A stretch of 64,000 nt of DNA from Pseudomonadota bacterium (GTDB lineage Bacteria; Desulfobacterota; Desulfobulbia; Desulfobulbales; Desulfocapsaceae), in the NCBI GenBank assembly GCA_018817385.1, contig JAHIUA010000021.1:1-64000 (forward strand), given 5' to 3'. The position numbers and the translations under genes are program-made. The notes beneath the pieces are model-generated. The model did not search any database. It was not told the origin of the DNA and worked only from the letters and a program-made list of their open reading frames with translations. Positions 1 through 64,000 of this stretch are shown here, piece after piece (within the stretch, counting starts at the first letter, position 1; each line of letters opens with the position of its first letter).

Positions 1-165
1 AGGCACGATGCTGTTTGCCTGGGGTAAATTCGTATCGATCAAAATTTCTTCATATTCTTTTCCATCAATGTACTCGACCAATTTGACAACGCCAATATCT
101 TTGACAAGCCAGGAGTAGGATATGGATTGGTCATCAATCAGCTCACCGCCAACGTTTTCAAGCAT
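1..165 (-). CDS. C-terminally incomplete hypothetical protein
   Basis: An open frame runs off the left edge of the window. The first ATG is at 165, with an in-frame stop about 35 bases upstream of it. The 55 visible residues begin MLENVGGELIDDQ and are acidic and soluble-looking. I see no recognisable motif, and no strong Shine-Dalgarno sequence precedes the ATG. It could equally be the tail of a decayed gene, because the neighbouring bases 200-730 also look degenerate. Confidence 0.3.
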   Translation of the reverse strand, partial: MLENVGGELIDDQSISYSWLVKDIGVVKLVEYIDGKEYEEILIDTNLPQANSIVP

Positions 166-344
166 CCTGAATACTCTATCCCCGCCGCATCATTTTTGAA
201 AAATTTCCCCTTTCGTTCCCTATAGTTCTAGCATCGCCCCTAAAGCACCCTCACCAACCGGTCGGATTACCAAGAGGACCATCAGGCCGCCCCCGCTGGT
301 CTTATAGAGGTAATTCTTATAGAGGTAATGAAAGAGGTTCCTAA

Positions 345-725
345 CATCCATCTTCCTATACAGTTTTCAACTCCAATCGTCATTTTGGTGCATCTGAAGA
401 TTGTTACACATCAGGTCTGTGGGTTGATGATGGTACAAATTTTCCTACAAAGTTCGACAATATCTACTTTCGCTTTCGGCCAAGCTACCGTAGGCCTGGT
501 TTGATGGGAGCGTATTGGGGCAGAAAAGACCCTGCCTCAGGCAGGAACTACCTGCGGCCAGACGCCATCACAAGTGGCAAAGAAACTTCGCTGGAACAGT
601 TACCTGAACAACTCCATCGCCTTCCCAGGCGCCACAGCGTGACATTGACAGCCACCTGTCTTTCCATTTATAATCAGTCACAAATTGATATTCGAAATAA
701 AGCCAAACCCGCTGAAAAGCGGTGA
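345..725 (+). pseudogene. Decayed coding remnants of unknown family
   Basis: After a TAA at 342-344 a frame without a start codon at its beginning reads through to 725. It includes a stretch rich in N, D, Y, F and R (NIYFRFRPSYRRPG) that looks like real protein. A second frame, 505-642, gives an equally protein-like tail ending RWNSYLNNSIAFPGATA and a stop. Protein-like sequence in two frames across a short interval suggests a gene broken by frameshifts and truncated at its 5' end. I cannot assign a family. The 3' part of the first frame overlaps the riboswitch candidate and is probably non-coding there. Confidence 0.3.
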
Positions 726-764
726 CGGAAAGCTACGGGTCTGTAACAGATAGCCGAGTTGCCT
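697..764 (+). ncRNA. Possible GEMM-I (c-di-GMP or cGAMP) riboswitch aptamer
   Basis: The segment carries the landmarks of the GEMM-I class in order: a GCCAAACC block, a 5-bp hairpin closed by a GAAA tetraloop (CCGCT 709-713, AGCGG 718-722), the GTGACGGAAAGC block, ACGGGTCT, and a closing TAGCCGAGTTGCC segment. This is close to the consensus of aptamers known from Geobacter-like deltaproteobacteria. In my hand alignment to Vc2 the specificity base corresponding to G20 reads G, which would favour c-di-GMP, but cGAMP-selective variants exist and the alignment is uncertain. The first clear gene downstream is the surface-type FG-GAP protein at 1380, a plausible c-di-GMP target. Confidence 0.7.
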
Positions 765-793
765 TTGAATGAGGTAGCTCGGCTATTTTTTTT
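752..793 (+). terminator. Rho-independent terminator fused to the riboswitch
   Basis: A 12-bp stem with two G-T wobbles (752-763 with 773-784) and a 9-nt loop is followed by a run of T from 786 to 793. The left arm is the 3' closing strand of the GEMM-like aptamer. Ligand-stabilised aptamer and terminator therefore compete for the same bases, the usual arrangement of a transcriptional on-switch. Confidence 0.75.
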
Positions 794-798
794 GTCTA

Positions 799-935
799 GG
801 AGCCTGTTCGAGAATGCCTTTTCTCCCCAACTCTTTGGAATGATAAAAAAAGCTCGCAATATCAACGTACGGATGCGCTCGTTTTTTGAGAATTTCTCGA
901 TTTGAGAAGAAATGACTATTCTTGGACAAGCTCTC
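799..935. repeat. MITE-like inverted-repeat element, family 1, copy A
   Basis: The element begins GGAGCCTGTTCGAGAAT and ends in the imperfect inverse of that sequence (CTATTCTTGGACAAGCTC). Its interior (an A-run, then GCTCGCAATATCAACG) resembles the copies at 27356-27459 and 60003-60141. It codes for nothing convincing. The left end is preceded by TA. It starts a few bases after the T-tract of the riboswitch terminator. Confidence 0.6.
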
Positions 936-1190
936 AGTGATAGGTCCAGGGAACCTAAAAGGGGGGGGTATGGGTAATGTTTGGAATGAGCCATTTGGCT
1001 GTCTGTAAAACCGGGCCAGGGCAGTTGAAAAGGGGGCAGGCTCGTGCGTGAAACAGTCTCTCCATTTACCCAGGCGGCAAGATAACCTGGTGGAGAGAAT
1101 ATCGGATATGAGTGGAGAAAAGATTTTCTGTTTGTGCTGATTTGTTACAAGAGAGCTTTGCCTGAAAGGAGGATTGTTATCTACTTCCTA

Positions 1191-1352
1191 GGAGTCTGTC
1201 GGATTTAGAGAATCGTAGCGAAAATTAGAGAAATCGAGACCAGATTTTTATGGATTTGAGGCGAATAGCAGGCCTATTTAACGAAAAGCCATGAAAATCT
1301 GGGCCGATTTGTCAAGTTTGCAGCAGATTTATATCTAAGTCCGACAGGCTCC
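1191..1352. repeat. MITE-like inverted-repeat element, family 2, long copy
   Basis: Terminal inverted repeats GGAGTCTGTCGGATTTAGA and TCTAAGTCCGACAGGCTCC bound a 162-bp non-coding element. Both ends are flanked by TA inside CCTAGG-like context, which fits a TA target duplication as made by IS630/Tc1-mariner-type transposases. A shorter relative lies at 5288-5366 in the opposite orientation. The element ends 27 bases before the start codon at 1380, so it supplies part of that gene's leader. Confidence 0.75.
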
Positions 1353-1379
1353 TAGGTAAGATTAAAGGACTGGAGAATA

Positions 1380-4223
1380 GTGGAGCTTATGAAACTTTCG
1401 AAAATATTCTTGTTGTTTGGTCAAAGGAAACTTCGCTTTCCTGTCTTATTAAAAAAAAGGACGCATTTTGTTTGTTTGGTTTTGACACTACTTGTCCTCG
1501 GATTTGGCGGGTCGCCGGCTTCGGCAACTTATTCTAATCCACTCTACCTCAGCGGCGTTCCCGGCACTGTTCTCGGTGCTCTTACCTGGGGGTGGTATGG
1601 AGGGGGCTATTGGGGGAAGTCCACCAGCGGAATCGGTGACGTGAATGGTGACGGCTTTGACGATATCATCGTTGCCAGCGATAGAATCCGGATAGGGGCA
1701 AATTTCAATTCGGGTGAAGCAATCCTTTTTTACGGCACCCGGGGAATGTTTGGTTCCAGCATGACAATGAATCTGTTTACCTATTCCATGACCGCCAGCG
1801 AAGGCATACGCTTTCAGGGCACAGCAGCCAACCAGTCCCTGGGGAGAAGTGTTGCCGGAGCGGGAGACGTCAATGGTGACGGGTATGCCGATTTACTTAT
1901 CGGTTCTGGCGAAAATGGCACCAATGGGACGGTCTATCTGATTTATGGCAAGAGCCCTCTGCTCAGTTCCAATGTTCTCTTCAGCCTGAACGCAAGCGTT
2001 TTGAACGGGAGTAACGGGGTTGCAATCATCGGAGAGACAGACGGTTACCTCGGAAATGATGTGAACACGATTTCCAGCGCAGGGGATGTCAACGGTGATG
2101 GCTATGATGATATTCTATTGGTTCAATGGGACAAGGTCTTTCTGATTTATGGATCGGCCGGCGGGATCGGCTCGAGTGGCGAGCTGGATCTGTCAACCTT
2201 CACTGCTGCCGATGGCGTCGTAATTGTCGGAGCGGGCTCGATTCAGGGGTTCACAGCGGTCTCCGGCGCAGGAGATGTCAACGGTGACGGCTATGATGAT
2301 ATTCTGCTGGGAGCCAACAAGGTCTATCTGGCAGCGAGCTCAACTGATGACACTGGAGGCGGGATCATACTCTACGGCTCGGCAACCGGGATCGGCACCA
2401 GCGGTTCTTTCACCGTATCGGAAACCATCCTGGACGGGATCAATGGCACTCGCTTTATCGGTCCATCGCCGTACGGTAGCGGTGCTGGTCGTTCTGTCAG
2501 TGGTGTCGGTGATGTCACCGGAGATGGTTACGCCGATTTCGTAATTGGCGCCTCTAATTGGGGCTACTGGAACACAACTGCCAACCAGGGGAATGGTCGT
2601 GTTTACCTTGTCTACGGTGATTCCGGTCCCTTGGGTCCAGACGGTACCCGTTTCATGATTAATCTTGACGGGACCATAGGGGTGAAACTCAATGGCCCTA
2701 CCAATTATACCTATGCTGGCCGCAGGCTTTCTTCTGCAGGAGACGTCAACGGAGATGGCCTTGCCGACCTGGTGATCCCTGCCTATTACGACGACCAACA
2801 GGCGGGAAGGACCTATGTGATCTACGGAAAACAGGGAACGATATATAGCGGCTCCGACTATGATCTCGGTAGCATCCTTACCCAGAATGGCACCAAAATG
2901 ATTGGGGCGAGTACTTATGAAGAATCGGGCAGCGATGTCTCCACCGCAGGTGATTTCAATGGGGATGGAAAATCAGACCTGCTTATTGGTGCCCACGAGG
3001 CGGACGAACCAAACGGTTACGCCGTGACAAGCGGTAAGGCCTATCTGGTATGGGGTGACGGCTTCCCAGCGAGCGCCGTGGTCAAGGCCTTTATCATGCC
3101 AGGGGATGCTCCGAAAAAAGGCATCGGCATGGCCGGAGACGGCAAACACACCTATCCCCTTTCGCGGGTCTGGATTGATTATGCTGACGGCTCGGCCTCT
3201 GGAGGGGCCAGTATGGAGACCGTTACCTATTACCGGGCCATTCCTTCAGGAACGGGGTTACCTGCCAATATCGCCTACGGCTACTGGCAGATAGCAACAA
3301 ATCGTACCAGCTGGAGCGAGGCAACAGTGACCCTAAAATACGCGCTCAACGATATCGGACTCTTTGAAAAGGAAAATCTTCATATCTATCAGGCAGACTC
3401 TCCTGGAGGCCCCTATACCAAGCTGACCACAACTTCCAATACCAGTAATCATACGCTGACTGCATCGGTCAGCAAATTTTCCTACTTTGTCATTGCCGAG
3501 CCGGGAACTTCTCCAAACCTTACCATGGCGGTTACACCAACCGATGCAGGTACCACAACTCCGGCAGCCGGCACAACAACCGAGGTTACTGCGGATGTTC
3601 CGGTGTCCATTTCAGCCACTGCCGCCGGTGGTTATAATTTCACCAACTGGACCAGCAGTGGTGTCGAAGCTGTTATCCTGGACGCCAATGCAGGTTCTAC
3701 CACCGTTACGTTGAGCGGACATGCAACGGTCACTGCAAATTTTTGCCTGCTGCAAACATGGTATCGGGACAGTGATGGGGATGGCTATGGCAACCCTGCC
3801 GTCACCAAGAGCCAATGCAGCCAGCCAATAGGATATGTGGCTGATAACACAGACTGTGATGATTCCGATGGAAACGAATATCCCAACCAGACTTGGTACC
3901 AGGATAGCGATGGTGATGGCCATGGGGATAGTTCTGTCACTCTAAGCCAGTGCCTGCAACCGACTGGATATGTGCTAAGCAGCATAGATTGCGATGATTC
4001 CGATGCAAACGAATATCCAGGTCAAACCTGGTATAAGGATCAGGATGGTGATGGTTATTCTGACGGCACAAAGAATACAACCTCATGCGAAAGACCAACT
4101 GATTATTATGTCGCTGCAGAGTTAATAAGAACCTTTGGTGATCCAGATGATACGGATCCGAATATAATTCCGCCTCAGTTCATCTGGAATTTATTTCTGC
4201 CTGCAATCTTAGGAGGCAACTGA
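1380..4223 (+). CDS. Secreted FG-GAP beta-propeller protein with MopE-type repeats
   Basis: The 947-residue protein starts with a basic N-terminus and a hydrophobic segment ending near PASA (about residues 28-50), a likely signal peptide. Seven FG-GAP/integrin-alpha-like repeats with GDVNGDGxxD calcium-binding loops follow (about 80-560), enough for one seven-bladed propeller. Next come a choice-of-anchor-like region, a beta-rich bacterial repeat domain (about 710-790), and three WYxDxDGDGY...CDDSD repeats like those of MopE and thrombospondin type 3. The extreme C-terminus is [14 protein letters not shown]. The GTG at 1380 has GGAG five bases upstream; an ATG at 1389 is the alternative. It probably acts at the cell surface in adhesion or calcium/metal binding. 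Substrate is unknown. A c-di-GMP-type riboswitch and two inserted repeats lie upstream. Confidence 0.85.
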
Positions 4224-4236
4224 TCTCTTTTACAGG

Positions 4237-4283
4237 GAACAGACCATGTCTTCGCAAGGGAGTAACGGCGACGTGGTCTGTTC
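4237..4283 (+). terminator. Long hairpin after the FG-GAP gene
   Basis: A 14-bp stem with one wobble (GAACAGACCATGTC at 4237-4250, GACGTGGTCTGTTC at 4270-4283) lies 14 bases after the stop codon. It has a 19-nt loop and no T-tract, so it may terminate weakly, protect the 3' end, or be a remnant of a mobile-element end. Confidence 0.45.
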
Positions 4284-4320
4284 TCGGTTGGGTAAAGAGT
4301 TATGAAAAAGGGGGATAATC

Positions 4321-4446
4321 TTGGCACGACCTTTAAGAAGAGGATATCCTGATGCCTGGTATCAGGTGATGAACCGTGGCAGGCGAGGAGGGGCCATATG
4401 CTCGCAAAAAGAGGATGTTGCCATTTTTATATCTCTGCTCAGGTGA
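4321..4446 (+). pseudogene. Truncated REP-associated tyrosine (Y1/IS200-like) transposase
   Basis: A TTG-started frame encodes 41 residues, beginning ARPLRRGYPDAWYQVMNRG and continuing RRGGAICSQKEDVAIFISLL. This is the typical N-terminus of RAYT transposases (usual length about 230-320 residues), including the YxVMNRG strand. A stop follows at once, and the HUH and catalytic tyrosine regions are missing. It is a 5' remnant. The adjoining downstream sequence is a fragment of a different gene, consistent with an insertion or deletion scar. Confidence 0.75.
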
Positions 4447-4457
4447 CCTTTGACTGA

Positions 4458-4667
4458 AACCGCCTCGTTTCTGGGCCAACAGGGGGCGTCGTGCAAATAA
4501 CTGTCCCCCTGACTGGAACAGTACCTGGTGAAAATATTTCTGAATCAGAATCAATTTTTGTATATATGAATGGATAAGAAATGGAAATTGGACCTGGCGA
4601 GGCAAATGTTTTTAAAGTTCGCTTCTCATGGACTTTGTTCCTGCCTGCAATTATAGGCCGGCAATGA
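4458..4667 (+). pseudogene. Decayed C-terminal fragment of an exported protein
   Basis: One frame with no start codon runs from 4458 to 4667. It is interrupted by a single TAA at 4575-4577. It gives protein-like sequence (PTGGVVQITVPLTGTVPGE, then GPGEANVFKVRFSWTLFLPA) and ends IIGRQ. Its last residues, FSWTLFLPAIIG, closely match the C-terminus of the FG-GAP protein just upstream ([12 protein letters not shown]). It is best read as the tail of a lost paralogous secreted protein, cut off by the neighbouring transposase remnant. Confidence 0.55.
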
Positions 4668-4900
4668 TTTCGTTGGAACCAATATCAATTCTTAAAAAAT
4701 GGGGGCGCGACATGCTGCCCTTTCGAATCATTGACGAATCCGGATTGTAGGGTATTCAGCTGGTTGATGCTACTCGATCCAAAAGTCGATTTTGGGGTCA
4801 AAATGAAAGGGGAAAAGAGTCAGCATCTCTTTTCTTTTGACTGAACCTGTACACTGATTTTATCAACACGTCTTTGACAATAAAAAAAGGATATCCTGTC

Positions 4901-5266
4901 ATGCTCCCTCTCGTCACGTCTGTTTCCGAAGTTGAGGCAACCCCTATCAGCGCAGCCAAGGACGCCTCCATGCAGGTGCTGATTCCTGCCTCTGCTGCTG
5001 AAAACTTTATCATGCGTAGAATTGTCATCAAAGCGGGTGGTTCTATGCCCAACCACACCAACTCTGTGGAACATGAACAATATGTGTTGGCCGGTACGGC
5101 AGAGGTCGGTATTGGTGACAACGTGTATCACCTTAAACAAGATGATGTGCTCCTGATCCCTGCGGGTGTGCCACACTGGTACAGGGCTTCGAGAGAAGAA
5201 GACTATGTTTTTATCTGCCTGATACCGAATAAGGAAGATATCATTGCCCTGGCCGACAAAGCATGA
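4901..5266 (+). CDS. Single-domain cupin protein
   Basis: A 121-residue cupin_2-type beta-barrel. Motif 1 is recognisable around GGSMPNHTNSVEHEQYVLAG, with the His and Glu residues that normally bind a metal, and motif 2 is the DDVLLIPAGVPHWYRA segment. The ATG at 4901 has AAAGG ten bases upstream and gives the usual small-cupin length. A TTG at 4874 is possible but poorly placed. It stands alone between a decayed region and a repeat. The specific ligand or enzymatic role cannot be told; members range from sugar isomerases to sensors. Confidence 0.8.
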   Translation: MLPLVTSVSEVEATPISAAKDASMQVLIPASAAENFIMRRIVIKAGGSMPNHTNSVEHEQYVLAGTAEVGIGDNVYHLKQDDVLLIPAGVPHWYRASREEDYVFICLIPNKEDIIALADKA

Positions 5267-5287
5267 GAGCATTGCAATAACACTCTC

Positions 5288-5366
5288 GGAGCCTGTCGGA
5301 CTGAGACATGAATCTGGTCTCGATTCCTCTCATTTTTGCTCCTATTCTCTCAATCCGACAGACTGC
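5288..5366. repeat. MITE-like inverted-repeat element, family 2, short copy
   Basis: A 79-bp element with ends GGAGCCTGTCGGACTGAGA and TCTCAATCCGACAGACTGC. Read on the minus strand, its left half matches the element at 1191-1352 (GAGAGAATAGGAGCAAAAAT, then GAATCGAGACCAGATT). It is therefore an internally deleted, inverted relative. It sits between the convergent cupin and decarboxylase genes. Confidence 0.7.
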
Positions 5367-5454
5367 TGGTAACAAGCCAGGAAGCCCAGGGGTGAGCACA
5401 GGGGGCACCCCTTCGCTGCTGCATTTCCCCCCCCTTTACCCATGCACCCGGTCT

Positions 5455-7092
5455 TTATCTGACCTCTTTGCCTAAGTGGCTGGTGAGGCGGTTCAGGGCT
5501 GGTGAACGATCATTTTTGCCAATTTTTACTTCCACCAGGCTGAATCCTGTCGAATGGGCCCGAGCTTCAGCAAGGGCCGTATCAAGGTCCTGCTCCGTTT
5601 TTACCAGAAAGCTCTTTCCTGCCCCGAGCACATCTGGCAGCTTACAGTACTGCCAGGGATGGACATCGTTGAATGGGCCATCCAGCATTGGCCGTTCCGT
5701 GCTGTAGCCCTCGTTGTTTAGCAGAATGACAATGGCGTTTATACCGTATCGGGCAATGGTGGACAATTCCATGCCGGTCATTTGAAAGGCGCCGTCACCA
5801 ACCAGGACTATGGGGCGAAGGGCAGGATTGGCATAGTGGGTGCCGATGGCTGCGGGAACGGCAAAACCGAGAGAGGCATAATATGCCGGTGAAAGAAAGT
5901 TGGTGGCCTTATGCATGTAGAGATCATTTGCCCCAAACAGGGCATCTCCAACATCGGCAATGACAATGTCGGCGGCGGTGATGAAGGCGTTGAGCCGTTC
6001 AAAAAGTCGCTTGATGGTAATTTCTGTTTTGGCCAATGCCACAAAGGGCTGCGGTTTGGCGGGCACCGGGTGTTCCATTTGGCGAAGGTTGATATCTGCT
6101 TCGATCAGGCCATGGAGAAAATCGGGAAAAAGGATGTTCTCGTAGCTGTGGTGATGGATGGTCAGTTTTTCACTTGTGGCGTAGATTGATTCGGTTGCGT
6201 CTATCTTGGCTGTGTAGATACCAAGGTTTAAGTCGGTAAGAAAGGTGCCAAGGAAAACAATGCAGTCACTCTTTTCAACAAAATCGGTGAGTTCTGCCAA
6301 GCCTGTTGCTCCTTCATAAATACCCAGCGAACATGGGAGGTTGTCCGGGATGACCGATTTGGCAAGGATTGTCGAGGCGACAGGAATGCCGGTTTTTTCA
6401 GCCAGGCGCAACAGGGCATTTTGCAGTCCAAAGCGGTGGACTTCTACACCGGCAAGAATAACCGGCCTTTTTGCCTCATTGATAATAGCGGCGGCCTCTG
6501 CCACGGCTTCCTTCAGGGTGCCCTGGTCGCTTTTCGTGTCGGAAGGGAGATGTTCGTGGGCGTGGTTACCTTCTTTGCTAACCATATCCCGAGGCAGTTC
6601 TATGTATACCGGTCGTTTATGTTTTAAAGCGGCATGAATGACCCTGTCGATTTCTTGCAGGGCGATGCTGGGGTCATCGAGAACTGTTGAGGCGACGGTG
6701 AATTCGTCAAATATTTTCTTTTGCGAGCCAAAGTCACGGAATTTATGATGGAGGAGCGGATTCTTTTCTTGCTCCCTTACCCCCGGTGCCCCACTGATTA
6801 TGATGACCGGGGATTTCTCGGCAAAGGCCTGGGCCGTGGTATTGGTCACCTTCAGGCCGCCAACTCCATAGGTGATGCAGACCGCACCCAGGCCTTTGAT
6901 TCTGGCATAGGCATCCGCAGCGAACCCCGCCCCCTGCTCATCGCAGGTATTGATCACCTCCACCAGATCGCTTCTACTCATCAGGTCATAAAAGCCGAGG
7001 ACGTAGTCGCCAGGTATCCCAAAGACGTGTTCAACCCCATGCCGGTGCAGTTGCTCTATGAGGTAGGCTCCTATTTGATATATTTTCGACAT
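5455..7092 (-). CDS. Thiamine-diphosphate 2-oxoacid (indolepyruvate/pyruvate) decarboxylase
   Basis: A 545-residue enzyme of the PDC/IpdC/KdcA family, which decarboxylates pyruvate, branched-chain or aromatic 2-oxoacids to aldehydes in the cytoplasm. The N-terminal ThDP-binding pyrimidine domain shows GIPGDYVLGFYD, the catalytic Glu in CDEQGAGFAADAYAR, and the glycine-rich YGVGGLKV segment. The C-terminal pyrophosphate domain has the GDG...NN motif (GDGAFQMTGMELS to ILLNNEGY). Length is normal for the family. The ATG at 7092 is preceded by GAGG at good spacing. Substrate preference cannot be read from sequence by eye. The gene is monocistronic, facing the cupin gene. Confidence 0.9.
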   Translation of the reverse strand: MSKIYQIGAYLIEQLHRHGVEHVFGIPGDYVLGFYDLMSRSDLVEVINTCDEQGAGFAADAYARIKGLGAVCITYGVGGLKVTNTTAQAFAEKSPVIIISGAPGVREQEKNPLLHHKFRDFGSQKKIFDEFTVASTVLDDPSIALQEIDRVIHAALKHKRPVYIELPRDMVSKEGNHAHEHLPSDTKSDQGTLKEAVAEAAAIINEAKRPVILAGVEVHRFGLQNALLRLAEKTGIPVASTILAKSVIPDNLPCSLGIYEGATGLAELTDFVEKSDCIVFLGTFLTDLNLGIYTAKIDATESIYATSEKLTIHHHSYENILFPDFLHGLIEADINLRQMEHPVPAKPQPFVALAKTEITIKRLFERLNAFITAADIVIADVGDALFGANDLYMHKATNFLSPAYYASLGFAVPAAIGTHYANPALRPIVLVGDGAFQMTGMELSTIARYGINAIVILLNNEGYSTERPMLDGPFNDVHPWQYCKLPDVLGAGKSFLVKTEQDLDTALAEARAHSTGFSLVEVKIGKNDRSPALNRLTSHLGKEVR

Positions 7093-7853
7093 GGTAAACC
7101 TCGTTGTTGCGTGATGACAGATGATCCGTAATCACTTTCTGGGTGGAGGAGAGGGCGGGGCGTTGCTTGACCCAGCCTGTGTTGAAATAGTCCCTGGTAG
7201 TTGATTTGGCCGTCGTCCTGATAGCCAACTTGGATGTTGACCACCATCGGAGTCCATATGTCTGCTGTCGATTTCAACCTTCATCAATACAAGATTCTTC
7301 CTGGCAATCTTTTTTTTTGAGACTTAACTTCCTTGTCAGGATATAATGGTACTATATTGACTTGAATATATCGGGCTGTCCGCTTTTGCTGTTGGATCAG
7401 GTAGCTTTGTCTAATAGAATAGCTTTTTGAGGGAAAATAGAAAATAAAAACGTGCTCTATTTTCATATCAACCCTGACTCGACCACCGTTGTCTATCTTT
7501 GCTCCATATGAGAGGGGGGGGGGATTGTTCGGTTTTATTACCTTTTTTTTATTCGAGAATTACAGCACCATAAAAAAACAAGAAAATCGTTTTAAACAGT
7601 ATCAATTCTTTGTTCCTTCTACTCGAATTTTTTCCACTTGGTGTCATACAGGGAGTATTGATCTACAAGCACACGAGAAACGAAAACAAAGACAAGTCCA
7701 CTAAAGAAAAAAAGCATCAAAGTTACCAGGTGCTGGCAGCGGAAACAGCCTCGCTGCAGGTTCGTTCAAGGTTCGGCGGGATAGGCCTGTTGGACGTTTC
7801 GATGTCGTGAAAAAGCGGCAGATACTTACATACGAACAGAAGGAGGAAATGCC
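7093..7853. other. Intergenic stretch with no convincing gene
   Basis: These 760 bases separate the divergent decarboxylase and CBS genes. The left part is of ordinary composition and could hold the decarboxylase promoter. 7270-7690 is AT-rich with long homopolymer runs (T at 7542-7550, G at 7513-7522). Short frames on both strands have poor composition, no recognisable motifs and no good ribosome-binding sites, so none is called. Confidence 0.5.
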
Positions 7854-8270
7854 ATGGGATTTAACGATGAAATCGGCAAGGTAGTGAACTGGAATATGCC
7901 AAGCGTGGACATGAATGACAGTCTGAAAGTCGTTATAAAAAAAATGGTGGATAACCGGACTGCTGCCTTGGCCGTAACTTTGGAGGGCACGGTTGCTGGC
8001 GTGATAACCGATATGGATATCATGTCGTGCATTGACAATGGCCTTGACCTTGGTGAAGTCAAGGCCTCTCGGTTCATGAGTAGTTGTGAACTCATCAGTG
8101 ACAGAAGCGCTAAAACTCCCTGCGTCCAACTGGATGCGGCTCAGACCGTGGAGAATGCCCTGGGAGTGATGAGCAGGGCTGGCACTCATCATCTGTTGGT
8201 CACTGGCGAAGGCAACAAGGAGATTGGGATCATCTCGATTCTTGAGCTGCTGGAACTGGCCATCTCATAG
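7854..8270 (+). CDS. Two-CBS-domain protein
   Basis: The 138-residue protein is a tandem CBS (Bateman) module and nothing else. The first repeat covers about residues 8-60, with TLEGTVAGVITDMDIM. The second covers about 75-135, with VTGEGNKEIGIISILELLE. Such modules bind adenine nucleotides or S-adenosylmethionine and regulate partner proteins. The start is firm, with AGGAGGAAAT just upstream of the ATG. There is no adjacent same-strand enzyme, so its target is unknown. Confidence 0.88.
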   Translation: MGFNDEIGKVVNWNMPSVDMNDSLKVVIKKMVDNRTAALAVTLEGTVAGVITDMDIMSCIDNGLDLGEVKASRFMSSCELISDRSAKTPCVQLDAAQTVENALGVMSRAGTHHLLVTGEGNKEIGIISILELLELAIS

Positions 8271-8530
8271 CCCGGTCGGGTGGGCAATTTTTCAGGTGCA
8301 AACCTGCCGGCGTCGCCAGGAGGACGACCTGTGGCATGGAGCCGGACCGTTATGGTGTCACTGCTGTCCAGACGGGTGAAGAGCGGACCAACGTGTTTGC
8401 TCTCTATTGCGTTCAGCATGGGGTGGACCGGGGAGACAGACCCATCTGACTCTGGCGTGCGAGAAGAGGATGCAATTCGGAAGTTGCAGAAGCGGTATGC
8501 TCTTACCTGAGAGCGCAGTCCTCAGCGGAA

Positions 8531-8568
8531 CATATTCTGTTAACGACAAAAAACGTTAACAGAATATG
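8531..8568. repeat. Perfect 15-bp inverted repeat
   Basis: CATATTCTGTTAACG (8531-8545) is followed, after an 8-nt A-rich spacer, by its exact reverse complement (8554-8568). No T-tract follows on the plus strand. It may be a transcript-end hairpin between the convergent CBS and protease genes or a protein-binding site containing paired GTTAACG half-sites. Confidence 0.8.
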
Positions 8569-8670
8569 CAGCGTGACTGGGATGAAATTGAACTGAAAAA
8601 TGGTCCGTGCCCTCGAAACTCAGGTTTGACAATCCCTGACTATTCCGCAGCGCTCCATCTTTGTCCATTG

Positions 8671-8780
8671 AGGTCTTCTCGAATAGCACAAATATGCCTT
8701 GACGTCCTCTATGAACGAATATAAAGCACTGCTAACCAGCTACAGAGCAGTTGCTTGCCAATTGTTGGGCCTTCCTGAAT
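8671..8780. repeat. Dispersed repeat, copy 1
   Basis: About 110 bp resemble 58895-59005. The shared blocks are AGGTCTTCTC, an ATGAANNAANATAANG segment, ACTGCTAAnCAGCTA and CAATTGTTGGG, ending with CTGAA. Both copies contain a 22-24 codon ATG frame with similar peptides (LLTSYRAVACQLLG here). It is likely a mobile or regulatory repeat, with coding doubtful. Confidence 0.55.
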
Positions 8781-8839
8781 AGGTTTGACAATCCTTCTCT
8801 TCGTATTTCCACCCACCTCCCCCACACATGACCAGTATC

Positions 8840-11800
8840 TTATTGAATACGTTTGAAGTTGGCTGGCAGAAATGCAGGAAACCATTGGAAAGATTTCTTA
8901 AAAGTGGCTGTGCAACTTTTTGCAGAATCCAAGGTCACAGCAGCATCCGAGCAGTCTGAGTCCCCACTCCAGCCGCCAAAGACGGAACCTGTATCAGGGG
9001 TGACGATGAGATCGATTGTGCTGTTCTCGTTATAGGGCGCAGAACAGTCGATGCCACAGTGTATGCCTGGAGGATTGCTGGTGACGGTTCCTGAGCCGTT
9101 TCCGCTGATGACGACATCAAGGACGAAGATGCCGGTGGCAGTGTTTTCATTGATGACGACCACATCGCTTGGGTTCATGTCGGAATAGTTTGCATCTGCA
9201 CTTACTGCCAGGGCCGTGATAATAGTATAGGCGGTGTCGCCGTCGATAACGGGGTCATTAACCCCTGAAATGACAACCGTCTGCTCAGAGTCCCAGTTGT
9301 TGTCCGTAAAGTTCAGGGAGGCGGGTGATACCGTTCCTTCATTAGTATTGTCACTACTGAGGCCAATGGTGACATCGGCCAGCGGACGGCTGTTCAGGAC
9401 AACAGTAAAGGTTGCTGTGCCCCCGTCTTCTGTTGTGTTGCCGCTGATGCTGCTGACCGCTATTCCAGCCGTATCATCATCATTGAGAGTCCCCATACCG
9501 GTTCCGGCAGAAATATCAGTTTCTATGGAATTGTTACTCAAGGTGACAAAAAAGGTCTCGTTGTTTTCGTCATAGTAGTCCCCGTTGACCGTAATGTCGA
9601 AGGTCTTGCTTGTTTCCGTTGCCGCGAATGAAAGTTGACCGCTTGCCGCCGTGTAATCCGTGCCGGCAGTTGCTGTGCCATCTGCAGTTGCATACTCTAC
9701 CGTAACTGACGTTCCGGGCGCCCGTGATAAGGTGACCGTAAAGTGAAGGATGGTGGTTCCGGAATTTCCTTCACTAATTATGGGATTATTGATAGAGAAA
9801 GCCGGTGTGCTGAAGTCTTCTGAAAAGGAGAGTTGTATGTCTTGAGTGCTGCCTGTAACTGCTGAGGCATCCCCGGCGGTAAAGGCTCCGTCAGCAAGAT
9901 GAACAGTGAGATGTTGGAAAGAATTTTCAATGGCATGGTTGGTGGCATTGCCGTTGAGGCTGAAGCTGATCTGTGATGAGGAGTCTCTGATGAACTCGGC
10001 TGTCAGGCCATCTGGTACGTTATCTGCTGTGATATATCCTCCGGAAACTGCAGTCGCTGTATAGGTATCGCCGCTGAGTGTTATCGTGATACTGTTGGCA
10101 ATTGAACCATCATCACTGCTCGATTCGCTGAAGGTGTGAGAACTATAGGCAAGGGTCTTGCTTGATTCGGAGATGGTGAGGTTGTCAAGGGCCATATCAC
10201 CTGTGTAGCTGCTTCCCGTCAGGCCGATGAGTTGAACAGTTATTGCCTTGCCGGCCAGGGAAGAGAGGTCCGCATTGGCATAGTGCCAAACATTGCCCTG
10301 GTCGCCGCTCTGGTGGAATAGGGTCGTCCAGTTGTCCTGGTCGGAGCTTGCTCGTATCTGTAACTCGCCCATGGTTGCCCCATACATATGGTTGGCGAAG
10401 GTCATGATCGGTGCGGTCGAGGAGCGTAGGTCAAAATAGGCCTCAAGGACAGCTGACTGACTGGGATAGTTTGGCGTAGAGGATTCGGTGAAAATATACC
10501 AGCTGCCATCTGTTGCAGAACTGGGGCCGGTGCCTGAGGAAGGTGTGGAGCCCGAGTTCCTGGTCCAGTCGAAATTGTCGCCAGATTTTTGTTGCCAGAC
10601 ACCAAGGCTGCTCTCAAAACTTTCGTTATAAGGAAGGGCGGCCAGTGCAGGCAGTTCGGTAACGGAAAAGTTTGTAATGCTTTCTCCAGAGAGCAGGGGC
10701 TCATTTATGCTTGTAATGCGGATGGTATAGTCGGTGCCGAGCGTTTGCTCAGGTGCTATATCCCAACTGTAAAAACCGTCATTCTCCGTACTGGCGGCAA
10801 GGGTGGTATGCAGTGTTCCTCCTTTGTAGAGATCGATTGCTACATTGCCGGTGATGTTTCCACCAGTCAACCACCTGATATCATGCTTGTTCCCCCTCCA
10901 GAGTGTCTCGTCGCCATCGGGATTGGTGAGAGCAATGTCTCCGATTACGGTGAGGGACACATCAATGGTTTGCGGGGTATTGTCTGCGTTGCTGCTGTCG
11001 ATTAAAATCGTTGCGTTGTAGGTGCCGTCAAAAAGGCCGGTGGCATCAAAGACGACTTCGATGGTATCCTCCTCGAGGGCGACCGTGCCGGAGCTTTTGG
11101 CAAGTTGCAGCCAGTCTGCTGACTCAGAAAGCGTATAGAAGAGGGTCCCGCCGCCGCCATTTGAAATGGTGAAGAAATCTGCTCCCTGTTCACCGGCCTG
11201 CAGGGTCTTGTTCAAGTCGGACAGATCCAGGCTGACGGAAGCCTGGGGCTGGACGGTCAGGGTGACGGGGATAGTCTGGGGTGAATTTGTTGCCCCCGTG
11301 TCGGTGATGGTGATGGTGCCATTGTAGGTACCCGAGCTGAGTTCATTGCTGGTGTAGGTGACGGTGACTTGGTCTGCCTCTGTTGTCGCTGTTCCGGACG
11401 TTGGACTAAGGGTTAACCACGATGAGGCATTGTTGCTGAGAGTATAACTGAGGGTTCCTCCTCCAGAGTTGAAAACAGCAAATTTCTGCGAGGGGGCATT
11501 GGCTCCCAGGTTACAGGTGGGGGCCAATGTGACCGATGTCAGGCCAATCGCTGGAGAGCCCAGTGACGCATTGCTTCCCAGGGTAAAGGTCACCACTTCC
11601 CCCTGGTCGCCCACAGAATGGACGCGCATGTCTGAGGTGGTTGTTCGTCCGCTGGAGGTGTCCCAGAATTTGAGTGCCGGGAGGGTAAAATCCGAGGCCT
11701 CGCTTATATCAGCGCTGTGGTAGGCATCATTGCTGGCTGGTGTTGGATCGTTGTACCAGGGAATTATGGCTGAACTTGGATTGGCCTCCACAACCATGAG

Positions 11801-13273
11801 TTCATAGGGCGTGGAATAATCGGCCGGATTGTCCGCTGAAAAAATGGATGAATAGGTGTTTGATCCATTCTCATAGGCATGCCAGATAACAAGGCCGTCG
11901 GTGGGGTTGGTCGCAGAGGTGGCCCCGCCGAATATTCCCTCGTAGCCGGAATCAGCACGAACGGAGAGGAGAAAATATTCCATGGAATTGCTGGGATTTC
12001 TGTATTGATAGAAGGCATTCTTGTCCACCTCAACGGCACCACGGAGATGACTGGCGGAATTCACCTCTATGACCGTGGACCAACCGGCATGTATCTTCAG
12101 ATAGGCGTCGATGTTACGGGGATGGGTGGTGCCGCTGGTGTGCATCAGGCTGTAGGCTCCTACATTGGCAGCATTGCCACTGTAGGAATAGAGATCGGGA
12201 AACTTACAGATCATGTGCCCGTTTTCATGACAGAATGTGCCCAGGGAGAGGCTGGAGCCCATATCGGTGATCTGGTATTGAAAAGAGGTGCTCAGGCCAG
12301 TTCCTGACAATCCTGTCCAGGAGGAACTCCATTTGTGAGGCCAAAGCCCTTCAGACCAGTTATTTACCCGGGAACCGGCATAAAAGAGGTTGACTCCGTC
12401 CAGGACTCCGTCGCTGTTTCCGTCTACCTTGGTGAAATCAAAATCGTTCTCTTGTAATACGGTAAGACCCTCGTTGATCAGTTCTTTTGCCCTTGTGCCA
12501 AAGGCAATGGAGCTGTCGGTGTAGTAGTCACGGTTGTTTGCTGCGGTGAAATAGGCGGTAACTATACAATTATAGGTTAAATTTCCGTTGGACTGAATGT
12601 CGAAATAGCCATAGACTGATGTGGCATTATTGAATTCTGTATAGGAAGGATCGTTGGCGTAGGCATCGACTTGTGCCTCGGAGATGGTCACATCACCTGG
12701 CAGGTCGGGAAACTGGGCCAGAAGCACCAGGCCAATTCGTGTCCCGGTTGTTGTTGTGGAGGGCGGTGTGGGCAGGGCAGACTGGGGCAAGGTTTCAAGT
12801 GTTTGTGCCTCTTGTTCAAGCTCAGGAGCCCAACGCTCGTAGCCAAAGTCCTGGGGATGAAAACGCAGATGCTGGGCCGGGATAAGCCTGCCCTTGGCAT
12901 CAACCCCTCTTTGTTTGCGGGCGGCATTGCTTTTTTCCTTGACCGTATGACGGGACAGGCGGCCATTTTTTTTCAGCTGCATCGTCGGTGGCAGGGCCTC
13001 GCCAGCATTGATACCTGTTGACACAAAAGACATGCCATCCGCTGCTGGTATCGCATAGTAGTAGAATCCGGTGCTTTCATCTTTGGTCAGGGTGTAACCG
13101 TCTGGGGTTTCAAGGACGACGTAATATTCATCACCAAAGAGATGGACGGGAAATTCCTGGCCATCGGGTTGGTGGAAGGTAAATAAATCACCATGGTATG
13201 GGCGGGAGTGGGCGGGGCTTACCGTCAGGATGCACAAGACAATAAGGGATAATTGTATGATATATTTTAGCAT
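8840..13273 (-). CDS. Secreted multidomain M6-type metalloprotease
   Basis: The 1477-residue protein has a signal peptide (to about AHS, residue 23) and an N-terminal propeptide-like region. Its M6-family metalloprotease domain has the zinc motif HENGH at about 348-352, followed by the downstream D/Y ligand region (CKFPDLYSY). Then come two BACON-like beta domains (about 590-800), a Kre9/KNH-like beta domain (about 810-900), a MAM-like jelly roll (about 910-1060), a Calx-beta domain (about 1140-1240), a second Calx-like repeat, and a C-terminal bacterial repeat with a Cys pair. It ends FQWFPAFLPANFKRIQ. It is probably an extracellular protease acting on polymers or partner cells. The ATG at 13273 has a poor Shine-Dalgarno sequence, and a CAACATGTTG palindrome lies just upstream. 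Confidence 0.85.
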   Translation of the reverse strand: MLKYIIQLSLIVLCILTVSPAHSRPYHGDLFTFHQPDGQEFPVHLFGDEYYVVLETPDGYTLTKDESTGFYYYAIPAADGMSFVSTGINAGEALPPTMQLKKNGRLSRHTVKEKSNAARKQRGVDAKGRLIPAQHLRFHPQDFGYERWAPELEQEAQTLETLPQSALPTPPSTTTTGTRIGLVLLAQFPDLPGDVTISEAQVDAYANDPSYTEFNNATSVYGYFDIQSNGNLTYNCIVTAYFTAANNRDYYTDSSIAFGTRAKELINEGLTVLQENDFDFTKVDGNSDGVLDGVNLFYAGSRVNNWSEGLWPHKWSSSWTGLSGTGLSTSFQYQITDMGSSLSLGTFCHENGHMICKFPDLYSYSGNAANVGAYSLMHTSGTTHPRNIDAYLKIHAGWSTVIEVNSASHLRGAVEVDKNAFYQYRNPSNSMEYFLLSVRADSGYEGIFGGATSATNPTDGLVIWHAYENGSNTYSSIFSADNPADYSTPYELMVVEANPSSAIIPWYNDPTPASNDAYHSADISEASDFTLPALKFWDTSSGRTTTSDMRVHSVGDQGEVVTFTLGSNASLGSPAIGLTSVTLAPTCNLGANAPSQKFAVFNSGGGTLSYTLSNNASSWLTLSPTSGTATTEADQVTVTYTSNELSSGTYNGTITITDTGATNSPQTIPVTLTVQPQASVSLDLSDLNKTLQAGEQGADFFTISNGGGGTLFYTLSESADWLQLAKSSGTVALEEDTIEVVFDATGLFDGTYNATILIDSSNADNTPQTIDVSLTVIGDIALTNPDGDETLWRGNKHDIRWLTGGNITGNVAIDLYKGGTLHTTLAASTENDGFYSWDIAPEQTLGTDYTIRITSINEPLLSGESITNFSVTELPALAALPYNESFESSLGVWQQKSGDNFDWTRNSGSTPSSGTGPSSATDGSWYIFTESSTPNYPSQSAVLEAYFDLRSSTAPIMTFANHMYGATMGELQIRASSDQDNWTTLFHQSGDQGNVWHYANADLSSLAGKAITVQLIGLTGSSYTGDMALDNLTISESSKTLAYSSHTFSESSSDDGSIANSITITLSGDTYTATAVSGGYITADNVPDGLTAEFIRDSSSQISFSLNGNATNHAIENSFQHLTVHLADGAFTAGDASAVTGSTQDIQLSFSEDFSTPAFSINNPIISEGNSGTTILHFTVTLSRAPGTSVTVEYATADGTATAGTDYTAASGQLSFAATETSKTFDITVNGDYYDENNETFFVTLSNNSIETDISAGTGMGTLNDDDTAGIAVSSISGNTTEDGGTATFTVVLNSRPLADVTIGLSSDNTNEGTVSPASLNFTDNNWDSEQTVVISGVNDPVIDGDTAYTIITALAVSADANYSDMNPSDVVVINENTATGIFVLDVVISGNGSGTVTSNPPGIHCGIDCSAPYNENSTIDLIVTPDTGSVFGGWSGDSDCSDAAVTLDSAKSCTATFKKSFQWFPAFLPANFKRIQ

Positions 13274-13733
13274 TTCAACATGTTGTAGATGGTTTCTGGC
13301 CTGGCCTCAATGTGATGATAGGTTCCTCCTCCTGTGTACCATAGTCATAGTACTTTTCATACCCTGTGATCTCTGCCCCGGCGTGATGGAGGAAACAGTT
13401 TCGCCGTAATTTTTGTATGAGTATATTGTATTTTCATCACTCTTGAGACGAAAATGCAAGGAAGGAAAAGGGGGCAGCCGTGAACAGGTCCGCTTTCATT
13501 TCTGTGACTGCTTCTATCGATTGACTTTTGGGTGACGGCTTTGTATCTGTTGTGCTGTTTTGTCAGTGCGAAGTGTTGTGCAGGATGTTCAAAGGATGAC
13601 GGCATGGTTCTGTTTTTGTCTGCCAACCAGGGAGTCGCGGTGGAGACGAGAGCGGGCCTGGAAAAGGCCTGGAAGCCCCCTGCCTGTTCACCTCCACACC
13701 TGTCACCTTAAAAGTCAGCTCAGAGAAATATTC
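13274..13733. other. Intergenic region between divergent genes
   Basis: The 460 bases hold the presumed promoters of the protease (minus) and the DUF2721 gene (plus). Short frames on both strands lack motifs and ribosome-binding sites. I see no clear sigma-70 boxes or repeats that I would call. Confidence 0.4.
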
Positions 13734-14174
13734 ATGGAACCAGCAGAATCATTTATCCGTTTTCTTCAATCATGTCTTTCACCTATTATACTCATTTCAG
13801 GAGTTGGTTTGATCCTTCTGACCCTGAACCACCGAATTGGCAGAACCATAGATAAATCGAGAAGTATAGTCGCCGAGTTAGAAAGAGATCAGGCAGTTGA
13901 TAAGGTGAAAAAACAAATAGAGTTAGGCATCCTTTTTAAGAGAAGCAGAATCCTTAGAAACTCAATTTCTTCCCTCTCCTTCAGTATCCTGACAAGCACT
14001 CTGATTATTCCTGTTCTTCTGGTTATGAATCTGTTCAATGTCGATTTGCATTATTTGGGAATCCTTTTCTTTCTCCTCAGTATCGTCGGAATTCTCGTCT
14101 CCGCAGTTCTCCTTTTCATTGATGTCACCCTGACCCTGAAGGCCTTGGAATTTGAAGTGAAAGATTTTATTTGA
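13734..14174 (+). CDS. DUF2721 family membrane protein
   Basis: A 146-residue protein with a hydrophobic segment at about 14-30 followed by NHRIGRTIDKSRSIVAEL, the signature of DUF2721. After a central charged helix (about 45-75) come two more transmembrane segments (about 78-100 and 106-130). The ATG at 13734 is chosen over upstream in-frame starts because it matches the family N-terminus (short polar start, then LSPIILISGVGLILL); the upstream sequence is not protein-like. The function of the family is unknown. It precedes recC by 320 bases and is not obviously in its operon. Confidence 0.75.
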   Translation: MEPAESFIRFLQSCLSPIILISGVGLILLTLNHRIGRTIDKSRSIVAELERDQAVDKVKKQIELGILFKRSRILRNSISSLSFSILTSTLIIPVLLVMNLFNVDLHYLGILFFLLSIVGILVSAVLLFIDVTLTLKALEFEVKDFI

Positions 14175-14494
14175 CCTCCAGGCGTACGGTAACAGGCGTA
14201 TCCCAATGGCGCAGCGCTTTTTATCCTGACCTTGCAACCATAAACAGGGTGGTGAGGACTGTTGCGGGAGGTTCTGGGGAATCAAGAGAGAAAAGGTGAG
14301 AGGCGGAAAGCAGTTTTTAAGTGCCGGCCTGATAATGGAGGCCTGCCCCATCCGCCATTTGCATGGCTGAGAGAAGCGGGCTATAGTGTGAGAAAGATTT
14401 GTGTTACGTCATACTGGACACCATCGCCCCCTTCTGTTTTGTCGGGCCTTTGTTCCGGAAAATATGTGTAAAATCCATTACCCCCACTGCTCCT
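14175..14494. other. Upstream region of recCBD
   Basis: The 320 bases between the DUF2721 gene and recC contain no supported gene. The recC frame is open back to 14399, but that extension is unlike the family's N-terminus and lacks a ribosome-binding site. The promoter of recCBD presumably lies here, but I cannot place it. Confidence 0.4.
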
Positions 14495-17400
14495 ATGTTC
14501 TACCTCCACCTCTCCAACAGGACTGAAAATCTGATACGTCATCTGGCCGAGGTCCTGGGGCTTGATGAGGGACGTGATCCCTTCAGGAGGGAGTATTTTC
14601 TGATTCAGAGCCAGGGGATGGAGCGTATGCTCTCCCAGTGTCTGGCCGAGGCGTTCACCTCCTGGTGCAACTATGAGTATATGCTGCCCACCCGTTTTTT
14701 TGCCTTGATGGGGGGCCGTCTTGATGTGGCTGCGGGTCCTGAAGATTATGCGCGGGAGAGGGTCTGCTGGCATCTGGAAAATATCCTTCGCCGGGTGGAT
14801 GGTGGGCGCTTCGAGCCCCTGCAACGCTATGTGACCGCTGACAGCAACGGCATGAAACGGTATCAGTTGGCCCAGCAGTTGGCCTATGTCTTTGATCAGT
14901 ATCAGATCATGAGGCTTGGGATGATCGATGGCTGGGAGCAGGGAAAGTTGTCCAGCCGCAACCCTGCCGAGATCTATCAGCTGGAGCTTTGGAACCTGCT
15001 GCGTCAGCAAATTGGCCATTCCCGCCATCGCGGTGTCTTTCTCCGGGATTTGATCAGGCTGTTGGGAAGTGATGATGATTTCTCTTCTTTGTTGCCGACA
15101 AGGCTTTCCGTCTTTGGTCTGCACAGTCTTCCTCCCCTGTTGCTGAACTGTCTCCAGGCCCTGGCCCGTCATTGTGAGGTCCATTTCTATCTTCTCTCTC
15201 CCTGTCAAACGTACTGGGCCGAACAGGTGACACCGCGAGGCCAGCGGCGTCAGAACATATCATCTCTGCAGCAGGGACAGGAGGTGACAGAGGTGAAGGG
15301 AATGGGGCATCCCCTGCTGAGCTCTCTTGGTCAGCAGGGCAGGGAATTTCAGGAGATGCTCCTGGAAAATGTCGATTTCTCCATGGAGTTCAGGAGCTTT
15401 GCAGATCCATTGGATACGGAGGCCCCCTGTCTCCTCCACAAGTTGCAGGCTGACCTGCTCAAGGGAGAGGTGATCTCGGAACAGATCGTTTTGTCTCAAG
15501 ATGATTCCCTCATTGTCACCTCCGCCCATTCTCCTTATCGCGAGATGATGATCCTGAAAGATCGCATCCTCCACTGGCTCGATCAGGAACCGGAACTGGA
15601 GCTGAGGGATATCGTGGTCATGGCCCCTGATATCCAGGAGTACAGCGGTCTGGTTCCTGCCGTTTTTCATGACATTCCCCACTCCATTGCCGACCGGAAT
15701 CCGGCCTTGAGTAATCGTTTTATCGTGGTCTTTCTTCAGTTTCTCCAGCTTTGCAGCAGCCGTTTTGGCTGGAGTGAGGTCCTCGCCCTCCTGGAGCGGG
15801 AGAATGTGTATCCCCGTTTCGAAATTCGGGAGGCAGATCTCGAATTAATCCGTCACTGGGCCATTACTTCAGGCGTTCGCTGGGGCCTTTCAGGGAAGCA
15901 GCGCCAGGAAATGGGGCTGCCAGCCAGGGAGGAATGCACCTGGGAGAGCGGTCTGGAACGCCTGCTGATGGGCTATGCCGTCGCTGGTTCCGAGGCGGTG
16001 GATGGCATCCTGCCATATGAAGAGATAGAAGGGAGTATGGGCGCTCCCCTGGGCGGGCTTTCTCTTTTCGTGGAGATCCTGGAAGAGGCACGGGAGGAGT
16101 TGTCCAGCCCCCACAGTCTGGAGGAGTGGGCGCAACTCCTGACCTTCTATGTGGAGAGAATCTTTGTTGGCGATGGGGGCGATGACCTCCTGGAACTGTA
16201 TGGCATTCTGGCAGAACTGGGCCGAGAATATGGGACCCTGCATCAGCAGCCCCTGACTCTCGAGGTCATCTGTTCCTGGGTGGAAGGGGTTGCCACGGCA
16301 AAAAAGAGCAGTTCCGGCTTCCTCCGCGGCCAGCTCACCTTCTGTTCCATGCTCCCCATGCGCTCTATTCCTTTTCAGAAGGTCTGTCTCCTGGGCTTGA
16401 ACGATACGGTTTTTCCCAAGAATGACCGCCACCCTCCCTTTGATCTTCTTGGCGATCAGTTTCTCCCCGGTGATCGTTCTCGGCGCAGTGATGATCGCTA
16501 CCAGTTCCTCGAGGCAATTCTTTCCGCCAGAAGCGCTCTCTATCTCAGTTATGTGGGGCAGTCCATTCGTAATAATGAAAAAATTCCTCCTTCTGTGGTG
16601 GTCTCTGAATTGATAGAATTGATGGAGTCCTTCTATGTTAAGGACCTGGTGGATTTTCATCCCTTGCATGGCTTTTCCAGGAAATATTTTACAGAAGGCA
16701 GTTCTTTTTTTACGTACTCCAGCCCCTTATGTGAGGTTGCGGCCTCTCTGCAGAGGCCCAGCTCTGCAGTTGCTCCGTGGTGGAGGGGTCGTCTTGAAGG
16801 GGGAGGAGGGAAGGAATGCGCTCTTGCCGACTTCTTTTCATTTTTCCGTCATCCGCAAAGGTATTTTGTCCGCCACGTTCTCGGTGTCCGCCTGGATTAC
16901 GCTGCCGCTACTCTGGAAGAGCGTGAACCCTTTGGCCTCGATCCTCTGCAAAAGTATCTGGTGGAGCAGGACATGGTCCAGGGAGGGCTGATGGGTAAAG
17001 AGGGCGAGCCTCTCCGTCATATGCTGCAGGTACAAGGGCTATGGCCCCTGGGCAGGCCGGGAGAGGTCAGCTTCCAGAAAAAGGAAGAAGAGCTGCAACC
17101 CTTTGTGGCCCGGATCAAGGAACAGGAGGCGGGGGGACGGGCAGTGGATTGTCTGGTGGATCTGGAGCTGGACGGCTTGCATCTTCTGGGGAAGCTCACC
17201 TCTTTGTACCCAAACGGTTCTTTTATCTCCCGCTATGCCAAGCTGAAGGGCAAGGATATTCTCAGTGCCTGGATTCATCATTGTCTGGCGGCGGTCTGTC
17301 TGGGCCGGGAGACAGAGACACGGCTGGTGGCCAAAGACAGAGAAGTCCTCTTTCCGGCAGGAAGCGGAGGGAGAGAAGATCTGGACATCCTGGCCGCTCT

Positions 17401-17677
17401 TTTTCTCCAAGGACAGCAGGCGCCCTCACCCCTTCTCCTTGAACCTGCCTGGGCCTATGTGGAACAGCTGGAAAAAACGATCAGGAGCGGGAACGGCAAT
17501 CCCTGGGTAAAGGCGGCAGCGAGCTATGACTATTGCCTGGGGGAGGGCATGGAGCTGGAGTGGGATTTGCTCTATCAGGGACAGAACATGGAAACCGTGT
17601 TGGGGCAGGAGTTTATTGATCTCTGTGAATGGTTTTTCCATTCCATCTGGAGCAGGGCGAATGTCACGGAAATTTGA
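14495..17677 (+). CDS. recC: Exodeoxyribonuclease V subunit gamma (RecC)
   Basis: The 1060-residue protein is the RecC scaffold and Chi-recognition subunit of the RecBCD helicase-nuclease, which processes double-strand ends for RecA. The N-terminus FYLHLSNRTENLIRHLAEVL aligns with the RecC start (VYHSNRLDVLEAL in E. coli), and the QSQGMERMLSQ segment matches the family helicase-like motif I region. Later conserved blocks include RFGWSEVLALLE and FCSMLPMRSIPFQKVCLLGL. The ATG at 14495 is selected by this match. recB starts 17 bases before the recC stop, so the genes are translationally coupled. Confidence 0.93.
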   Translation: MFYLHLSNRTENLIRHLAEVLGLDEGRDPFRREYFLIQSQGMERMLSQCLAEAFTSWCNYEYMLPTRFFALMGGRLDVAAGPEDYARERVCWHLENILRRVDGGRFEPLQRYVTADSNGMKRYQLAQQLAYVFDQYQIMRLGMIDGWEQGKLSSRNPAEIYQLELWNLLRQQIGHSRHRGVFLRDLIRLLGSDDDFSSLLPTRLSVFGLHSLPPLLLNCLQALARHCEVHFYLLSPCQTYWAEQVTPRGQRRQNISSLQQGQEVTEVKGMGHPLLSSLGQQGREFQEMLLENVDFSMEFRSFADPLDTEAPCLLHKLQADLLKGEVISEQIVLSQDDSLIVTSAHSPYREMMILKDRILHWLDQEPELELRDIVVMAPDIQEYSGLVPAVFHDIPHSIADRNPALSNRFIVVFLQFLQLCSSRFGWSEVLALLERENVYPRFEIREADLELIRHWAITSGVRWGLSGKQRQEMGLPAREECTWESGLERLLMGYAVAGSEAVDGILPYEEIEGSMGAPLGGLSLFVEILEEAREELSSPHSLEEWAQLLTFYVERIFVGDGGDDLLELYGILAELGREYGTLHQQPLTLEVICSWVEGVATAKKSSSGFLRGQLTFCSMLPMRSIPFQKVCLLGLNDTVFPKNDRHPPFDLLGDQFLPGDRSRRSDDRYQFLEAILSARSALYLSYVGQSIRNNEKIPPSVVVSELIELMESFYVKDLVDFHPLHGFSRKYFTEGSSFFTYSSPLCEVAASLQRPSSAVAPWWRGRLEGGGGKECALADFFSFFRHPQRYFVRHVLGVRLDYAAATLEEREPFGLDPLQKYLVEQDMVQGGLMGKEGEPLRHMLQVQGLWPLGRPGEVSFQKKEEELQPFVARIKEQEAGGRAVDCLVDLELDGLHLLGKLTSLYPNGSFISRYAKLKGKDILSAWIHHCLAAVCLGRETETRLVAKDREVLFPAGSGGREDLDILAALFLQGQQAPSPLLLEPAWAYVEQLEKTIRSGNGNPWVKAAASYDYCLGEGMELEWDLLYQGQNMETVLGQEFIDLCEWFFHSIWSRANVTEI

Positions 17678-20600
17678 GCTGTTCGACGCTGCGGCGCATC
17701 CCCTGCGGCGGGGGGTGAATGTGGTCGAGGCTAGTGCCGGTACAGGGAAGACCTTTGCCATTGCCATGCTCGTGGTACGTTTTGTAGCGGAGTTTGGTGT
17801 CCCTGTGGAAGAGCTGCTGGTGGTCAGTTATACCCGAGCTGCCACCGAGGAATTGCGGACCAGGATTCGTAACCGGTTAGTCCAAGGCCGTGATTTTTTA
17901 CGCGGTGGAGAAGACGAAACGAAAGATGAGGTCCTGTCGCGAATGTTGCAACAGCTTCCAGACAAGCGCCTGGCCCTGGAGCGTCTTGAGTTGGCCCTCC
18001 TCGATATGGACCGGGCTGCGGTCTTTACTATTCACGGCTTCTGTCAGCGAATGCTTCAGGAACAGGCCCTGGAGAGCGGCCAGCTTTTTGATATGGAGCT
18101 GACTGCTGACATCGGCCAGGTCAAGGAAGAGCTTGTCGATGATTACTGGCGTTGCCGACTCTATGAGCTGCAGCCTTTTCACTGCTCCCTCTTTCTCAGC
18201 CATTTTGCGACCCCGGAGGCCTTGTATCAGAGTGTCCGTGATGTGGGACCAGAGGATAGTATCGCGCCGGCGGACAGGATCAGTCCTGAGCAGGCATTGG
18301 CGGAGGTAGATGCGGCCCTTGCTGTCTTAGTCAGGTGGTGGCAGGGGGCAGCTTCTTCTCTTGAACACTGTTTTCAAGAGGCTCTCGGTCAGGGCATGTT
18401 CAAGAAGGACTTTGCCCAGGAATTTGCTTCCTGGTGGCGGCAGTGTGCTGCTTTTTTTGCTGGAGAAACTATGCACCTGCCACCTGGTCTTGCAAACCTC
18501 GGTCTGGCTGGACTGCTGGGGGAGCTGCACGGCAATAAACTACGGGGCGAGGCCAAAAAACTGGCCTTCCTCCAAGGGTGGCCCCTGGCCCAGGAAAGTG
18601 TTGAGCGTTTCCTGGCCAGCTGTGGGCGTGCAGTTCTTGCCCTCCGTATTGGCCTGGCTCAGGAGCTGCAGAGTGGGCTCAGGGAGCGGTTGCACAAACA
18701 GGGACGGTTCTCCTTTGATGATCTCGTTATTCTTCTGGCTCAGGCACTGGAGAGAGAAGAGGGACAGGAATTGAGGTCTCTGTTGGCAGCTCGTTTTCAG
18801 GTGGCCCTCATCGACGAATTCCAGGATACGGATTCTGCCCAGTATCGTATATTTTCCAGGTTGTTCGGGGCAGGCAAACACTTCCTCTACCTTATCGGAG
18901 ATCCGAAACAGGCCATCTATAAGTTTCGAGGGGCCGATATCTATGCCTATTTTCAGGCCCGTCAGTCAGCAGATCATACCCTTGGCCTGGGCAGGAATTA
19001 CCGTTCCAGTCCCTTGCTGGTCCAGGCAGTCAATACCCTGTTTATGCAGAAAGAGGACTCCTTTGTTGCCAAACAGCTTCCCTACCATGCGGTCTCTGCG
19101 GCCAAGTCTGCTGAGAGTTGGAGATTGTGGGAGGGGGAGAAAGCGCAGGCGGCCATGGTCTACTGCAGCCTCCAGCCTCCAGAAGAGAATGGAGGCAAGG
19201 CCTGGAGCTCAGGGCGTTGCCAGCAGCGCATCCAGGCCTATGTGGTGGCAGAGATACGAGAACTGCTCCGAGGTGGCTCGCTGGTGGTGCCCGTCAATGA
19301 TTCCTTAAGCAGGAGGCGGGTAACCGCCGGGGACATTGCGGTGCTGGTCCGCACGAACAGTCAGGCAGAGGCCTTTCAGGAGATCCTGGCTCTGGCCAAT
19401 ATCCCGGCAGTGATGTCGAGCCGGAAAACAGTGTTTGCCACAAAAGAGTGCCGGGAGCTGATGCTGGTGAGTAGGGCCGTGGCTGCACCCTCTGATATCG
19501 GACTGTTGCGTACGGCCATGAGTTGCAACTGGTTTGGCATGGGTGGACCTGAGCTTTATGCACAGGTACAGGATGAGAAGAGCATGGAGGCGTGGATGGG
19601 CCGTTTTCACGACTACCACAGTCTCTGGCAGGAAAAGGGTTTTCTGACCATGATGAACAGTCTCTTTGTCCGGGAGTCTGTTTTGCAAACCCTTGCCGGT
19701 TGTTCCCTGGCGGAACGGCGGATCAGTAATCTCATGCACCTTGTCGAACTGGTCCAGGAGGCGGAAAGCCGCGACAACTTTGCCATCTCCCATACCCTCC
19801 AATATCTGGCGTCCATGATGGAAGGGGAGGAGCGTTCGGAGCACGCTGAGCTGCGTCTGGAGAGCGATGAGCTGGCGGTCAAGGTGGTGACCATGCATGC
19901 GGTGAAGGGACTGGAGTATCCCATCGTGTTCTGCCCCTATCTCTGGTATCGCTCGGCACGCCTGCAAAAAGAAGCAAACTGTCTCAGTTATCACGATGAT
20001 CAGGGGCAAGTGGTCACGGATCTGGGCTCGCTTCAATTTCTGGAAAAACGAGAGGAGGCCCTGAAAGAAGAGCTTGCCGAAGAGGTTCGGTTGCTTTACG
20101 TGGCGCTGACCCGGGCTGCCTGCCGCTGCTATGTCTTCTGGGCCGATGTGGCAAAGGCACGATTTACGGCATCCTCAAGGGAGTCGGCCCTCTCCTGGGT
20201 CCTGTCCCTGGCCGCCTGTGCGGATATAGGGGGACAGACAGAGCGGATTGCAGAGATCTGTGCCAAAGAGGCTGCCGAGTTGAGACTCCTGCCAGACCAT
20301 GCTTCCCAAGAGGTATGGATGGAGACGGAGACCTCCGCGGCCGCATCCTTCGGCTGCCGGACCTTTTCCCGCTCATCTCTGCCCGGAGAGTGGCTGCTGA
20401 CCAGTTATTCCGCCCTGGCCGGACAGGGACATAGCGGGGCTGCAGGGTCTGGGGCCCAGGTGCTGATGCCGGAGACAGAAGAGTCGCCGCCCATTGTTGA
20501 GCTGCCCCTGGGGGCCGGGCTTGGCAATGTGGTGCATGGGCTCCTGGAAGAACTCCCCTTTTCCCGTCTGGCTGCAGGAGGGGGGTATGAGGAGGAGGTT

Positions 20601-21203
20601 GTTGCCCAGTGCCGACGCTACGGGGTTACGGCCGATACGGAACAGCTCATGCGCCTCCTCCAGGCCGTAACGTCTGCTCCGCTTGCTCATGCGGCTGGGC
20701 AAGGCTCTTTCTCTCTGGCTGAGCTTGAAGAAAAGGATGTCCTCAAAGAGATGCCATTCTACTTCCATCTCCGCGCCGGGTCCACTGCCCGGATCAATGA
20801 ACTGCTTGCTTTTTCAGAGGTGGTGCAGCCCATACAGGAGCGAAGCTTACAGGGCTATCTCACAGGGTTTGTCGACCTGATCTGTCGTGTTGACGCCAAA
20901 TATTACATCATGGATTATAAGACCAACTATCTCGGTGATCGTTTCCTCGATTATAGTGGTGACAATCTTGTGGCCGCCATGCGTGATCATAATTATGGCC
21001 TCCAGTACTGGATTTACACCCTGGTTCTCCACCGTTTCCTGGGCAACACCCTGGCCACATATGAGTATGAGCGGGATTTTGGCGGGGTCTTCTACCTTTT
21101 TGCCAGGGGAATGGATCCCGGCCAGCCGGGGAATGGTCTCTATTATGACAGGCCGCAATTTACAGTGTTGGATGCACTGCATACCAGTTTGGGGGCAGGG
21201 TGA
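17661..21203 (+). CDS. recB: Exodeoxyribonuclease V subunit beta (RecB)
   Basis: The 1180-residue protein is the 3'-5' SF1A helicase and nuclease subunit. Walker A is EASAGTGKT (about residues 24-32), motif II is LIDEFQDTD, a GDPKQAIYKFRGAD motif III-like block follows, and VRLLYVALTRA is motif VI. The C-terminal nuclease domain shows GFVDLI and DYKTN with the catalytic Asp-Asp-Lys set. The ATG at 17661 lies inside recC and gives MSRKFELFDAAAHPLRRG, like the E. coli start. It ends in a TGATG overlap with recD. Confidence 0.95.
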   Translation: MSRKFELFDAAAHPLRRGVNVVEASAGTGKTFAIAMLVVRFVAEFGVPVEELLVVSYTRAATEELRTRIRNRLVQGRDFLRGGEDETKDEVLSRMLQQLPDKRLALERLELALLDMDRAAVFTIHGFCQRMLQEQALESGQLFDMELTADIGQVKEELVDDYWRCRLYELQPFHCSLFLSHFATPEALYQSVRDVGPEDSIAPADRISPEQALAEVDAALAVLVRWWQGAASSLEHCFQEALGQGMFKKDFAQEFASWWRQCAAFFAGETMHLPPGLANLGLAGLLGELHGNKLRGEAKKLAFLQGWPLAQESVERFLASCGRAVLALRIGLAQELQSGLRERLHKQGRFSFDDLVILLAQALEREEGQELRSLLAARFQVALIDEFQDTDSAQYRIFSRLFGAGKHFLYLIGDPKQAIYKFRGADIYAYFQARQSADHTLGLGRNYRSSPLLVQAVNTLFMQKEDSFVAKQLPYHAVSAAKSAESWRLWEGEKAQAAMVYCSLQPPEENGGKAWSSGRCQQRIQAYVVAEIRELLRGGSLVVPVNDSLSRRRVTAGDIAVLVRTNSQAEAFQEILALANIPAVMSSRKTVFATKECRELMLVSRAVAAPSDIGLLRTAMSCNWFGMGGPELYAQVQDEKSMEAWMGRFHDYHSLWQEKGFLTMMNSLFVRESVLQTLAGCSLAERRISNLMHLVELVQEAESRDNFAISHTLQYLASMMEGEERSEHAELRLESDELAVKVVTMHAVKGLEYPIVFCPYLWYRSARLQKEANCLSYHDDQGQVVTDLGSLQFLEKREEALKEELAEEVRLLYVALTRAACRCYVFWADVAKARFTASSRESALSWVLSLAACADIGGQTERIAEICAKEAAELRLLPDHASQEVWMETETSAAASFGCRTFSRSSLPGEWLLTSYSALAGQGHSGAAGSGAQVLMPETEESPPIVELPLGAGLGNVVHGLLEELPFSRLAAGGGYEEEVVAQCRRYGVTADTEQLMRLLQAVTSAPLAHAAGQGSFSLAELEEKDVLKEMPFYFHLRAGSTARINELLAFSEVVQPIQERSLQGYLTGFVDLICRVDAKYYIMDYKTNYLGDRFLDYSGDNLVAAMRDHNYGLQYWIYTLVLHRFLGNTLATYEYERDFGGVFYLFARGMDPGQPGNGLYYDRPQFTVLDALHTSLGAG

Positions 21204-22834
21204 TGGAAGAGCAGAAACTACGTCTCCTGGACAGCCAGTTTGCAAAGTTCCTGGCCAGGCGCTCAGCCCTCTCCGGAAGTGCTCGGGAGCAGTTTGCCGC
21301 CTTGATCTGTAAACTCTCCATGAGCCTGGCGGCAGGAGACAGCTGTCTGCCCCTGACAGGAACGGAGGAGGCACTGGTGGGACGCTCGGGACTGGCAGGA
21401 ACAGGGGCAAATCCTTTGATTCTCTGGCAGAATCGTCTCTACCTGGAGAAAATCTTTGCCTATGAGAGCCGCCTGGCCGAAAATATCAAGCGCCTGGTCG
21501 CCAATGCAAGTCCCCTGCTCATGGATGTCACCCTGCTCAAGACCCTGTTTGGAGAAGATGCGGCTGGAGAGGTTGACTGGCAGCGGATTTCTGCGGAACG
21601 GGCCCTGGAACAGAATTTTCTTATTATTTGCGGCGGTCCGGGAACAGGAAAGACCTCCACTGTGGTCAAAATCCTGGCCCTGCTGTTGTCCGTCAGGGGA
21701 CCTGGGTTGCGGATCGGTCTGGCTGCTCCCACGGGGAAGGCGGCCATGCGCCTGCAGGAGTCCATTGCTGACAGTATACATCATCTGGCGCTCTCCGATC
21801 CGGTCAGAGCACGTATTCCCACTCAGGCCCATACCCTGCACCGCCTCCTTGGCGTTCGTCGTCTTTCCCCTTTCTTTTTTCATCATGCCCAAAACCCCCT
21901 TCCCTATGATGTGGTGGTGGTTGATGAGGCCTCCATGGTGGATCTGGCCCTGATGAGCAAGCTTGTGGCGGCCCTGCGTCCGGAAAGCCGTCTCATCCTC
22001 CTTGGCGACAGGAACCAGCTGGCCTCAGTGGAGTCAGGGGCCGTGTTGGCCGATCTGATTGCTGCCCTTCCCGAAAACACGGTGGAGCTGCAAAAGAGTT
22101 ATCGTTTTGATGGGGGAATAAAAGGTTTTGCCGAGGCCATTAATGGAGGAGACAGCTCCCGTGCCTGGCAGATCATGGCCGGGCAGGAGCCGGAGAATGT
22201 CTCTCTCTTGGAGGAAGAGGTGGCGGACTACGGGGGAGAAAAATACTGCCGGTACATGGAGGCGGTTCGTCAGGCCAGGACTGTGGAAGAGTATGGGCAG
22301 TTGTTTTCCTTCCTCCATTCCTTTAAAATCCTCTGTGCCCTGCGCAACGGCCCGGCAGGGGTGACTGGTATCAATGCACAGGTGGAACGCTTTTTGAGCG
22401 CCAGGGGCTATGACTGTTTTGCTTCAGCCTGGTACCGCGGACGACCTGTGATGGTCACCAGAAATGATTATGCGCTTGATCTCTATAACGGTGATATCGG
22501 CATCTGTCTGCCGGATCCGGAGCGGCCTGAGACCATGAAGGTCTGGTTCGAACGGCCCGACGCCACCCTCCAGGGATTGTTGCCGGGACGACTGAGCAGT
22601 TGTGAGACCGTCTATGCCCTCACCATTCACAAGAGCCAGGGGACCGAGATCGATGAAGTCCTGGTGGTCTTGCCCGAGCATGATTCTGTTCTGATCACCC
22701 GTGAGCTTCTCTACACAGCCGTCACCCGAGCAGCCAAGCGCGTCCGCCTGCGAGGAAAACGGGCTGTCTTTGATACTGCTGTGAGTAGGAAAATCGAACG
22801 ATTCAGTGGTTTGGCTCTTCGCCTTAGAGAGTGA
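21203..22834 (+). CDS. recD: Exodeoxyribonuclease V subunit alpha (RecD)
   Basis: The 543-residue 5'-3' SF1B helicase subunit shows Walker A ICGGPGTGKTSTV (about 145-157), motif II VVVDEASMVD, the GDRNQLASVESG motif III, and the C-terminal TIHKSQGTE and YTAVTRA motifs V and VI. The ATG overlaps the recB stop by one base. A GTG one codon earlier is less likely. This third gene completes recCBD in the order C-B-D. It is followed immediately by a strong hairpin. Confidence 0.95.
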   Translation: MEEQKLRLLDSQFAKFLARRSALSGSAREQFAALICKLSMSLAAGDSCLPLTGTEEALVGRSGLAGTGANPLILWQNRLYLEKIFAYESRLAENIKRLVANASPLLMDVTLLKTLFGEDAAGEVDWQRISAERALEQNFLIICGGPGTGKTSTVVKILALLLSVRGPGLRIGLAAPTGKAAMRLQESIADSIHHLALSDPVRARIPTQAHTLHRLLGVRRLSPFFFHHAQNPLPYDVVVVDEASMVDLALMSKLVAALRPESRLILLGDRNQLASVESGAVLADLIAALPENTVELQKSYRFDGGIKGFAEAINGGDSSRAWQIMAGQEPENVSLLEEEVADYGGEKYCRYMEAVRQARTVEEYGQLFSFLHSFKILCALRNGPAGVTGINAQVERFLSARGYDCFASAWYRGRPVMVTRNDYALDLYNGDIGICLPDPERPETMKVWFERPDATLQGLLPGRLSSCETVYALTIHKSQGTEIDEVLVVLPEHDSVLITRELLYTAVTRAAKRVRLRGKRAVFDTAVSRKIERFSGLALRLRE

Positions 22835-22873
22835 GTTGTCTGCCGCTGCTACTGGTGCAGCGGCAGACAACTC
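22833..22873. terminator. Strong bidirectional hairpin after recD
   Basis: A perfect 17-bp stem (22833-22849 with 22857-22873) and a 7-nt loop start at the recD stop codon. The T-tract is weak. It lies between convergent recD and the cytochrome gene and probably ends transcripts from both. Confidence 0.8.
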
Positions 22874-22909
22874 TTGAGGAGTACAGAGGGGTTTCTGACT
22901 GCTGGCGGA

Positions 22910-24511
22910 TCAGGGCATTCGTAACCCCCTTTCCGGTCTGCTGAAGCCATGGCACCAGGAACAGTCATATCTTTTGTCATTGACATGTTTATTGTGGATC
23001 TCCAGGTAATTCATGCCTGACTCCTGGCCATGACACTGGCTGCAGATTACCTGGCTGCTATTCTTGAGACCATAGCCCAGAGAGTTCAGATCCATCCTGG
23101 CGGTGTTGTCGTGACAGGCGGTACAGCTCAGGGCCTGGGAGGCTGGAGGCACTTCGTGGGTGATGAGTTGCATGGTATCGGTTTCCACCCATTCATAGAG
23201 ATTCGTTGCCGGATACCCCATGTTCACCAGGCCGGAACGGACGGCAGCAAGGGGATCACCGCCACTGAAATAGACGCTGGTATCCAGGGCTATGAGCTGA
23301 TTTGTATTGCTGGCCAGAGGTTGCAGGGCTGTCTTGTACTTAAAGGGGTACAATTTTGCGTTCTGGTCATTGACACTGCCCTGCGGTCTGGAAGTCGGGA
23401 TCCTCCCGGTCAGGGGATCGATTTGGGCCTGGTCAAAGAGGAGATAGCTTGAACTGAACCCGTTCCACCAGCCATAGCGTGGGGTCAGGTTGCCGGCCAT
23501 GGTCGGGGTCGGGTGAACAGCACCGCTGGAGGTGAGGTGCGGTTTGAGCCAATCCCTGTGGACCTCGGTCTTTTCATCGGCAACCGTATCTCCTGCATTC
23601 TTGGCAAATGTTGGAATGTGGCAGGTCTGACAGGCAACTCTCGCCAGGTGCCGATTAATCGTCTGATTACTATGATTTCCTGTGCCCTGACCCTCTTCAT
23701 GGCAGCTACTGCATTCCATGACCACATCCAGGTCGGTGGGTCGCAGGTCTGATCCCCTTCCTGCCATCCTGTGTTGTTCGGTGGTATGGCATGCTTGACA
23801 GGAGAGATCAGCTCCACTTGTTGCCATGTGGACATCAAAGTTTTTGTCCTGGGTATTGACATGGGCCATGGCCATGTCGCCCCGTTTGTAATTGTCGCCA
23901 CCACCACCCTTAGCATGGCAGGGGAGGCAGGTCGCTCGGGTCGGCAGATGAACAGTCCTGGCCGCCTGAACCATGCTGATGCTCATGTTGGCCACATCCG
24001 CTACGAACACGTCATCTACTTTTTTACGCTTATACTCCTGCTGGTGGCAGATCAGGCAGTCGATGTTTGCTAACTGACTGGCAGTCTCCGTTGTTTCCGG
24101 TCGCAGGCCGAGACCGACATGACAGGCACCGCAACCGTTCCAGTTTCCAGTGGTATTGATACAGTAGGAATTGACTCCCAGGTCAAGTTTTCCCTGGAGG
24201 TTTGGACCGTTGGTCATATAAGGGGTCTCGCCCAGCCACTGGTAATGACTGGAGGAAAAGACCTGTTTGGCCTCTTCCAGGTGGCAGGATAAGCAGGTCT
24301 CCGTTCCCTTCCATTGGGTAATGGTTCCGTGAATGTTGTCTCCGGAGGCCGGGGGGAGAGGAACGACGGCATGGCTTTTCTTGAGGATGGCAGGGAGCGC
24401 CATGAAGAGAATATTAGGGGTTGCTGCCTCGGCAAGGGCAGGCGTGAAGGTCAGGAAGAGCAAAAAGAAAAGATACAGGACCGAATAGGGCCGTTTGGAT
24501 ACGTACTGCAT
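22910..24511 (-). CDS. Ten-haem OTR-family (tetrathionate reductase-like) cytochrome c
   Basis: The 533-residue exported protein has a signal peptide (about 1-29) and ten CXXCH haem motifs (CLSCH, CGACH, CLICH, CLPCH, CQACH, CSSCH, CQTCH, CTACH, CSQCH, CSWCH). Conserved blocks such as GNWNGCGACHVGLG, LPTRATCLPCHAKGGGGD and FDVHMATSGADLSCQACH match the octahaem tetrathionate reductase (OTR) family, whose members reduce tetrathionate, nitrite or hydroxylamine in vitro. Two haem sites more than the eight of Shewanella OTR are visible. The ATG at 24511 follows AAAGGAGAAACAC. It is divergent from a cytochrome-binding protein fusion. The physiological substrate is unknown; periplasmic electron transfer in sulfur or nitrogen metabolism is the reasonable guess. 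Confidence 0.88.
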   Translation of the reverse strand: MQYVSKRPYSVLYLFFLLFLTFTPALAEAATPNILFMALPAILKKSHAVVPLPPASGDNIHGTITQWKGTETCLSCHLEEAKQVFSSSHYQWLGETPYMTNGPNLQGKLDLGVNSYCINTTGNWNGCGACHVGLGLRPETTETASQLANIDCLICHQQEYKRKKVDDVFVADVANMSISMVQAARTVHLPTRATCLPCHAKGGGGDNYKRGDMAMAHVNTQDKNFDVHMATSGADLSCQACHTTEQHRMAGRGSDLRPTDLDVVMECSSCHEEGQGTGNHSNQTINRHLARVACQTCHIPTFAKNAGDTVADEKTEVHRDWLKPHLTSSGAVHPTPTMAGNLTPRYGWWNGFSSSYLLFDQAQIDPLTGRIPTSRPQGSVNDQNAKLYPFKYKTALQPLASNTNQLIALDTSVYFSGGDPLAAVRSGLVNMGYPATNLYEWVETDTMQLITHEVPPASQALSCTACHDNTARMDLNSLGYGLKNSSQVICSQCHGQESGMNYLEIHNKHVNDKRYDCSWCHGFSRPERGLRMP

Positions 24512-24803
24512 GTGTTTCTCCTTTGAGGACTAGATGTTGTTAGGTGCCACAATAGTACAAGTACCACATCGTGGTGAAGAAAACAAGGGTGGGACTGCCA
24601 TAAAAAACACTGTCCCTGGCTGGAAATTGGTGAGGCGACCGGTATCTTATAGAAAGAAATACCTTTATTCTTTGCTGCCTTGGTCTTTTGTGGTACTCTT
24701 TTTTTTGAGCTTGAGAGAAAAGAGTGGCGCGGTCTATTTTTTAGAGACAGAATCTTTGCAGCAGGAAATCAGGAGAATCGTGCAAGAAAACAGAGGTATT
24801 ACC

Positions 24804-26471
24804 GTGGCGGGGGGATGGTCTGCCTGTAATGGCTGGCTTACATCTCTCTTTCTCATCGTTTTGCTGTCCTTTGCCGGGGTTTGCCAGGGGAAGGAGGTTG
24901 TTCAGGACAAGGAAGAGGTCTCAGGAGAAGAACTGATCGCCTTAGGGCGCCAGATCTATCGCCAGGGAATCCTGGCTGACGGGGAACCCGTAGAGGCCTA
25001 TGTTATGGGGGATGTCAAGGTCCTGGGTACCCAGTTTACCTGCCTTAATTGTCATGGGAGAAGTGGTCTGGGCGGGGCCGAGGGGAAAACCTATACCCTG
25101 GCAGTCAATCCGGCGGCACTCTTCAGTCCGAGAGAGAGCGTTTATCTGCAGCGATCTGCCTATGACGAGGGAACCCTGGAAGTTGCCATTCGTCAGGGAG
25201 AGACACCGGAAGGAACGGCCCTGTCAACGGCAATGCCTGTCTATCATCTCGCGGACAGGGAGATGGCCGCCCTGATTGCCTATCTGAAGACATTGTCCAA
25301 TGAATTCTCACCCGGCCTGACAGAAGAGGAACTCCATATTGCCACCGTTATCAGTGACCAGGTGGACCCCATGGCTGAACATGCAATGCTGGCTGTCATG
25401 GAAGGGTATTTTAAGGATAAAAATGCTCGAACTCGTAATGAAAGGAAACGGGTTGACCATGGCCCCTTTTACCAGCATTACCGGCTCAAGGCCTATCGTC
25501 AGTGGGTCCTCCATGTCTGGGAGTTACATGGACCTCCTGAAACCTGGACAGCCCAGCTTGAAGAATATTATAATCAGCAACCGGTATTTGCCATGGTGGC
25601 CGGCCTGGTCCAGGGGGCCTGGGAACCTATCCATGCATTTTGTGAAAAAAATGAGATTCCGAATGTTCTTCCCAATACGGATTGGCCCGGTGGTATCGGA
25701 ACGGATGATTTTTATACACTCTATTTTTCCGAAGGGCTGCATCTTGAGTCGCGGGTGATTGCCGCAGATCTTGTTGCACTGCAGCGGTCTGGTCGTGTCC
25801 TCCAGGTCTATCGTCCTGGAGAGAAAGGGGCATTTGGGGCCAGTTCTTTCAGGGAGACGGTGGCCCGGATTGAAGGGATGGCCGTGAGTGATTGGGCTCT
25901 GGAGAGAGGAGCACGCTTGAATCGGGCGGAACTTCTGAACTGGGTCAAGGAGGCCAAGGCAGAGACAGTTATCCTCTGGTTGTCTGCAGAGGAACTGGCA
26001 GGGGTGAGCCTTGCCGGGACGGAACAAATGATTGCAGGCCCGGTCTATCTGTCTTCCTCGATGCTGGGAGGTGTTTTAACCCCTGTCCCGTTGATAGAGG
26101 GAAAACGGGTGAAGCTTGTCCATCCCTTTGTCTTGCCCAAGAACCAGGAAGCGGTGTTTGGACGGGTGCGGGTCTGGCTCGAAAGCAGGAATATCCCACT
26201 CAACGACCACAGGATACTGGGACAGACCTACTATGCGTGCATGATGCTGGGGGAAGGATTGATGCATATAAGGAGGCATTTTTATCGGGATTACCTCATG
26301 GATGCCCTGGATCATAGCAATGCCAAAGCCATCTATTCCGTCAATTATCCCCGCTTGAGTTACGGGCCTGGACAGAGATACCTGGCCAAGGGGGCATTCA
26401 TCATAGAAGAGACCGCACCTGAAATGAAAAAATCACCTGCATCAGCAACCTGGATAGTCCCCTACCTGTAG
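24804..26471 (+). CDS. Cytochrome c / periplasmic-binding-protein fusion
   Basis: With the GTG at 24804 (AGAGG seven bases upstream) the 555-residue product begins MAGGWSACNG, followed by a clean signal peptide ending GVCQG. An upstream ATG at 24534 is in frame but would leave only 22 bases between it and the divergent cytochrome start, so I prefer 24804. One mono-haem cytochrome c domain has CLNCH near residue 77 and a downstream Met (AMPVYHLADREM). The rest (about 170-550) is a type I periplasmic-binding fold like ABC transporter receptors (HGPFYQHYRLKAYRQWV, NEIPNVLPN). It may couple ligand sensing or substrate capture to electron flow, perhaps with the OTR-like cytochrome. Confidence 0.75.
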   Translation: MAGGWSACNGWLTSLFLIVLLSFAGVCQGKEVVQDKEEVSGEELIALGRQIYRQGILADGEPVEAYVMGDVKVLGTQFTCLNCHGRSGLGGAEGKTYTLAVNPAALFSPRESVYLQRSAYDEGTLEVAIRQGETPEGTALSTAMPVYHLADREMAALIAYLKTLSNEFSPGLTEEELHIATVISDQVDPMAEHAMLAVMEGYFKDKNARTRNERKRVDHGPFYQHYRLKAYRQWVLHVWELHGPPETWTAQLEEYYNQQPVFAMVAGLVQGAWEPIHAFCEKNEIPNVLPNTDWPGGIGTDDFYTLYFSEGLHLESRVIAADLVALQRSGRVLQVYRPGEKGAFGASSFRETVARIEGMAVSDWALERGARLNRAELLNWVKEAKAETVILWLSAEELAGVSLAGTEQMIAGPVYLSSSMLGGVLTPVPLIEGKRVKLVHPFVLPKNQEAVFGRVRVWLESRNIPLNDHRILGQTYYACMMLGEGLMHIRRHFYRDYLMDALDHSNAKAIYSVNYPRLSYGPGQRYLAKGAFIIEETAPEMKKSPASATWIVPYL

Positions 26472-26796
26472 GAAAAAGTGTCTATCCAGTGTGGGCATGC
26501 TGTCCTTGTCCTTCCCTGCCATTGACGCCACAGGTCTTGGCCGGATCGCTGACAGTTACATGAATATTGTGCATGCTCAAAGAGCATTTCGGTCATTGGT
26601 GTTTTGGCTGAGATGTCACATTGTAATTAAAATAGGAGGGGCACATCCCTTCATTCGAGATCATGCAGGGACCAATGGGGTTCTGGGTCGTGAGCTCTAT
26701 CTCTTCAGGAAGCTGCTCCAGAATGCCCTGTTGCAGCATGGTGCGGTGTTGTATTCCACAGGAAAACATTAATCGCAGGGGTCTCGATCAACGATA
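26472..26796. other. Intergenic region without a supported gene
   Basis: A 93-codon plus-strand frame (26491-26772) and a 58-codon minus-strand frame (MFSCGIQHRTMLQQGILEQL, from 26771) overlap. Neither has a recognisable domain or a good ribosome-binding site. I call neither. Confidence 0.35.
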
Positions 26797-26913
26797 TCAT
26801 GTAGCTCTTTGAGTAGCTTTTGCTGACAATTCTCGGCAGATGTCATTGTACCATTTGCCATCATACTTCCATGTAATCCAGGTGGAAATTGAATCCTTTC
26901 CACCTGGAGACAT
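26797..26913 (-). CDS. Possible 38-residue small protein
   Basis: Just downstream of the zinc-ribbon-like gene a short ATG frame encodes a W/Y/K-rich peptide (begins MSPGGKDSISTWITWKYDGK; ends SAKATQRAT). Composition is protein-like, with WKYDGKWYNDIC in the middle. The Shine-Dalgarno candidate AAAAGAG abuts the ATG, and a hairpin lies inside the frame, which argues against translation. It could be the tail of a degraded gene. Confidence 0.2.
   Translation of the reverse strand: MSPGGKDSISTWITWKYDGKWYNDICRELSAKATQRAT
26878..26907 (-). terminator. Hairpin after the zinc-ribbon-like gene
   Basis: A perfect 11-bp inverted repeat (CCAGGTGGAAA and TTTCCACCTGG) with an 8-nt loop lies 18 bases beyond the stop of the gene at 26925. 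No clear T-tract follows on the minus strand. Confidence 0.5.
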
Positions 26914-26924
26914 CTCTTTTGTTT

Positions 26925-27173
26925 TCAATTTTCTTTAAGGGCTTCAGCCTCAGTTTTCATTGCCTTATAGCTTTCAGATTCGGTGATTTTCTTTTCTTCT
27001 ATTTTCTCAATTTCGGTACGAGTCAGGTGAAATTGACCACAAGCCGGACAGGTCCCATCAAATTCATCTCCCACGGCCCTGGCCTTGAGCTCGTCAACGG
27101 TCATGTGATCCAGTTTGCCACATGCGCCACTGGGATTCTCTGCCCGTACCTGAGATCTTTTTTTATCAGTCAT
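26925..27173 (-). CDS. Small zinc-ribbon-like hypothetical protein
   Basis: An 82-residue basic/acidic protein with a GACGKLDH segment, then a TCPACGQFHLT knuckle, followed by a charged C-terminal helix rich in E and K. Two Cys-containing clusters suggest a one-zinc fold. The ATG at 27173 is preceded by AGGAGG at six bases; an upstream in-frame start at 27206 would place the Shine-Dalgarno sequence inside the gene. No family is recognised. It is transcribed in the same direction as the hydrogenase cluster but lies beyond its end and beyond a repeat. Confidence 0.6.
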   Translation of the reverse strand: MTDKKRSQVRAENPSGACGKLDHMTVDELKARAVGDEFDGTCPACGQFHLTRTEIEKIEEKKITESESYKAMKTEAEALKEN

Positions 27174-27355
27174 AAAAGCCCTCCTGTGTTGATACTGGTT
27201 TTTCAAATTGGTGGAAAAAAGAGTAAGCGAAACAGATTCTGTTATTCAGAAATGCAATGAAAAGTGGCAGGAAGGAGCGTTCACTTTCCCGTCACTTTTC
27301 ATTTTCATGGTTTGGCACTGAGGAGATATTCCGATCCTTCTCACCACTCTTGCCA

Positions 27356-27459
27356 GGAGCCTGTCTGAGAATGGCATTTTTCCAAAACGCTTCGTTGTTT
27401 TAAAAAATAATGCTCGCCATACAAACCAGTTGGCTGTGCCTCTTTTCGGACAAGCTTCC
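27356..27459. repeat. MITE-like inverted-repeat element, family 1, copy B
   Basis: A 104-bp element with ends GGAGCCTGTCTGAGAATGG and CGGACAAGCTTCC. Its interior (CAAAACGCTTCGTTGTTTTA, then ATAATGCTCGCCATA) matches copy C at 60003-60141 read in reverse, and more loosely copy A at 799-935. It begins 17 bases beyond the read-through stop of mvhA and may act as its transcript end. Confidence 0.65.
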
Positions 27460-27475
27460 AGGTACTACCATGTCT

Positions 27476-28924
27476 TTAATTGATAATTTTGTCAATCTCT
27501 GTTCCTGCCTGGTTGACAATGCTGATAGCTATAGGGATACCGCCATCCAGGCGGTGCGTTGCGCAAGACATTCAGGGGTCGTAGGCCCTGACGGCCATCT
27601 CCACCTGATTGAGTAATCCCTCGTTATATACGCCATCTTTTATGAGGCTTGTTGCTGCCTGTTTCACACTCATATTCATTGGCGCAATATTGTGAGTCGT
27701 TCCGACAATAAGATTAGCCGAGGTTATACATCCGTTATCATCGGTTGTATAATCATGGATAAGTGTTCCCCTTGGGGCCTCAACAATGCCTACTCCTCTT
27801 CCTGCTTTCGGCTCAGCCTTTGCTCTTACATTCGGGTCGGTAATACCTTCCCACTCGAGCAGTTCAATGGTCCGCTCACAGGCGTAAATAAGTTCAATCA
27901 GCCTGGCGTAGTGATAGAGCAAGGTCTGCTGGGCGGGACGTCCAAAGGAACTTCGGAAGGCCTCCAGTGCCGCCTGGGCCTTTGGTGTAGAGATCTTGTC
28001 GCAGACGTTGATCCGGGCCAGGGTGTTGGAACGGTAGATCCCTTTTGGCTGGGCCAGGTTCATATCGAAGCCTTCTCCCCAGGACTTTGCATAGGGCATT
28101 TTTGAGTAGCCCCAGGGCTCGACATGTTCACCGATATAGCTGGCATAGTCTTCACCTTCGAAGTCCACATAGGTGCCGTCATTCTTCATCAGTCTTTGGA
28201 TACCGTCGTAAAGGCGAAGAGAGCCGTCTGCCCGGTCGACCGTTCCCAGAAAACCGGTGTTAATGACTCCAAGTTCGCCGATGACATCCATGTATTTTGC
28301 AAATACATTGTTGATGGCAAAATCTAGGGCATAGGTGGAAAAGTCGAGCAGGGTTCGCGTCCCTTCAAGCAGTTCTTTCCTTTCTGCTTCGACCATCGGC
28401 TTGGCAAAGCCGCCGACCACACCGGCAATGGGATGGATTGCCTTGCCGGCGAACTTATCAAGCATCATCTGCCCGAGTTGCCGCATCTTGACCACTTTGG
28501 TGGCAAGTTCGGGGGCCGCTTTAACCACCCCTATAACGTTGCGCACCGAGTAATCCGCGTCAGGGCCAAGGACAAAATCAGGAGAGGCCAGAAAAAAGAA
28601 GTGGAGGATCTTGTCATTAATGTGTGCCATTACCTGACACATCTCCCGGAGCTTGTAGCCGGTAGCTGTCGGGGTGACGCCAAAAGCCCCATCAACAGCC
28701 TTGTTGGAGGCCAGATGGTGCATCCATGGACAAATACCGCAGATACGGTTGACGATACGGGGGACCTCTTCCGCCGGTCTTCCTTCAATGAATTTCTCAA
28801 ACCCGCGCAGGGACTGGATGTGGAGAAAGGCATCCTCCACATTGCCATCATCGTTGAGATGAATGGCTATTTTTGCGTGCCCTTCAATGCGGGAAACCGG
28901 TGCTATGTTTAATACCTTTCCCAT
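27476..28924 (-). CDS. mvhA: [NiFeSe] hydrogenase large subunit MvhA/VhuA, selenoprotein
   Basis: The large, Ni-Fe-site subunit of the cytoplasmic methyl-viologen-reducing hydrogenase, group 3c-like. The first Ni-binding motif RICGICPWMHH is at about residues 60-70. The frame meets TGA at 27572-27574 directly after AYDP and stays open for 31 more codons: ATG TCT TGC GCA ACG CAC, that is MSCATH, then a 25-residue tail to TAA at 27476. The family consensus is DPCxxCxTH, so the TGA sits exactly at the first cysteine of the second motif and reads as selenocysteine (U451), as in VhuU of Methanococcus. A SECIS-like stem follows. The tail after CATH would be the peptide removed by the maturation protease. 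Product 482 residues before cleavage. mvhG ends one base upstream. Confidence 0.9.
27539..27574 (-). promoter_or_regulatory. SECIS-like element of mvhA
   Basis: Starting exactly 16 nt after the UGA, the RNA can form ACCGCC-UGGAU-GGCGGU, a perfect 6-bp stem with a 5-nt loop containing GG. This matches the position and size of bacterial SECIS apical hairpins, which bind SelB. Confidence 0.75.
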
Positions 28925-28925
28925 G

Positions 28926-29870
28926 TTAACTTTCCTCCTTCTCTATGTGCTTTTTCAGGGGACGCAGTCTGCCGTGTGCTCCTGAGAACCTTAGAATTGA
29001 ACGACGATCCATGACTGATTTATAGTCAATACCGTTGCTTGCCAGGGCATTCATCATGTCGAGCAGCTGGTTGCCGTCTTTACGCACAGGGCCAAAACAG
29101 CCCCGGCAGGGAACTCTGGCACTGATGCAGCTCGGTGCTCCGCGCTTGGCGCATCCTGCTGCGGTCACAGGACCCATGCACAGATAGCCCTGTTCCAGGA
29201 GGCAGCGCATTTCATCAATGGGGGCTCCTGGCTCAAACTCAGCATTTTCAAGAAAACGTCTCACCATGTTCACCGCCCCCTTGCCTTCTCTTTTGGTGGG
29301 GCAGGTGTCGCATACGCTTTTACCGGGCAGGACCGGATCTCGTCCTTCGACGAGGGAAACGATTACCTCCGCAATAAGTTCAGGGTTCGGGGGACAGCCC
29401 GGGAGCTGCAGGTCTATCTTTACCTTTTCATCGCAGGCATAGACTCGATCAAGGGGGGCAGGAACTTCCACATTGGGAATTTCCGCACCCGGGTCGGTGG
29501 TTATGGTATTGAAAATCCCTTTCCAGCTGTCAGCTCGATCCTGACCATTCATCAGGGCCGGAATGCCGCCGTGGGTTGCACAACTCCCGAGGGCGATGAG
29601 CACCGTGCACTTCCTGCGCATCTCTTCCAGGACTTCAAGGTGCTCGTGATTGCTGACCCCGCCTGTGACGATACCCACAACAGCATTTGGAATCGTCAGG
29701 GTTACCCCCTCGCCGCACTGGCCATAATATTTGTGATCCATGAGCACTGGCGCGTGCACAATATCCAGGACTTCAGTTATAATTGGTATGAGATCTTCGC
29801 CGATGTTCAGGATTGCGATTTCGCATCCTGAACAGGATCCCAACCACTCCAAAGCAGTAGTTACTCCCAT
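28926..29870 (-). CDS. mvhG: Hydrogenase small subunit MvhG
   Basis: The 314-residue iron-sulfur subunit passes electrons from the Ni-Fe site of MvhA. The proximal-cluster motif EWLGSCSGCEIAIL is at the N-terminus, ALGSCATHGGIPAL follows at about 95, then LPGCPPNPELI at about 185. Medial/distal cysteines lie in CMGPVTAAGCAKRGAPSC and CRGCFGP. It has no twin-arginine signal, so the enzyme is cytoplasmic. All ligand positions seen here are cysteine, with no UGA. It lies 12 bases after mvhD and one base before mvhA. Confidence 0.92.
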   Translation of the reverse strand: MGVTTALEWLGSCSGCEIAILNIGEDLIPIITEVLDIVHAPVLMDHKYYGQCGEGVTLTIPNAVVGIVTGGVSNHEHLEVLEEMRRKCTVLIALGSCATHGGIPALMNGQDRADSWKGIFNTITTDPGAEIPNVEVPAPLDRVYACDEKVKIDLQLPGCPPNPELIAEVIVSLVEGRDPVLPGKSVCDTCPTKREGKGAVNMVRRFLENAEFEPGAPIDEMRCLLEQGYLCMGPVTAAGCAKRGAPSCISARVPCRGCFGPVRKDGNQLLDMMNALASNGIDYKSVMDRRSILRFSGAHGRLRPLKKHIEKEES

Positions 29871-29882
29871 CTCTCTCTCCTT

Positions 29883-30302
29883 TTAGGTGGTTTGGGTTTC
29901 TTGACTGTTGACGGGGCCTAACTTTTTGATACGTGCTGTCATCTCAGTTACGGCTGCAACAAATTTATCCGGCTCGGCAGATGAGACCCAGGTTAACTTG
30001 ACCCTCTCCTCTTCATAACCAAAATCTTCCAACAACTCGCTCACCATATCGGAACGATCCAACGCTTTATAATTACCATCCAGGTAATGACATTCGCCGA
30101 GGTGTCAGCCAAGTATCATGACCCCGTCCGCCCCTTGGGACAGGGCATTCATGACAAACTCGGGGTGGACCATGCCCGAGCACATTACGCGAATGATACG
30201 GACGTTATGTGGGTACTGCATCCTGGCAGTCCCCGCGAGATCAGCTGCGGCATAGGAGCACCAGTTGCAACAGAAGGCAACAATTTTAGGCTCAAAACTC
30301 AT
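29883..30302 (-). CDS. mvhD: MvhD/VhuD [2Fe-2S] electron-transfer subunit, selenoprotein
   Basis: The 139-residue subunit links the hydrogenase to HdrA. The N-terminal half has [16 protein letters not shown] and [15 protein letters not shown] at 30105-30107 interrupts the frame after GADGVMILG and is followed in frame by [17 protein letters not shown] and a normal C-terminus to TAA at 29883. The family consensus at this point is GCHxGxCHYxxGN, so the TGA replaces the first cysteine (U66), as in VhuD of Methanococcus. Both halves have normal codon use and the length fits the family, so this is not a pseudogene. The ATG at 30302 has AAGGAG nine bases upstream. Confidence 0.9.
30072..30107 (-). 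promoter_or_regulatory. SECIS-like element of mvhD
   Basis: Sixteen nt after the UGA the transcript can form AUUACC-UGGAU-GGUAAU, a perfect 6-bp stem. Its loop UGGAU is identical to that of the mvhA element, while the stem sequence differs. That is the pattern expected of a conserved RNA structure. Confidence 0.75.
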
Positions 30303-30344
30303 GTGATCTACTCCTTTTATGTGATTGTAACGTTATAATTCATC

Positions 30345-30404
30345 CCGGCAAGACCTTCTGCCATCTTCTGCCCTGTTGCCAGGGCTGGTCGAAGGTCTTG
30401 CCGG
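30345..30404 (-). other. Intercistronic hairpin between hdrA and mvhD
   Basis: A perfect 14-bp stem (CCGGCAAGACCTTC at 30345-30358, inverse at 30391-30404) encloses a 32-nt loop that itself contains a small GCCCTGGCAACAGGGC hairpin. There is no T-tract on the minus strand. It probably modulates mRNA stability or partial termination between the Hdr and Mvh parts. Confidence 0.65.
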
Positions 30405-30420
30405 TTGTTCCTTATCAGAT

Positions 30421-33400
30421 TCAGGCTGCCAGAGCCGCTCGAACCTGGGCATTGACCTGTTCCATTGTGAAGCCGGCAACATACACGCCTCTTTTTGGAC
30501 AGGTCCCCTGGCATAAGCCGCACCCTTTACACTGGGCTTTGTTGACCAGGATTACTTTACCCGCCTTGGAACCATCGGCTGCCTTCTTATCTACAAGGGT
30601 GATGGCATGATACGGACAGACATCAACACAGAGGGCACAGCCATCACAATGTGTTTCGTCCACGGTCGCCTTGATGGCATCGAGGGAGACTTCCTTTTTA
30701 GATAAGAGGGTTACAGCTCTGGCGGAGGCGGCCAGGGCCTGGGCCACGGATTCTTCAATCGGTTTGGGATAATGCGCCATTCCTGCCACAAACATTCCAT
30801 CCGTCGAAAAATCCACTGGCCTGAGCTTGGCGTGTGCTTCCTGGAAGAAACCGTCCCCATCCACAGGCACTTTATAGAGGTTACCCAGCTTTGAGGCATC
30901 TCCCATGGGGCGGATAGCTGTGGCCAGGATAACCATGTCTGCCTTCAGGTTTAATGGTCGGTGAAGGACATGGTCCCACACTTCGACATCAATTTGCTGG
31001 CCATCTTCGTGGACATTTGGTTTTCCATGCAGTTCGTAGTTTATAAAAATCACGCCCAGCTTTCGTGCCTCCCTGTATAAATTTTCCCGCTGACCATAGG
31101 TACGCATATCTCTGTAGAGAATATAGATATTACGATCAGGGTTCTCCTTTTTCAGGGCAATGGCCGACTGAACTGAATGGGTACAGCAGACCTTTGAGCA
31201 ATACATCTTGCCTGTTTCACGCGAACCTACACACTGAATAAAGACAAAGTTCTTTGCCTTCTTTACATGGACTTCATTTAACTCATAGAGCTTGTCAAAC
31301 TGGACTGAGGTGACCACTCTGGCAATCGAGTCATAGTTGTATTCTGTTGGAATATAGGCCTCTGCGCCGGTAGCCACGATTCCGGCACCATGTTCAATGA
31401 TTTTTTTGGAGCCGTCCTTGCCGGTAATGGTGGATTTGAAATTGCCGACAAAGCCTTCGACGGCAGTTACCGCAAATTCTTTGTGAATAATGACCTTGTC
31501 GTGTAAGACAACCTTGTCGACAAGTTTGGCCACCGCTGTCGGAATGTATTCCCCGGACCAGGTATGCTTCAGGTGCAGGGCATTGCCGCCGAGAATGGCG
31601 CTTCTTTCGACCAGGTGAACCTCAAAGCCCTGCTCAGCCATGTTCAGGGCTGCAGTCATACCGGCAACACCACCGCCAATAACCAGTCCTTTTTGATAGA
31701 TAGGGACGGAAATGGGTCTGAGGGAGTTACTGTAGGCAACCTTTGCCACTGCCATGCGGATAAGATCATTGGCTTTTGAGGTGGCGGCCTTTGGTTCTGC
31801 GCTGTGGACCCAGGAATTATGATTCCTGATGTTGGCCATCTCGACGAGATATTCGTTCAGGCCCGCAGCCTTGAGCGTTTCGCGAAAGAGTGGCTCATGG
31901 GTTCTCGGGGTACAGGCGGCAATGACTATCCGGTTCAGGTTCTGTTCCTGAATCCTTTTGCTGATCATTTCCTGGGTGTCCTGGGAACAGGAGAAAAGAT
32001 TTCGTTCCACGTAGACCACATCAGGAAGGGTTGCTGCATACTCTTCCACCGCTGCCACATCGACGACCCCGGCTATATTGGAGCCGCAATGACAGACAAA
32101 AACACCAATCCTTGGTTTGTCCCCTGATACATCTTTTTCCATCGGAAAGCTTGCTTCAGTGGTCAATTGAAAACGGGCTGGTGCCAGCAGATCGGCAACT
32201 GCTGCAGCTGCTGCAGAACCTTCAACAACAGACTGGGGAATATCCTTGGGCCCGGCAAAGGCACCACAGGTAAAAATCCCCTGTCGTGAGGTCTGTACGG
32301 GTGCAAAATCTGAGGTGGCCGCAAAATTACTGGCCGTCAGTTTGATGTCTGCCTGGTGGGCAAGTTCTAAAACATGCTTCGGTGTCTGCAGGCCAACAGA
32401 GAGAACAACCAGGTCGTAGAATTCTTCAACCTGGCGACCCGCTTCATTGACATAGCTCAGTCGCAGATCGTCACTGTTGCCATCTGTTTCCACGCCGTTG
32501 ACGCGACAGCGAATAAAACGTACTCCTGAATTTTCTTTGGCGCGCACCATGTACTGGTCGAATTCCTTGCCATGGGTCCGCATATCCATATAGAAGATAG
32601 AGGCAGCCAGACCGGGAACATGGTCTTTGGCTATGACTGCTTCCTTGATGGCATACATACAGCAGACCGAGGAACAGTATCCATTGCCGCACAGGTTTTC
32701 GTCCCGTGAACCAATACACTGGAGGAATGCTACCTTGTTGACCGGTTTTCCGTCTGAAGGTCGTACCAGATGGCCTTCCGTCGGGCCTGAGGCGGAGAGA
32801 TATCTTTCCAGCTGGAGAGAGGTGATTACATTTGGAAAAGTACCATATCCCCAGACTCCGGCACTTGTAGGATCGTAGGCTTCAAATCCCGGAGCCAACA
32901 CCACTGCTCCAACATTTATCTCGTGAATTTTCTCGGTATCATTAAAATTGATAGCCCCTGCATCACATGCTGTTTCGCAGAACCCGCAGGCGCCTGGTTT
33001 TTTCAATCTGATACATGAGTTCGGGTCAATCTGGTATTTCAGGGGGACTGCCTGGGCATACTTGACGTAGATTGCCTTGCGTTTGCCGGTTGCAGCGTCA
33101 TATTCACTGGCGACTTTTTTCGGACATTTCTCTGCACAGGCACCACAGGCAATGCATTTATTCACGTCCACGTAACGTGGAGATTCTTTAACAGTTACAG
33201 TAAAATCCCCAGCACTGCCGGTAATGGCAGCCACTTCACTGAGGGTCATCAATTTTATATTTAAGTGCCGACCGCACTCCACCAATTTTGGCGCGATGAT
33301 TCACATCGAGCAATCATTGGTGGGAAAGGTCTTGTCCAGTTGAGCCATGGCACCGCCTATGGCACCGGACTTCTCGACCAGGTATACGTAATATCCTGAA

Positions 33401-33483
33401 TCAGCGAGATCCAAAGCGGTCTGCATCCCTGTGACTCCACCTCCTACAATCATTACCGACCCAACTTTTTTTGTGTCAAGCAT
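30421..33483 (-). CDS. hdrA: HdrA2-type heterodisulfide reductase flavoprotein, selenoprotein
   Basis: The 1020-residue flavin subunit is the electron-bifurcating centre of Hdr complexes. It has two HdrA-like halves. The N-terminal Rossmann motif is [23 protein letters not shown] at 33301-33303 follows NDCSM and is followed in frame by [15 protein letters not shown]; HdrA proteins have NDCxMC there, so the TGA reads as selenocysteine (U61), as known for HdrA of Methanococcus. Then come [26 protein letters not shown] and [14 protein letters not shown]. The second half begins [16 protein letters not shown] and has [17 protein letters not shown]. The C-terminus is a two-cluster ferredoxin domain ([31 protein letters not shown]). 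The ATG at 33483 has GAGGAG upstream. Confidence 0.9.
33263..33303 (-). promoter_or_regulatory. SECIS-like element of hdrA
   Basis: The stem GAGUGC / GCACUU (one G-U) closes a GGUCG loop, beginning 21 nt after the UGA. The loop resembles the GGUCU loop of the E. coli fdhF SECIS. An alternative CGCCAA/UUGGUG pairing lies closer to the UGA. Confidence 0.65.
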
Positions 33484-33606
33484 GATAGGTCTCTCCTCTC
33501 GATTTTTTTAAAAAATGGAACATCCCAGCCATTCACCAACAGTAGAGTGTCCACTATTTGATCTTCGCCTCAATTGCTGCGGCGATAACGGCCAATCTTC
33601 TTTGCT

Positions 33607-35058
33607 CTACTGTTTCTCGGGTAAAATCAGTGAATCAGCAACAAGCTGCCAAATGTATTTTACTTTTATACCCAGATCATATTCATGATTAATGGATTTC
33701 ATTATTTGATCGCGGCAATTATGACATGGGGCAACAACCAGTTCAGCTCCTGATTCTACGATCTGTCGTGCCTTGATACGAGCGTAGAACACCCTCTCGT
33801 CGGAGTAAGGCATGGCCCAGGCCCCGCCGCCGGCACCGCAACAGTAGGCCCCGTTTCTGTTAGGATTCAGCTCTCTTACGTCGTCGCAACAGGCTCTGGT
33901 CACTGCCCGACCTTCTTCAAAATAGGCCTGTCCAAAAGCCTTTAAGGACTTGCGGCCGTAGTTGCAGGGATCGTGATAGGCCGTTGCAATAGTGTGAATT
34001 GATTTGTCGAGTTGTATTTTTCCTTGAGTTATATATTCAAGGAGAAGGTCAAAGACAGTGACGATTTTAAATTCTTTGAGTGCTTCAGGGTACCATTTGT
34101 TCAACCCAGACCGGGTTGCAAAGTAGGCATGGCCTCACTCGGGGAGAAGGAGGACTTGACAGTTCAGCCTCCTCATGTTGTCAACAATTCTGCCGACAAT
34201 GGTTTTCATGGCGGCATCATCACCGGAGAATAATCCCCAGTTCACGCCTTCCCAGTATTCGGAAGAAATAGTCCACGATTCTCCGGCGGCATAGAAGATC
34301 TTCCACCACCATTTCATGTCGTCAGGTTCTCCAAAGGGTTCTTTGGAATTCACAGTGACAAGTACCCTTGCGCCATGGACATCAATGGGAGTTACAAATC
34401 CAGGACATCCGTCAGCCGCCAGTTCTTCTCCCAGTTCTTCACAGAGGAAGACAAAATCATCTTTGGGGATTCCCAGGTTGTTGCCACGTTCAAGACACAT
34501 GGCAACTCCTTTATGAATAGGCCCTGGAACACGGTCACGCTCGCGGGCACCCCGGATTTTTCTCATCAGGGCTATTATCTGGATATTGGCAGGGCAGGCT
34601 TCTTCACATTTGGCGCACATCGTGCATTTCCATGGCCAGGAGGATTCGATAAGTTCTTTGTCCATCCCAAGTACAGCCATGCGCACAATCTTGCGGGGAT
34701 CAAGGCCGTTGACGCCGGAAATCGGGCAGGCACTTGAACAGGTTCCGCAGGTCAAACAGGCATTCGCCCAGGAAGCATCCTCGACGAACCTGCTCTTCGT
34801 GCCGGTAATGGTCAGGGGCTCAACATCGGCCTTTTCTAATGCCCCTATGGCCTCCGGGTCGACATGGTTTCCGTCATGAACATGGGGTTCGCGGCCAAAT
34901 TTTTCACAGAGGAGTTGGTATGCATGAAAATCCATAAGGTACTTGCGACCGGGACCTTCCTTGGCAGGAAGGGTACCGGCATTAATCCAGTTCCGAATGG
35001 TGTTTCGATGGACCCCAAACTCTTCTGCCATTTCGCTGACTTTAAATTCGTACATCAT
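33607..35058 (-). CDS. HTH-HdrC-HdrB-like fusion, selenoprotein
   Basis: The 483-residue protein has three parts. Residues 1-55 form an excisionase/MerR-type helix-turn-helix (VSEMAEEFGVHRNTIRNWI, then a GRKYLMDFHA wing). Residues about 95-170 hold two [4Fe-4S] motifs of HdrC type (CLTCGTCSSACPIS and CTMCAKCEEACPA). The C-terminal half is an HdrB/GlpC-like CCG domain, with HDPCNYGR, YCCGAGGGAWAMP and APCHNCRDQI. TGA at 34135-34137 breaks the frame inside CQVLLLPE-x-GHAYFA, where CCG proteins carry cysteine, and reads as selenocysteine (U308). The frame beyond is normal to TAG at 33607. It may be the disulfide- or thiol-reducing partner of HdrA. A DNA-binding domain on such an enzyme is unusual. 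Confidence 0.85.
34102..34137 (-). promoter_or_regulatory. SECIS-like element of the hdrBC-like gene
   Basis: CAACCC-GGUCU-GGGUUG, a perfect 6-bp stem, begins 16 nt after the UGA. The loop GGUCU is identical to the apical loop of the E. coli fdhF SECIS, the best of the four matches here. Confidence 0.8.
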
Positions 35059-35069
35059 AAAAGGTCACC

Positions 35070-35564
35070 TCAATTAACGTTATCGTTTAGAATTCGTGAT
35101 ATATGTTCACATGCCTCAGTGACGGCAATGGACATGGCGGGAGACAGTCCCGGTTCTATTTCCTCGGGGATATATTCTACTTGAGCGGCAAGAATCAGAA
35201 TTTTGATGCCCGTATGCAGCTCTAGTTCCTGAAGCAAATTTACGGTGGGAAATTGGTGAAGGGAAAAGTCGTGAATTTTTTTGGCTGGGATGGTGTCTGG
35301 AAAGATTTGAAAGATTTCACCAGGCTTGCGATCAGGAAAATCAACCGCATCAAGGATGATGATCTGTTCAGGTCGGCCTTCGTCTGTGAGCAGGTAATCA
35401 AAGAGATATTCCCGTACACAGGTGCCCACGTCTATGGCCTGGACGGTATCCGGGAGGTTGTAGTGGGCGTTTAACTTATCAACGACAGCTGGTCCATAGC
35501 CATCGTCACCCATGATTACGTTGCCACAGCCAAAAATCATTGTTAGGTATTGTGTCGGTAACAT
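35070..35564 (-). CDS. Hydrogenase maturation protease (HycI/HoxM family)
   Basis: The 164-residue endopeptidase removes the C-terminal tail of the hydrogenase large subunit after Ni insertion. It shows IFGCGNVIMGDDGYGP at the N-terminus, an Asp in AIDVGT at about residue 45, and IILDAVDFPDRKPGEI with the usual metal-binding Asp/His set, including SLHQ. It is the first gene of the hydrogenase-Hdr cluster, 11 bases before the HTH-HdrBC gene. Its presence fits the 25-residue tail predicted behind the UGA of mvhA. The ATG at 35564 is chosen, with GGAGG upstream at somewhat long spacing; ATG 35540 is the alternative. Confidence 0.88.
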   Translation of the reverse strand: MLPTQYLTMIFGCGNVIMGDDGYGPAVVDKLNAHYNLPDTVQAIDVGTCVREYLFDYLLTDEGRPEQIIILDAVDFPDRKPGEIFQIFPDTIPAKKIHDFSLHQFPTVNLLQELELHTGIKILILAAQVEYIPEEIEPGLSPAMSIAVTEACEHISRILNDNVN

Positions 35565-36238
35565 TGTGCAAACAGTGCCTCCATTTTTTTGTATTTATTA
35601 AGTGGTAGCACCTGGAACAGGGAAAATCAACGTTTTTTCCGTGGTCTAGCATTTATTTTGATGGTGTGTAATTTTGATACGATCAATAGGCACAAATGGC
35701 ACAATCCGTAATTTTTGTTTTTGGGTTTCGGCAGCTACAGTGTGGTATGGTCCGTTGTGGTATGTCAGACTCTTTTTATTCCTTGATGACAGATGCTATT
35801 GGTTGAGAGGATATCTTGCACGAGGAAGGGGAAATGGCTTTTTATTTGTGAGGATGTGTTTGTTGGAGGGGAAGAATTTGCCGGGGGTGAGAGGTGTTAG
35901 GGGATCTGGCCTGATGGGGGGCTTGTCAGGGGATGAAAAGGAAAGGGAGCGGCAAGGACAAGGGGAACTGCGACCATTGGCTTGGCACGGAATTTGTTTT
36001 TCTGTTTTTTTTGAAAAAAAGTGGACCTGTCTTCCTTCTTGATGAAAAAAAGCAATGATTCATAAAGCAGAAAAGTGGGTTCGCGGGCGTGTTGTCCAAG
36101 GAGATTGATCTTGGGTAGAACAGAGGATGCCCTTTCTTTTTCGCTTTCTCTGTTGCCAGCTGAAAAAAGGTGATTCACCAGGCCCGGCAATCTGAATTGT
36201 CACCCCTCTCCAGAGATTGAAGAACCTGGACGCTCTTT
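35565..36238. other. Long intergenic region upstream of the hydrogenase cluster
   Basis: The 674 bases between two leftward gene blocks should hold the promoter of the hydrogenase-Hdr operon near 35580-35690. A 122-codon plus-strand frame (35674-36042) is of low complexity, with runs of G and A, lacks a domain and ribosome-binding site, and is not called. I see no further gene. Confidence 0.45.
35674..35686. promoter_or_regulatory. Palindromic operator candidate TTGAT-ACG-ATCAA
   Basis: A perfect 5-3-5 palindrome lies about 110 bases upstream of the maturation protease start. The half-sites equal those of FNR/CRP-family sites (TTGATnnnnATCAA) but with a 3-base spacer, so a different regulator is possible, including the HTH domain encoded in this operon. 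Confidence 0.3.
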
Positions 36239-36820
36239 TTATTTCTTGAGTTGCAGATATTCATTCTTTAACTCTTTTCCACTCATCAGGCCATCGATCC
36301 GAACCCAGGTCTTTTCTTTTGGAGAGCGGAGAAAAATGAGTGGCCGGTGTCCCATCTTGTCAGGGACAAAGGCATCAAAGGCGCGCATGGCCACGTTGAT
36401 GTCGCCGATGCTCCCTGTGAGGAAGTCCCATCCTGGTTGGGCATTATAACGTTGGAGGTATGCTTTCATGACCTCAGGGGTGTCGTACTCAGGGTCGATG
36501 GAGATGGAGACCAGTCGCAGATTGGCAGCCTCTGCACCCAACTGATCCTGGAGGTTGGTATAGCCGATGGAAAGAATCGGGCAGATGGTGGTGCAGGTGG
36601 CAAAGATGAATTCAAGGATGACTGGTTGTTCCGTGTCCAGGTATTTGACCAGGGGAACGCGTTCTCCATCCTGATTGATGAGGGTGATATCTGGGATTTT
36701 GTACTCCTCCACTGTCCTGTTGTAGCGAGGTTTGGCCATGGCCTGGGTAACATTGAGGGTAAGGAGGAGAAAAAAGGAAATGACGGAGAGCGAGAAGGGT
36801 GTATTTCTTATAATGGTCAC
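36239..36820 (-). CDS. SCO1/SenC copper chaperone-thioredoxin
   Basis: A 193-residue exported protein with a signal peptide (FSLSVISFFLLLTLNV to TQAMA). The thioredoxin-like SCO fold carries the copper-binding pair CTTIC within FIFATCTTICPIL and the distal His in MGHRPLIFL. Such proteins deliver Cu(I) to or reduce cysteines of CuA sites. The GTG at 36820 is preferred, with AGAGG upstream and an immediate signal peptide; earlier in-frame ATGs lie in non-protein-like sequence. It is the last gene of the leftward copper cluster. Confidence 0.82.
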   Translation of the reverse strand: MTIIRNTPFSLSVISFFLLLTLNVTQAMAKPRYNRTVEEYKIPDITLINQDGERVPLVKYLDTEQPVILEFIFATCTTICPILSIGYTNLQDQLGAEAANLRLVSISIDPEYDTPEVMKAYLQRYNAQPGWDFLTGSIGDINVAMRAFDAFVPDKMGHRPLIFLRSPKEKTWVRIDGLMSGKELKNEYLQLKK

Positions 36821-36870
36821 AGGAAGCCTCTTGGTTGAATAGATGTTGTTCTCTATATGGATCATAAGGA

Positions 36871-37878
36871 TCAGTAGGCGAAGAGCCGAAAGTTGCCGGA
36901 AAATATGGGCCAGGTGGATATGGTCAGGAAGAGAGAAAAAAAGAGGAAGGCCTGGATAAGCCAACGTCTCTCTCTTTTGTTGATTTCCCGCTCAAGGCTC
37001 TCTGCTTTTGGTAATAACAGAGAGAGTCCGGGGACGAGACCAAATAGTATCCCGGCAAATAGGCCGATATAGAGTGGATATCCGATAAAGTAGTAATTCT
37101 TTTGGATCATGTCAAAGGGGCAGTGGTGGGAGGGTATCTGGTAGATGTAAAGTGAAATAAACGAAACAATAGAGGCCAGAGAAAGAGGAAGGAGAAACAG
37201 GGACTGGACGAGCAGGATAATACGAAGAAACCAGGAATGATAGGTCAGGCAGAGAAGGATGGTTCCCAGGTAACTGACTGCTGTGCTGTAAAAAAACCAC
37301 ATGGTCTTGCCAGGAGCAAGGGCTGCCAGTTCGCTGGCCACATTTGTCGAACCGGCCCCGAACAGAGAGCCACAGCAGGAGGTAATCTTTTGCGGCTGGA
37401 GACCTGAAAAATAGGAAATCTGGAGGAGGAGGTCGACACCAAAGAGGAGGAAGAGTACCGACAGGGCCGCGTATTTGTACCTGACCAGGGGGGTATCTTC
37501 GCAGGTTTGGTCGAGGCTGTTGACGATAATCCAGAGGGAGGCAGCAAAAAAGATGACTCCCTTGGAGAGCAGGGCAAGCCAGCCGATGGGGTTGGCATTC
37601 AGGGTTCCGGTGCCACACATGGCCCCGACAAAGAGGGGGTGGATGTCGTCGATGGTATAGAGAAAGAGGAGGCCGGAAAAGAGGTGGAATCCCAAAATCA
37701 TACCGACAATGGTTGAAATCAGGTAGGTCTTTCGCTCGAGGAGGAGCTGCTCCTCAGAACTGGAGGTGGAGTCCCAGTGAGCCATGATGATCAGGCCCAG
37801 GGCAGAGGCGTAGAAGAGCAGGATGAGGGAAATCGTCGAGCCGAGGATGAGGGCCAGAATCCCAGGGTGCAGCATCAT
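36871..37878 (-). CDS. Polytopic membrane protein of the copper cluster
   Basis: A 335-residue protein with about eight transmembrane helices, several with Cys residues near membrane faces (GAMCGTGTLNAN, ITSCCGSLFG, HHCPFDM). I do not recognise a family with certainty. Conserved position between a MacB-like ABC transporter and SCO suggests a role in metal handling or assembly of a cuproenzyme. The start ATG overlaps the stop of the ATPase gene (ATGA), so translation is coupled. Confidence 0.7.
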   Translation of the reverse strand: MMLHPGILALILGSTISLILLFYASALGLIIMAHWDSTSSSEEQLLLERKTYLISTIVGMILGFHLFSGLLFLYTIDDIHPLFVGAMCGTGTLNANPIGWLALLSKGVIFFAASLWIIVNSLDQTCEDTPLVRYKYAALSVLFLLFGVDLLLQISYFSGLQPQKITSCCGSLFGAGSTNVASELAALAPGKTMWFFYSTAVSYLGTILLCLTYHSWFLRIILLVQSLFLLPLSLASIVSFISLYIYQIPSHHCPFDMIQKNYYFIGYPLYIGLFAGILFGLVPGLSLLLPKAESLEREINKRERRWLIQAFLFFSLFLTISTWPIFSGNFRLFAY

Positions 37879-38567
37879 CCTGTTGCACCGCCAATGATTC
37901 GACCATCCCGCATGCGGACAATCCGGTCAATGAGTCTGTGGCTGGAGACAAAGGGGTCGTGGGTGGCAAGTACCACTGTCTTCCCTTCACGGTTGAGCTC
38001 GGAGAGGATTTCAAGCAATTCTCCAGCAAGGGAACTGTCCAGGTGAGCTGTGGGTTCATCGGCAATAATGATTTGTGGTCGGTTGATCAGGGCCCTGGCA
38101 ATGGCGACTCGTTGTTGCTCACCTCCGGATAAGGCAGAGACCTTCAGGCGGGCCTTGGTGGAGATATCGAGTCTGGTCAGGATTTCTTCTGCCCGCCTGT
38201 TCATCTCGGCGATGGGTATTGCGCTTGGATAGAGGGGAAGCTGGATGTTTTCGAGTACACTGATATCTCTGATCAGGTTGAGCTGCTGAAAGATAAAACC
38301 AAATGTCTGCCTGCGGATGTCAGCAAGAAAACGCTCTGGCAACCTGGAGACCTCTTTGTCCAGAATAGAGACAGTCCCGGAAGTGGGACGAGCCATACCT
38401 CCTATAAGGCTGAGGAGGGTCGTTTTACCGGAACCGCTGGCACCGTTGAGAGCAAGGGCCTCTCCCTGAGATATGGTCAGAGACACATCTGCAAGTGCCC
38501 TGACCTCGTCCGCTCTGTGCCGATTATAATATTTGTTGACCTGTTGCGTCTTGATGATCGGAGGCAT
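37875..38567 (-). CDS. ABC transporter ATP-binding protein (LolD/MacB type)
   Basis: A 230-residue ATPase with Walker A NGASGSGKTTLL (about 41-52), Q-loop FGFIFQQLNLI, signature SALSGGEQQRVAIARAL, Walker B IIIADEPTAHLD and switch His in ATHD. It pairs with the FtsX-like permease encoded just upstream. Such pairs do mechanotransmission or lipoprotein/protein export rather than solute import. Context suggests assistance to NosL/SCO copper delivery. Confidence 0.92.
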   Translation of the reverse strand: MPPIIKTQQVNKYYNRHRADEVRALADVSLTISQGEALALNGASGSGKTTLLSLIGGMARPTSGTVSILDKEVSRLPERFLADIRRQTFGFIFQQLNLIRDISVLENIQLPLYPSAIPIAEMNRRAEEILTRLDISTKARLKVSALSGGEQQRVAIARALINRPQIIIADEPTAHLDSSLAGELLEILSELNREGKTVVLATHDPFVSSHRLIDRIVRMRDGRIIGGATG

Positions 38568-38570
38568 CTT

Positions 38571-39731
38571 TCACCACCCTCTCATGATGCTTTCGGGGTC
38601 AGTGATCGCACTTTTCCATGCTGGGAGAACAGTGCTGGCCATATAGGGAACAATGGTCAGAAATGCCAGAGCGAAAATTTGATACATATCGATGTAGGGG
38701 GCGAGCTGGAGAGGGGGGAAGAGGACTGACCAGCCTTTGAGTACCGGGACGAGGAGCGGCGCTCCCAGGAGGAACACATGAATATAGGCCACAGATATTC
38801 CCAGGAGAAAGGAGGTGATCGAGATGACGGATCCTTCGCTGAGCTTGAGGGTCAAGATGTCGCTGGTGTCCCAGCCAATGGCTTTGAGTATGCCGATTTC
38901 CCGTTTTTCTTCGCCGCTGATGCCGGTGGCCTTGTCCCAGGCCAGGATGGAAAAGGCGATCAGGGATGAGGCAAAAATGGTGAGCATCATCCCGCTTCGC
39001 CAGTTGAAGACCGACTCGTAGGTGTGGAGGATTTCATTGATGGTGACTGGGCGTGTATCGGGGAACAGTCGTTTTATTTTCTCAGCCACAAGCGGTATCT
39101 CTCTGGGATTGAAGACCTCCACTGTTATGTCCGTTGCCAGGCCGGCAGGCATAGCGAAAAATCCTTGCAGGTCTTTTTCGGTGAAGAGAATAAGATCGTT
39201 GGTCCATAAGTTTGAGCGGGCCTTGAACATTCCGTTTATTTCGCAGCTGTATCCGACCCCGGTGCTGTTTATCAACAACAGTTCGTCGCCGATTTCAGCG
39301 TTCTGGGCCTTAGCCACCCCCTGTCCGACTGTACATTCACCGTTTGCTGCCACCATTCTCCCCTCGACCATCTCAAGGGACGGCAGGTCCTGGTGGACAG
39401 CGAGTATGGTGTAGTTGGTCTGGTAGAGGCTGTCATAGTAATACCCCCACAATCTTGGGTTGACGCGGCCCACCCCGGGGAGCTTGGCAATGTCTTGTGC
39501 GTAGTGTACTGGGATCGGGTCGTGGCGGCCGCCTGCCAGTCGTTGCACGACAATGTCGGGACCATCTACCAGGACGTTTATGGCGATCTCTTTCAGCGAG
39601 TGGGTCAGGAGAAGGATGGAGGCAAGGGCTGCAATGGTAAATGAATAAATGATAATGATGGAAAAGTTCTTGAACTTCCTTCGGGCCAGTGAGCACAAAC
39701 TATACTCAAGGATCTTCAGCAAGCGAGTCAT
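38571..39731 (-). CDS. ABC transporter permease (FtsX/MacB type)
   Basis: The 386-residue permease has an N-terminal transmembrane helix (about 22-42), a large periplasmic MacB-PCD-like domain (about 50-255), and three C-terminal helices in the FtsX domain, including the EEKREIGILKAIGWDTSDI block typical of the family. It is separated from its ATPase gene by 3 bases and overlaps the small upstream gene by 4 bases. Confidence 0.9.
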   Translation of the reverse strand: MTRLLKILEYSLCSLARRKFKNFSIIIIYSFTIAALASILLLTHSLKEIAINVLVDGPDIVVQRLAGGRHDPIPVHYAQDIAKLPGVGRVNPRLWGYYYDSLYQTNYTILAVHQDLPSLEMVEGRMVAANGECTVGQGVAKAQNAEIGDELLLINSTGVGYSCEINGMFKARSNLWTNDLILFTEKDLQGFFAMPAGLATDITVEVFNPREIPLVAEKIKRLFPDTRPVTINEILHTYESVFNWRSGMMLTIFASSLIAFSILAWDKATGISGEEKREIGILKAIGWDTSDILTLKLSEGSVISITSFLLGISVAYIHVFLLGAPLLVPVLKGWSVLFPPLQLAPYIDMYQIFALAFLTIVPYMASTVLPAWKSAITDPESIMRGW

Positions 39732-40063
39732 CTGCTGCCCCCGAGAGGGCGTTTGCGAACGCGAAGGGTGGTGGATACGGCGGGCAGGCGGGGGGCAATG
39801 ATGGATCCCGCAGGGAAGTGTTCAAAGGAGGCTGGGGCATCCTGAAAAGGGGAAAAAAAATCTGCCAGGGCTGGATGCCTGGTGTAGCGGGCCTCGGTCC
39901 AGAGGGCCAGGTCGGTAAGGGCCAGGCGGGCGACAAGGTCTTGGTTTGCTGCAAGCTCCTGGGTTATCCAGACCTGTTTCCCCTGTTGGCTGTGCAGGGC
40001 GAGAATGGCCAGGACGACGAGGAGGAAGGCGATGCAACTGAGAAAAAGGCGTGTCCGTATCAT
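39728..40063 (-). CDS. Small membrane-anchored hypothetical protein
   Basis: A 111-residue protein with one N-terminal transmembrane segment (FLSCIAFLLVVLAILAL) and a short exported domain (DLALWTEARYTRHPALADFF) rich in aromatic residues and His. It is coupled by ATGA overlap to the permease. The start at 40063 is chosen because it begins the hydrophobic segment directly; the longer upstream frame is antisense-like. No family recognised. It is probably an accessory of the ABC pair. Confidence 0.6.
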   Translation of the reverse strand: MIRTRLFLSCIAFLLVVLAILALHSQQGKQVWITQELAANQDLVARLALTDLALWTEARYTRHPALADFFSPFQDAPASFEHFPAGSIIAPRLPAVSTTLRVRKRPLGGSR

Positions 40064-40333
40064 TTGCTGAGAGATTCTTGATCCTCTATGATCTGAGTGG
40101 ATTGTCTGATTTTCGTAATTATTCAGGGGTATTTGTTTCGCAGAACCATAGCTTCTTGTAATTGCGACGATTGTAAGCTGAGCGGACAAAAAGCAATACC
40201 CTGCTGGAACTGGCTCATGTTGTTTCTCCCTGCCTTCTCGGTGCACAACATGAGGGGAGGCGTTGCAGCAGCTGATGAGGCAATAGTAGAGCAGATGAAG
40301 GGCTTTCGCTCTCCCTGCTTGGCCATGACTCTG

Positions 40334-40885
40334 TTATTTGTTGCCGGGGAGCATGTCGCTTGTGACCTGATCGAAGGTGAGCAGGGCCTGACCTTTGTGA
40401 TCGCGTTTAAAGGTCTCGGCAGCTTCCCTGGTGTGTATGGGGATCAGCTCTTTTCCCATCGGACCGTAGACATCGCTTCCAGTGACAAAGAACAGCTTCT
40501 CTGCCTGTCGCATTTTTGTCGAATAATATTCGGTGACATAGATGCCGTTAATATTTGTTTTACTGCGAGCAGAACTGTCTTCAGGCAGACTCAGGTAGAA
40601 GTGGAACATGTCTTTGGGACCGTCAAAGAATTCTCGGGAGCCGTCGCTGAATTCAATTTGAGCCAACCAGTGGGGGTAGGGAGCGACAAACATTCCACAG
40701 ATCGGACAGCGGTCGCGGGGCTCAGGCTTGACCGGTTCTGCTGCCAGGGGGAGAGAGTAGGAAAGAAAAAGAAGAAGGATGGCCAGGGGCAACAGAAAGC
40801 CAGTTTTGTTAAGGTCTTGGTGCAAGATGGTGTACTCCTGCTTCTCGTTTTGTTTCAGGTGTTGAGCGTCTTGAGCAATCGTCAT
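40334..40885 (-). CDS. nosL: NosL-family copper-binding protein 2
   Basis: A 183-residue protein with a hydrophobic segment (FLLPLAILLLFLSYSLPLAA) that may be a signal peptide or anchor, then the NosL motif DRCPICGMFVAPYPHW with the Cu(I)-binding CxxCGM set. The C-terminal part has DVYGPMGKELIP and the TFDQV ending seen in NosL. No lipobox Cys is evident at the cleavage site. NosL delivers copper to nitrous oxide reductase in denitrifiers, but no nosZ is in this window. It starts two bases after the other nosL. Confidence 0.85.
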   Translation of the reverse strand: MTIAQDAQHLKQNEKQEYTILHQDLNKTGFLLPLAILLLFLSYSLPLAAEPVKPEPRDRCPICGMFVAPYPHWLAQIEFSDGSREFFDGPKDMFHFYLSLPEDSSARSKTNINGIYVTEYYSTKMRQAEKLFFVTGSDVYGPMGKELIPIHTREAAETFKRDHKGQALLTFDQVTSDMLPGNK

Positions 40886-40887
40886 GG

Positions 40888-41424
40888 TTAATGGTCATGG
40901 GTGGGGGTCATGTTCGAGTGTTCCATCGTCTCCATTTTTTTGTTTTGTCGCTTCCGGCGAATGCTCTTGCTGTCGCTGTCCATGTCTGCATAGCTTGCCT
41001 TCATTGCCTCATCAAAGGTGACAATGTTTCCGCCGTGGGTGGCGACAAAGGCAGCAGCAGCTGCATCACTGCTAAATGCCCATTTTGGCCGTGATGACAT
41101 GACCCCTTTCCTGTCGCCACCCAGGATCCAGATGGCACCTTCGGCAGCAATGAGCTCTTTCGTGTCGTAGTCTCCAACTTTGATGGCGGCAGGAGTGGCA
41201 TTGATCTTCTGGGCGAGGTCGATGGCGGTACAGTGGATGGAGCAAGTGGGGACGGTGCTGCCGTCATCGTATTCAATCAGCATTCTGCTGTGGGCAAACT
41301 TGTGACGATCCATGCCGCAGTACTGGCAGGCAGGGTAGATAAGAGTGTCCTTTGCTTGTTCGGCAGAGAGTGGGCTGGAGAAAAAAAATGTCCCCATCAG
41401 GAGAAGAAAAATAATTGATTTCAT
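40888..41424 (-). CDS. nosL: NosL-family copper-binding protein 1
   Basis: A 178-residue protein, the first gene of the copper cluster. It has a signal peptide (FLLLMGTFFFSSPLSA), the motif ACQYCGMDRHKFAHSRM, SIHCTAIDLAQK, and the C-terminal GGNIVTFDEAM. The tail is His/Met-rich (MEHSNMTPTHDH), a likely extra copper-binding site. The ATG at 41424 follows AAGGAGCCCGCCA. Two different NosL paralogues in tandem may hand copper from one to the other. Confidence 0.87.
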   Translation of the reverse strand: MKSIIFLLLMGTFFFSSPLSAEQAKDTLIYPACQYCGMDRHKFAHSRMLIEYDDGSTVPTCSIHCTAIDLAQKINATPAAIKVGDYDTKELIAAEGAIWILGGDRKGVMSSRPKWAFSSDAAAAAFVATHGGNIVTFDEAMKASYADMDSDSKSIRRKRQNKKMETMEHSNMTPTHDH

Positions 41425-41651
41425 TGGCGGGCTCCTTGGGTTGAATTTTGTAGGATAGCATAGCTGAATTAAATGGACAGGTCAAGGCCCCCCTGTTTCT
41501 GATGGGGGGACGATTGTCGGAATGGACAAGATTCTGTGAAAGGAGAAGGCGCCTGGGGAAGAGCGATGATCTTGGTGACAGGGGGGGGGCTTGTGGGCGG
41601 GAAGGGTCGCTGTAATTGTTTACGATGCGGGAAAATGATATCTATGGGAAG

Positions 41652-41697
41652 AAAAACGGCCGCCCCTGCAAGAAGGATGGGAGAAGCAGGGGCAGCC
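41652..41697 (-). terminator. Rho-independent terminator of amtB
   Basis: Read leftward, a 12-bp GC-rich stem with one wobble (41697-41686 with 41669-41658) is followed by GTTTTTC. It lies 14 bases after the amtB stop. Confidence 0.85.
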
Positions 41698-41710
41698 GAG
41701 GAGGAGCTCG

Positions 41711-43039
41711 TTAGTTGATGGTTTGAAAATCGTTATAGGCGTGGGTACCATGCTCAGTGACATCTACACCCATCAGTTCGTCTTCCTTGCTGATGCGCAG
41801 GCCAATGGTCATGTCAATTATCTTGAAGAGGATAAAGGCTACACCGAAAGACCAGACAAACGCTGCACCGATACCGATAAGCTGGGTGGTGAGGATCTTG
41901 ATCGTAGGGCCGCCCATATTGAACAGGCCTGCTGCCAGGGTGCCCCATGCACCACAGACACCGTGAACAGAGACTGCACCGACCGGATCATCAATATGCA
42001 TGCGATCGATCACCACGACGGAGATGACAACCAGAATTCCGGAGACGGCACCGATGATGGTGGCACTCGTCGGGGAGACATTGGCACATCCGGCGGTAAT
42101 ACCAACCAGTCCGGCCAGGGCACCGTTAAGACTCATACCGATATCCGGCTTTTTAAACATGAGCCAGGAGGTGAACATCGCAAAAATTGCTCCGCAGGCT
42201 GCAGAGAGGTTGGTGGTGACAAAGATCATGGCGATAGAGCTGTCACCGGTAGTGGTTGAGCCGGGGTTGAAGCCGAACCAACCCAGCCAGAGAATGAAAA
42301 CACCAATGGCGGCCATGGGGATATTATGACCGGGGATGGCTCGGACTTCTCCCTTCTTTCCATACTTCCCAAGACGCGGGCCAAGAACGATGGCACCAGC
42401 GAGTGCCGCCCAGCCGCCGATGGAGTGGACCACGGTGGAGCCGGCAAAATCGATAAAACCCATACCTTCCAGCCAGCCGCTGCCGTTCAGAAGTGATCCC
42501 CAGGCCCAGGAGCCGAAGACCGGATAGATGAAGGCGCAGACCATAAAGGAATAGACCAGGTAGCCGGTAAATTTTGTCCGCTCTGCCATGGCACCGGAGA
42601 CGATGGTTGCGGCAGTGGCGGCAAAGACACACTGGAACATCCAGAAGGCAAGGACCCATGGGTCGCTGTCAGGTCCGCCCCAACCGGAGAGAAAGAATCC
42701 ATCTGTGCCGAACCAGCCGGTCTTGTTGGTGCCGAACATAATGGCGAATCCTACGGCCCAGAAGGCCACTGAACCCATGGAAAAGTCCATGAGATTCTTC
42801 ATCATGATATTCACTGCGCTTTTTGCCCTGGTGAACCCGGACTCGACCATGGCAAATCCGGCCTGCATGAAAAAAACCAGACAGGCGGCGATGAGGGTCC
42901 AGACGTAGTTCAAGTTGGTCTGAAGAAGGTCGATGGCTTCTTTGTTGGTGGTGCTGGTGATTTCGATCACTTCCTCACCGCCGAAGGCAATGGTGGGGAT
43001 GATTAGTAGAAGGGCAAGGGCCCATGCTGTTTTTTTCAC
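41711..43039 (-). CDS. amtB: Ammonium transporter AmtB
   Basis: The 442-residue protein has an N-terminal signal-like segment and eleven predicted helices. It shows FFMQAGFAMVESGFTRAKSAVN, DFAGSTVVHSIGGWAALAGA with the conserved pore His, and the SVHGVCGAWGTLAAG twin-His segment. It takes up ammonium and is blocked by GlnK under nitrogen excess. The GTG start has AGGAGG eight bases upstream. It is co-transcribed with glnK (47-base gap), and the sigma-54 promoter upstream of glnK indicates nitrogen-limitation control. Confidence 0.96.
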   Translation of the reverse strand: MKKTAWALALLLIIPTIAFGGEEVIEITSTTNKEAIDLLQTNLNYVWTLIAACLVFFMQAGFAMVESGFTRAKSAVNIMMKNLMDFSMGSVAFWAVGFAIMFGTNKTGWFGTDGFFLSGWGGPDSDPWVLAFWMFQCVFAATAATIVSGAMAERTKFTGYLVYSFMVCAFIYPVFGSWAWGSLLNGSGWLEGMGFIDFAGSTVVHSIGGWAALAGAIVLGPRLGKYGKKGEVRAIPGHNIPMAAIGVFILWLGWFGFNPGSTTTGDSSIAMIFVTTNLSAACGAIFAMFTSWLMFKKPDIGMSLNGALAGLVGITAGCANVSPTSATIIGAVSGILVVISVVVIDRMHIDDPVGAVSVHGVCGAWGTLAAGLFNMGGPTIKILTTQLIGIGAAFVWSFGVAFILFKIIDMTIGLRISKEDELMGVDVTEHGTHAYNDFQTIN

Positions 43040-43086
43040 GAGAAAAACCTCCTGTGTCTATAGTAAATGAGTCCTGCTTTTTCTGT

Positions 43087-43446
<360 letters not shown>

Positions 43447-43479
43447 TTAGTCCTGTTTCTGTCTTGTCGTAAAGGTAAA

Positions 43480-43496
43480 AGCAAGTCATGTGCCAA
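43480..43496 (-). promoter_or_regulatory. Sigma-54 promoter of glnK-amtB
   Basis: On the minus strand TTGGCACATGACTTGCT matches the -24/-12 consensus TGGCAC-N5-TTGC exactly in spacing. It lies 55 bases upstream of the glnK ATG. An inverted pair GCACCTG/CAGGTGC (about 43624-43660) farther upstream could be an enhancer or hairpin. Confidence 0.88.
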
Positions 43497-43859
43497 CCGC
43501 GCGAGTAAGAGATTTATTTACGTAATTATATGTTTTTCCTTTATTTTGTTTTTTGGGTCTTTTCTTGGATGTAGAAAACATTACAAATATGTACCATAAG
43601 GGTTTTGTAAAATTACAATAACGTGCACCTGCCGTGCTGCCTTGCTGCGAACAGGTGCTTTGCCTGGCATTTTTTTTGAATCGATGAAAAAAGGGGGGTG
43701 AGAAAAAAAAGCCTTGAATTAAGCTGTAGATAGCAGAGAATAAGAGGAGGTGTTTGCTGGCGGAGGTGGAAGAAACAACTTGTCCGCCTTAATAATTTAA
43801 AAAAACTCGGCAGTTGAGATCTCTCCTGGCCGGATGGAAAAAATAGAGGTTTAGTAGTG

Positions 43860-44192
43860 ATGAATGATTTTTTTGCAAAGATCCTCGACTGGTTCGAGTC
43901 GACTCACCTCCAGGAACAGGTGAAAGATGTAGACGTTAGCGGGCTTTTTACCAATCCCTGGTTTCTGGTACCTTTTATTCTTGTGGTTGGTTATCTCCTC
44001 TACAAACAGGGTTGGAAAGATCTCATTGTCATATCCATATTTATTGCTGTGTGGTGGGTGAGCGGTACTGAATACATGGACACCCTGATCGTCAATGGAG
44101 AGTTGCAGATTAACAAAATTTTACCCGTACTCTTTGGCGGCGCTACCGTGCTGGGCGTTGTCATCTATATGTTTTTTGGACGGTCAGATTGA
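43860..44192 (+). CDS. Small two-helix membrane protein, unknown
   Basis: A 110-residue protein. An amphipathic N-terminus (FFAKILDWFESTHLQEQVKD) is followed by transmembrane segments at about 34-50, 56-68 and 90-105 (VLFGGATVLGVVIYMFF). The ATG at 43860 is chosen over an adjacent GTG. AGAGG lies about ten bases upstream. No family recognised. It is divergent from glnK and followed by a cyclic-nucleotide-binding protein. Confidence 0.65.
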   Translation: MNDFFAKILDWFESTHLQEQVKDVDVSGLFTNPWFLVPFILVVGYLLYKQGWKDLIVISIFIAVWWVSGTEYMDTLIVNGELQINKILPVLFGGATVLGVVIYMFFGRSD

Positions 44193-44282
44193 AGGCTGTT
44201 GTCTGAGTGAGGGCATTTTTTTTGTGATAAAAAGACGCGTGGGTTGCTGGAGAAATTTAGGAAATCAGTTCTAAGGCGCTAA

Positions 44283-45362
44283 ATGCAGTTTCGTAACGGT
44301 ATCTTCATCATTACTGAAGAAAAATATTGTCCCTTATATAATGTTGGGGAAATATTGGAGCTTGATGAGGGGGTTCTCAAGCTGCCGGCAGCCAAACCGA
44401 CATGTCTTACTCTGACGAAGGATCTTATAGAATTGGCCTCGGAAGATATTGTTTTTGAACAGTATCTCCAGGGTAGTAGACAGAAAACTAAATTTGAGTG
44501 CGGCGGTTGTACCGGTATTATCCGTTTTGAGTTTAAGAAGGAAAAAGAGTACGCCACCATTCAGATGAAGCTTCTCGCTGCTGCCGAGCGTCGGGAGAAG
44601 CTGAAATCCACTGCCCGCTTTGCAGGACTCCTCCGCACCATCGATATCTTTCAGCCTTTGTCTGATGATGATCTGCTTGATCTGGCGACCATGTTGAAAC
44701 TTGAGGATTTTAATTGGGGATTTCCTATTCTTCAGAAGGGGGAGCCGGCGTCCAATCTCTTTATTATCATTTCCGGTCGGGTAGAGGTGATGGACGAGGA
44801 TGGAGTGACCCTTGCCGAGATGGGGAGGGGTGAAGTTTTTGGTGAGATGAGTTTGTTGTCTGGGGACCGTGTCACGACAACGATCATGGCCATGGAGCCG
44901 TGTATGATAGCCAGTCTCAGTCAGAAAAATTTTCGTCATGTCCTTAATCGGTTCCCCGCCCTTCAGGTCTTTTTCTATAAACTTCTGGTGGGGAGAATCA
45001 CTGCGATTAATTTCCAAAGAGCAGAAGAGCTGACCTCTGGAATGGTTGGCCAACTGGCCGACATTCCACCCATTGAATTGTGCCAGATGATAAATTCAAA
45101 TCAGAAAACCGGTCGCCTGAAACTGGAATCCGGGCAGAGAAAGGCATACCTTCTTTTTAATGAAGGGGAACTGGTCTTTGCCTCTTGCAATGGCAAACAG
45201 GGGAAGGAGGCATTTTACGAGGCACTTGCCGTTTCTGATGGTCGATTTAAATTTGTTCATGGTCTGAGTTTCCAGGAGATGGAACTGGATGTCATCGGTG
45301 GTTTCATGGGTATGCTCATGGAAGGGATGCAACGTATAGATGATACTGCGGCCAAGGGCTAA
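44283..45362 (+). CDS. Cyclic-nucleotide-binding / DUF4388 regulatory protein
   Basis: A 359-residue cytoplasmic protein. The N-terminal 100 residues are unclassified, with a CGGC pair in KFECGGCTGIIRFEF. A cNMP-binding beta-roll follows (about 118-235), with ISGRVEVMDEDG and the GEVFGEMSLLSGDRVTTTIMA phosphate-binding cassette. The C-terminus is a DUF4388/PatA-like domain (about 255-345; GQLADIPPIELCQMINSNQK, RKAYLLFNEGELVFA). There is no DNA-binding helix-turn-helix, so it probably acts by protein contact, as such proteins do in gliding, motility or developmental pathways. Confidence 0.82.
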   Translation: MQFRNGIFIITEEKYCPLYNVGEILELDEGVLKLPAAKPTCLTLTKDLIELASEDIVFEQYLQGSRQKTKFECGGCTGIIRFEFKKEKEYATIQMKLLAAAERREKLKSTARFAGLLRTIDIFQPLSDDDLLDLATMLKLEDFNWGFPILQKGEPASNLFIIISGRVEVMDEDGVTLAEMGRGEVFGEMSLLSGDRVTTTIMAMEPCMIASLSQKNFRHVLNRFPALQVFFYKLLVGRITAINFQRAEELTSGMVGQLADIPPIELCQMINSNQKTGRLKLESGQRKAYLLFNEGELVFASCNGKQGKEAFYEALAVSDGRFKFVHGLSFQEMELDVIGGFMGMLMEGMQRIDDTAAKG

Positions 45363-45547
45363 AAGAAAGTGCTTGGAAAATCGTTTTCTTTGGCCTTGCT
45401 GCCAATCTCCAGTCTCTGCTGGCCCAAAGTGCTCTTCAGGCCTTGGATCACCCATATGAGGTAGTTTTGACGTCTGTCTTCTGCTTTACCAGCCCTCCAC
45501 GAATTTGACTTTTTGTAAGCCTCCTCTTTTCTTCCTTTCATCTCCAT
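45359..45547 (-). CDS. Possible 62-residue basic protein
   Basis: An ATG frame preceded by GGGAGAG at good distance encodes a K/R/Q-rich peptide (MEMKGRKEEAYKKSNSWRAG; ends NDFPSTFF). It lies convergent to the DUF4388 gene and overlaps its stop. There is no motif. The good ribosome-binding site is the only positive sign. Confidence 0.2.
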   Translation of the reverse strand: MEMKGRKEEAYKKSNSWRAGKAEDRRQNYLIWVIQGLKSTLGQQRLEIGSKAKENDFPSTFF

Positions 45548-45662
45548 GGCTCTCCCTGTAAGATATGATGCTGGCAAACGCTTAGCCTGGGGTTGGTCCA
45601 GCTGTTGACAGCAACCTATTGAATTGTGAAGAGAATAACACGAAAAACAAAGGAGTGCAGAG

Positions 45663-46166
45663 ATGAAAAAGAAGATGGAGAAGGTCCTCAATAATCAGGT
45701 CAATGCAGAATTATATTCCAGTTACCTCTATTTGGCCATGGAGTCTTACTTTCAGTCAATCAGTCTCTCCGGCTTTGCTATCTGGATGCGTGGTCAGGTG
45801 CAGGAAGAGATGTTTCATGGTATGAAAATTTATGATTACGTCCACGAGCGGGGCGGCAGAGTCCAGTTTGAGGCCATTGCCAAACCGGAGACGCAGTGGG
45901 AATCACCCTTGGCTGCCTTTGAACATATCCTGGCCCATGAGGAGAAGGTAACGCAGATGATCAACGACCTTATTGATGTCGCTCTTGATATTCGTGATCA
46001 TGCGGCCAAGGCCTTTCTCGACTGGTTTATCATGGAGCAGGTTGAGGAAGAGGCTACTGTTGGTGAGATTGTCAATCGTCTTCGTCTCATAGGCGATGAT
46101 TCCAGTGGCTTGCTTCTCCTTGACACGGAGCTGGCCAAGCGAGTCTTTACCTTGCCGCAAAAGTGA
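45663..46166 (+). CDS. ftnA: Non-haem ferritin (FtnA type)
   Basis: The 167-residue iron-storage protein shows NNQVNAELYSSYLYLAME with the ferroxidase Glu-17-like residue, QVQEEMFHGMKIYDYVHERGG with the Glu-Glu-x-x-His ligands, and EQVEEEATV on helix D. It oxidises Fe(II) and stores iron in a 24-mer shell. The ATG at 45663 matches the family start. No haem-binding Met as in bacterioferritin is evident. It is monocistronic. Confidence 0.93.
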   Translation: MKKKMEKVLNNQVNAELYSSYLYLAMESYFQSISLSGFAIWMRGQVQEEMFHGMKIYDYVHERGGRVQFEAIAKPETQWESPLAAFEHILAHEEKVTQMINDLIDVALDIRDHAAKAFLDWFIMEQVEEEATVGEIVNRLRLIGDDSSGLLLLDTELAKRVFTLPQK

Positions 46167-46454
46167 TGGCGTAGTATCGGTTCTTCATCTGCACTCGACT
46201 GTTCGTCGTTTTTGCGCACTGGCATGGAGCTGTGATGGGGGGCTCCTTACTCCAAAAGGAGATACCATGGAGAGGAAATCTTTCGCATTGTTGCCCTTCT
46301 CCTTCCTACTCTTTGAGAATCGAACTGGTTACCACTCTCTCAAATGGGATCCGCTGATACCCTACAGCTGGAGTAGAGAGTATGATCTTGTTTTCTTCTC
46401 ATGAGTGCTTACTATTTTTCTCCATCTTGATTTTCGTTAAGGAGGAGGCCGCAG

Positions 46455-47159
46455 ATGAATAGAAAGATAAAAAAACAGGTCCTGACCGTTCTGGCGGGCA
46501 GTGATCTGGAGGAGATACGTCGGGAACTTGGCAAGTATGATGAACATGGCTTGGTCAATCCTCTTTTTTCTGCCCTGCTTCGGCCTGAGGAGATGCTGCG
46601 CTGGCATACGGTTACCCTGTTCGGCGAGGTGGTATCACGTCTCGCAGAGAAGGATATGGAGGCAGCACGTATCGTTATGCGCCGTTTTCTCTGGAGTCTT
46701 AATGACGAATCGGGTGGTATTGGCTGGGGATCACCCGAGGCCATGGCCGAGGCAATGGTTCATCACAACAGGTTGTGTGCTGAATATCTGCATATGCTGA
46801 TCTCCTATATGCTTCCAGATGGGGCGCTGGAGCATCAGGACGGGAATTACCTTGAGTTACCTGAGTTGCAGCGGGGACTGCTCTGGGGGATTGGCAGACT
46901 GGCTGAAAAACGTGCGGCCTTGTTGAGAGAAAAGGAGGTTGTTCCAAGCCTCCTCACCTACCTCTCCTCTCCAGATTCTGCAGTACGGGGATTGGCTGCT
47001 CGTGCCCTGGGCCTGCTCCAAGCCTTCCCGGCAGTGGAGGAATTAAAGCGGCTCTCAGGTGACAGAGGGCAAGTGAGAGTCTATCAAGAGGGAGTGGTGG
47101 TGCTTACCACCGTTACGGCACTGGCAGCAGAGGCCTTGGCCAGATTTGAAAACAGTTGA
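46455..47159 (+). CDS. DVU0298-like HEAT-repeat protein
   Basis: A 234-residue helical-repeat protein. The RPEEMLRWHTVTLFGEVV and LNDESGGIGWGSPEAMAEAM blocks are typical of the DVU0298 family found in sulfate reducers and relatives. A C-terminal HEAT-like pair (SPDSAVRGLAARALGLL) follows. It probably serves as a protein-binding scaffold. A GGAGG lies upstream of the ATG. Function unknown. Confidence 0.8.
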   Translation: MNRKIKKQVLTVLAGSDLEEIRRELGKYDEHGLVNPLFSALLRPEEMLRWHTVTLFGEVVSRLAEKDMEAARIVMRRFLWSLNDESGGIGWGSPEAMAEAMVHHNRLCAEYLHMLISYMLPDGALEHQDGNYLELPELQRGLLWGIGRLAEKRAALLREKEVVPSLLTYLSSPDSAVRGLAARALGLLQAFPAVEELKRLSGDRGQVRVYQEGVVVLTTVTALAAEALARFENS

Positions 47160-47347
47160 GCGGTGTTACTTGACCAGCGCAATCTTTTTGTTTTGCCGAC
47201 TCGGCAGGGAGGGGAACTCTCTTTCCGGGAGGCAAGAACAAGGTGAATTTCATCCGAGGGCCTGTCGTCACGCCTCTGGTAACCCCTTTTTTGCAATGTT
47301 TGTGCCCTTAGGGCAGAAGTTTTATAAAAGCGTATGACAGTGATACT

Positions 47348-48637
47348 ATGAGCGTAGAATCTAAGAAAGATCCCTTTTCCCATGTTGGTTTCCTCCAGTT
47401 TGAGATCGTGACGGCCGATATTCGCACGAATCTGGAACAGCTTAAAGTTGGCCTGAGAAGACTGAAACCGGTCCCTGGCAGCCTGATTGGCTTACCGGAA
47501 ATGTGGGCCACGGGATTTGTCTATGAGCAACTGGGCGTTCTGTGTCATGAGATACCGGCGCTCCTGGAAGAGTTGGAAGAACTTGCCGGCTCCTATGGTA
47601 TCGTTTTGGCGGGATCACTTCCTGACCAGAAGGTTGAAGGAGGTAAGGCGGCACTCTATAACACCCTCTTTTTCTCGGGGATTGGGGAGGCAGGTTCCCA
47701 TGGAATTTCCAAACAGCATCTTTTTTCTTTCTGGAAAGAGGATGTCTGGTTCCGGTCCGGCAGGAGGGCGAAACCGGTGAGCATAGATGGTAATGCTCTG
47801 GCTGGGGGCCTGGTCTGTTACGATCTCCGTTTTCCTGAGGCCGCCCAGCTTCAGTGCCGTCAAGGGGCGGATCTCCTTCTTATGTCTGCCCAGTGGCCTT
47901 TGGCCCGTATTGAACAGTGGAAGATCTTGCTCAAGGCACGGGCCATTGAAAATCAGGTTTTTATTGTCGCCGCCAATGCTTGCGGCAGGTGGGAAGGGTT
48001 GCAGATGGGTGGGCATTCCCTGGTTATTGCCCCGGATGGTGAAATTCTGGCAGAGGCAGGGGAGGAGACTGCTTCAGCTCTGGTTGCTCTCAACTGGGAA
48101 GTGGTGCGGGAATTGCGGGCTCGCTTTAATACGGTAGCTCCGACGCCCTGGTCTGGCGAAGATGGGGACAAAATAGTTTCATTGGACACTCTGGCCAAGG
48201 TGGTGGCCAACCGAAAAAGGGTGGGGCAAAAGATTGTCTTCACCAATGGTTGTTTTGATATTCTTCACGCCGGACATGTGGACTACCTGGAGAAGGCTCG
48301 TCGGCAGGGAGATTATCTGATTCTTGGTTTGAATGACGACCAATCCATCCGTTCCCTTAAGGGAGCTGGCCGGCCAATCAATGAAGAGTCAAAAAGGGCA
48401 AGGGTTTTGGCGGCCTTGGGTTGCGTGGATGCCGTGGTCCTCTTTGCTGAAGACACCCCGCTGAACCTGATTACCAGGTTGCGCCCCCATGTTTTAGTCA
48501 AGGGGGCAGACTGGAATGAGGATGAGATCGCTGGTGCCGCCGAGGTCAAGGCCAATGGTGGCCGGGTGGAGCGGATACCCTTTGTCAGCCAGGCCTCAAC
48601 CACTGGAATTATCGACCAGATCAAGTCCGGCACCTGA
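47348..48637 (+). CDS. Nitrilase-superfamily / RfaE2 nucleotidyltransferase fusion
   Basis: The 429-residue protein joins two enzymes. Residues about 10-260 form a nitrilase-fold amidase with catalytic Glu in GLPEMWATGF, Lys in SKQHLFSFW and Cys in GGLVCYDLRFPEAA, most like omega-amidase/YafV proteins. Residues about 285-429 are an RfaE domain II/HldE-C nucleotidyltransferase with the TNGCFDILHAGHVDYLEKAR signature and VKGADWNEDEIAG, the family that makes ADP-heptose for lipopolysaccharide. Both active sites look intact. No stop or frameshift joins them; the linker is about 25 residues. The combination is unusual and its joint purpose is not evident. Confidence 0.88.
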   Translation: MSVESKKDPFSHVGFLQFEIVTADIRTNLEQLKVGLRRLKPVPGSLIGLPEMWATGFVYEQLGVLCHEIPALLEELEELAGSYGIVLAGSLPDQKVEGGKAALYNTLFFSGIGEAGSHGISKQHLFSFWKEDVWFRSGRRAKPVSIDGNALAGGLVCYDLRFPEAAQLQCRQGADLLLMSAQWPLARIEQWKILLKARAIENQVFIVAANACGRWEGLQMGGHSLVIAPDGEILAEAGEETASALVALNWEVVRELRARFNTVAPTPWSGEDGDKIVSLDTLAKVVANRKRVGQKIVFTNGCFDILHAGHVDYLEKARRQGDYLILGLNDDQSIRSLKGAGRPINEESKRARVLAALGCVDAVVLFAEDTPLNLITRLRPHVLVKGADWNEDEIAGAAEVKANGGRVERIPFVSQASTTGIIDQIKSGT

Positions 48638-48698
48638 ACTGCGGCTGCCCCAAGCCCGGGGAGGACCTCTGGGATGGCTTTGGCTTGCCGGGGCGGCG

Positions 48699-50933
48699 TT
48701 ACACCCTGTAGCGCTCGACCAGTTGGCGCAGCCGCGATGCCAGACTGGAGAGATCCTCGGCGCTGATATTTACCTTGTTGCCGTTGGTGGAGATCTCCCC
48801 CGCGATTCTACTTACCTCTGCAATGTCTCTTGCCGTCTCGCCCGCCACCGTTGAACTCTGAGCCATGTTTTCGTTGACTTCCGCCATACCTTGAGAGGCT
48901 TCGGCAATATTTCCTGCGACTTCATGGGTGGTGGCAGTTTGTTCCTGCATGGAAATGGCAATCAAGGAAACAATCTCATCCACCTCTTCCACCACTGATG
49001 CCACGTCTTTTATTTCTTTCACCGTCGTGCCTGTGGACTTCTGGATGTCGTCAATGTGCTGTCTGATCTCATGGGTGGCGGCCGAGGTCTGTTTGGCCAG
49101 TTCCTTGATCTCGTTGGCAACCACGGCAAATCCCTTTCCGGCTTCCCCTGCCCGAGCTGCCTCAATGGTGGCATTCAGGGCCAACAGGTTGGTCTGGTCA
49201 GAAATCTCGTTGATGGTCTCAGTGACTTTGTTTATTTCCAACATGTCGCGGCCAAGTTTTTCGATCATCTGTGAGGAATGGTTGATGCGCTTGGCTGCAT
49301 TGTGAGAAATCTCCTGTCCTTTTCCGGTCTGCTGGGCGATGGAATCGGCAGTGGCGTTCATCTCTTCCACGGCAGCTGCCATCATATTGACACTGTTGGT
49401 AGCTGTTTCGCTGGCCATGGTCACCGAGGCCATGCTGACACTCATCTCTTCGGCAGCGGCAGCAACACTGTTGGCCTTCTGGGAGGAGAGGTCCGCGCCC
49501 TCTGACATCTGATGGGCAATGGAGGAGAGTTCGTTGGAAGAGGACGAAAGGTGGACGATTCCGTCTGATATTTCTTTGAACATCTCCCGGATTCCAGTAA
49601 CCATGCTGTTCAGTGCCTCTCCCAGGATTCCTATCTCATCATGACGTTGGATGTCGAGTGTGGTGGTGAAATCTCCCTGGGACATGGTCTTGGCAAAGTT
49701 GACCCCACGTCTCAGTTCTGCGACTATGGAGCGGATGGTAAAAAAGGCGATCGTCCCCGAGGAAAAGACCACACAGAGGCCGATAGCAATGGCAATCATC
49801 CCCATGTTTTTGGCCTTTGCCGTGGTGGTCTCGATCTGGCTTTCCTTGGCCTGGCTGGCTTGGGCCATGATCTCGCTGACCAGTGGCTCCACCTTGCCTG
49901 CTGCTTCATTCATGACCTCGAGGGCGGTCTGTATCTTCCTGTCATTGGCTATAAGAGCCGAAAAGGTCTCTTGGTAGGCAGTAAGATCCGTGTCAATGGA
50001 CTTGATGTATTGAGGAGCAGTATTGGAATCAGCAAAGGTGTCCTGGATGGTCTCGGCCGCCTCCAGGGTGGCGATGCCATATTTTTCAAGACGGGTAAGG
50101 ATATAATTTTTTTCAGTCAGCCTCAAAATCAGGAGCTGGATGCGGGCATTAGGGACGTAGAGCAGACTCAAGGCCTTTTCCACCTCTACGGCACTGGCCT
50201 GCATCTTCTGGAGGCTGGTTTCATCGGCCAGGGAGTCGTATTCTGTAACCGCTTCCTGGTAGGCACTGAGCTTCTCTATCTGTTTATCGTAAAGCTCCTC
50301 ATCATCTTCCAGCAAGTTCAGTGATGCTTCATAGGTATCAATTGCCTGCATCAGTTTTACTTTATGGCGATCGGAATTGGTGCGAACATATTCCTTTTCA
50401 AAACGACGCATTTGGAGGAGGGCAAGGTAGCAGTCACTGATCTGATGCTTTCTCAGGTTCTGAGAAACTTGCAGGGCCAGGGCCTTGAATTTGCCCTGGA
50501 GGCCAGAGTCGCCGTCTAAGCCATTTTTGACTTGGGCGGCAACAAGGTCTTTAAATGCCTGTTCGTAAATAGATACCTGGCTCAGGATTTCTCCGGCCAG
50601 GTCTTCTGTGCCGGCGCTGTTTTTTTTTGCCAGCTCAATGATGACCCTGGCCGCGTTTTGCAGTTCTTCAACCGTATCGAGGAGCTGATTTTCGAAGGAT
50701 CGATCTTTGCTGAGCAGGAACTCTTTTTCCAGGCGTCTGGCGTGTTTCATGTCACCGTCTACGCTTGTGGCATGAAAGGCGATGGCGATCTCAGTATCAA
50801 TAAGGGTTCTGAAGGCCTCTGTCGTCTGGGTAGCGGTCCGTTGGTAAAAGAGAAGGACCAGGATAAAAGAGACAAAGGCTGCGCCAAAGAGAAGGCCGAA
50901 TTTTGCTGACAGGTTCAGGTCGGACCATTTCAT
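48699..50933 (-). CDS. Methyl-accepting chemotaxis protein with HBM-type sensor
   Basis: A 744-residue chemoreceptor. TM1 is at about 12-29, a long all-helical periplasmic domain (about 35-370) resembles the helical bimodular (HBM) sensor, and TM2 is at about 380-402. A HAMP domain follows (about 405-455), then the cytoplasmic signalling domain with hairpin tip [21 protein letters not shown]. Typical ligands of HBM receptors are carboxylic acids, but this one's is unknown. No che genes are adjacent. Confidence 0.92.
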
Positions 50934-50980
50934 ATTTTTTCGTTACCTAGTGCTTGCAACTAGCCAGGGGGACGGTTTAT

Positions 50981-52021
50981 TTATTCGGTTTCAACGGCCT
51001 CAGTTTCACTTGGGAGCGGAATCCCTAAGCCGAATCCCAAGCGAACTTTCTGGTCTATCTCGCTACACATTTCCGGGTGATCACTGAGGAAGCGCTTGGC
51101 ATTCTCTCGTCCCTGCCCGATTCGTTCGTCAAGATACGAGTACCAAGATCCACTTTTGTCGACAATGTCCTGTTCGACGGCAAGATCGAGGATATCTCCT
51201 GTCTTGGAGATGCCTTCACCGTAAATAATGTCAAATTCTGCAACCTTAAAAGGGGGGGCAACCTTGTTCTTGACCACCTTGACCTTGGTTCTGTTGCCGA
51301 TCACCTCCTGGCCATCTTTGATGGCAGCAATCCTGCGAATGTCCAGGCGCAAGGAAGAATAGAATTTCAGCGCATTACCGCCGGTGGTGGTCTCGGGATT
51401 GCCGAACATTACTCCGATTTTCATTCTGATCTGATTGATAAAAATCAGCACGGTATTGCTGCGATTCAGGACCCCGGTGAATTTGCGCATCGCCTGAGAC
51501 ATCAGGCGGGCCTGGAGTCCCATGTGGGAATCCCCCACATTACCGTCTATTTCGGCCTTGGGAGTCAGAGCAGCCACAGAGTCAATGACAATGACATCCA
51601 CTCCACCTGAGCGAATGAGGATCTCGGCAATTTCCAAGGCCTGTTCACCAAAATCAGGCTGAGAGACAAGGAGGTTGTCGGTGTCAACCCCCAGGCGTTT
51701 GGCGTAGGCGGTGTCCAGGGCATGCTCGGCATCGATAAAAGCGGCTGTGCCGCCGTTTTTCTGGGCCTCAGCCACCACATGCAGGGCGAGGGTGGTTTTA
51801 CCCGAAGATTCAGGACCGTAGATTTCTGCAACCCTCCCCTTGGGAAAACCGCCGACTCCCAGGGCAATATCCAGGCTCAGGGAGCCTGTGGAAATAACCG
51901 GAATCTTTTCCAACGCCTGGGTGCCGAGGCGCATGATAGACCCCTTGCCGAACTGGCGTTGGATCTGGCTGATAGCATTGTCTACACTGCCTGTCTTATC
52001 TTTTGCTGCTGTTGTTGCCAT
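50981..52021 (-). CDS. recA: Recombinase RecA
   Basis: The 346-residue DNA strand-exchange ATPase and SOS co-protease shows Walker [14 protein letters not shown] (about 70-82), [18 protein letters not shown], Walker [13 protein letters not shown], and loop L2 around [20 protein letters not shown]. The C-terminus is acidic as usual. ATG follows AAGGAGCACAGAT. cinA lies 207 bases upstream in the same direction, a common pairing, with its own leader between. I could not place a LexA box by eye. No recX follows. Confidence 0.98.
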
Positions 52022-52228
52022 ATCTGTGCTCCTTGTGAGTGTTACTGGTTTGGTATATTGGTTATTAAGCGATTGGGGTAGAGGAGAGTTTGCTGAGAAA
52101 TCCCTCGTCCTCTTGGATGGCCGCAGATTCGACTAGTGTTACCCGAATGTTTTCTGGAGAGGTATCTTGGTCATCTGGGTCAGATCGCTTGGAGCACCTG
52201 AATCTACTGAGTCCTACACGGTAGTAGG

Positions 52229-53464
52229 CTATGTTAACAGATATCTGCGTAGAAGATCAAGTGCTGTTTGGGCTGTCATGCGTTGAATTTCATAGCGAGT
52301 ACCGGGCAAGAGAAAACGGTGGACCCGAGTCTCTTTTGCGTCGGCCATTCCCACAAAAACTGTTCCCACCGGTTTATCTTCACTACCACCGTCAGGACCG
52401 GCAATTCCGGTGATAGAAAGGGCGATGTCCGCCCCGCTTTTTTCCCGCATTCCGGCAGCCATGGCCTTTGCTGCTTCCCGGCTCACTGCGCCGTATTCCT
52501 GGAGCAGTCTTTCACTGACCCCGAGAAGGTCAGTTTTCATGGAGTTGGCATAGGAGGTGACTCCTCCCAGGTAGTACGCTGAACTCCCGGCAACGGAGGT
52601 CAAAAGGTGACTGATCAGTCCACCGGTGCAGGATTCGGCAACTGCCAGTTGTTTTCCGTTTTGCTGGAGCAGGACACCAACAACTGACTCCATGCTCTCA
52701 TCATCCTTACCATAAATGGCTAGGCCCATTTTTTCTTCGACGAGGGTACAGGTTGCAGTAAAAATCTTCTCCATTGCCTCAGTATCACTGCCACGTACTG
52801 TCATGCTGAGATGGACATTGGGAAAGACCGGATAGTAGCCGATTTCCACCGCCTTGTTGAGTTGAAGGCTTTTTGTTTCCTGATTGACTTCCATCTCGCT
52901 CTTGCCAAAAATCTTGTAGACTCGCTGGTAGACTGCCAGTTGTCGGTCTTTGTACCAGGTGGTCAGGCGGGGGAGAACCTGATCTATGAGCAGGGTCTGC
53001 ATCTGATGGGGGATGCCGGGAAGAAAGAAAATGGGTTTGTCGTCATGGATAAGCTGGAAGCCGGACATCTTTGAGTTCGGATTCAGCGTCTCTGCTCCCT
53101 GGGGGAGCCAGGCAAGTTTTTCCAAAGGGCTGACAACGGGTCCCGAAACCGTCTGGAGGTGGGTTCTGATCTGATAGAGGAGGGTAAGGTTAGGCATGGT
53201 CGGCCGGTTAAGGGCCTCGGATACCGCCTCGGTGGTGAGGTCGTCATCGGTGGGGCCGAGGCCGCCGGTGACCAGAACAAAGTCTACACGACTCAGGGCT
53301 CGTTTCAAGGCTTCACCGATCAGCGTTGGAGTGTCGCCAATGGTGTGCATGGCATAAATATCAAATCCTGCTTCAAAGAGGTGGTGGGCGGCAAAGCCGC
53401 TTGTGGTGTTGGCGATTCTCCCTGATGTGAGTTCGTTTCCGATGGCGATGATCTCTCCGCGCAT
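52229..53464 (-). CDS. cinA: CinA family protein (competence/damage-inducible protein A)
   Basis: The 411-residue protein has an N-terminal MoaB/MptBD-like domain ([32 protein letters not shown]) and a C-terminal nicotinamide-nucleotide amidase (PncC) domain from about 255 ([31 protein letters not shown]). It hydrolyses ADP-ribose and deamidates NMN in NAD recycling. It starts two bases after mtaB stops, and recA follows downstream. Confidence 0.95.
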
Positions 53465-53466
53465 GA

Positions 53467-54771
53467 TTATGTATACCTCCCCATAACAGTGGTGTCGGCA
53501 ATCCGTTCCAGATGGATGGGAATAATCTTGCCCATCAAATTGGTTTCACCGGGGAAGGCCACAGGGATGTAATTGTCGCTAAAGCCGGTGAGCATCCCCT
53601 CACGATTTCGTTTGTGTTCTACAAGCACTGGTCGTTTTGTTTCCAGGTAACGGGTGTAAAAGGCTGTCTTTTTTTCTTCTCCCAGGAGTCGGAGTTCCGC
53701 CACCCGCTCTTCACGCACAGCCTTGGGAACCTGGTTTTTGTAGGTGGCTGCCGGGGTACCCGGGCGACTGGAGTAAGGAAAGACATGGAAGTAGGTAGCG
53801 TCAAGCTCTGTGAGCAAGGCCCTGGAGTTGGCAAATTCCTCTGCTCCTTCTCCAGGAAATCCGGTGAGGATATCAATGCCGATGGCCGCGTCCGGGAAGG
53901 TGGCCCGGCATTTATTGACCACAGTACGAAAGGTTTCTCGGTCATAACCGCGATGCATGCGCCTGAGAATGGTGTCGTCTCCACTCTGGAGTGGGATGTG
54001 GAAGTGAGGCATGAAGTTCTGACAAATGCTCATGGCTCGGAGAAGTTTGTCAGAAATTTCCTGGGGTTCAATGGAACTGAGCCGGAAACGGATATCTGGG
54101 TGGGCCTGGCACAGGGTGAATATTAGATCTGCGATGTCGCTCTCTTCTTCCAGGTCGCGACCGTACATTCCTACATGGATGCCGGTGAGTATGATTTCTT
54201 TGTGCCCTGCCTGTTGAAAACGGTTCGCCTGGCTCATGATTTCGGCGAGATTCAGGCTGAGGCTGGGACCGCGGGTGTAGGGAACGATACAGTAGGTACA
54301 GAAGTTGTTGCAGCCGTCCTGAACGCGCAGATAGGCACGGGTACGGTTGCCGAATCTGCGCATGGGCAGGTGACAGATTTCTTTCTTCTTGAGGATTTTT
54401 CCCATGAGCATGGTCAGGTCGCAGTCACTCTCTCTCAGGGCAGCTTCCACCAGCAGGTGTTTGTTGCCATTCCCGACGATACAGACAGGGGGCTCCACCA
54501 TTTCTGCCAGTTCATTGGCAGCCATCTGGGCATAACAGCCGGTGATGACGATCTTTGCCTGTGGATGGCGGCGTATGAGCCTGCGCACAGTCTGTCGGGA
54601 CTGGGAGCCAGCCTTAGACGTGACTGCACAGGTGTTGATGACTACGATATCGGCATCTTCACCTTTTTCAGCCATGCGACAGCCGGATTCTTCAAAGGAG
54701 CAGAGAAAGGAGGCGGATTCATACTGGTTTACTTTGCAGCCCAGGGTATTGATAATGACTTTTTTCTTCAC
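53467..54771 (-). CDS. mtaB: tRNA t6A37 methylthiotransferase MtaB
   Basis: The 434-residue radical-SAM methylthiotransferase converts t6A37 to ms2t6A37 in ANN-decoding tRNAs. The N-terminal UPF0004 domain has Cys in NTLGCKVNQYES, VINTCAVTSKA and VITGCYAQM. The radical-SAM motif is CNNFCTYCIVPYTRG (CxxxCxxC). A TRAM domain lies at the C-terminus. The KVNQYES sequence marks the MtaB rather than MiaB subgroup. GTG start within a GTGA overlap with mnmA. Confidence 0.94.
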   Translation of the reverse strand: MKKKVIINTLGCKVNQYESASFLCSFEESGCRMAEKGEDADIVVINTCAVTSKAGSQSRQTVRRLIRRHPQAKIVITGCYAQMAANELAEMVEPPVCIVGNGNKHLLVEAALRESDCDLTMLMGKILKKKEICHLPMRRFGNRTRAYLRVQDGCNNFCTYCIVPYTRGPSLSLNLAEIMSQANRFQQAGHKEIILTGIHVGMYGRDLEEESDIADLIFTLCQAHPDIRFRLSSIEPQEISDKLLRAMSICQNFMPHFHIPLQSGDDTILRRMHRGYDRETFRTVVNKCRATFPDAAIGIDILTGFPGEGAEEFANSRALLTELDATYFHVFPYSSRPGTPAATYKNQVPKAVREERVAELRLLGEEKKTAFYTRYLETKRPVLVEHKRNREGMLTGFSDNYIPVAFPGETNLMGKIIPIHLERIADTTVMGRYT

Positions 54772-55865
54772 TGGATCTCACCGCTGCCGAGGATCAGGTC
54801 CTTATCGTAAATAACGGCGAACTGACCCGGGGTTACAGCTCTCTGTTTTTCGGGGAAGATGATACGGTAACGATTTTCCGAGAGTTGAGTTATTCGGGCC
54901 GGTGCTCCCTGGTGCCGATAGCGGATTCGAACCTGATACTCCCGGTCAGGACGGGGGGATCTGCCGCAGCTCCAGGAGACATCTGCTATGTCAATGGTAT
55001 CGTGAAAGAGATCCTCGTCTTTTCCGACAATGACCTGGTTGGCGGGGGCGTCAACGGCTACGACGTACCAGGGGGAAGTGTCGGAAATTCCCAGTCCCCT
55101 GCGCTGGCCGATGGTGTAGTTATAGATACCCTTGTGTCGTCCGAGGATGACGCCGTTTTGATTGACAATTTCTCCCTCAGTCTTATGAATTGACATCTGT
55201 TCTTCTAAAAAATGCCCCACGGAACTGGAGCCGAGAAAGCAGACATCCTGGCTCTCCTGGCCTCTGAATTCAGTGAACCCATGTCCTTCCACCAAGGTGT
55301 AGACCTCTTCCTTGTCCATTTCACCCAGAGGAAAGAGGGTCCGTGCCAGTTGTTTCTGGGTCAAGCGGGCAAGAAAGTAGGACTGGTCCTTGTTCTTGTC
55401 TTTTCCTTTCCCTAAGAGAAAACATCCCTCTTCTTCTCTGATCTGTGCATAGTGGCCGGTGGCCACATGCTCCATTCCCTGCTTGAGGATGGCGTCCATA
55501 AAAAGACCGAATTTTATTTCGCGATTACAGATCATGCAGGGGTTGGGGGTACGTCCGTTTTGATAGGAGGTGGCAAAATAGGTGAGAATCTTGTCCTTAA
55601 ACTGGGCCCGGAGGTCAATGACCTGGAGTGGAATGCCACATCGCTGGGTAACTTCCTTGACTCGTCTCAGTTGGGCGGAGAAGTCAGGCTGGGCCAGCTG
55701 CATGAAAAAACCGTACACCTGATACCGGTTTTGGAGAAGCAAGGCACAGGCCGTGGAATCCACACCTCCGCTCATGGCTATGCCGACAACTTTTTTTCCC
55801 ACCTGGCCTCTTGCTTGTGCTCGCTTGCCCTTGATATATTGGTCCGCTACTGTAAGACGTATCAT
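54768..55865 (-). CDS. mnmA: tRNA-specific 2-thiouridylase MnmA
   Basis: The 365-residue enzyme thiolates U34 of Lys, Glu and Gln tRNAs. It shows the PP-loop AMSGGVDSTACALLL (about 30-44), the catalytic first Cys in NPCMICNREIKFGLF, the tRNA-binding DQSYFLARL, and the second Cys in GQESQDVCFLG. The N-terminus is about 20 residues longer than usual before the PP-loop strand; a shorter start is possible. It is the first gene of the mnmA-mtaB-cinA run. Confidence 0.94.
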   Translation of the reverse strand: MIRLTVADQYIKGKRAQARGQVGKKVVGIAMSGGVDSTACALLLQNRYQVYGFFMQLAQPDFSAQLRRVKEVTQRCGIPLQVIDLRAQFKDKILTYFATSYQNGRTPNPCMICNREIKFGLFMDAILKQGMEHVATGHYAQIREEEGCFLLGKGKDKNKDQSYFLARLTQKQLARTLFPLGEMDKEEVYTLVEGHGFTEFRGQESQDVCFLGSSSVGHFLEEQMSIHKTEGEIVNQNGVILGRHKGIYNYTIGQRRGLGISDTSPWYVVAVDAPANQVIVGKDEDLFHDTIDIADVSWSCGRSPRPDREYQVRIRYRHQGAPARITQLSENRYRIIFPEKQRAVTPGQFAVIYDKDLILGSGEIQ

Positions 55866-56036
55866 TTTTCAATGACTGGTGGGAGAACAGTCAAAAATAG
55901 CTTTTGCTTAAAGCTTGCTAAACCCAACAAAATGACGATAATGTGGGTTTCGTACCTTCGCCCCAAAGCCTACCAGAGATCTCGTTGTGACCATTCATTG
56001 AGAACTTACAAAAATAACGATTGATAATAGCGTACA

Positions 56037-57317
56037 ATGAAGAAAAAAGAAAGCAACAAAGCAGGTTGTCCCCCCATGCCCGAGCTCCTTGCCCCCGCCG
56101 GAAATTTCGAGAAACTGGTTACCGCCATCCACTACGGGGCAGATGCCGTCTATATGGGTGGAAAAGAGTTCAGTCTTCGGGCAAAGGCTGGGAATTTCAG
56201 TCAACAGGCCATGGTCGAGGCCGTACATTATGCCCATACGCATGGGGTGAAGGTCTATGTGACCGTGAATATCCTGGCCCATAATTGTGATTTTGTTGGC
56301 CTGGACAGCTATCTTTTACAACTGCAGGAGGCCGAGGTGGACGCTTTGATCATTGCCGATCCAGGGATCCTCATGCGGGCTCGAAAATGTGTCCCGGATA
56401 TTCCAATTCACCTCTCCACCCAGGCCAATGTGACCAACGCCCAGGCTGCCGGTTTCTGGTTTGAGCAGAAGGCAGGACGCCTCAACCTGGCCCGGGAATT
56501 GTCCTTGCAGGAAATCGAGGAGATTCGAAACGAGGTGGATGGCGAGTTGGAGATTTTTGTTCATGGCGCCCTCTGTATCTCCTACTCCGGACGCTGTATG
56601 CTCTCCAACTATATGACCGGCAGGGATGCCAATCAGGGCAACTGTGCCCATCCCTGTCGCTACAGGTATCGTCTGATCGAAGAGAAGCGGCCGGGAGAGT
56701 ATTTCCCAGTGGAGGAGGACGAGCGGGGGACCTATATTTTTAACGCCAAGGATCTCTGTCTCTTGGAACGGTTACCGGAACTGGTGGCCTGCGGGGTAAA
56801 CTCCCTGAAGATCGAAGGGCGGATGAAATCCATATTTTATGTGGGTGGGGTGACACGCATCTATCGGGCTGCCCTGGATTATCTTGGCTCGCTTCCGGCC
56901 GAGGCCTGGGCAAAGCCGAAGGAAATTCGTCTGCCGCAGATACTTGTTGAGGAGATCGCCAGGACCGGGACTCGAGGGAGCAGTGAAAATTTTATCAGGC
57001 AACGCCCCGGGAGTTCCGAAATGCTCTATACCAGTTCTCGGGCCGTGCAGCAGGTGGAGCCGGTGGCCGTGATTCGTGAGGCGGGAGCCTCTCCTCTGGT
57101 GGAGATCAGGAATGTGTTGGAGAATGGGACTCGGATTGAGTATATGTTGCCCGGGATCGAGACTGTTGCCCTGACCGTTACCGGCATGGAGACAACAGGG
57201 GGGGAGGTGATCACTCGAGCCAATCCGGGGAATCGAGTCCTGCTCCATACGGATCCTGCCCTGATCCAGGGAAGGGTGAATGGAATCCTGCGTCGCAACA
57301 AGAGCAGTGACAGCTAA
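56037..57317 (+). CDS. U32-family peptidase-like tRNA/rRNA hydroxylation protein
   Basis: A 426-residue peptidase U32 family protein, related to YegQ/TrhP and RlhA, which install 5-hydroxyuridine or 5-hydroxycytidine on RNA. It begins PELLAPAGNFEKLVTAIHYG and has the U32 signature EIFVHGALCISYSGRCMLS, with the cysteines of CISYSGRC and NCAHPCRYRY. The C-terminus carries the short U32-C beta domain. It is divergent from mnmA, another tRNA-modification gene. Confidence 0.88.
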   Translation: MKKKESNKAGCPPMPELLAPAGNFEKLVTAIHYGADAVYMGGKEFSLRAKAGNFSQQAMVEAVHYAHTHGVKVYVTVNILAHNCDFVGLDSYLLQLQEAEVDALIIADPGILMRARKCVPDIPIHLSTQANVTNAQAAGFWFEQKAGRLNLARELSLQEIEEIRNEVDGELEIFVHGALCISYSGRCMLSNYMTGRDANQGNCAHPCRYRYRLIEEKRPGEYFPVEEDERGTYIFNAKDLCLLERLPELVACGVNSLKIEGRMKSIFYVGGVTRIYRAALDYLGSLPAEAWAKPKEIRLPQILVEEIARTGTRGSSENFIRQRPGSSEMLYTSSRAVQQVEPVAVIREAGASPLVEIRNVLENGTRIEYMLPGIETVALTVTGMETTGGEVITRANPGNRVLLHTDPALIQGRVNGILRRNKSSDS

Positions 57318-57464
57318 GGGCTGTTGAGACGTTCCTCCGGCAAATGAAACAAAAAAAGGTCCCCTGTCTCTGAATCCTTTGGGGCTCCTTGTGCTCCTCG
57401 AAGGTGCCGGGAGTATGAAAAGCCGCTTTACTCAACCAGTCAAACTCCAGGCATCTTCTGTGGA

Positions 57465-57503
57465 GCCTGCCAATGGCAGGCAGTGAAATTACCCTTGCAA
57501 GGG
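57465..57503. terminator. Two adjacent hairpins between convergent genes
   Basis: GCCTGCC-AAT-GGCAGGC (57465-57481) and a perfect palindrome CCCTTGCAAGGG (57492-57503) lie between the U32 gene and the CMD-like gene. No strong T-tract follows, so terminator activity is inferred from position. Confidence 0.4.
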
Positions 57504-57531
57504 GTGGTCTGGCCGCCGTTGGTTCTTTCTC

Positions 57532-57858
57532 CTATTTCTTCGCCTTGTCTGTGTCACGGATCCAGGAATAGGCCGCTGCCGCTGCCGGAAAACCAATAGT
57601 CGAGATCAATAGATTAATCACCTGGAAGAGTTCTTCATGGCTTGCCCCTGCTTCCAGGGCCCTCCTGGCATGGGAGTGCACGCCTCCTTCGCTGCGGATT
57701 CCTATGGCGGCCGCAAGCTGGACGAGATGGGTTGTTTTGACATCAAGCGGTCCGCTGGTTCGGGCTAGCTCAGCGCCTTTGGCGTAGGCAGTGAACATCT
57801 CGGGGAATTGTTTTTGATAGTGCTGGAAATTTTCCGGTAATTGGCTAAAGTCGGTCAT
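57532..57858 (-). CDS. Carboxymuconolactone decarboxylase-like protein
   Basis: A 108-residue all-helical AhpD-like domain. The family block is ELARTSGPLDVKTTHLVQLAAAIGIRS in outline, followed by GGVHSHARRALEAGAS where redox-active members have CxxCxxxH. Only the His is present here, so peroxidase or disulfide chemistry is unlikely. SD-type GAGG precedes the ATG. Function unknown. Confidence 0.83.
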   Translation of the reverse strand: MTDFSQLPENFQHYQKQFPEMFTAYAKGAELARTSGPLDVKTTHLVQLAAAIGIRSEGGVHSHARRALEAGASHEELFQVINLLISTIGFPAAAAAYSWIRDTDKAKK

Positions 57859-57887
57859 ATCATCCTCGCTGGGGTCTGTTTTTGGAA

Positions 57888-58496
57888 CTACTCAAACTGA
57901 GCGTAGTGCTCCTGCCATCTTTCCATGGCCTGTTCCATCTCTTGGATATTGAGACGGAGCTGGCTCTGTTCAGGGTGCGGCTGTGCCAATTCATTCTCTA
58001 AATTCTGGAGACAGGTGTGGATACGGTCCCGGTCGTGATCCATATCCCGGAGCCGATCTCCCAGCTGATCCCGGTCTCGACTGTTCAATCCTGCGGCAAA
58101 TCGGCTGTGGGCCTCCTCCAGCTGGCGGAATTCACTATGGAGGCTAAGGCGGGCTCTTTCCAGTTCACCAGCCTGCAGGCTTTCCCCGGATGCCAGTCTG
58201 TCCATTGCTCTGATCCGGACCTGCATATGTTGCATTGTGTTCTCACAGTCTTGGATCTGAGTACGCTGTTGGCTGCTTACCTGGTTTTGCTCCTGAATCT
58301 TCTGCCTGCTTTCACCCTGTTCCCGCATGCCTCCCTGGTCTCCGGAAAAACCATCCCTGCCATCGCCACTTCTGTTGCCGCCTCCACCATGATCACCGCC
58401 TCCTCCGCCACCGCCCTTGGCGAGCAGGGGGGTGGGAACAAGGGTGATGCAGAGAACAAGCATGACAAGTGACAAAACTGTTTGCCATCTTTTCAT
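57888..58496 (-). CDS. Secreted Gly/Gln/Arg-rich hypothetical protein
   Basis: A 202-residue protein. The signal peptide is VLSLVMLVLCITLVPTPLLA. A Gly/Asp/His low-complexity segment follows (GGGGGGDHGGGGNRSGDGRD), then a long charged helix rich in Q, R, E and H (about 60-200), with one Cys pair. The ATG at 58496 is preceded by GGAGG and starts the signal peptide, so the longer frame is rejected. It resembles small periplasmic chaperone-like helical proteins only in general character. Confidence 0.65.
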   Translation of the reverse strand: MKRWQTVLSLVMLVLCITLVPTPLLAKGGGGGGGDHGGGGNRSGDGRDGFSGDQGGMREQGESRQKIQEQNQVSSQQRTQIQDCENTMQHMQVRIRAMDRLASGESLQAGELERARLSLHSEFRQLEEAHSRFAAGLNSRDRDQLGDRLRDMDHDRDRIHTCLQNLENELAQPHPEQSQLRLNIQEMEQAMERWQEHYAQFE

Positions 58497-58637
58497 TGTC
58501 AACCTCCATTCACTTTTTTGGCTATCTTGGCTGAGGATTTCCAGGGGGATTCTGCCCTGAGTACTCAAGTATATCATGAAAATGGAGTGGCAACTATGCG
58601 TATTTTACTCAGTACCCTGAAAAAAAGAGGGTGTTAT

Positions 58638-58847
58638 ATGGATTCCCAATTCATATCCGTCACCCCCTCTCTGTTTCGCGGGGACAACCTTCTCTACTCC
58701 ATTGAGCTGCTGTATCTGACGGGTCATTACCTGTTGTCGGTCTTTTTCCTGATACCGCGATCACCTCAGATGGCGGTACTGCCGAAAGAGTCAATAAACC
58801 AGAAAGGAATGATCGAATGTATTGCAAAGATTCCAGCTGAGGATTAA
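58638..58847 (+). CDS. Possible 69-residue small protein
   Basis: An ATG frame with AGAGGG upstream encodes a peptide with one hydrophobic stretch (LLYLTGHYLLSVFFLIP). It could be a small membrane protein. There is no homologue I recognise, and a partly complementary AGAGGGTG/CACCCCCTCT pair spans its start. Low confidence. Confidence 0.25.
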   Translation: MDSQFISVTPSLFRGDNLLYSIELLYLTGHYLLSVFFLIPRSPQMAVLPKESINQKGMIECIAKIPAED

Positions 58848-58894
58848 TGACAGAAAACAGGTCCTGTTCAGTAGCACTTGATCTTCGCTAAGTC

Positions 58895-59005
58895 AGGTCT
58901 TCTCAAGGAGCATGAGGTAGGTCCCACAGTCCGAAATGAAGAAAAATAAGGGACTGCTAAACAGCTATAGCACGGTTTTTTGTCAATTGTTGGGTATTAT
59001 CTGAA
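58895..59005. repeat. Dispersed repeat, copy 2
   Basis: Second copy of the repeat at 8671-8780, same orientation. Its ATG frame gives MKKNKGLLNSYSTVFCQLLG, related to the first copy's peptide. It lies just upstream of the structured leader of yqeC. Confidence 0.55.
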
Positions 59006-59025
59006 GAGTTGCTGTTAACATAAGA

Positions 59026-59123
59026 TCCTGACTGGATGCTTTGTGCCGCTTATAACGTATAGCGGATTGTCAGGAGACGAAAGCCACTGACGCAAAGATC
59101 CTCGCGGCCGCAAAGGCGAGAGG
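59026..59123 (+). ncRNA. Candidate structured leader RNA upstream of yqeC
   Basis: A nested fold is visible: TCCTGAC (59026-59032) pairs perfectly with GTCAGGA (59069-59075). Inside it CCGCT/AGCGG (59046-59050 with 59061-59065) forms a second stem. Downstream CTCGC/GCGAG (59101-59105 with 59116-59120) forms a third. The unpaired joints GACGAAAGCC and GACGCAAAG look like conserved RNA-motif sequence. It ends 83 bases before yqeC. It does not match any riboswitch class I can name with confidence. Confidence 0.35.
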
Positions 59124-59205
59124 CAGACGATTTCTGCTAACTTCCATTCATTGGGAGAAATTATCATCTAGGCAGTTTCAGGTAGAGTACCTCCGAGCAA
59201 TTAGA

Positions 59206-60003
59206 ATGCATTCAATCATACATACACTCAATATCAAGCAAAAGGGAATCCTCTCTTTCGTCGGTGCCGGCGGCAAAACAACACTCATGTTCAGAATTGC
59301 AGAGGAGTTGGCTCGCGCAGATAGGCGTATTTTGGTGACAACGACCACCAAAATTTTTGCGCCCGACAAAAAAAAGTATCCTCATCTTCTTGTTACAAAA
59401 TCCAAACAGGATTTGCAGGACAGGGCTGAAATGATTTTCAGGCGATCCAATCTCATTGTCGCGGCTTCACACCATTGCCCGAAAACCAACAAGCTCATCG
59501 GGTTTTCCCCCGAGGTTGTTGACAGCCTCTGGCAGTCGGGATGTTTTCGCTGGATTCTGGTGGAAGCTGACGGATCTGCCCGCAAACCCATAAAGGCTCC
59601 TGGCGAACATGAACCGGTAATCCCTCGCTATACCCGTTATCTTTTTGGTCTTATTGGCCTGCAGGGGCTCGGTAAACCATTAGACGAACACTACGTCCAC
59701 AGGGTAAAGCAGTTTCAAGAGATAACCGGCCTGGCAGTAGGGAGTGACATCGAGTTATCGGCAATTACGGCCCTCGTTAATCATAAAAACGGACTGTTCA
59801 AAAAATGTCCTGGCGAGGCACAAACCATAGTCTTTATGAACCAGGCTGATACCCTTCCCAACCCTGATGTTCGGAAATCAATTGTTAAGCAAATGCGTCA
59901 GAGTTTACTGGATATGGCGGACATCGTTGCGATTGGACAGGCGGACAAGGCAGATGGGATCATTGAGGCATATTGCAAAGCCTCTCTGAAAGAGTCACTC
60001 TAA
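59206..60003 (+). CDS. yqeC: Selenium-dependent hydroxylase accessory protein YqeC
   Basis: A 265-residue P-loop protein with Walker A FVGAGGKTTLMF (about 18-29), TTTTKIF switch region, ILVEADGSARKPIKAP and FGLIGLQGLGKPLDE, the hallmarks of the YqeC family. The family co-occurs with labile-selenium molybdenum hydroxylases such as nicotinate dehydrogenase and purine hydroxylase. Convergent with the XdhC-like gene. The start codon has no strong Shine-Dalgarno sequence. Confidence 0.88.
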   Translation: MHSIIHTLNIKQKGILSFVGAGGKTTLMFRIAEELARADRRILVTTTTKIFAPDKKKYPHLLVTKSKQDLQDRAEMIFRRSNLIVAASHHCPKTNKLIGFSPEVVDSLWQSGCFRWILVEADGSARKPIKAPGEHEPVIPRYTRYLFGLIGLQGLGKPLDEHYVHRVKQFQEITGLAVGSDIELSAITALVNHKNGLFKKCPGEAQTIVFMNQADTLPNPDVRKSIVKQMRQSLLDMADIVAIGQADKADGIIEAYCKASLKESL

Positions 60004-60141
60004 AAGCTTGTCTGAGAATAGGTTTTAACCACAATCGAGGCATTTCTGAAGAATAAGTGTAGCCATTTTGCTCATATCGCGAACATTATTTTTTTGAAAG
60101 AACGAAGAGTTTTGGGGAAAAGGAATGGTTGCACAGGCTCC
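60003..60141. repeat. MITE-like inverted-repeat element, family 1, copy C
   Basis: The element begins AAGCTTGTCTGAGAATAGG at the yqeC stop codon and ends GCACAGGCTCC. Read on the minus strand its interior (CCCCAAAACTCTTCGTTCTTT, about 20 bases, then AATAATGTTCGCGATATG) matches copy B at 27356-27459. It separates the convergent yqeC and xdhC genes. Confidence 0.6.
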
Positions 60142-60279
60142 CAGGGAGCTGGCGGACTGAGGCATGATTCTGGCCGTGGGAAAGGCAAGGTGATTGCTGA
60201 TTTCCTCCTCCCAAAGGGGTGCAAGGAGGCAGTCCTGCTGTTTCTGGAAAAAAGAGGGTCCCTGACCCACGGCTCTATA

Positions 60280-61293
60280 TCAGCGCTTGAATCTTGCTCG
60301 AACCTGAACCAGCTCGGCAATAATACTTAGAGCAATTTCATGGGGAGTATCTGCTCCTATGTTCAGCCCAATTGGGCTATGAATACGCTGTAGTTGGGCT
60401 TCATTGACGTTTTCTCTTCGAAGTGAATTGTAAATGATTTCCCGCTTCTTTTTACTTCCTATCATGCCAATATAGCCGGCCTTGGTCATTAAGGCCTGGG
60501 CGAGCACATCGCGGTCATGCAGATGTCCTCTGGTGACTATAACAATATAGTCGTCAAGTGAGAGTTCTCCAAAGCAACGGTCAAAAGACTCGAGTACAAC
60601 TACCTCGCGGGCATGTGGGTAGCGATCTTTATTGGCAAATTCGATTCGATCGTCCATCACCACAACTTCAAAACCAGCGAATGAAGCCAGCTGGGCGGTG
60701 GCTAAGGCAACGTGTCCTGCGCCTATTATATGCACCACTCCAGGTGACACCATCGGTTCCACAAAAATATCTTCATTATTCAAACTGGCGAGGAAAGGAG
60801 CCCGATAATTCTTTCCACTGATCTTGCTTTTTAACTCGACAGGGATATTCAGCTGTGTGTCGGTCCCTAAGTGTACTAATCGGGGGGGGGCTCCTTCTTG
60901 GGGCAACACTGTCCCCAGCAAGGGTCGCATTCCCTGGCGATAATCGTTTCGTATTTGCACTAATGTCTCAAGAACATCGGGTTCCAGCCGCTGAAGTAAG
61001 ACAGAAACAGAACCGCCGCAGACCATACCTTCGTTTGCAGCCGAAGTCTCACTGAGAGAAAAATCCAACTCAGCATAGGGGCAGGAATTTACAAAAAGTT
61101 CTTTTGCTTTTGCCTGGCAGGCACCTTCAAGAGCTCCGCCACCTATTGTTCCGGAAAGGGTTGCATTTTCGCATATCATTATTCTTGCCCCTGACGTCCT
61201 TGGCGCAGAGCCATTACTGCGAACTACAGTCCCGAGCACTACCGATTCCCCCTTCTTTAACGAACTGATCAGATCGTCTAGGATATGTCGCAC
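60280..61293 (-). CDS. xdhC: XdhC/CoxI-family molybdenum hydroxylase maturation factor
   Basis: A 337-residue protein with the N-terminal XdhC_CoxI block (GESVVLGTVVRSNGSAPRTS, GTIGGGALEG, GMVCGGSVSVLLQ with the Cys that sulfurates Moco) and a C-terminal Rossmann domain (VHIIGAGHVALATAQLA, VIVTRGHLHD, GMIGSKKKRE). It inserts sulfurated or selenated molybdenum cofactor into hydroxylases. The GTG at 61293 follows GAGGAG. No hydroxylase structural gene is in the window. Confidence 0.92.
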   Translation of the reverse strand: MRHILDDLISSLKKGESVVLGTVVRSNGSAPRTSGARIMICENATLSGTIGGGALEGACQAKAKELFVNSCPYAELDFSLSETSAANEGMVCGGSVSVLLQRLEPDVLETLVQIRNDYRQGMRPLLGTVLPQEGAPPRLVHLGTDTQLNIPVELKSKISGKNYRAPFLASLNNEDIFVEPMVSPGVVHIIGAGHVALATAQLASFAGFEVVVMDDRIEFANKDRYPHAREVVVLESFDRCFGELSLDDYIVIVTRGHLHDRDVLAQALMTKAGYIGMIGSKKKREIIYNSLRRENVNEAQLQRIHSPIGLNIGADTPHEIALSIIAELVQVRARFKR

Positions 61294-61393
61294 GTAATTC
61301 TCCTCATTTCACTTTCACCTCTTCCAGCTACACAGCAAGCTACTTTAATTGTTTCTGTATAACGACGGCAGTTGTATGTTGATGGGCCAATAC

Positions 61394-62119
61394 TTACAAA
61401 CAGGTAACATCCGCTCCGACAAATTTAATTGCTGCTTTGGCAATGATTTGGAGGGGATCAACAAAAATGCCATCAAGGGGATATTCGTTATGCACTACAG
61501 AAAGCTCCGTGCATCCCAGGATAAAAACCTCTACCCCCTTTTTTTCCCTCATTTCTTTTATTGTTTGTTCGTACCCGCTCCTGTCAAAAGAAAAGTTATT
61601 GGCTTTTACACCATCGTAAATCATTTTTGTAACTTCATCCTGGCCTTTTTTATCTGGTTTTACTTGAGTTAAATCAAATTTTTCCAGTCCATTTTTGTAA
61701 ACATTCGCTTTGTAGGTTCCTTGCGTGGCCAGAACTCCAATTTTCTTTTGCTTAGGGTAGTGCTCTGTTATCCATCGAACAGTTTCTTCAATCATATGCA
61801 ACACTGGTGTGTTAATGCTTTCAGATATCTCTTTATAAAAAGCATGAGCAGTGTTGCACGGCATAATAATACAGGACACATTGCAATTCTCCAGCCGTTT
61901 AGCCGTAGCGATAAGTTCAGGTCGTGGGTCTTCTGAGGTAGTATCGAGCAAAAATTGTGTTCTGTCGGGAATTCTGCTGTTATTGTCTACAATTACAGGT
62001 GGGTGTTGCTGGTCGCAATCAGCCTTTGTGTTATCGACAAGTGCCTGAGCTAAAGCCACAGTTGCCATAGGCCCCATACCGCCTAAAATGCCTATCGTTT
62101 TAAAGCAATTGACCTGCAT
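61394..62119 (-). CDS. Aspartate/glutamate racemase family protein
   Basis: A 241-residue Asp/Glu racemase-fold enzyme, PLP-independent. It shows TIGILGGMGPMATV at the N-terminus, the first catalytic Cys in IIMPCNTAH (about 88) and the second in ILGCTELS (about 199). It interconverts L- and D-aspartate (or another amino acid). Divergent from a branched-chain amino-acid-type ABC transporter, suggesting linked amino-acid use. ATG follows AAAGGAAAAG. Confidence 0.92.
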   Translation of the reverse strand: MQVNCFKTIGILGGMGPMATVALAQALVDNTKADCDQQHPPVIVDNNSRIPDRTQFLLDTTSEDPRPELIATAKRLENCNVSCIIMPCNTAHAFYKEISESINTPVLHMIEETVRWITEHYPKQKKIGVLATQGTYKANVYKNGLEKFDLTQVKPDKKGQDEVTKMIYDGVKANNFSFDRSGYEQTIKEMREKKGVEVFILGCTELSVVHNEYPLDGIFVDPLQIIAKAAIKFVGADVTCL

Positions 62120-62577
62120 AGTTCTTTTCCTTTACACGCCTTGTTGGATTGAATCAAACTGGATTCGTTCCCTCCCCCCTTGCATAACTGGTCCTCAGTA
62201 CAGCAATAGCATCCTGAAAAACCAAGCATCCTGAGAAATCATATAAAGGGTTAACTTTGTTCTGTCAAAAGAAATGTTAACTATGGGTTAAAATGCCCCA
62301 TTCGAAAAAAATACATATTTGTTGTGAAATGCATACATATGTTACATTTATGTGGTGTTTCTTTTTGGGAATTGGTTTTTTTAGGACTTTAGGTAAAACA
62401 TATCTTTACATGTGAGTGTTTACGTGCGTACAATGTCAAGTATTGACAAAGTGATCTCTTTTATGGCACATACATTGCTTAACAGTAACGCGAATTGAAG
62501 TTTACTGTGAGTGAATTATTGATCGGTTCGCTGTGGATGACGTTATTGATGTTAAATTTTTCAGATTAGGAGGTAGT
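62120..62577. other. AT-rich divergent promoter region
   Basis: The 458 bases between the racemase and the binding-protein gene are AT-rich and non-coding. TTGACA occurs at 62445-62450 but without a well-spaced -10 box that I can defend. Repeated ACATATG/CATATGT elements (about 62320-62345) may be operators. No gene is seen. Confidence 0.45.
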
Positions 62578-63738
62578 ATGAAAAAAGTGCTTGTTTTTTC
62601 TATCGTGTTAGCCTGCTGCTTGGCTGCAACATTCACCATGGCCAATGATGTGGTCAAAATCGCCTTTATAGGGCCAATGACTGGTTCGAACGCAGCCCAG
62701 GGGATGGGTGCAAAAAATTCTTTTGATCTCGCTGTTAGGCTGGCAAACCAATCAGGGGATTTTCCATACACCCTTGAAGTCGTAGCCTTGGACGATGCCT
62801 CCGACCCCGCAACTGGCGCAAGTGCAGCTACTAAAATTGTTTCAGACTCAAAAATTATTGCTGCAGCAGGACACTGGAACAGTCCTGTTGCCCGCGCGAC
62901 AATCCCAATTTTTCACGAAAACAACACCGCGCTCATTATCTGGGGGGCGATTGGCGTTGATCTCACAGACAAGTACGGGAAAATGTATCCGGAAATCACC
63001 CGGGTTTGCCCAAAACTTGATGCAGAGAACAAATACCTTGCCAATTTTCTCACCGAAAAAGGCTACAAAGCGTTCAGTGTCATTCATGACAATTCCGCAT
63101 ATGGGGCTGACTGTCAGGTCTTCATGGAAAGCTCGCTCAAGGAAAAAGGAGCTACAATACTCTCTACTGATGCAGTCAATGTTGGCGAAAAAGATTTCAT
63201 GCCCATCCTTGCCAAATCCCTCCAGTTGCAGCCCCAGGCAATGTACTACGGTGGCGTAGTGACAGAGGCTGCACTGCTTCGGTTACAAATGGCTAAAATC
63301 GGCCTTCGCAACGTTCTCTTCTGCGGTATTTCTGGGATTGCAGACGAAAAATTCAATGAAGTTGCCGGAAGATCGGCAGAAGGGGCTGTTATTGTAAAAC
63401 CCGGTGATGACGCAGAGATTGCCGGTTGGGACGATTTTGTTGCAGCGTATGACAAACAAAACTACTCCGAGCCAATGGGTGCCTATGGAAAATACTCCTA
63501 TGACGCAGCGAACATAATCCTCGCAGCCCTTAAAGAAGTTGGTCCGGATAAAGCCAAGGTTGTAGAAGCTATCCGCAATATAAAATACAAAGGTCTGTTG
63601 GGCGAGTATACCTTTGACAGCACCGGCCAGACAACATTGCTCGACATGGGCATAATGGTCAGCCAGGATGGTGAATGGGTTAAGTGGGACGATTCCAGCT
63701 ATGCCAAAGGTGAGAAAAAACTGGTCGGACTTAAATAG
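62578..63738 (+). CDS. livK: Branched-chain amino-acid-type ABC transporter substrate-binding protein
   Basis: A 386-residue periplasmic receptor. The signal peptide is MKKVLVFSIVLACCLAATFT to ANDV. The type I periplasmic-binding fold has KIAFIGPMTGSNAAQGMGAK, AAAGHWNSPVARATIPIFHE and VIHDNSAYG. The ATG at 62578 has a strong AGGAGG; the longer frame is rejected. Ligand may be a branched-chain or, given the racemase, an acidic amino acid. The permease gene follows after a hairpin. Confidence 0.93.
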   Translation: MKKVLVFSIVLACCLAATFTMANDVVKIAFIGPMTGSNAAQGMGAKNSFDLAVRLANQSGDFPYTLEVVALDDASDPATGASAATKIVSDSKIIAAAGHWNSPVARATIPIFHENNTALIIWGAIGVDLTDKYGKMYPEITRVCPKLDAENKYLANFLTEKGYKAFSVIHDNSAYGADCQVFMESSLKEKGATILSTDAVNVGEKDFMPILAKSLQLQPQAMYYGGVVTEAALLRLQMAKIGLRNVLFCGISGIADEKFNEVAGRSAEGAVIVKPGDDAEIAGWDDFVAAYDKQNYSEPMGAYGKYSYDAANIILAALKEVGPDKAKVVEAIRNIKYKGLLGEYTFDSTGQTTLLDMGIMVSQDGEWVKWDDSSYAKGEKKLVGLK

Positions 63739-63762
63739 ATAGATTTCTCTCCCAAGCTTTAT

Positions 63763-63790
63763 GTCTGTCGGCTTTCCCCGGCCGACAGAC
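63763..63790 (+). terminator. Attenuating hairpin between livK and livH
   Basis: A perfect 10-bp stem (GTCTGTCGGC, GCCGACAGAC) with an 8-nt loop and no T-tract lies 24 bases after the livK stop. Such hairpins commonly stabilise the receptor mRNA and lower permease expression. Confidence 0.6.
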
Positions 63791-63820
63791 GATTCAACCT
63801 TATTAGTTAAGGAGCATGCC

Positions 63821-64000
63821 GTGTCTCTGGTTTTCTTATTGCAGATAAAAAACAGCATTATGCTCGGAGCACAATACTCGCTCATTGCCATAGGCTTTAC
63901 GTTATTTTTCGGAGCACTTAATGTCGTAGTGTTTTGCCAGGGTGCCTTCTACATTCTTGCCACTTTCATAGGCGCGGGCCTCTTATCACTGCTTATTGGC
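63821..64000 (+). CDS. livH: Branched-chain amino-acid ABC permease, N-terminal part
   Basis: The first 60 codons of a LivH-type permease, cut by the right edge. GTG at 63821 has AAGGAG upstream; the overlapping ATG at 63816 opens into a quick stop. The sequence NSIMLGAQYSLIAIGFTLFF, then GALNVVVFCQGAFYILATF, matches the LivH N-terminal transmembrane region (usual motif GL.YALIALGLTLIFG). Confidence 0.88.
   Translation, partial: MSLVFLLQIKNSIMLGAQYSLIAIGFTLFFGALNVVVFCQGAFYILATFIGAGLLSLLIG

Follow-up and report, generated by a model that had tools for sequence, protein, structure and literature searches.

A four-selenoprotein HdrABC-MvhADG-type operon whose CCG subunit carries a predicted DNA-binding head

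Operon organization

The minus strand of the window, the whole 64,000-nucleotide stretch of Desulfocapsaceae DNA analysed here, carries an operon led by a hydrogenase maturation protease gene and followed by genes for all subunit families of HdrABC-MvhADG, with their FAD and Fe-S domains (Table 1). When TGA is read as a residue, the HdrBC-like, HdrA, MvhD and MvhA genes each become one open frame with a single internal TGA, and the family domains of these four proteins were matched on the read-through translations; MvhG and the HycI protease contain no internal TGA. Sequence matches to solved complexes were obtained for HdrA, MvhD, MvhA and the HdrC-like part of the fused subunit, while the HdrB-like part was matched by fold and MvhG by family only. 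The match of HdrA to NF040770 reaches 971.1 bits, under the curated cut-off of 1100, and its matches to solved HdrA chains fall in three stretches in permuted order. The AF2 model of the HdrBC-like (CCG) protein (pLDDT 86.5) displays folds matching HdrB, HdrC and EtfD.

Table 1. Features of the operon and its upstream region (positions within the window)
Feature	Position	Strand	Details and support
Operon hycI–hdrBC(CCG)–hdrA–mvhD–mvhG–mvhA	35564..27476	-	
hycI/frhD-type hydrogenase maturation protease	35070..35564	-	PF01750 5.2e-21; TIGR00072 above cut-off
HTH-HdrC/HdrB-like (CCG) selenoprotein, 483 aa	33607..35058	-	HTH_17, 4Fe-4S dicluster and CCG domains
Winged helix-turn-helix domain, residues 1-55 of HdrBC-like protein	34894..35058	-	PF12728; AF2 pLDDT 90
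Sec codon, HdrBC-like protein, residue 308	34135..34137	-	Read-through frame; homologue alignment
bSECIS, HdrBC-like gene	34102..34118	-	CAACCC-GGUCU-GGGUUG
HdrA selenoprotein, fusion of two HdrA modules	30421..33483	-	NF040770 3.8e-292
Sec codon, HdrA, residue 61, CSMU	33301..33303	-	Aligns to Cys of CSMC, methanogen HdrA
bSECIS, HdrA gene	33263..33279	-	GAGUGC-GGUCG-GCACUU
MvhD selenoprotein	29883..30302	-	PF02662 2.8e-56
Sec codon, MvhD, residue 66	30105..30107	-	Aligns to Cys, solved MvhD-type chain
bSECIS, MvhD gene	30072..30088	-	AUUACC-UGGAU-GGUAAU
MvhG, hydrogenase small subunit, without Sec	28926..29870	-	PF01058; VhuG-like
MvhA [NiFeSe] hydrogenase large subunit	27476..28924	-	VhuA 8.1e-142; VhuU 5.5e-9
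Sec codon, MvhA, residue 451, DPUMSCATH	27572..27574	-	Aligns to Cys of DPCLSCATH, solved MvhA-type chain
bSECIS, MvhA gene	27539..27555	-	ACCGCC-UGGAU-GGCGGU
Proximal operator-like direct repeat, period 9	35564..35579	-	GGCACTGTT-TGCACAA; overlaps hycI start
Distal operator-like direct repeat	35689..35704	+	GGCACAAAT-GGCACAA; orientation opposite to proximal

Selenocysteine codons

The preliminary description of this DNA had read the four genes as each containing one in-frame TGA at a conserved cysteine and had taken these codons to encode selenocysteine. The read-through frames and the homologues bear out the first of these claims: all four TGA sites fall on cysteine in the alignments, and within a codon-state set of 161 loci (80 stretches chosen from longer matches, the best 80 of 144 relatives, and the window), readable sites in the 101 distinct homologous operons are, far beyond chance, TGA or Cys. 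Five loci depart from this: L089, L090, L096 and L198 have Ser at the HdrBC site, and L118 has Trp at the HdrA site. The second claim is supported by this alignment, by the selenium genes and by hairpins downstream of the codons. The complete selA, selB, selC and selD set, which the preliminary description had proposed to look for, was found in the genome, in the form of tRNA-Sec, selA, selB and two selD genes. Among the relatives, 254 of 257 Sec copies keep an intact bSECIS hairpin at a fixed distance, versus 16 of 91 non-Sec copies.

Published criteria for bacterial SECIS elements call for a G in the first two loop positions, an apical loop 16-37 nt past the UGA and a hairpin MFE of -7.5 kcal/mol or lower (in the portion of PMC13188914 consulted). 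The loops in the window have such a G and start 22, 27, 22 and 22 nt past the UGA in the HdrBC-like, HdrA, MvhD and MvhA genes, respectively; the corresponding simple-hairpin MFE values, with lower stems uncounted, are -7.6, -7.3, -4.7 and -10.5, so that the HdrA and MvhD hairpins lie above the threshold when scored in this way. The recoding test of the MvhD hairpin gave a weak signal (3/52 at p<=0.05), and an Rfam scan of the window at gathering scores returned no SECIS family. The sole match in that scan was a riboswitch.

Sequencing error, which the preliminary description had named as a way in which its reading could fail, is excluded because the same TGAs recur in dozens of independent genomes. 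That recurrence also stands against the broader proposal that the codons are errors, pseudogene stops or the product of a general TGA reassignment, as do the fixed hairpins, missing from most non-TGA copies, the sel genes, and the ordinary TGA stops that end hycI and HdrA (final codon 30423-30421 in the latter); we give this proposal almost no credence. On this sequence evidence, the four internal TGAs are selenocysteine codons. The Sec/Cys state is concordant at the HdrBC and HdrA sites in 93 of 95 loci. Linked Sec switching between subunits was considered as a further claim and dropped, as about five independent pairs on the tree are insufficient for it.

A winged helix-turn-helix head on the CCG subunit

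The N-terminus of the HdrBC-like protein matches PF12728, as it does in 27 of 27 scanned homologues, all of which also match the MerR-type families PF00376/PF13411 at E<=0.01. Since the whole-protein fold comparison barely covers this part, the domain was folded separately, and the resulting AF2 model is a winged helix-turn-helix (HTH). Its nearest folds in Foldseek are RacA, BldC and phage Xis (E about 0.02), with BldC chains among the top rows at TM 0.65-0.76 and E about 0.02-0.15. Across 93 rows, mean pairwise identity is 0.90 for residues 15-28, the recognition helix, versus 0.26 for the variable linker that joins the head to the CCG subunit, and residues 15-25 are nearly invariant. From the family matches and the model we infer a BldC-like domain that is predicted to bind DNA.

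BldC binds 9-bp repeats of the form AATTXXXX(C) in a head-to-tail arrangement, according to the part of PMC5859096 consulted. From the same source, the likeness extends beyond the winged HTH fold to the 9-bp direct repeat, in which an AT-rich part is followed by C-G, and to the recognition helix, in which basic residues are spaced by four (R18/R22 here and Lys26/Arg30 in BldC), whereas BldC is a free 68-residue protein and the head described here is fused to a redox enzyme, with binding predicted.

Direct repeats at the operon start

Most relatives have a direct repeat with a 9-bp period (TGCACAANN x2) at the operon start. A best repeat score of at least 11 of 14 within -250..+20 was found at 90 of 97 operon starts versus 44 of 970 shuffles; two loci were too short to be scored, and others were omitted in which the HdrBC match did not begin at residues 1-3. 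Stretches drawn at random from these loci, some of which may coincide with true sites, reached at least 11 in 63 of 970 cases and at least 13 in 9 of 970. With a PWM threshold of at least 14, the operon starts (27 kb) contained 154 sites, versus 18 in a further 1.15 Mb of these loci; as proximal operon sites served to train the PWM, its score inside operons is not independent, and the operon-start count consists partly of training sites. The distal site is reverse-oriented in 28 of 86 cases versus forward in 9 of 86. Repeats also lie upstream of hdrBC in L106, L110, L112, L118 and L179, where hycI, mvhG and mvhA were not seen.

No exact palindrome with arms of at least 7 was present in the 400 bp upstream of hycI. 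A sigma-70 scan listed no match at hycI, the presumed promoter position, and gave a regional total of 12 versus 9.1 expected. The upstream alignment also contains a conserved TTG..TGNTA pattern, a tentative observation. The sequence TTATGCACA resembles a DnaA box; a reading of the repeats as DnaA boxes was rejected on the ground that the sites are concentrated around hydrogenase genes.

Repeats at other hydrogenase genes

Other [NiFe]-hydrogenase genes and hyp genes are also preceded by the repeats, chiefly where the genome encodes the HTH-HdrBC subunit, and hypF lies downstream of repeat sites in several operons. Exact repeats numbered 29 in 257 genomes versus 3 for the reversed pattern. Assigned by eye to neighbouring genes, 8 belong to this operon, 12 to Tat-type hydrogenase small-subunit genes and 1 lies near an hdrA-like gene, with nothing obvious beside the remaining 8. 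Of the 21 sites beside such genes, 19 lie in genomes bearing the HTH gene, versus 1 of the other 8 sites; when the operon's own 8 are removed, the figures are 11 of 13 versus 1 of 8 (p 0.0022).

The promoters of hydrogenase genes were compared between two groups of hand-picked genomes, in which 30 of 36 and 30 of 40 matches became loci and 5 loci per group were dropped for want of a gene start by the Tat-motif rule. A site is present at 16 of 25 promoters in genomes with the HTH gene, and so absent from 9 of 25, versus 4 of 25 in genomes without it (p 0.0012); without L260, where the site is the operon's own, the gene-bearing group stands at 15 of 24 (p 0.0012), and counted per genome the figures are 15 of 23 versus 4 of 22 (p 0.0023). 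One genome counted as lacking the gene (G147) has a homologue fragment at a contig start. Reassigning one of its two loci gives 17 of 26 versus 3 of 24, both 17 of 27 versus 3 of 23 (p 0.00044), and both with L260 dropped 16 of 26 versus 3 of 23 (p 0.00097). These p values are only a guide because the rows are related and the genomes were hand-picked. The window's own genome has GCACNNNNTGCACAA x2, not above control, with one copy at this operon; it yielded no Tat-type small subunit at E<=1e-30 and no wider set of repeat sites.

Relation to known systems

An operon glpC-hdrA-frhD-frhG-frhA encoding four selenoproteins has been described in Syntrophobacter fumaroxidans and Desulfotalea psychrophila (Zhang 2006, PMC1794560; review 2026, PMC13188914). 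As far as the consulted parts of these papers describe it, it has the same five genes in identical order, Sec codons in the glpC-type, hdrA, frhD-type and frhA-type genes, hdrA clustered or fused with itself, and deltaproteobacterial hosts; the HdrBC-like protein of the window corresponds to its 'GlpC'. The four-selenoprotein operon itself is therefore already in print, and the four-Sec finding as such is known. The less ordinary part of the locus is the HTH head together with the operator-like repeats, neither of which appears in the preliminary description. The terms 'helix-turn-helix' and 'DNA-binding' are absent from the main texts of both papers, and the parts consulted make no mention of hycI or of a shared repeat. 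The HTH is present in three homologues from Syntrophobacteraceae MAGs (L187, L197, L199), and a search of one open library found no published account of an HTH on the CCG subunit with an operator-like repeat.

The methanogen HdrABC-MvhADG and Elp-Hdr complexes (5odc, 7bkb, 8rvu, 9sfi, 9sw2) are alike in HdrA, MvhD, MvhA and the HdrC-like part. In contrast to these complexes, the HTH here precedes a single chain in which HdrB and HdrC are fused, the C-terminal CCG motif alone has its full set of cysteines (judged by eye), HdrA is a permuted two-module fusion, and bacterial SECIS elements lie inside the genes. Desulfobacterium autotrophicum, a sulfate reducer with Sec in HdrA, MvhD and HdrD-type proteins, has mvhA2DG clustered with hdrA1 and a selenoprotein hdrD4; the part of PMC2702500 consulted mentions no single operon with a Sec CCG subunit, and 'helix-turn-helix' is absent from its main text.

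Proposed function of the complex

Trigger enzymes such as PutA combine a metabolic enzyme with a domain that binds DNA and regulates the enzyme's own operon. PutA differs from the present protein in fold, chemistry and DNA-binding domain. HdrABC-type complexes bifurcate electrons. By analogy with solved HdrABC-MvhADG complexes, the operon products probably form a single complex, and we think it rather likely that this is a cytoplasmic complex that depends on H2 and carries out flavin-based bifurcation, and that its CCG subunit doubles as a DNA-binding regulator of hydrogenase genes. Selenocysteine would be inserted in four subunits by SelB with the hairpin past each UGA. H2 would be split at the Ni-Fe-Se site of MvhA, and MvhG and MvhD would relay the electrons to HdrA, at whose FAD bifurcation is expected; the first stream would reduce ferredoxin, and the second would pass along the HdrC-like clusters, reach the CCG cluster next to Sec308 and go on to a putative disulfide-type acceptor. 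Transfer of H2 electrons straight to the acceptor, or reverse H2 production, without bifurcation and with Sec merely speeding the chain, is in our judgement improbable: HdrA keeps its FAD and ferredoxin domains and the closest solved relatives are HdrABC-type complexes, although bifurcation is argued from homology alone, the two modules of HdrA are fused in permuted order and the second acceptor is putative.

A predicted DNA-binding head, with matching sites at the operon and at hydrogenase genes of relatives, means that the enzyme may control its own genes. We propose, at roughly even odds (about 0.5), that the CCG subunit of the bifurcating hydrogenase complex is also a sequence-specific regulator. 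Through its BldC-like head and the 9-bp repeats it would signal the redox state or selenium loading of the enzyme both to the operon that encodes it and to a regulon of hydrogenase genes (Tat-type [NiFe]-hydrogenases and hyp) that would span Desulfocapsa/Desulfobulbus relatives and Syntrophobacteraceae. Two or more heads would sit head-to-tail on the repeats at the operon start, and the bound enzyme would tune this operon as well as further hydrogenase genes and hyp genes in relatives, in a presumed direction that follows its redox or assembly state. The competing view, that this is an ordinary four-selenoprotein Hdr-Mvh complex, that a separate hydrogenase regulator reads the repeats and that the HTH serves in docking or is a relic, seems to us rather unlikely. 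HdrR of Methanosarcina barkeri shows that distinct regulators of hdr operons exist (PMC11218639, consulted in part), and four genomes (G025, G027, G029, G033; assemblies of 320-600 contigs) keep the sites at hydrogenase genes with no HTH-HdrBC gene seen. The search for alternative readers covered the HTH_17 family, and none of its matches in these four genomes has the same helix; the sites there may be read by another regulator. The first 99 residues, used as query against 13 genomes without a positive control, gave no match; six of these genomes and G089 were searched again with the whole protein, with G023 as positive control. Against a separate regulator, the repeats are found at the start of the very operon that contains the HTH gene and upstream of hdrBC in the five loci named above, the near-invariant helix belongs to a BldC-like head expected to bind a 9-bp direct repeat, and presence of the HTH gene is associated with presence of the sites.

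If the CCG subunit does regulate, an H2-driven bifurcation machine would itself be a transcription factor, with flux sensed directly and hydrogenase levels set without a separate sensor. The operon also offers, in one compact natural series, Sec, Cys and Ser states at four sites, which could be used to ask what advantage selenium confers.

Operon organization and selenocysteine sites

The minus strand of the window carries a head-to-tail series of six genes, from a HycI-type protease through MvhA, and four of the six contain a single internal in-frame TGA within an otherwise open frame, at residues 308 of the HdrC/HdrB-like CCG protein (HdrBC), 61 of HdrA, 66 of MvhD and 451 of MvhA, as the preliminary description had claimed. 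Its further claim, that each TGA stands in place of a family-conserved cysteine, was borne out by alignment with solved homologues for HdrA, MvhD and MvhA, and by codons for the CCG protein, whose non-Sec family members mostly carry Cys codons there (this protein was read at the codon level; in its protein alignment U is printed as C). A check of the window's own genome (G000; 105 contigs totalling 5.38 Mb, with a listed completeness of 100%) for selA, selB, selC and selD found one tRNA-Sec above the family cut-off, SelA, SelB and two SelD genes above cut-off (G000:C3:26672-27613 and G000:C54:26403-27329). At the level of sequence, the selenocysteine reading of the four TGAs is supported. Both SelD proteins are likely selenoproteins themselves, since each selD has one in-frame TGA.

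Features of the operon and its upstream region in the window
Feature	Coordinates	Strand	Basis or position
HycI-type protease	35564-35070	-	domain matches
HdrC/HdrB-like CCG protein	35058-33607	-	domain matches
HdrA	33483-30421	-	domain matches
MvhD	30302-29883	-	domain matches
MvhG	29870-28926	-	domain matches
MvhA	28924-27476	-	domain matches
Proximal operator-like repeat, GGCACTGTTTGCACAA	35579-35564		just before hycI
Distal operator-like repeat, second copy	35704-35689		reverse orientation relative to proximal copy

A small cysteine-containing protein encoded directly after mvhA (26925-27206, minus strand) is a possible extra operon member; a 90-aa ORF after mvhA in one relative's locus (L107) looks like it. 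Elsewhere, a c-di-GMP-I-GGC riboswitch (693-767, plus strand; 64.2 bits) lies upstream of a large ORF (1380-4223) that is FG-GAP-repeat-like by eye.

The operon belongs to the already known four-selenoprotein glpC-hdrA-frhD-frhG-frhA kind. PMC2702500 and PMC5109826 describe sulfate-reducer proteins of the HdrA, MvhD or HdrD type that contain Sec, and PMC7117923 notes mvhADG beside hdr genes in Candidatus Desulfobulbus rimicarensis, whose locus is L171 of our set. Nearest to the window's operon, among the named contigs matched and in the tree, are one Proteobacteria bacterium MAG and Desulfocapsa sp. MAGs. Unlike the known kind as described, the window operon is set apart by a predicted DNA-binding head and a shared operator-like repeat; searches of one open library, with few subscription-journal papers in it, returned no paper recognisable as a description of a helix-turn-helix (HTH) on an Hdr-type subunit or of the period-9 repeat.

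Selenocysteine states and SECIS hairpins across relatives

The CCG protein was found in 161 loci (80 stretches chosen from hits to 257 genomes within the class, the best 80 of 144 named contigs, and the window), 101 of them distinct. With Sec, Cys and Ser written U, C and S in the order HdrBC, HdrA, MvhD, MvhA, the distinct loci comprise 48 UUUU, 13 CCCU, 5 UUCU, 3 SCCU and 1 CCCC, the remaining 31 being partial, missing genes or mixed. The MvhA codon is TGA in 69 of 71 readable loci. HdrBC and HdrA are both Sec or both non-Sec in 93 of the 95 loci where both are readable (exceptions L108 and L198); linked switching between subunits is a suggestion, because the tree of 94 rows yields no more than about five pairable independent switches. 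In six loci with hdrBC-hdrA-mvhD all Cys (L076, L077, L106, L110, L112, L179), neither MvhG nor MvhA turned up within reach; L106, L110 and L112 have a hypF-like gene downstream (L106 by family). A serine codon (TCA, TCG, TCC) occupies the HdrBC site in L198 and in three operons of genus g7 (L089, L090, L096), the latter with Cys in HdrA and MvhD and TGA kept in MvhA; serine apparently replaces Sec or Cys here in the CCG active-site region.

Sec copies carry a hairpin at a set distance past the codon. Its apical loop starts 22-23 nt after the UGA in 69/69 HdrBC Sec copies, 27 nt after it in 66/66 of HdrA, and 22 nt after it in 45/52 of MvhD and 69/69 of MvhA. Counted as intact when no more than one of its first six stem pairs is broken, the hairpin is intact in 254 of 257 Sec copies versus 16 of 91 non-Sec copies (HdrBC 68/69 versus 3/31, HdrA 65/66 versus 6/29, MvhD 52/53 versus 7/29, MvhA 69/69 versus 0/2). 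It is stronger than random synonymous recoding (p<=0.05) in 65/69 HdrBC, 54/66 HdrA and 28/69 MvhA copies and in only 3/52 of MvhD. Loops and distances in the window agree with the published bSECIS rule in the form given by PMC13188914; its energy limit is missed by the window hairpins of HdrA and MvhD when these are scored as simple hairpins, with lower stems left out of the count. The MvhD SECIS (window 30072-30104) may constrain the encoded peptide: the six Sec copies compared all have HYLDGNYK there, and Cys copies differ among themselves (HYQDGN, HYIxGN, others).

Predicted complex

By sequence, the window HdrA, MvhD, MvhA and HdrC-like part match solved complexes of the HdrABC-MvhADG and Elp-Hdr types, and the HdrB-like part (residues 230-480) matches them by fold (Z about 20-21); the HdrC-like part (residues 87-181) also matches by fold (Z 10.6), and the CCG protein matches EtfD 9ojn (Z 25.7). 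The window HdrA matches solved HdrA chains in permuted order, its first module lacking the N-terminal domain. By eye, the C-terminal motif is the only CCG motif of the CCG protein with its cysteines complete (C365, C406-C407, C445, C448), and Sec308, in the N-terminal half, sits at a position equivalent to the first Cys of the C-terminal half's CxxC; Sec308 would work beside the single CCG cluster. Homology would assign flavin bifurcation to the complex, and likewise its acceptor.

Predicted DNA-binding head and operator-like repeat

Residues 1-55 of the CCG protein form a predicted winged HTH (PF12728 in 27/27 homologues scanned; AF2 pLDDT 90). Across 93 rows, mean identity is 90% over residues 15-28 versus 26% over the linker (56-95), and R18, N19, T20, R22, N23 and W24 are 99-100% conserved. 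The top Foldseek chains are RacA-DNA, BldC-DNA and phage Xis, with E about 0.02 for a very small domain; BldC binds head-to-tail to 9-bp direct repeats AATTXXXX(C) (PMC5859096).

Most relatives share a period-9 direct repeat immediately before hycI (consensus TGCACAANNTGCACAA). The best site within -250 to +20 of the operon start (maximum score 14) scores at least 11 at 90/97 starts versus 44/970 dinucleotide shuffles, and at least 13 at 29/97 versus 0/970. The distal copy is more commonly reversed (28/86) than forward (9/86). In eleven loci without a recognised hycI, scoring began at the hdrBC start; several of these are truncated by contig ends, and L198 has MvhG. Scores are 13 in L106, L110, L112, L118 and L179, 11 in L077 and L198, and 9 in L076, L086, L174 and L178.

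Repeats at other hydrogenase genes

Across 257 genomes the exact repeat occurs 29 times versus 3 for the reversed control. Classed by neighbouring genes by eye, with families checked for 8 proteins, 8 sites belong to this operon (in two cases hypF is divergent, and in one a Tat-type small-subunit gene is faced as well), 12 are next to small-subunit genes of Tat-type hydrogenases, 1 is close to an hdrA-like gene and 8 are beside nothing obvious. Of the 21 sites beside such genes, 19 are in genomes bearing the HTH-headed HdrBC (HTH-HdrBC), versus 1 of the other 8. Among the eight with no obvious neighbour, L200, L208, L209, L213, L214 and L228 are in five genomes without the HTH-HdrBC gene, L225 is at a contig end in genome G025, and L201 is in a genome with it. 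A PWM trained on proximal operon sites scores at least 14 at 16/25 hydrogenase small-subunit promoters in genomes with the HTH gene versus 4/25 in genomes scored without it (Fisher p 0.0012; shuffled promoters 2/250 and 1/250, respectively), or 15/23 versus 4/22 counted per genome (p 0.0023).

A reader of the repeats other than HTH-HdrBC is possible: genomes G027, G029 and G033 keep PWM sites at hydrogenase promoters, and exact sites occur in G025, where one of them neighbours a Tat-type gene, with no HTH-HdrBC found in any of the four and no other protein with the same helix among their HTH_17 matches. All four, however, are fragmented assemblies. Separate hdr-operon regulators are known, HdrR being one (PMC11218639).

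In G000, GCACNNNNTGCACAA occurs at this operon and one other place only, no more than control, and no Tat-type hydrogenase small subunit was found (E<=1e-30). Outside the operon starts, the same loci hold 18 PWM sites in 1.15 Mb, nine of them, by eye, shortly before a hypF-like gene (L106 twice, L107, L109, L112, L117, L183, L195 twice) and two, in L105, before a Tat-type small-subunit gene; family search identified hypF in L106 and L109, and hypC and hypD in L109. In G023, the stretch that separates mvhA from a small-subunit gene of a Tat-type hydrogenase holds a pair of oppositely oriented exact repeats with starts 17 bp apart (G023:C205:14310-14342; L202/L223).
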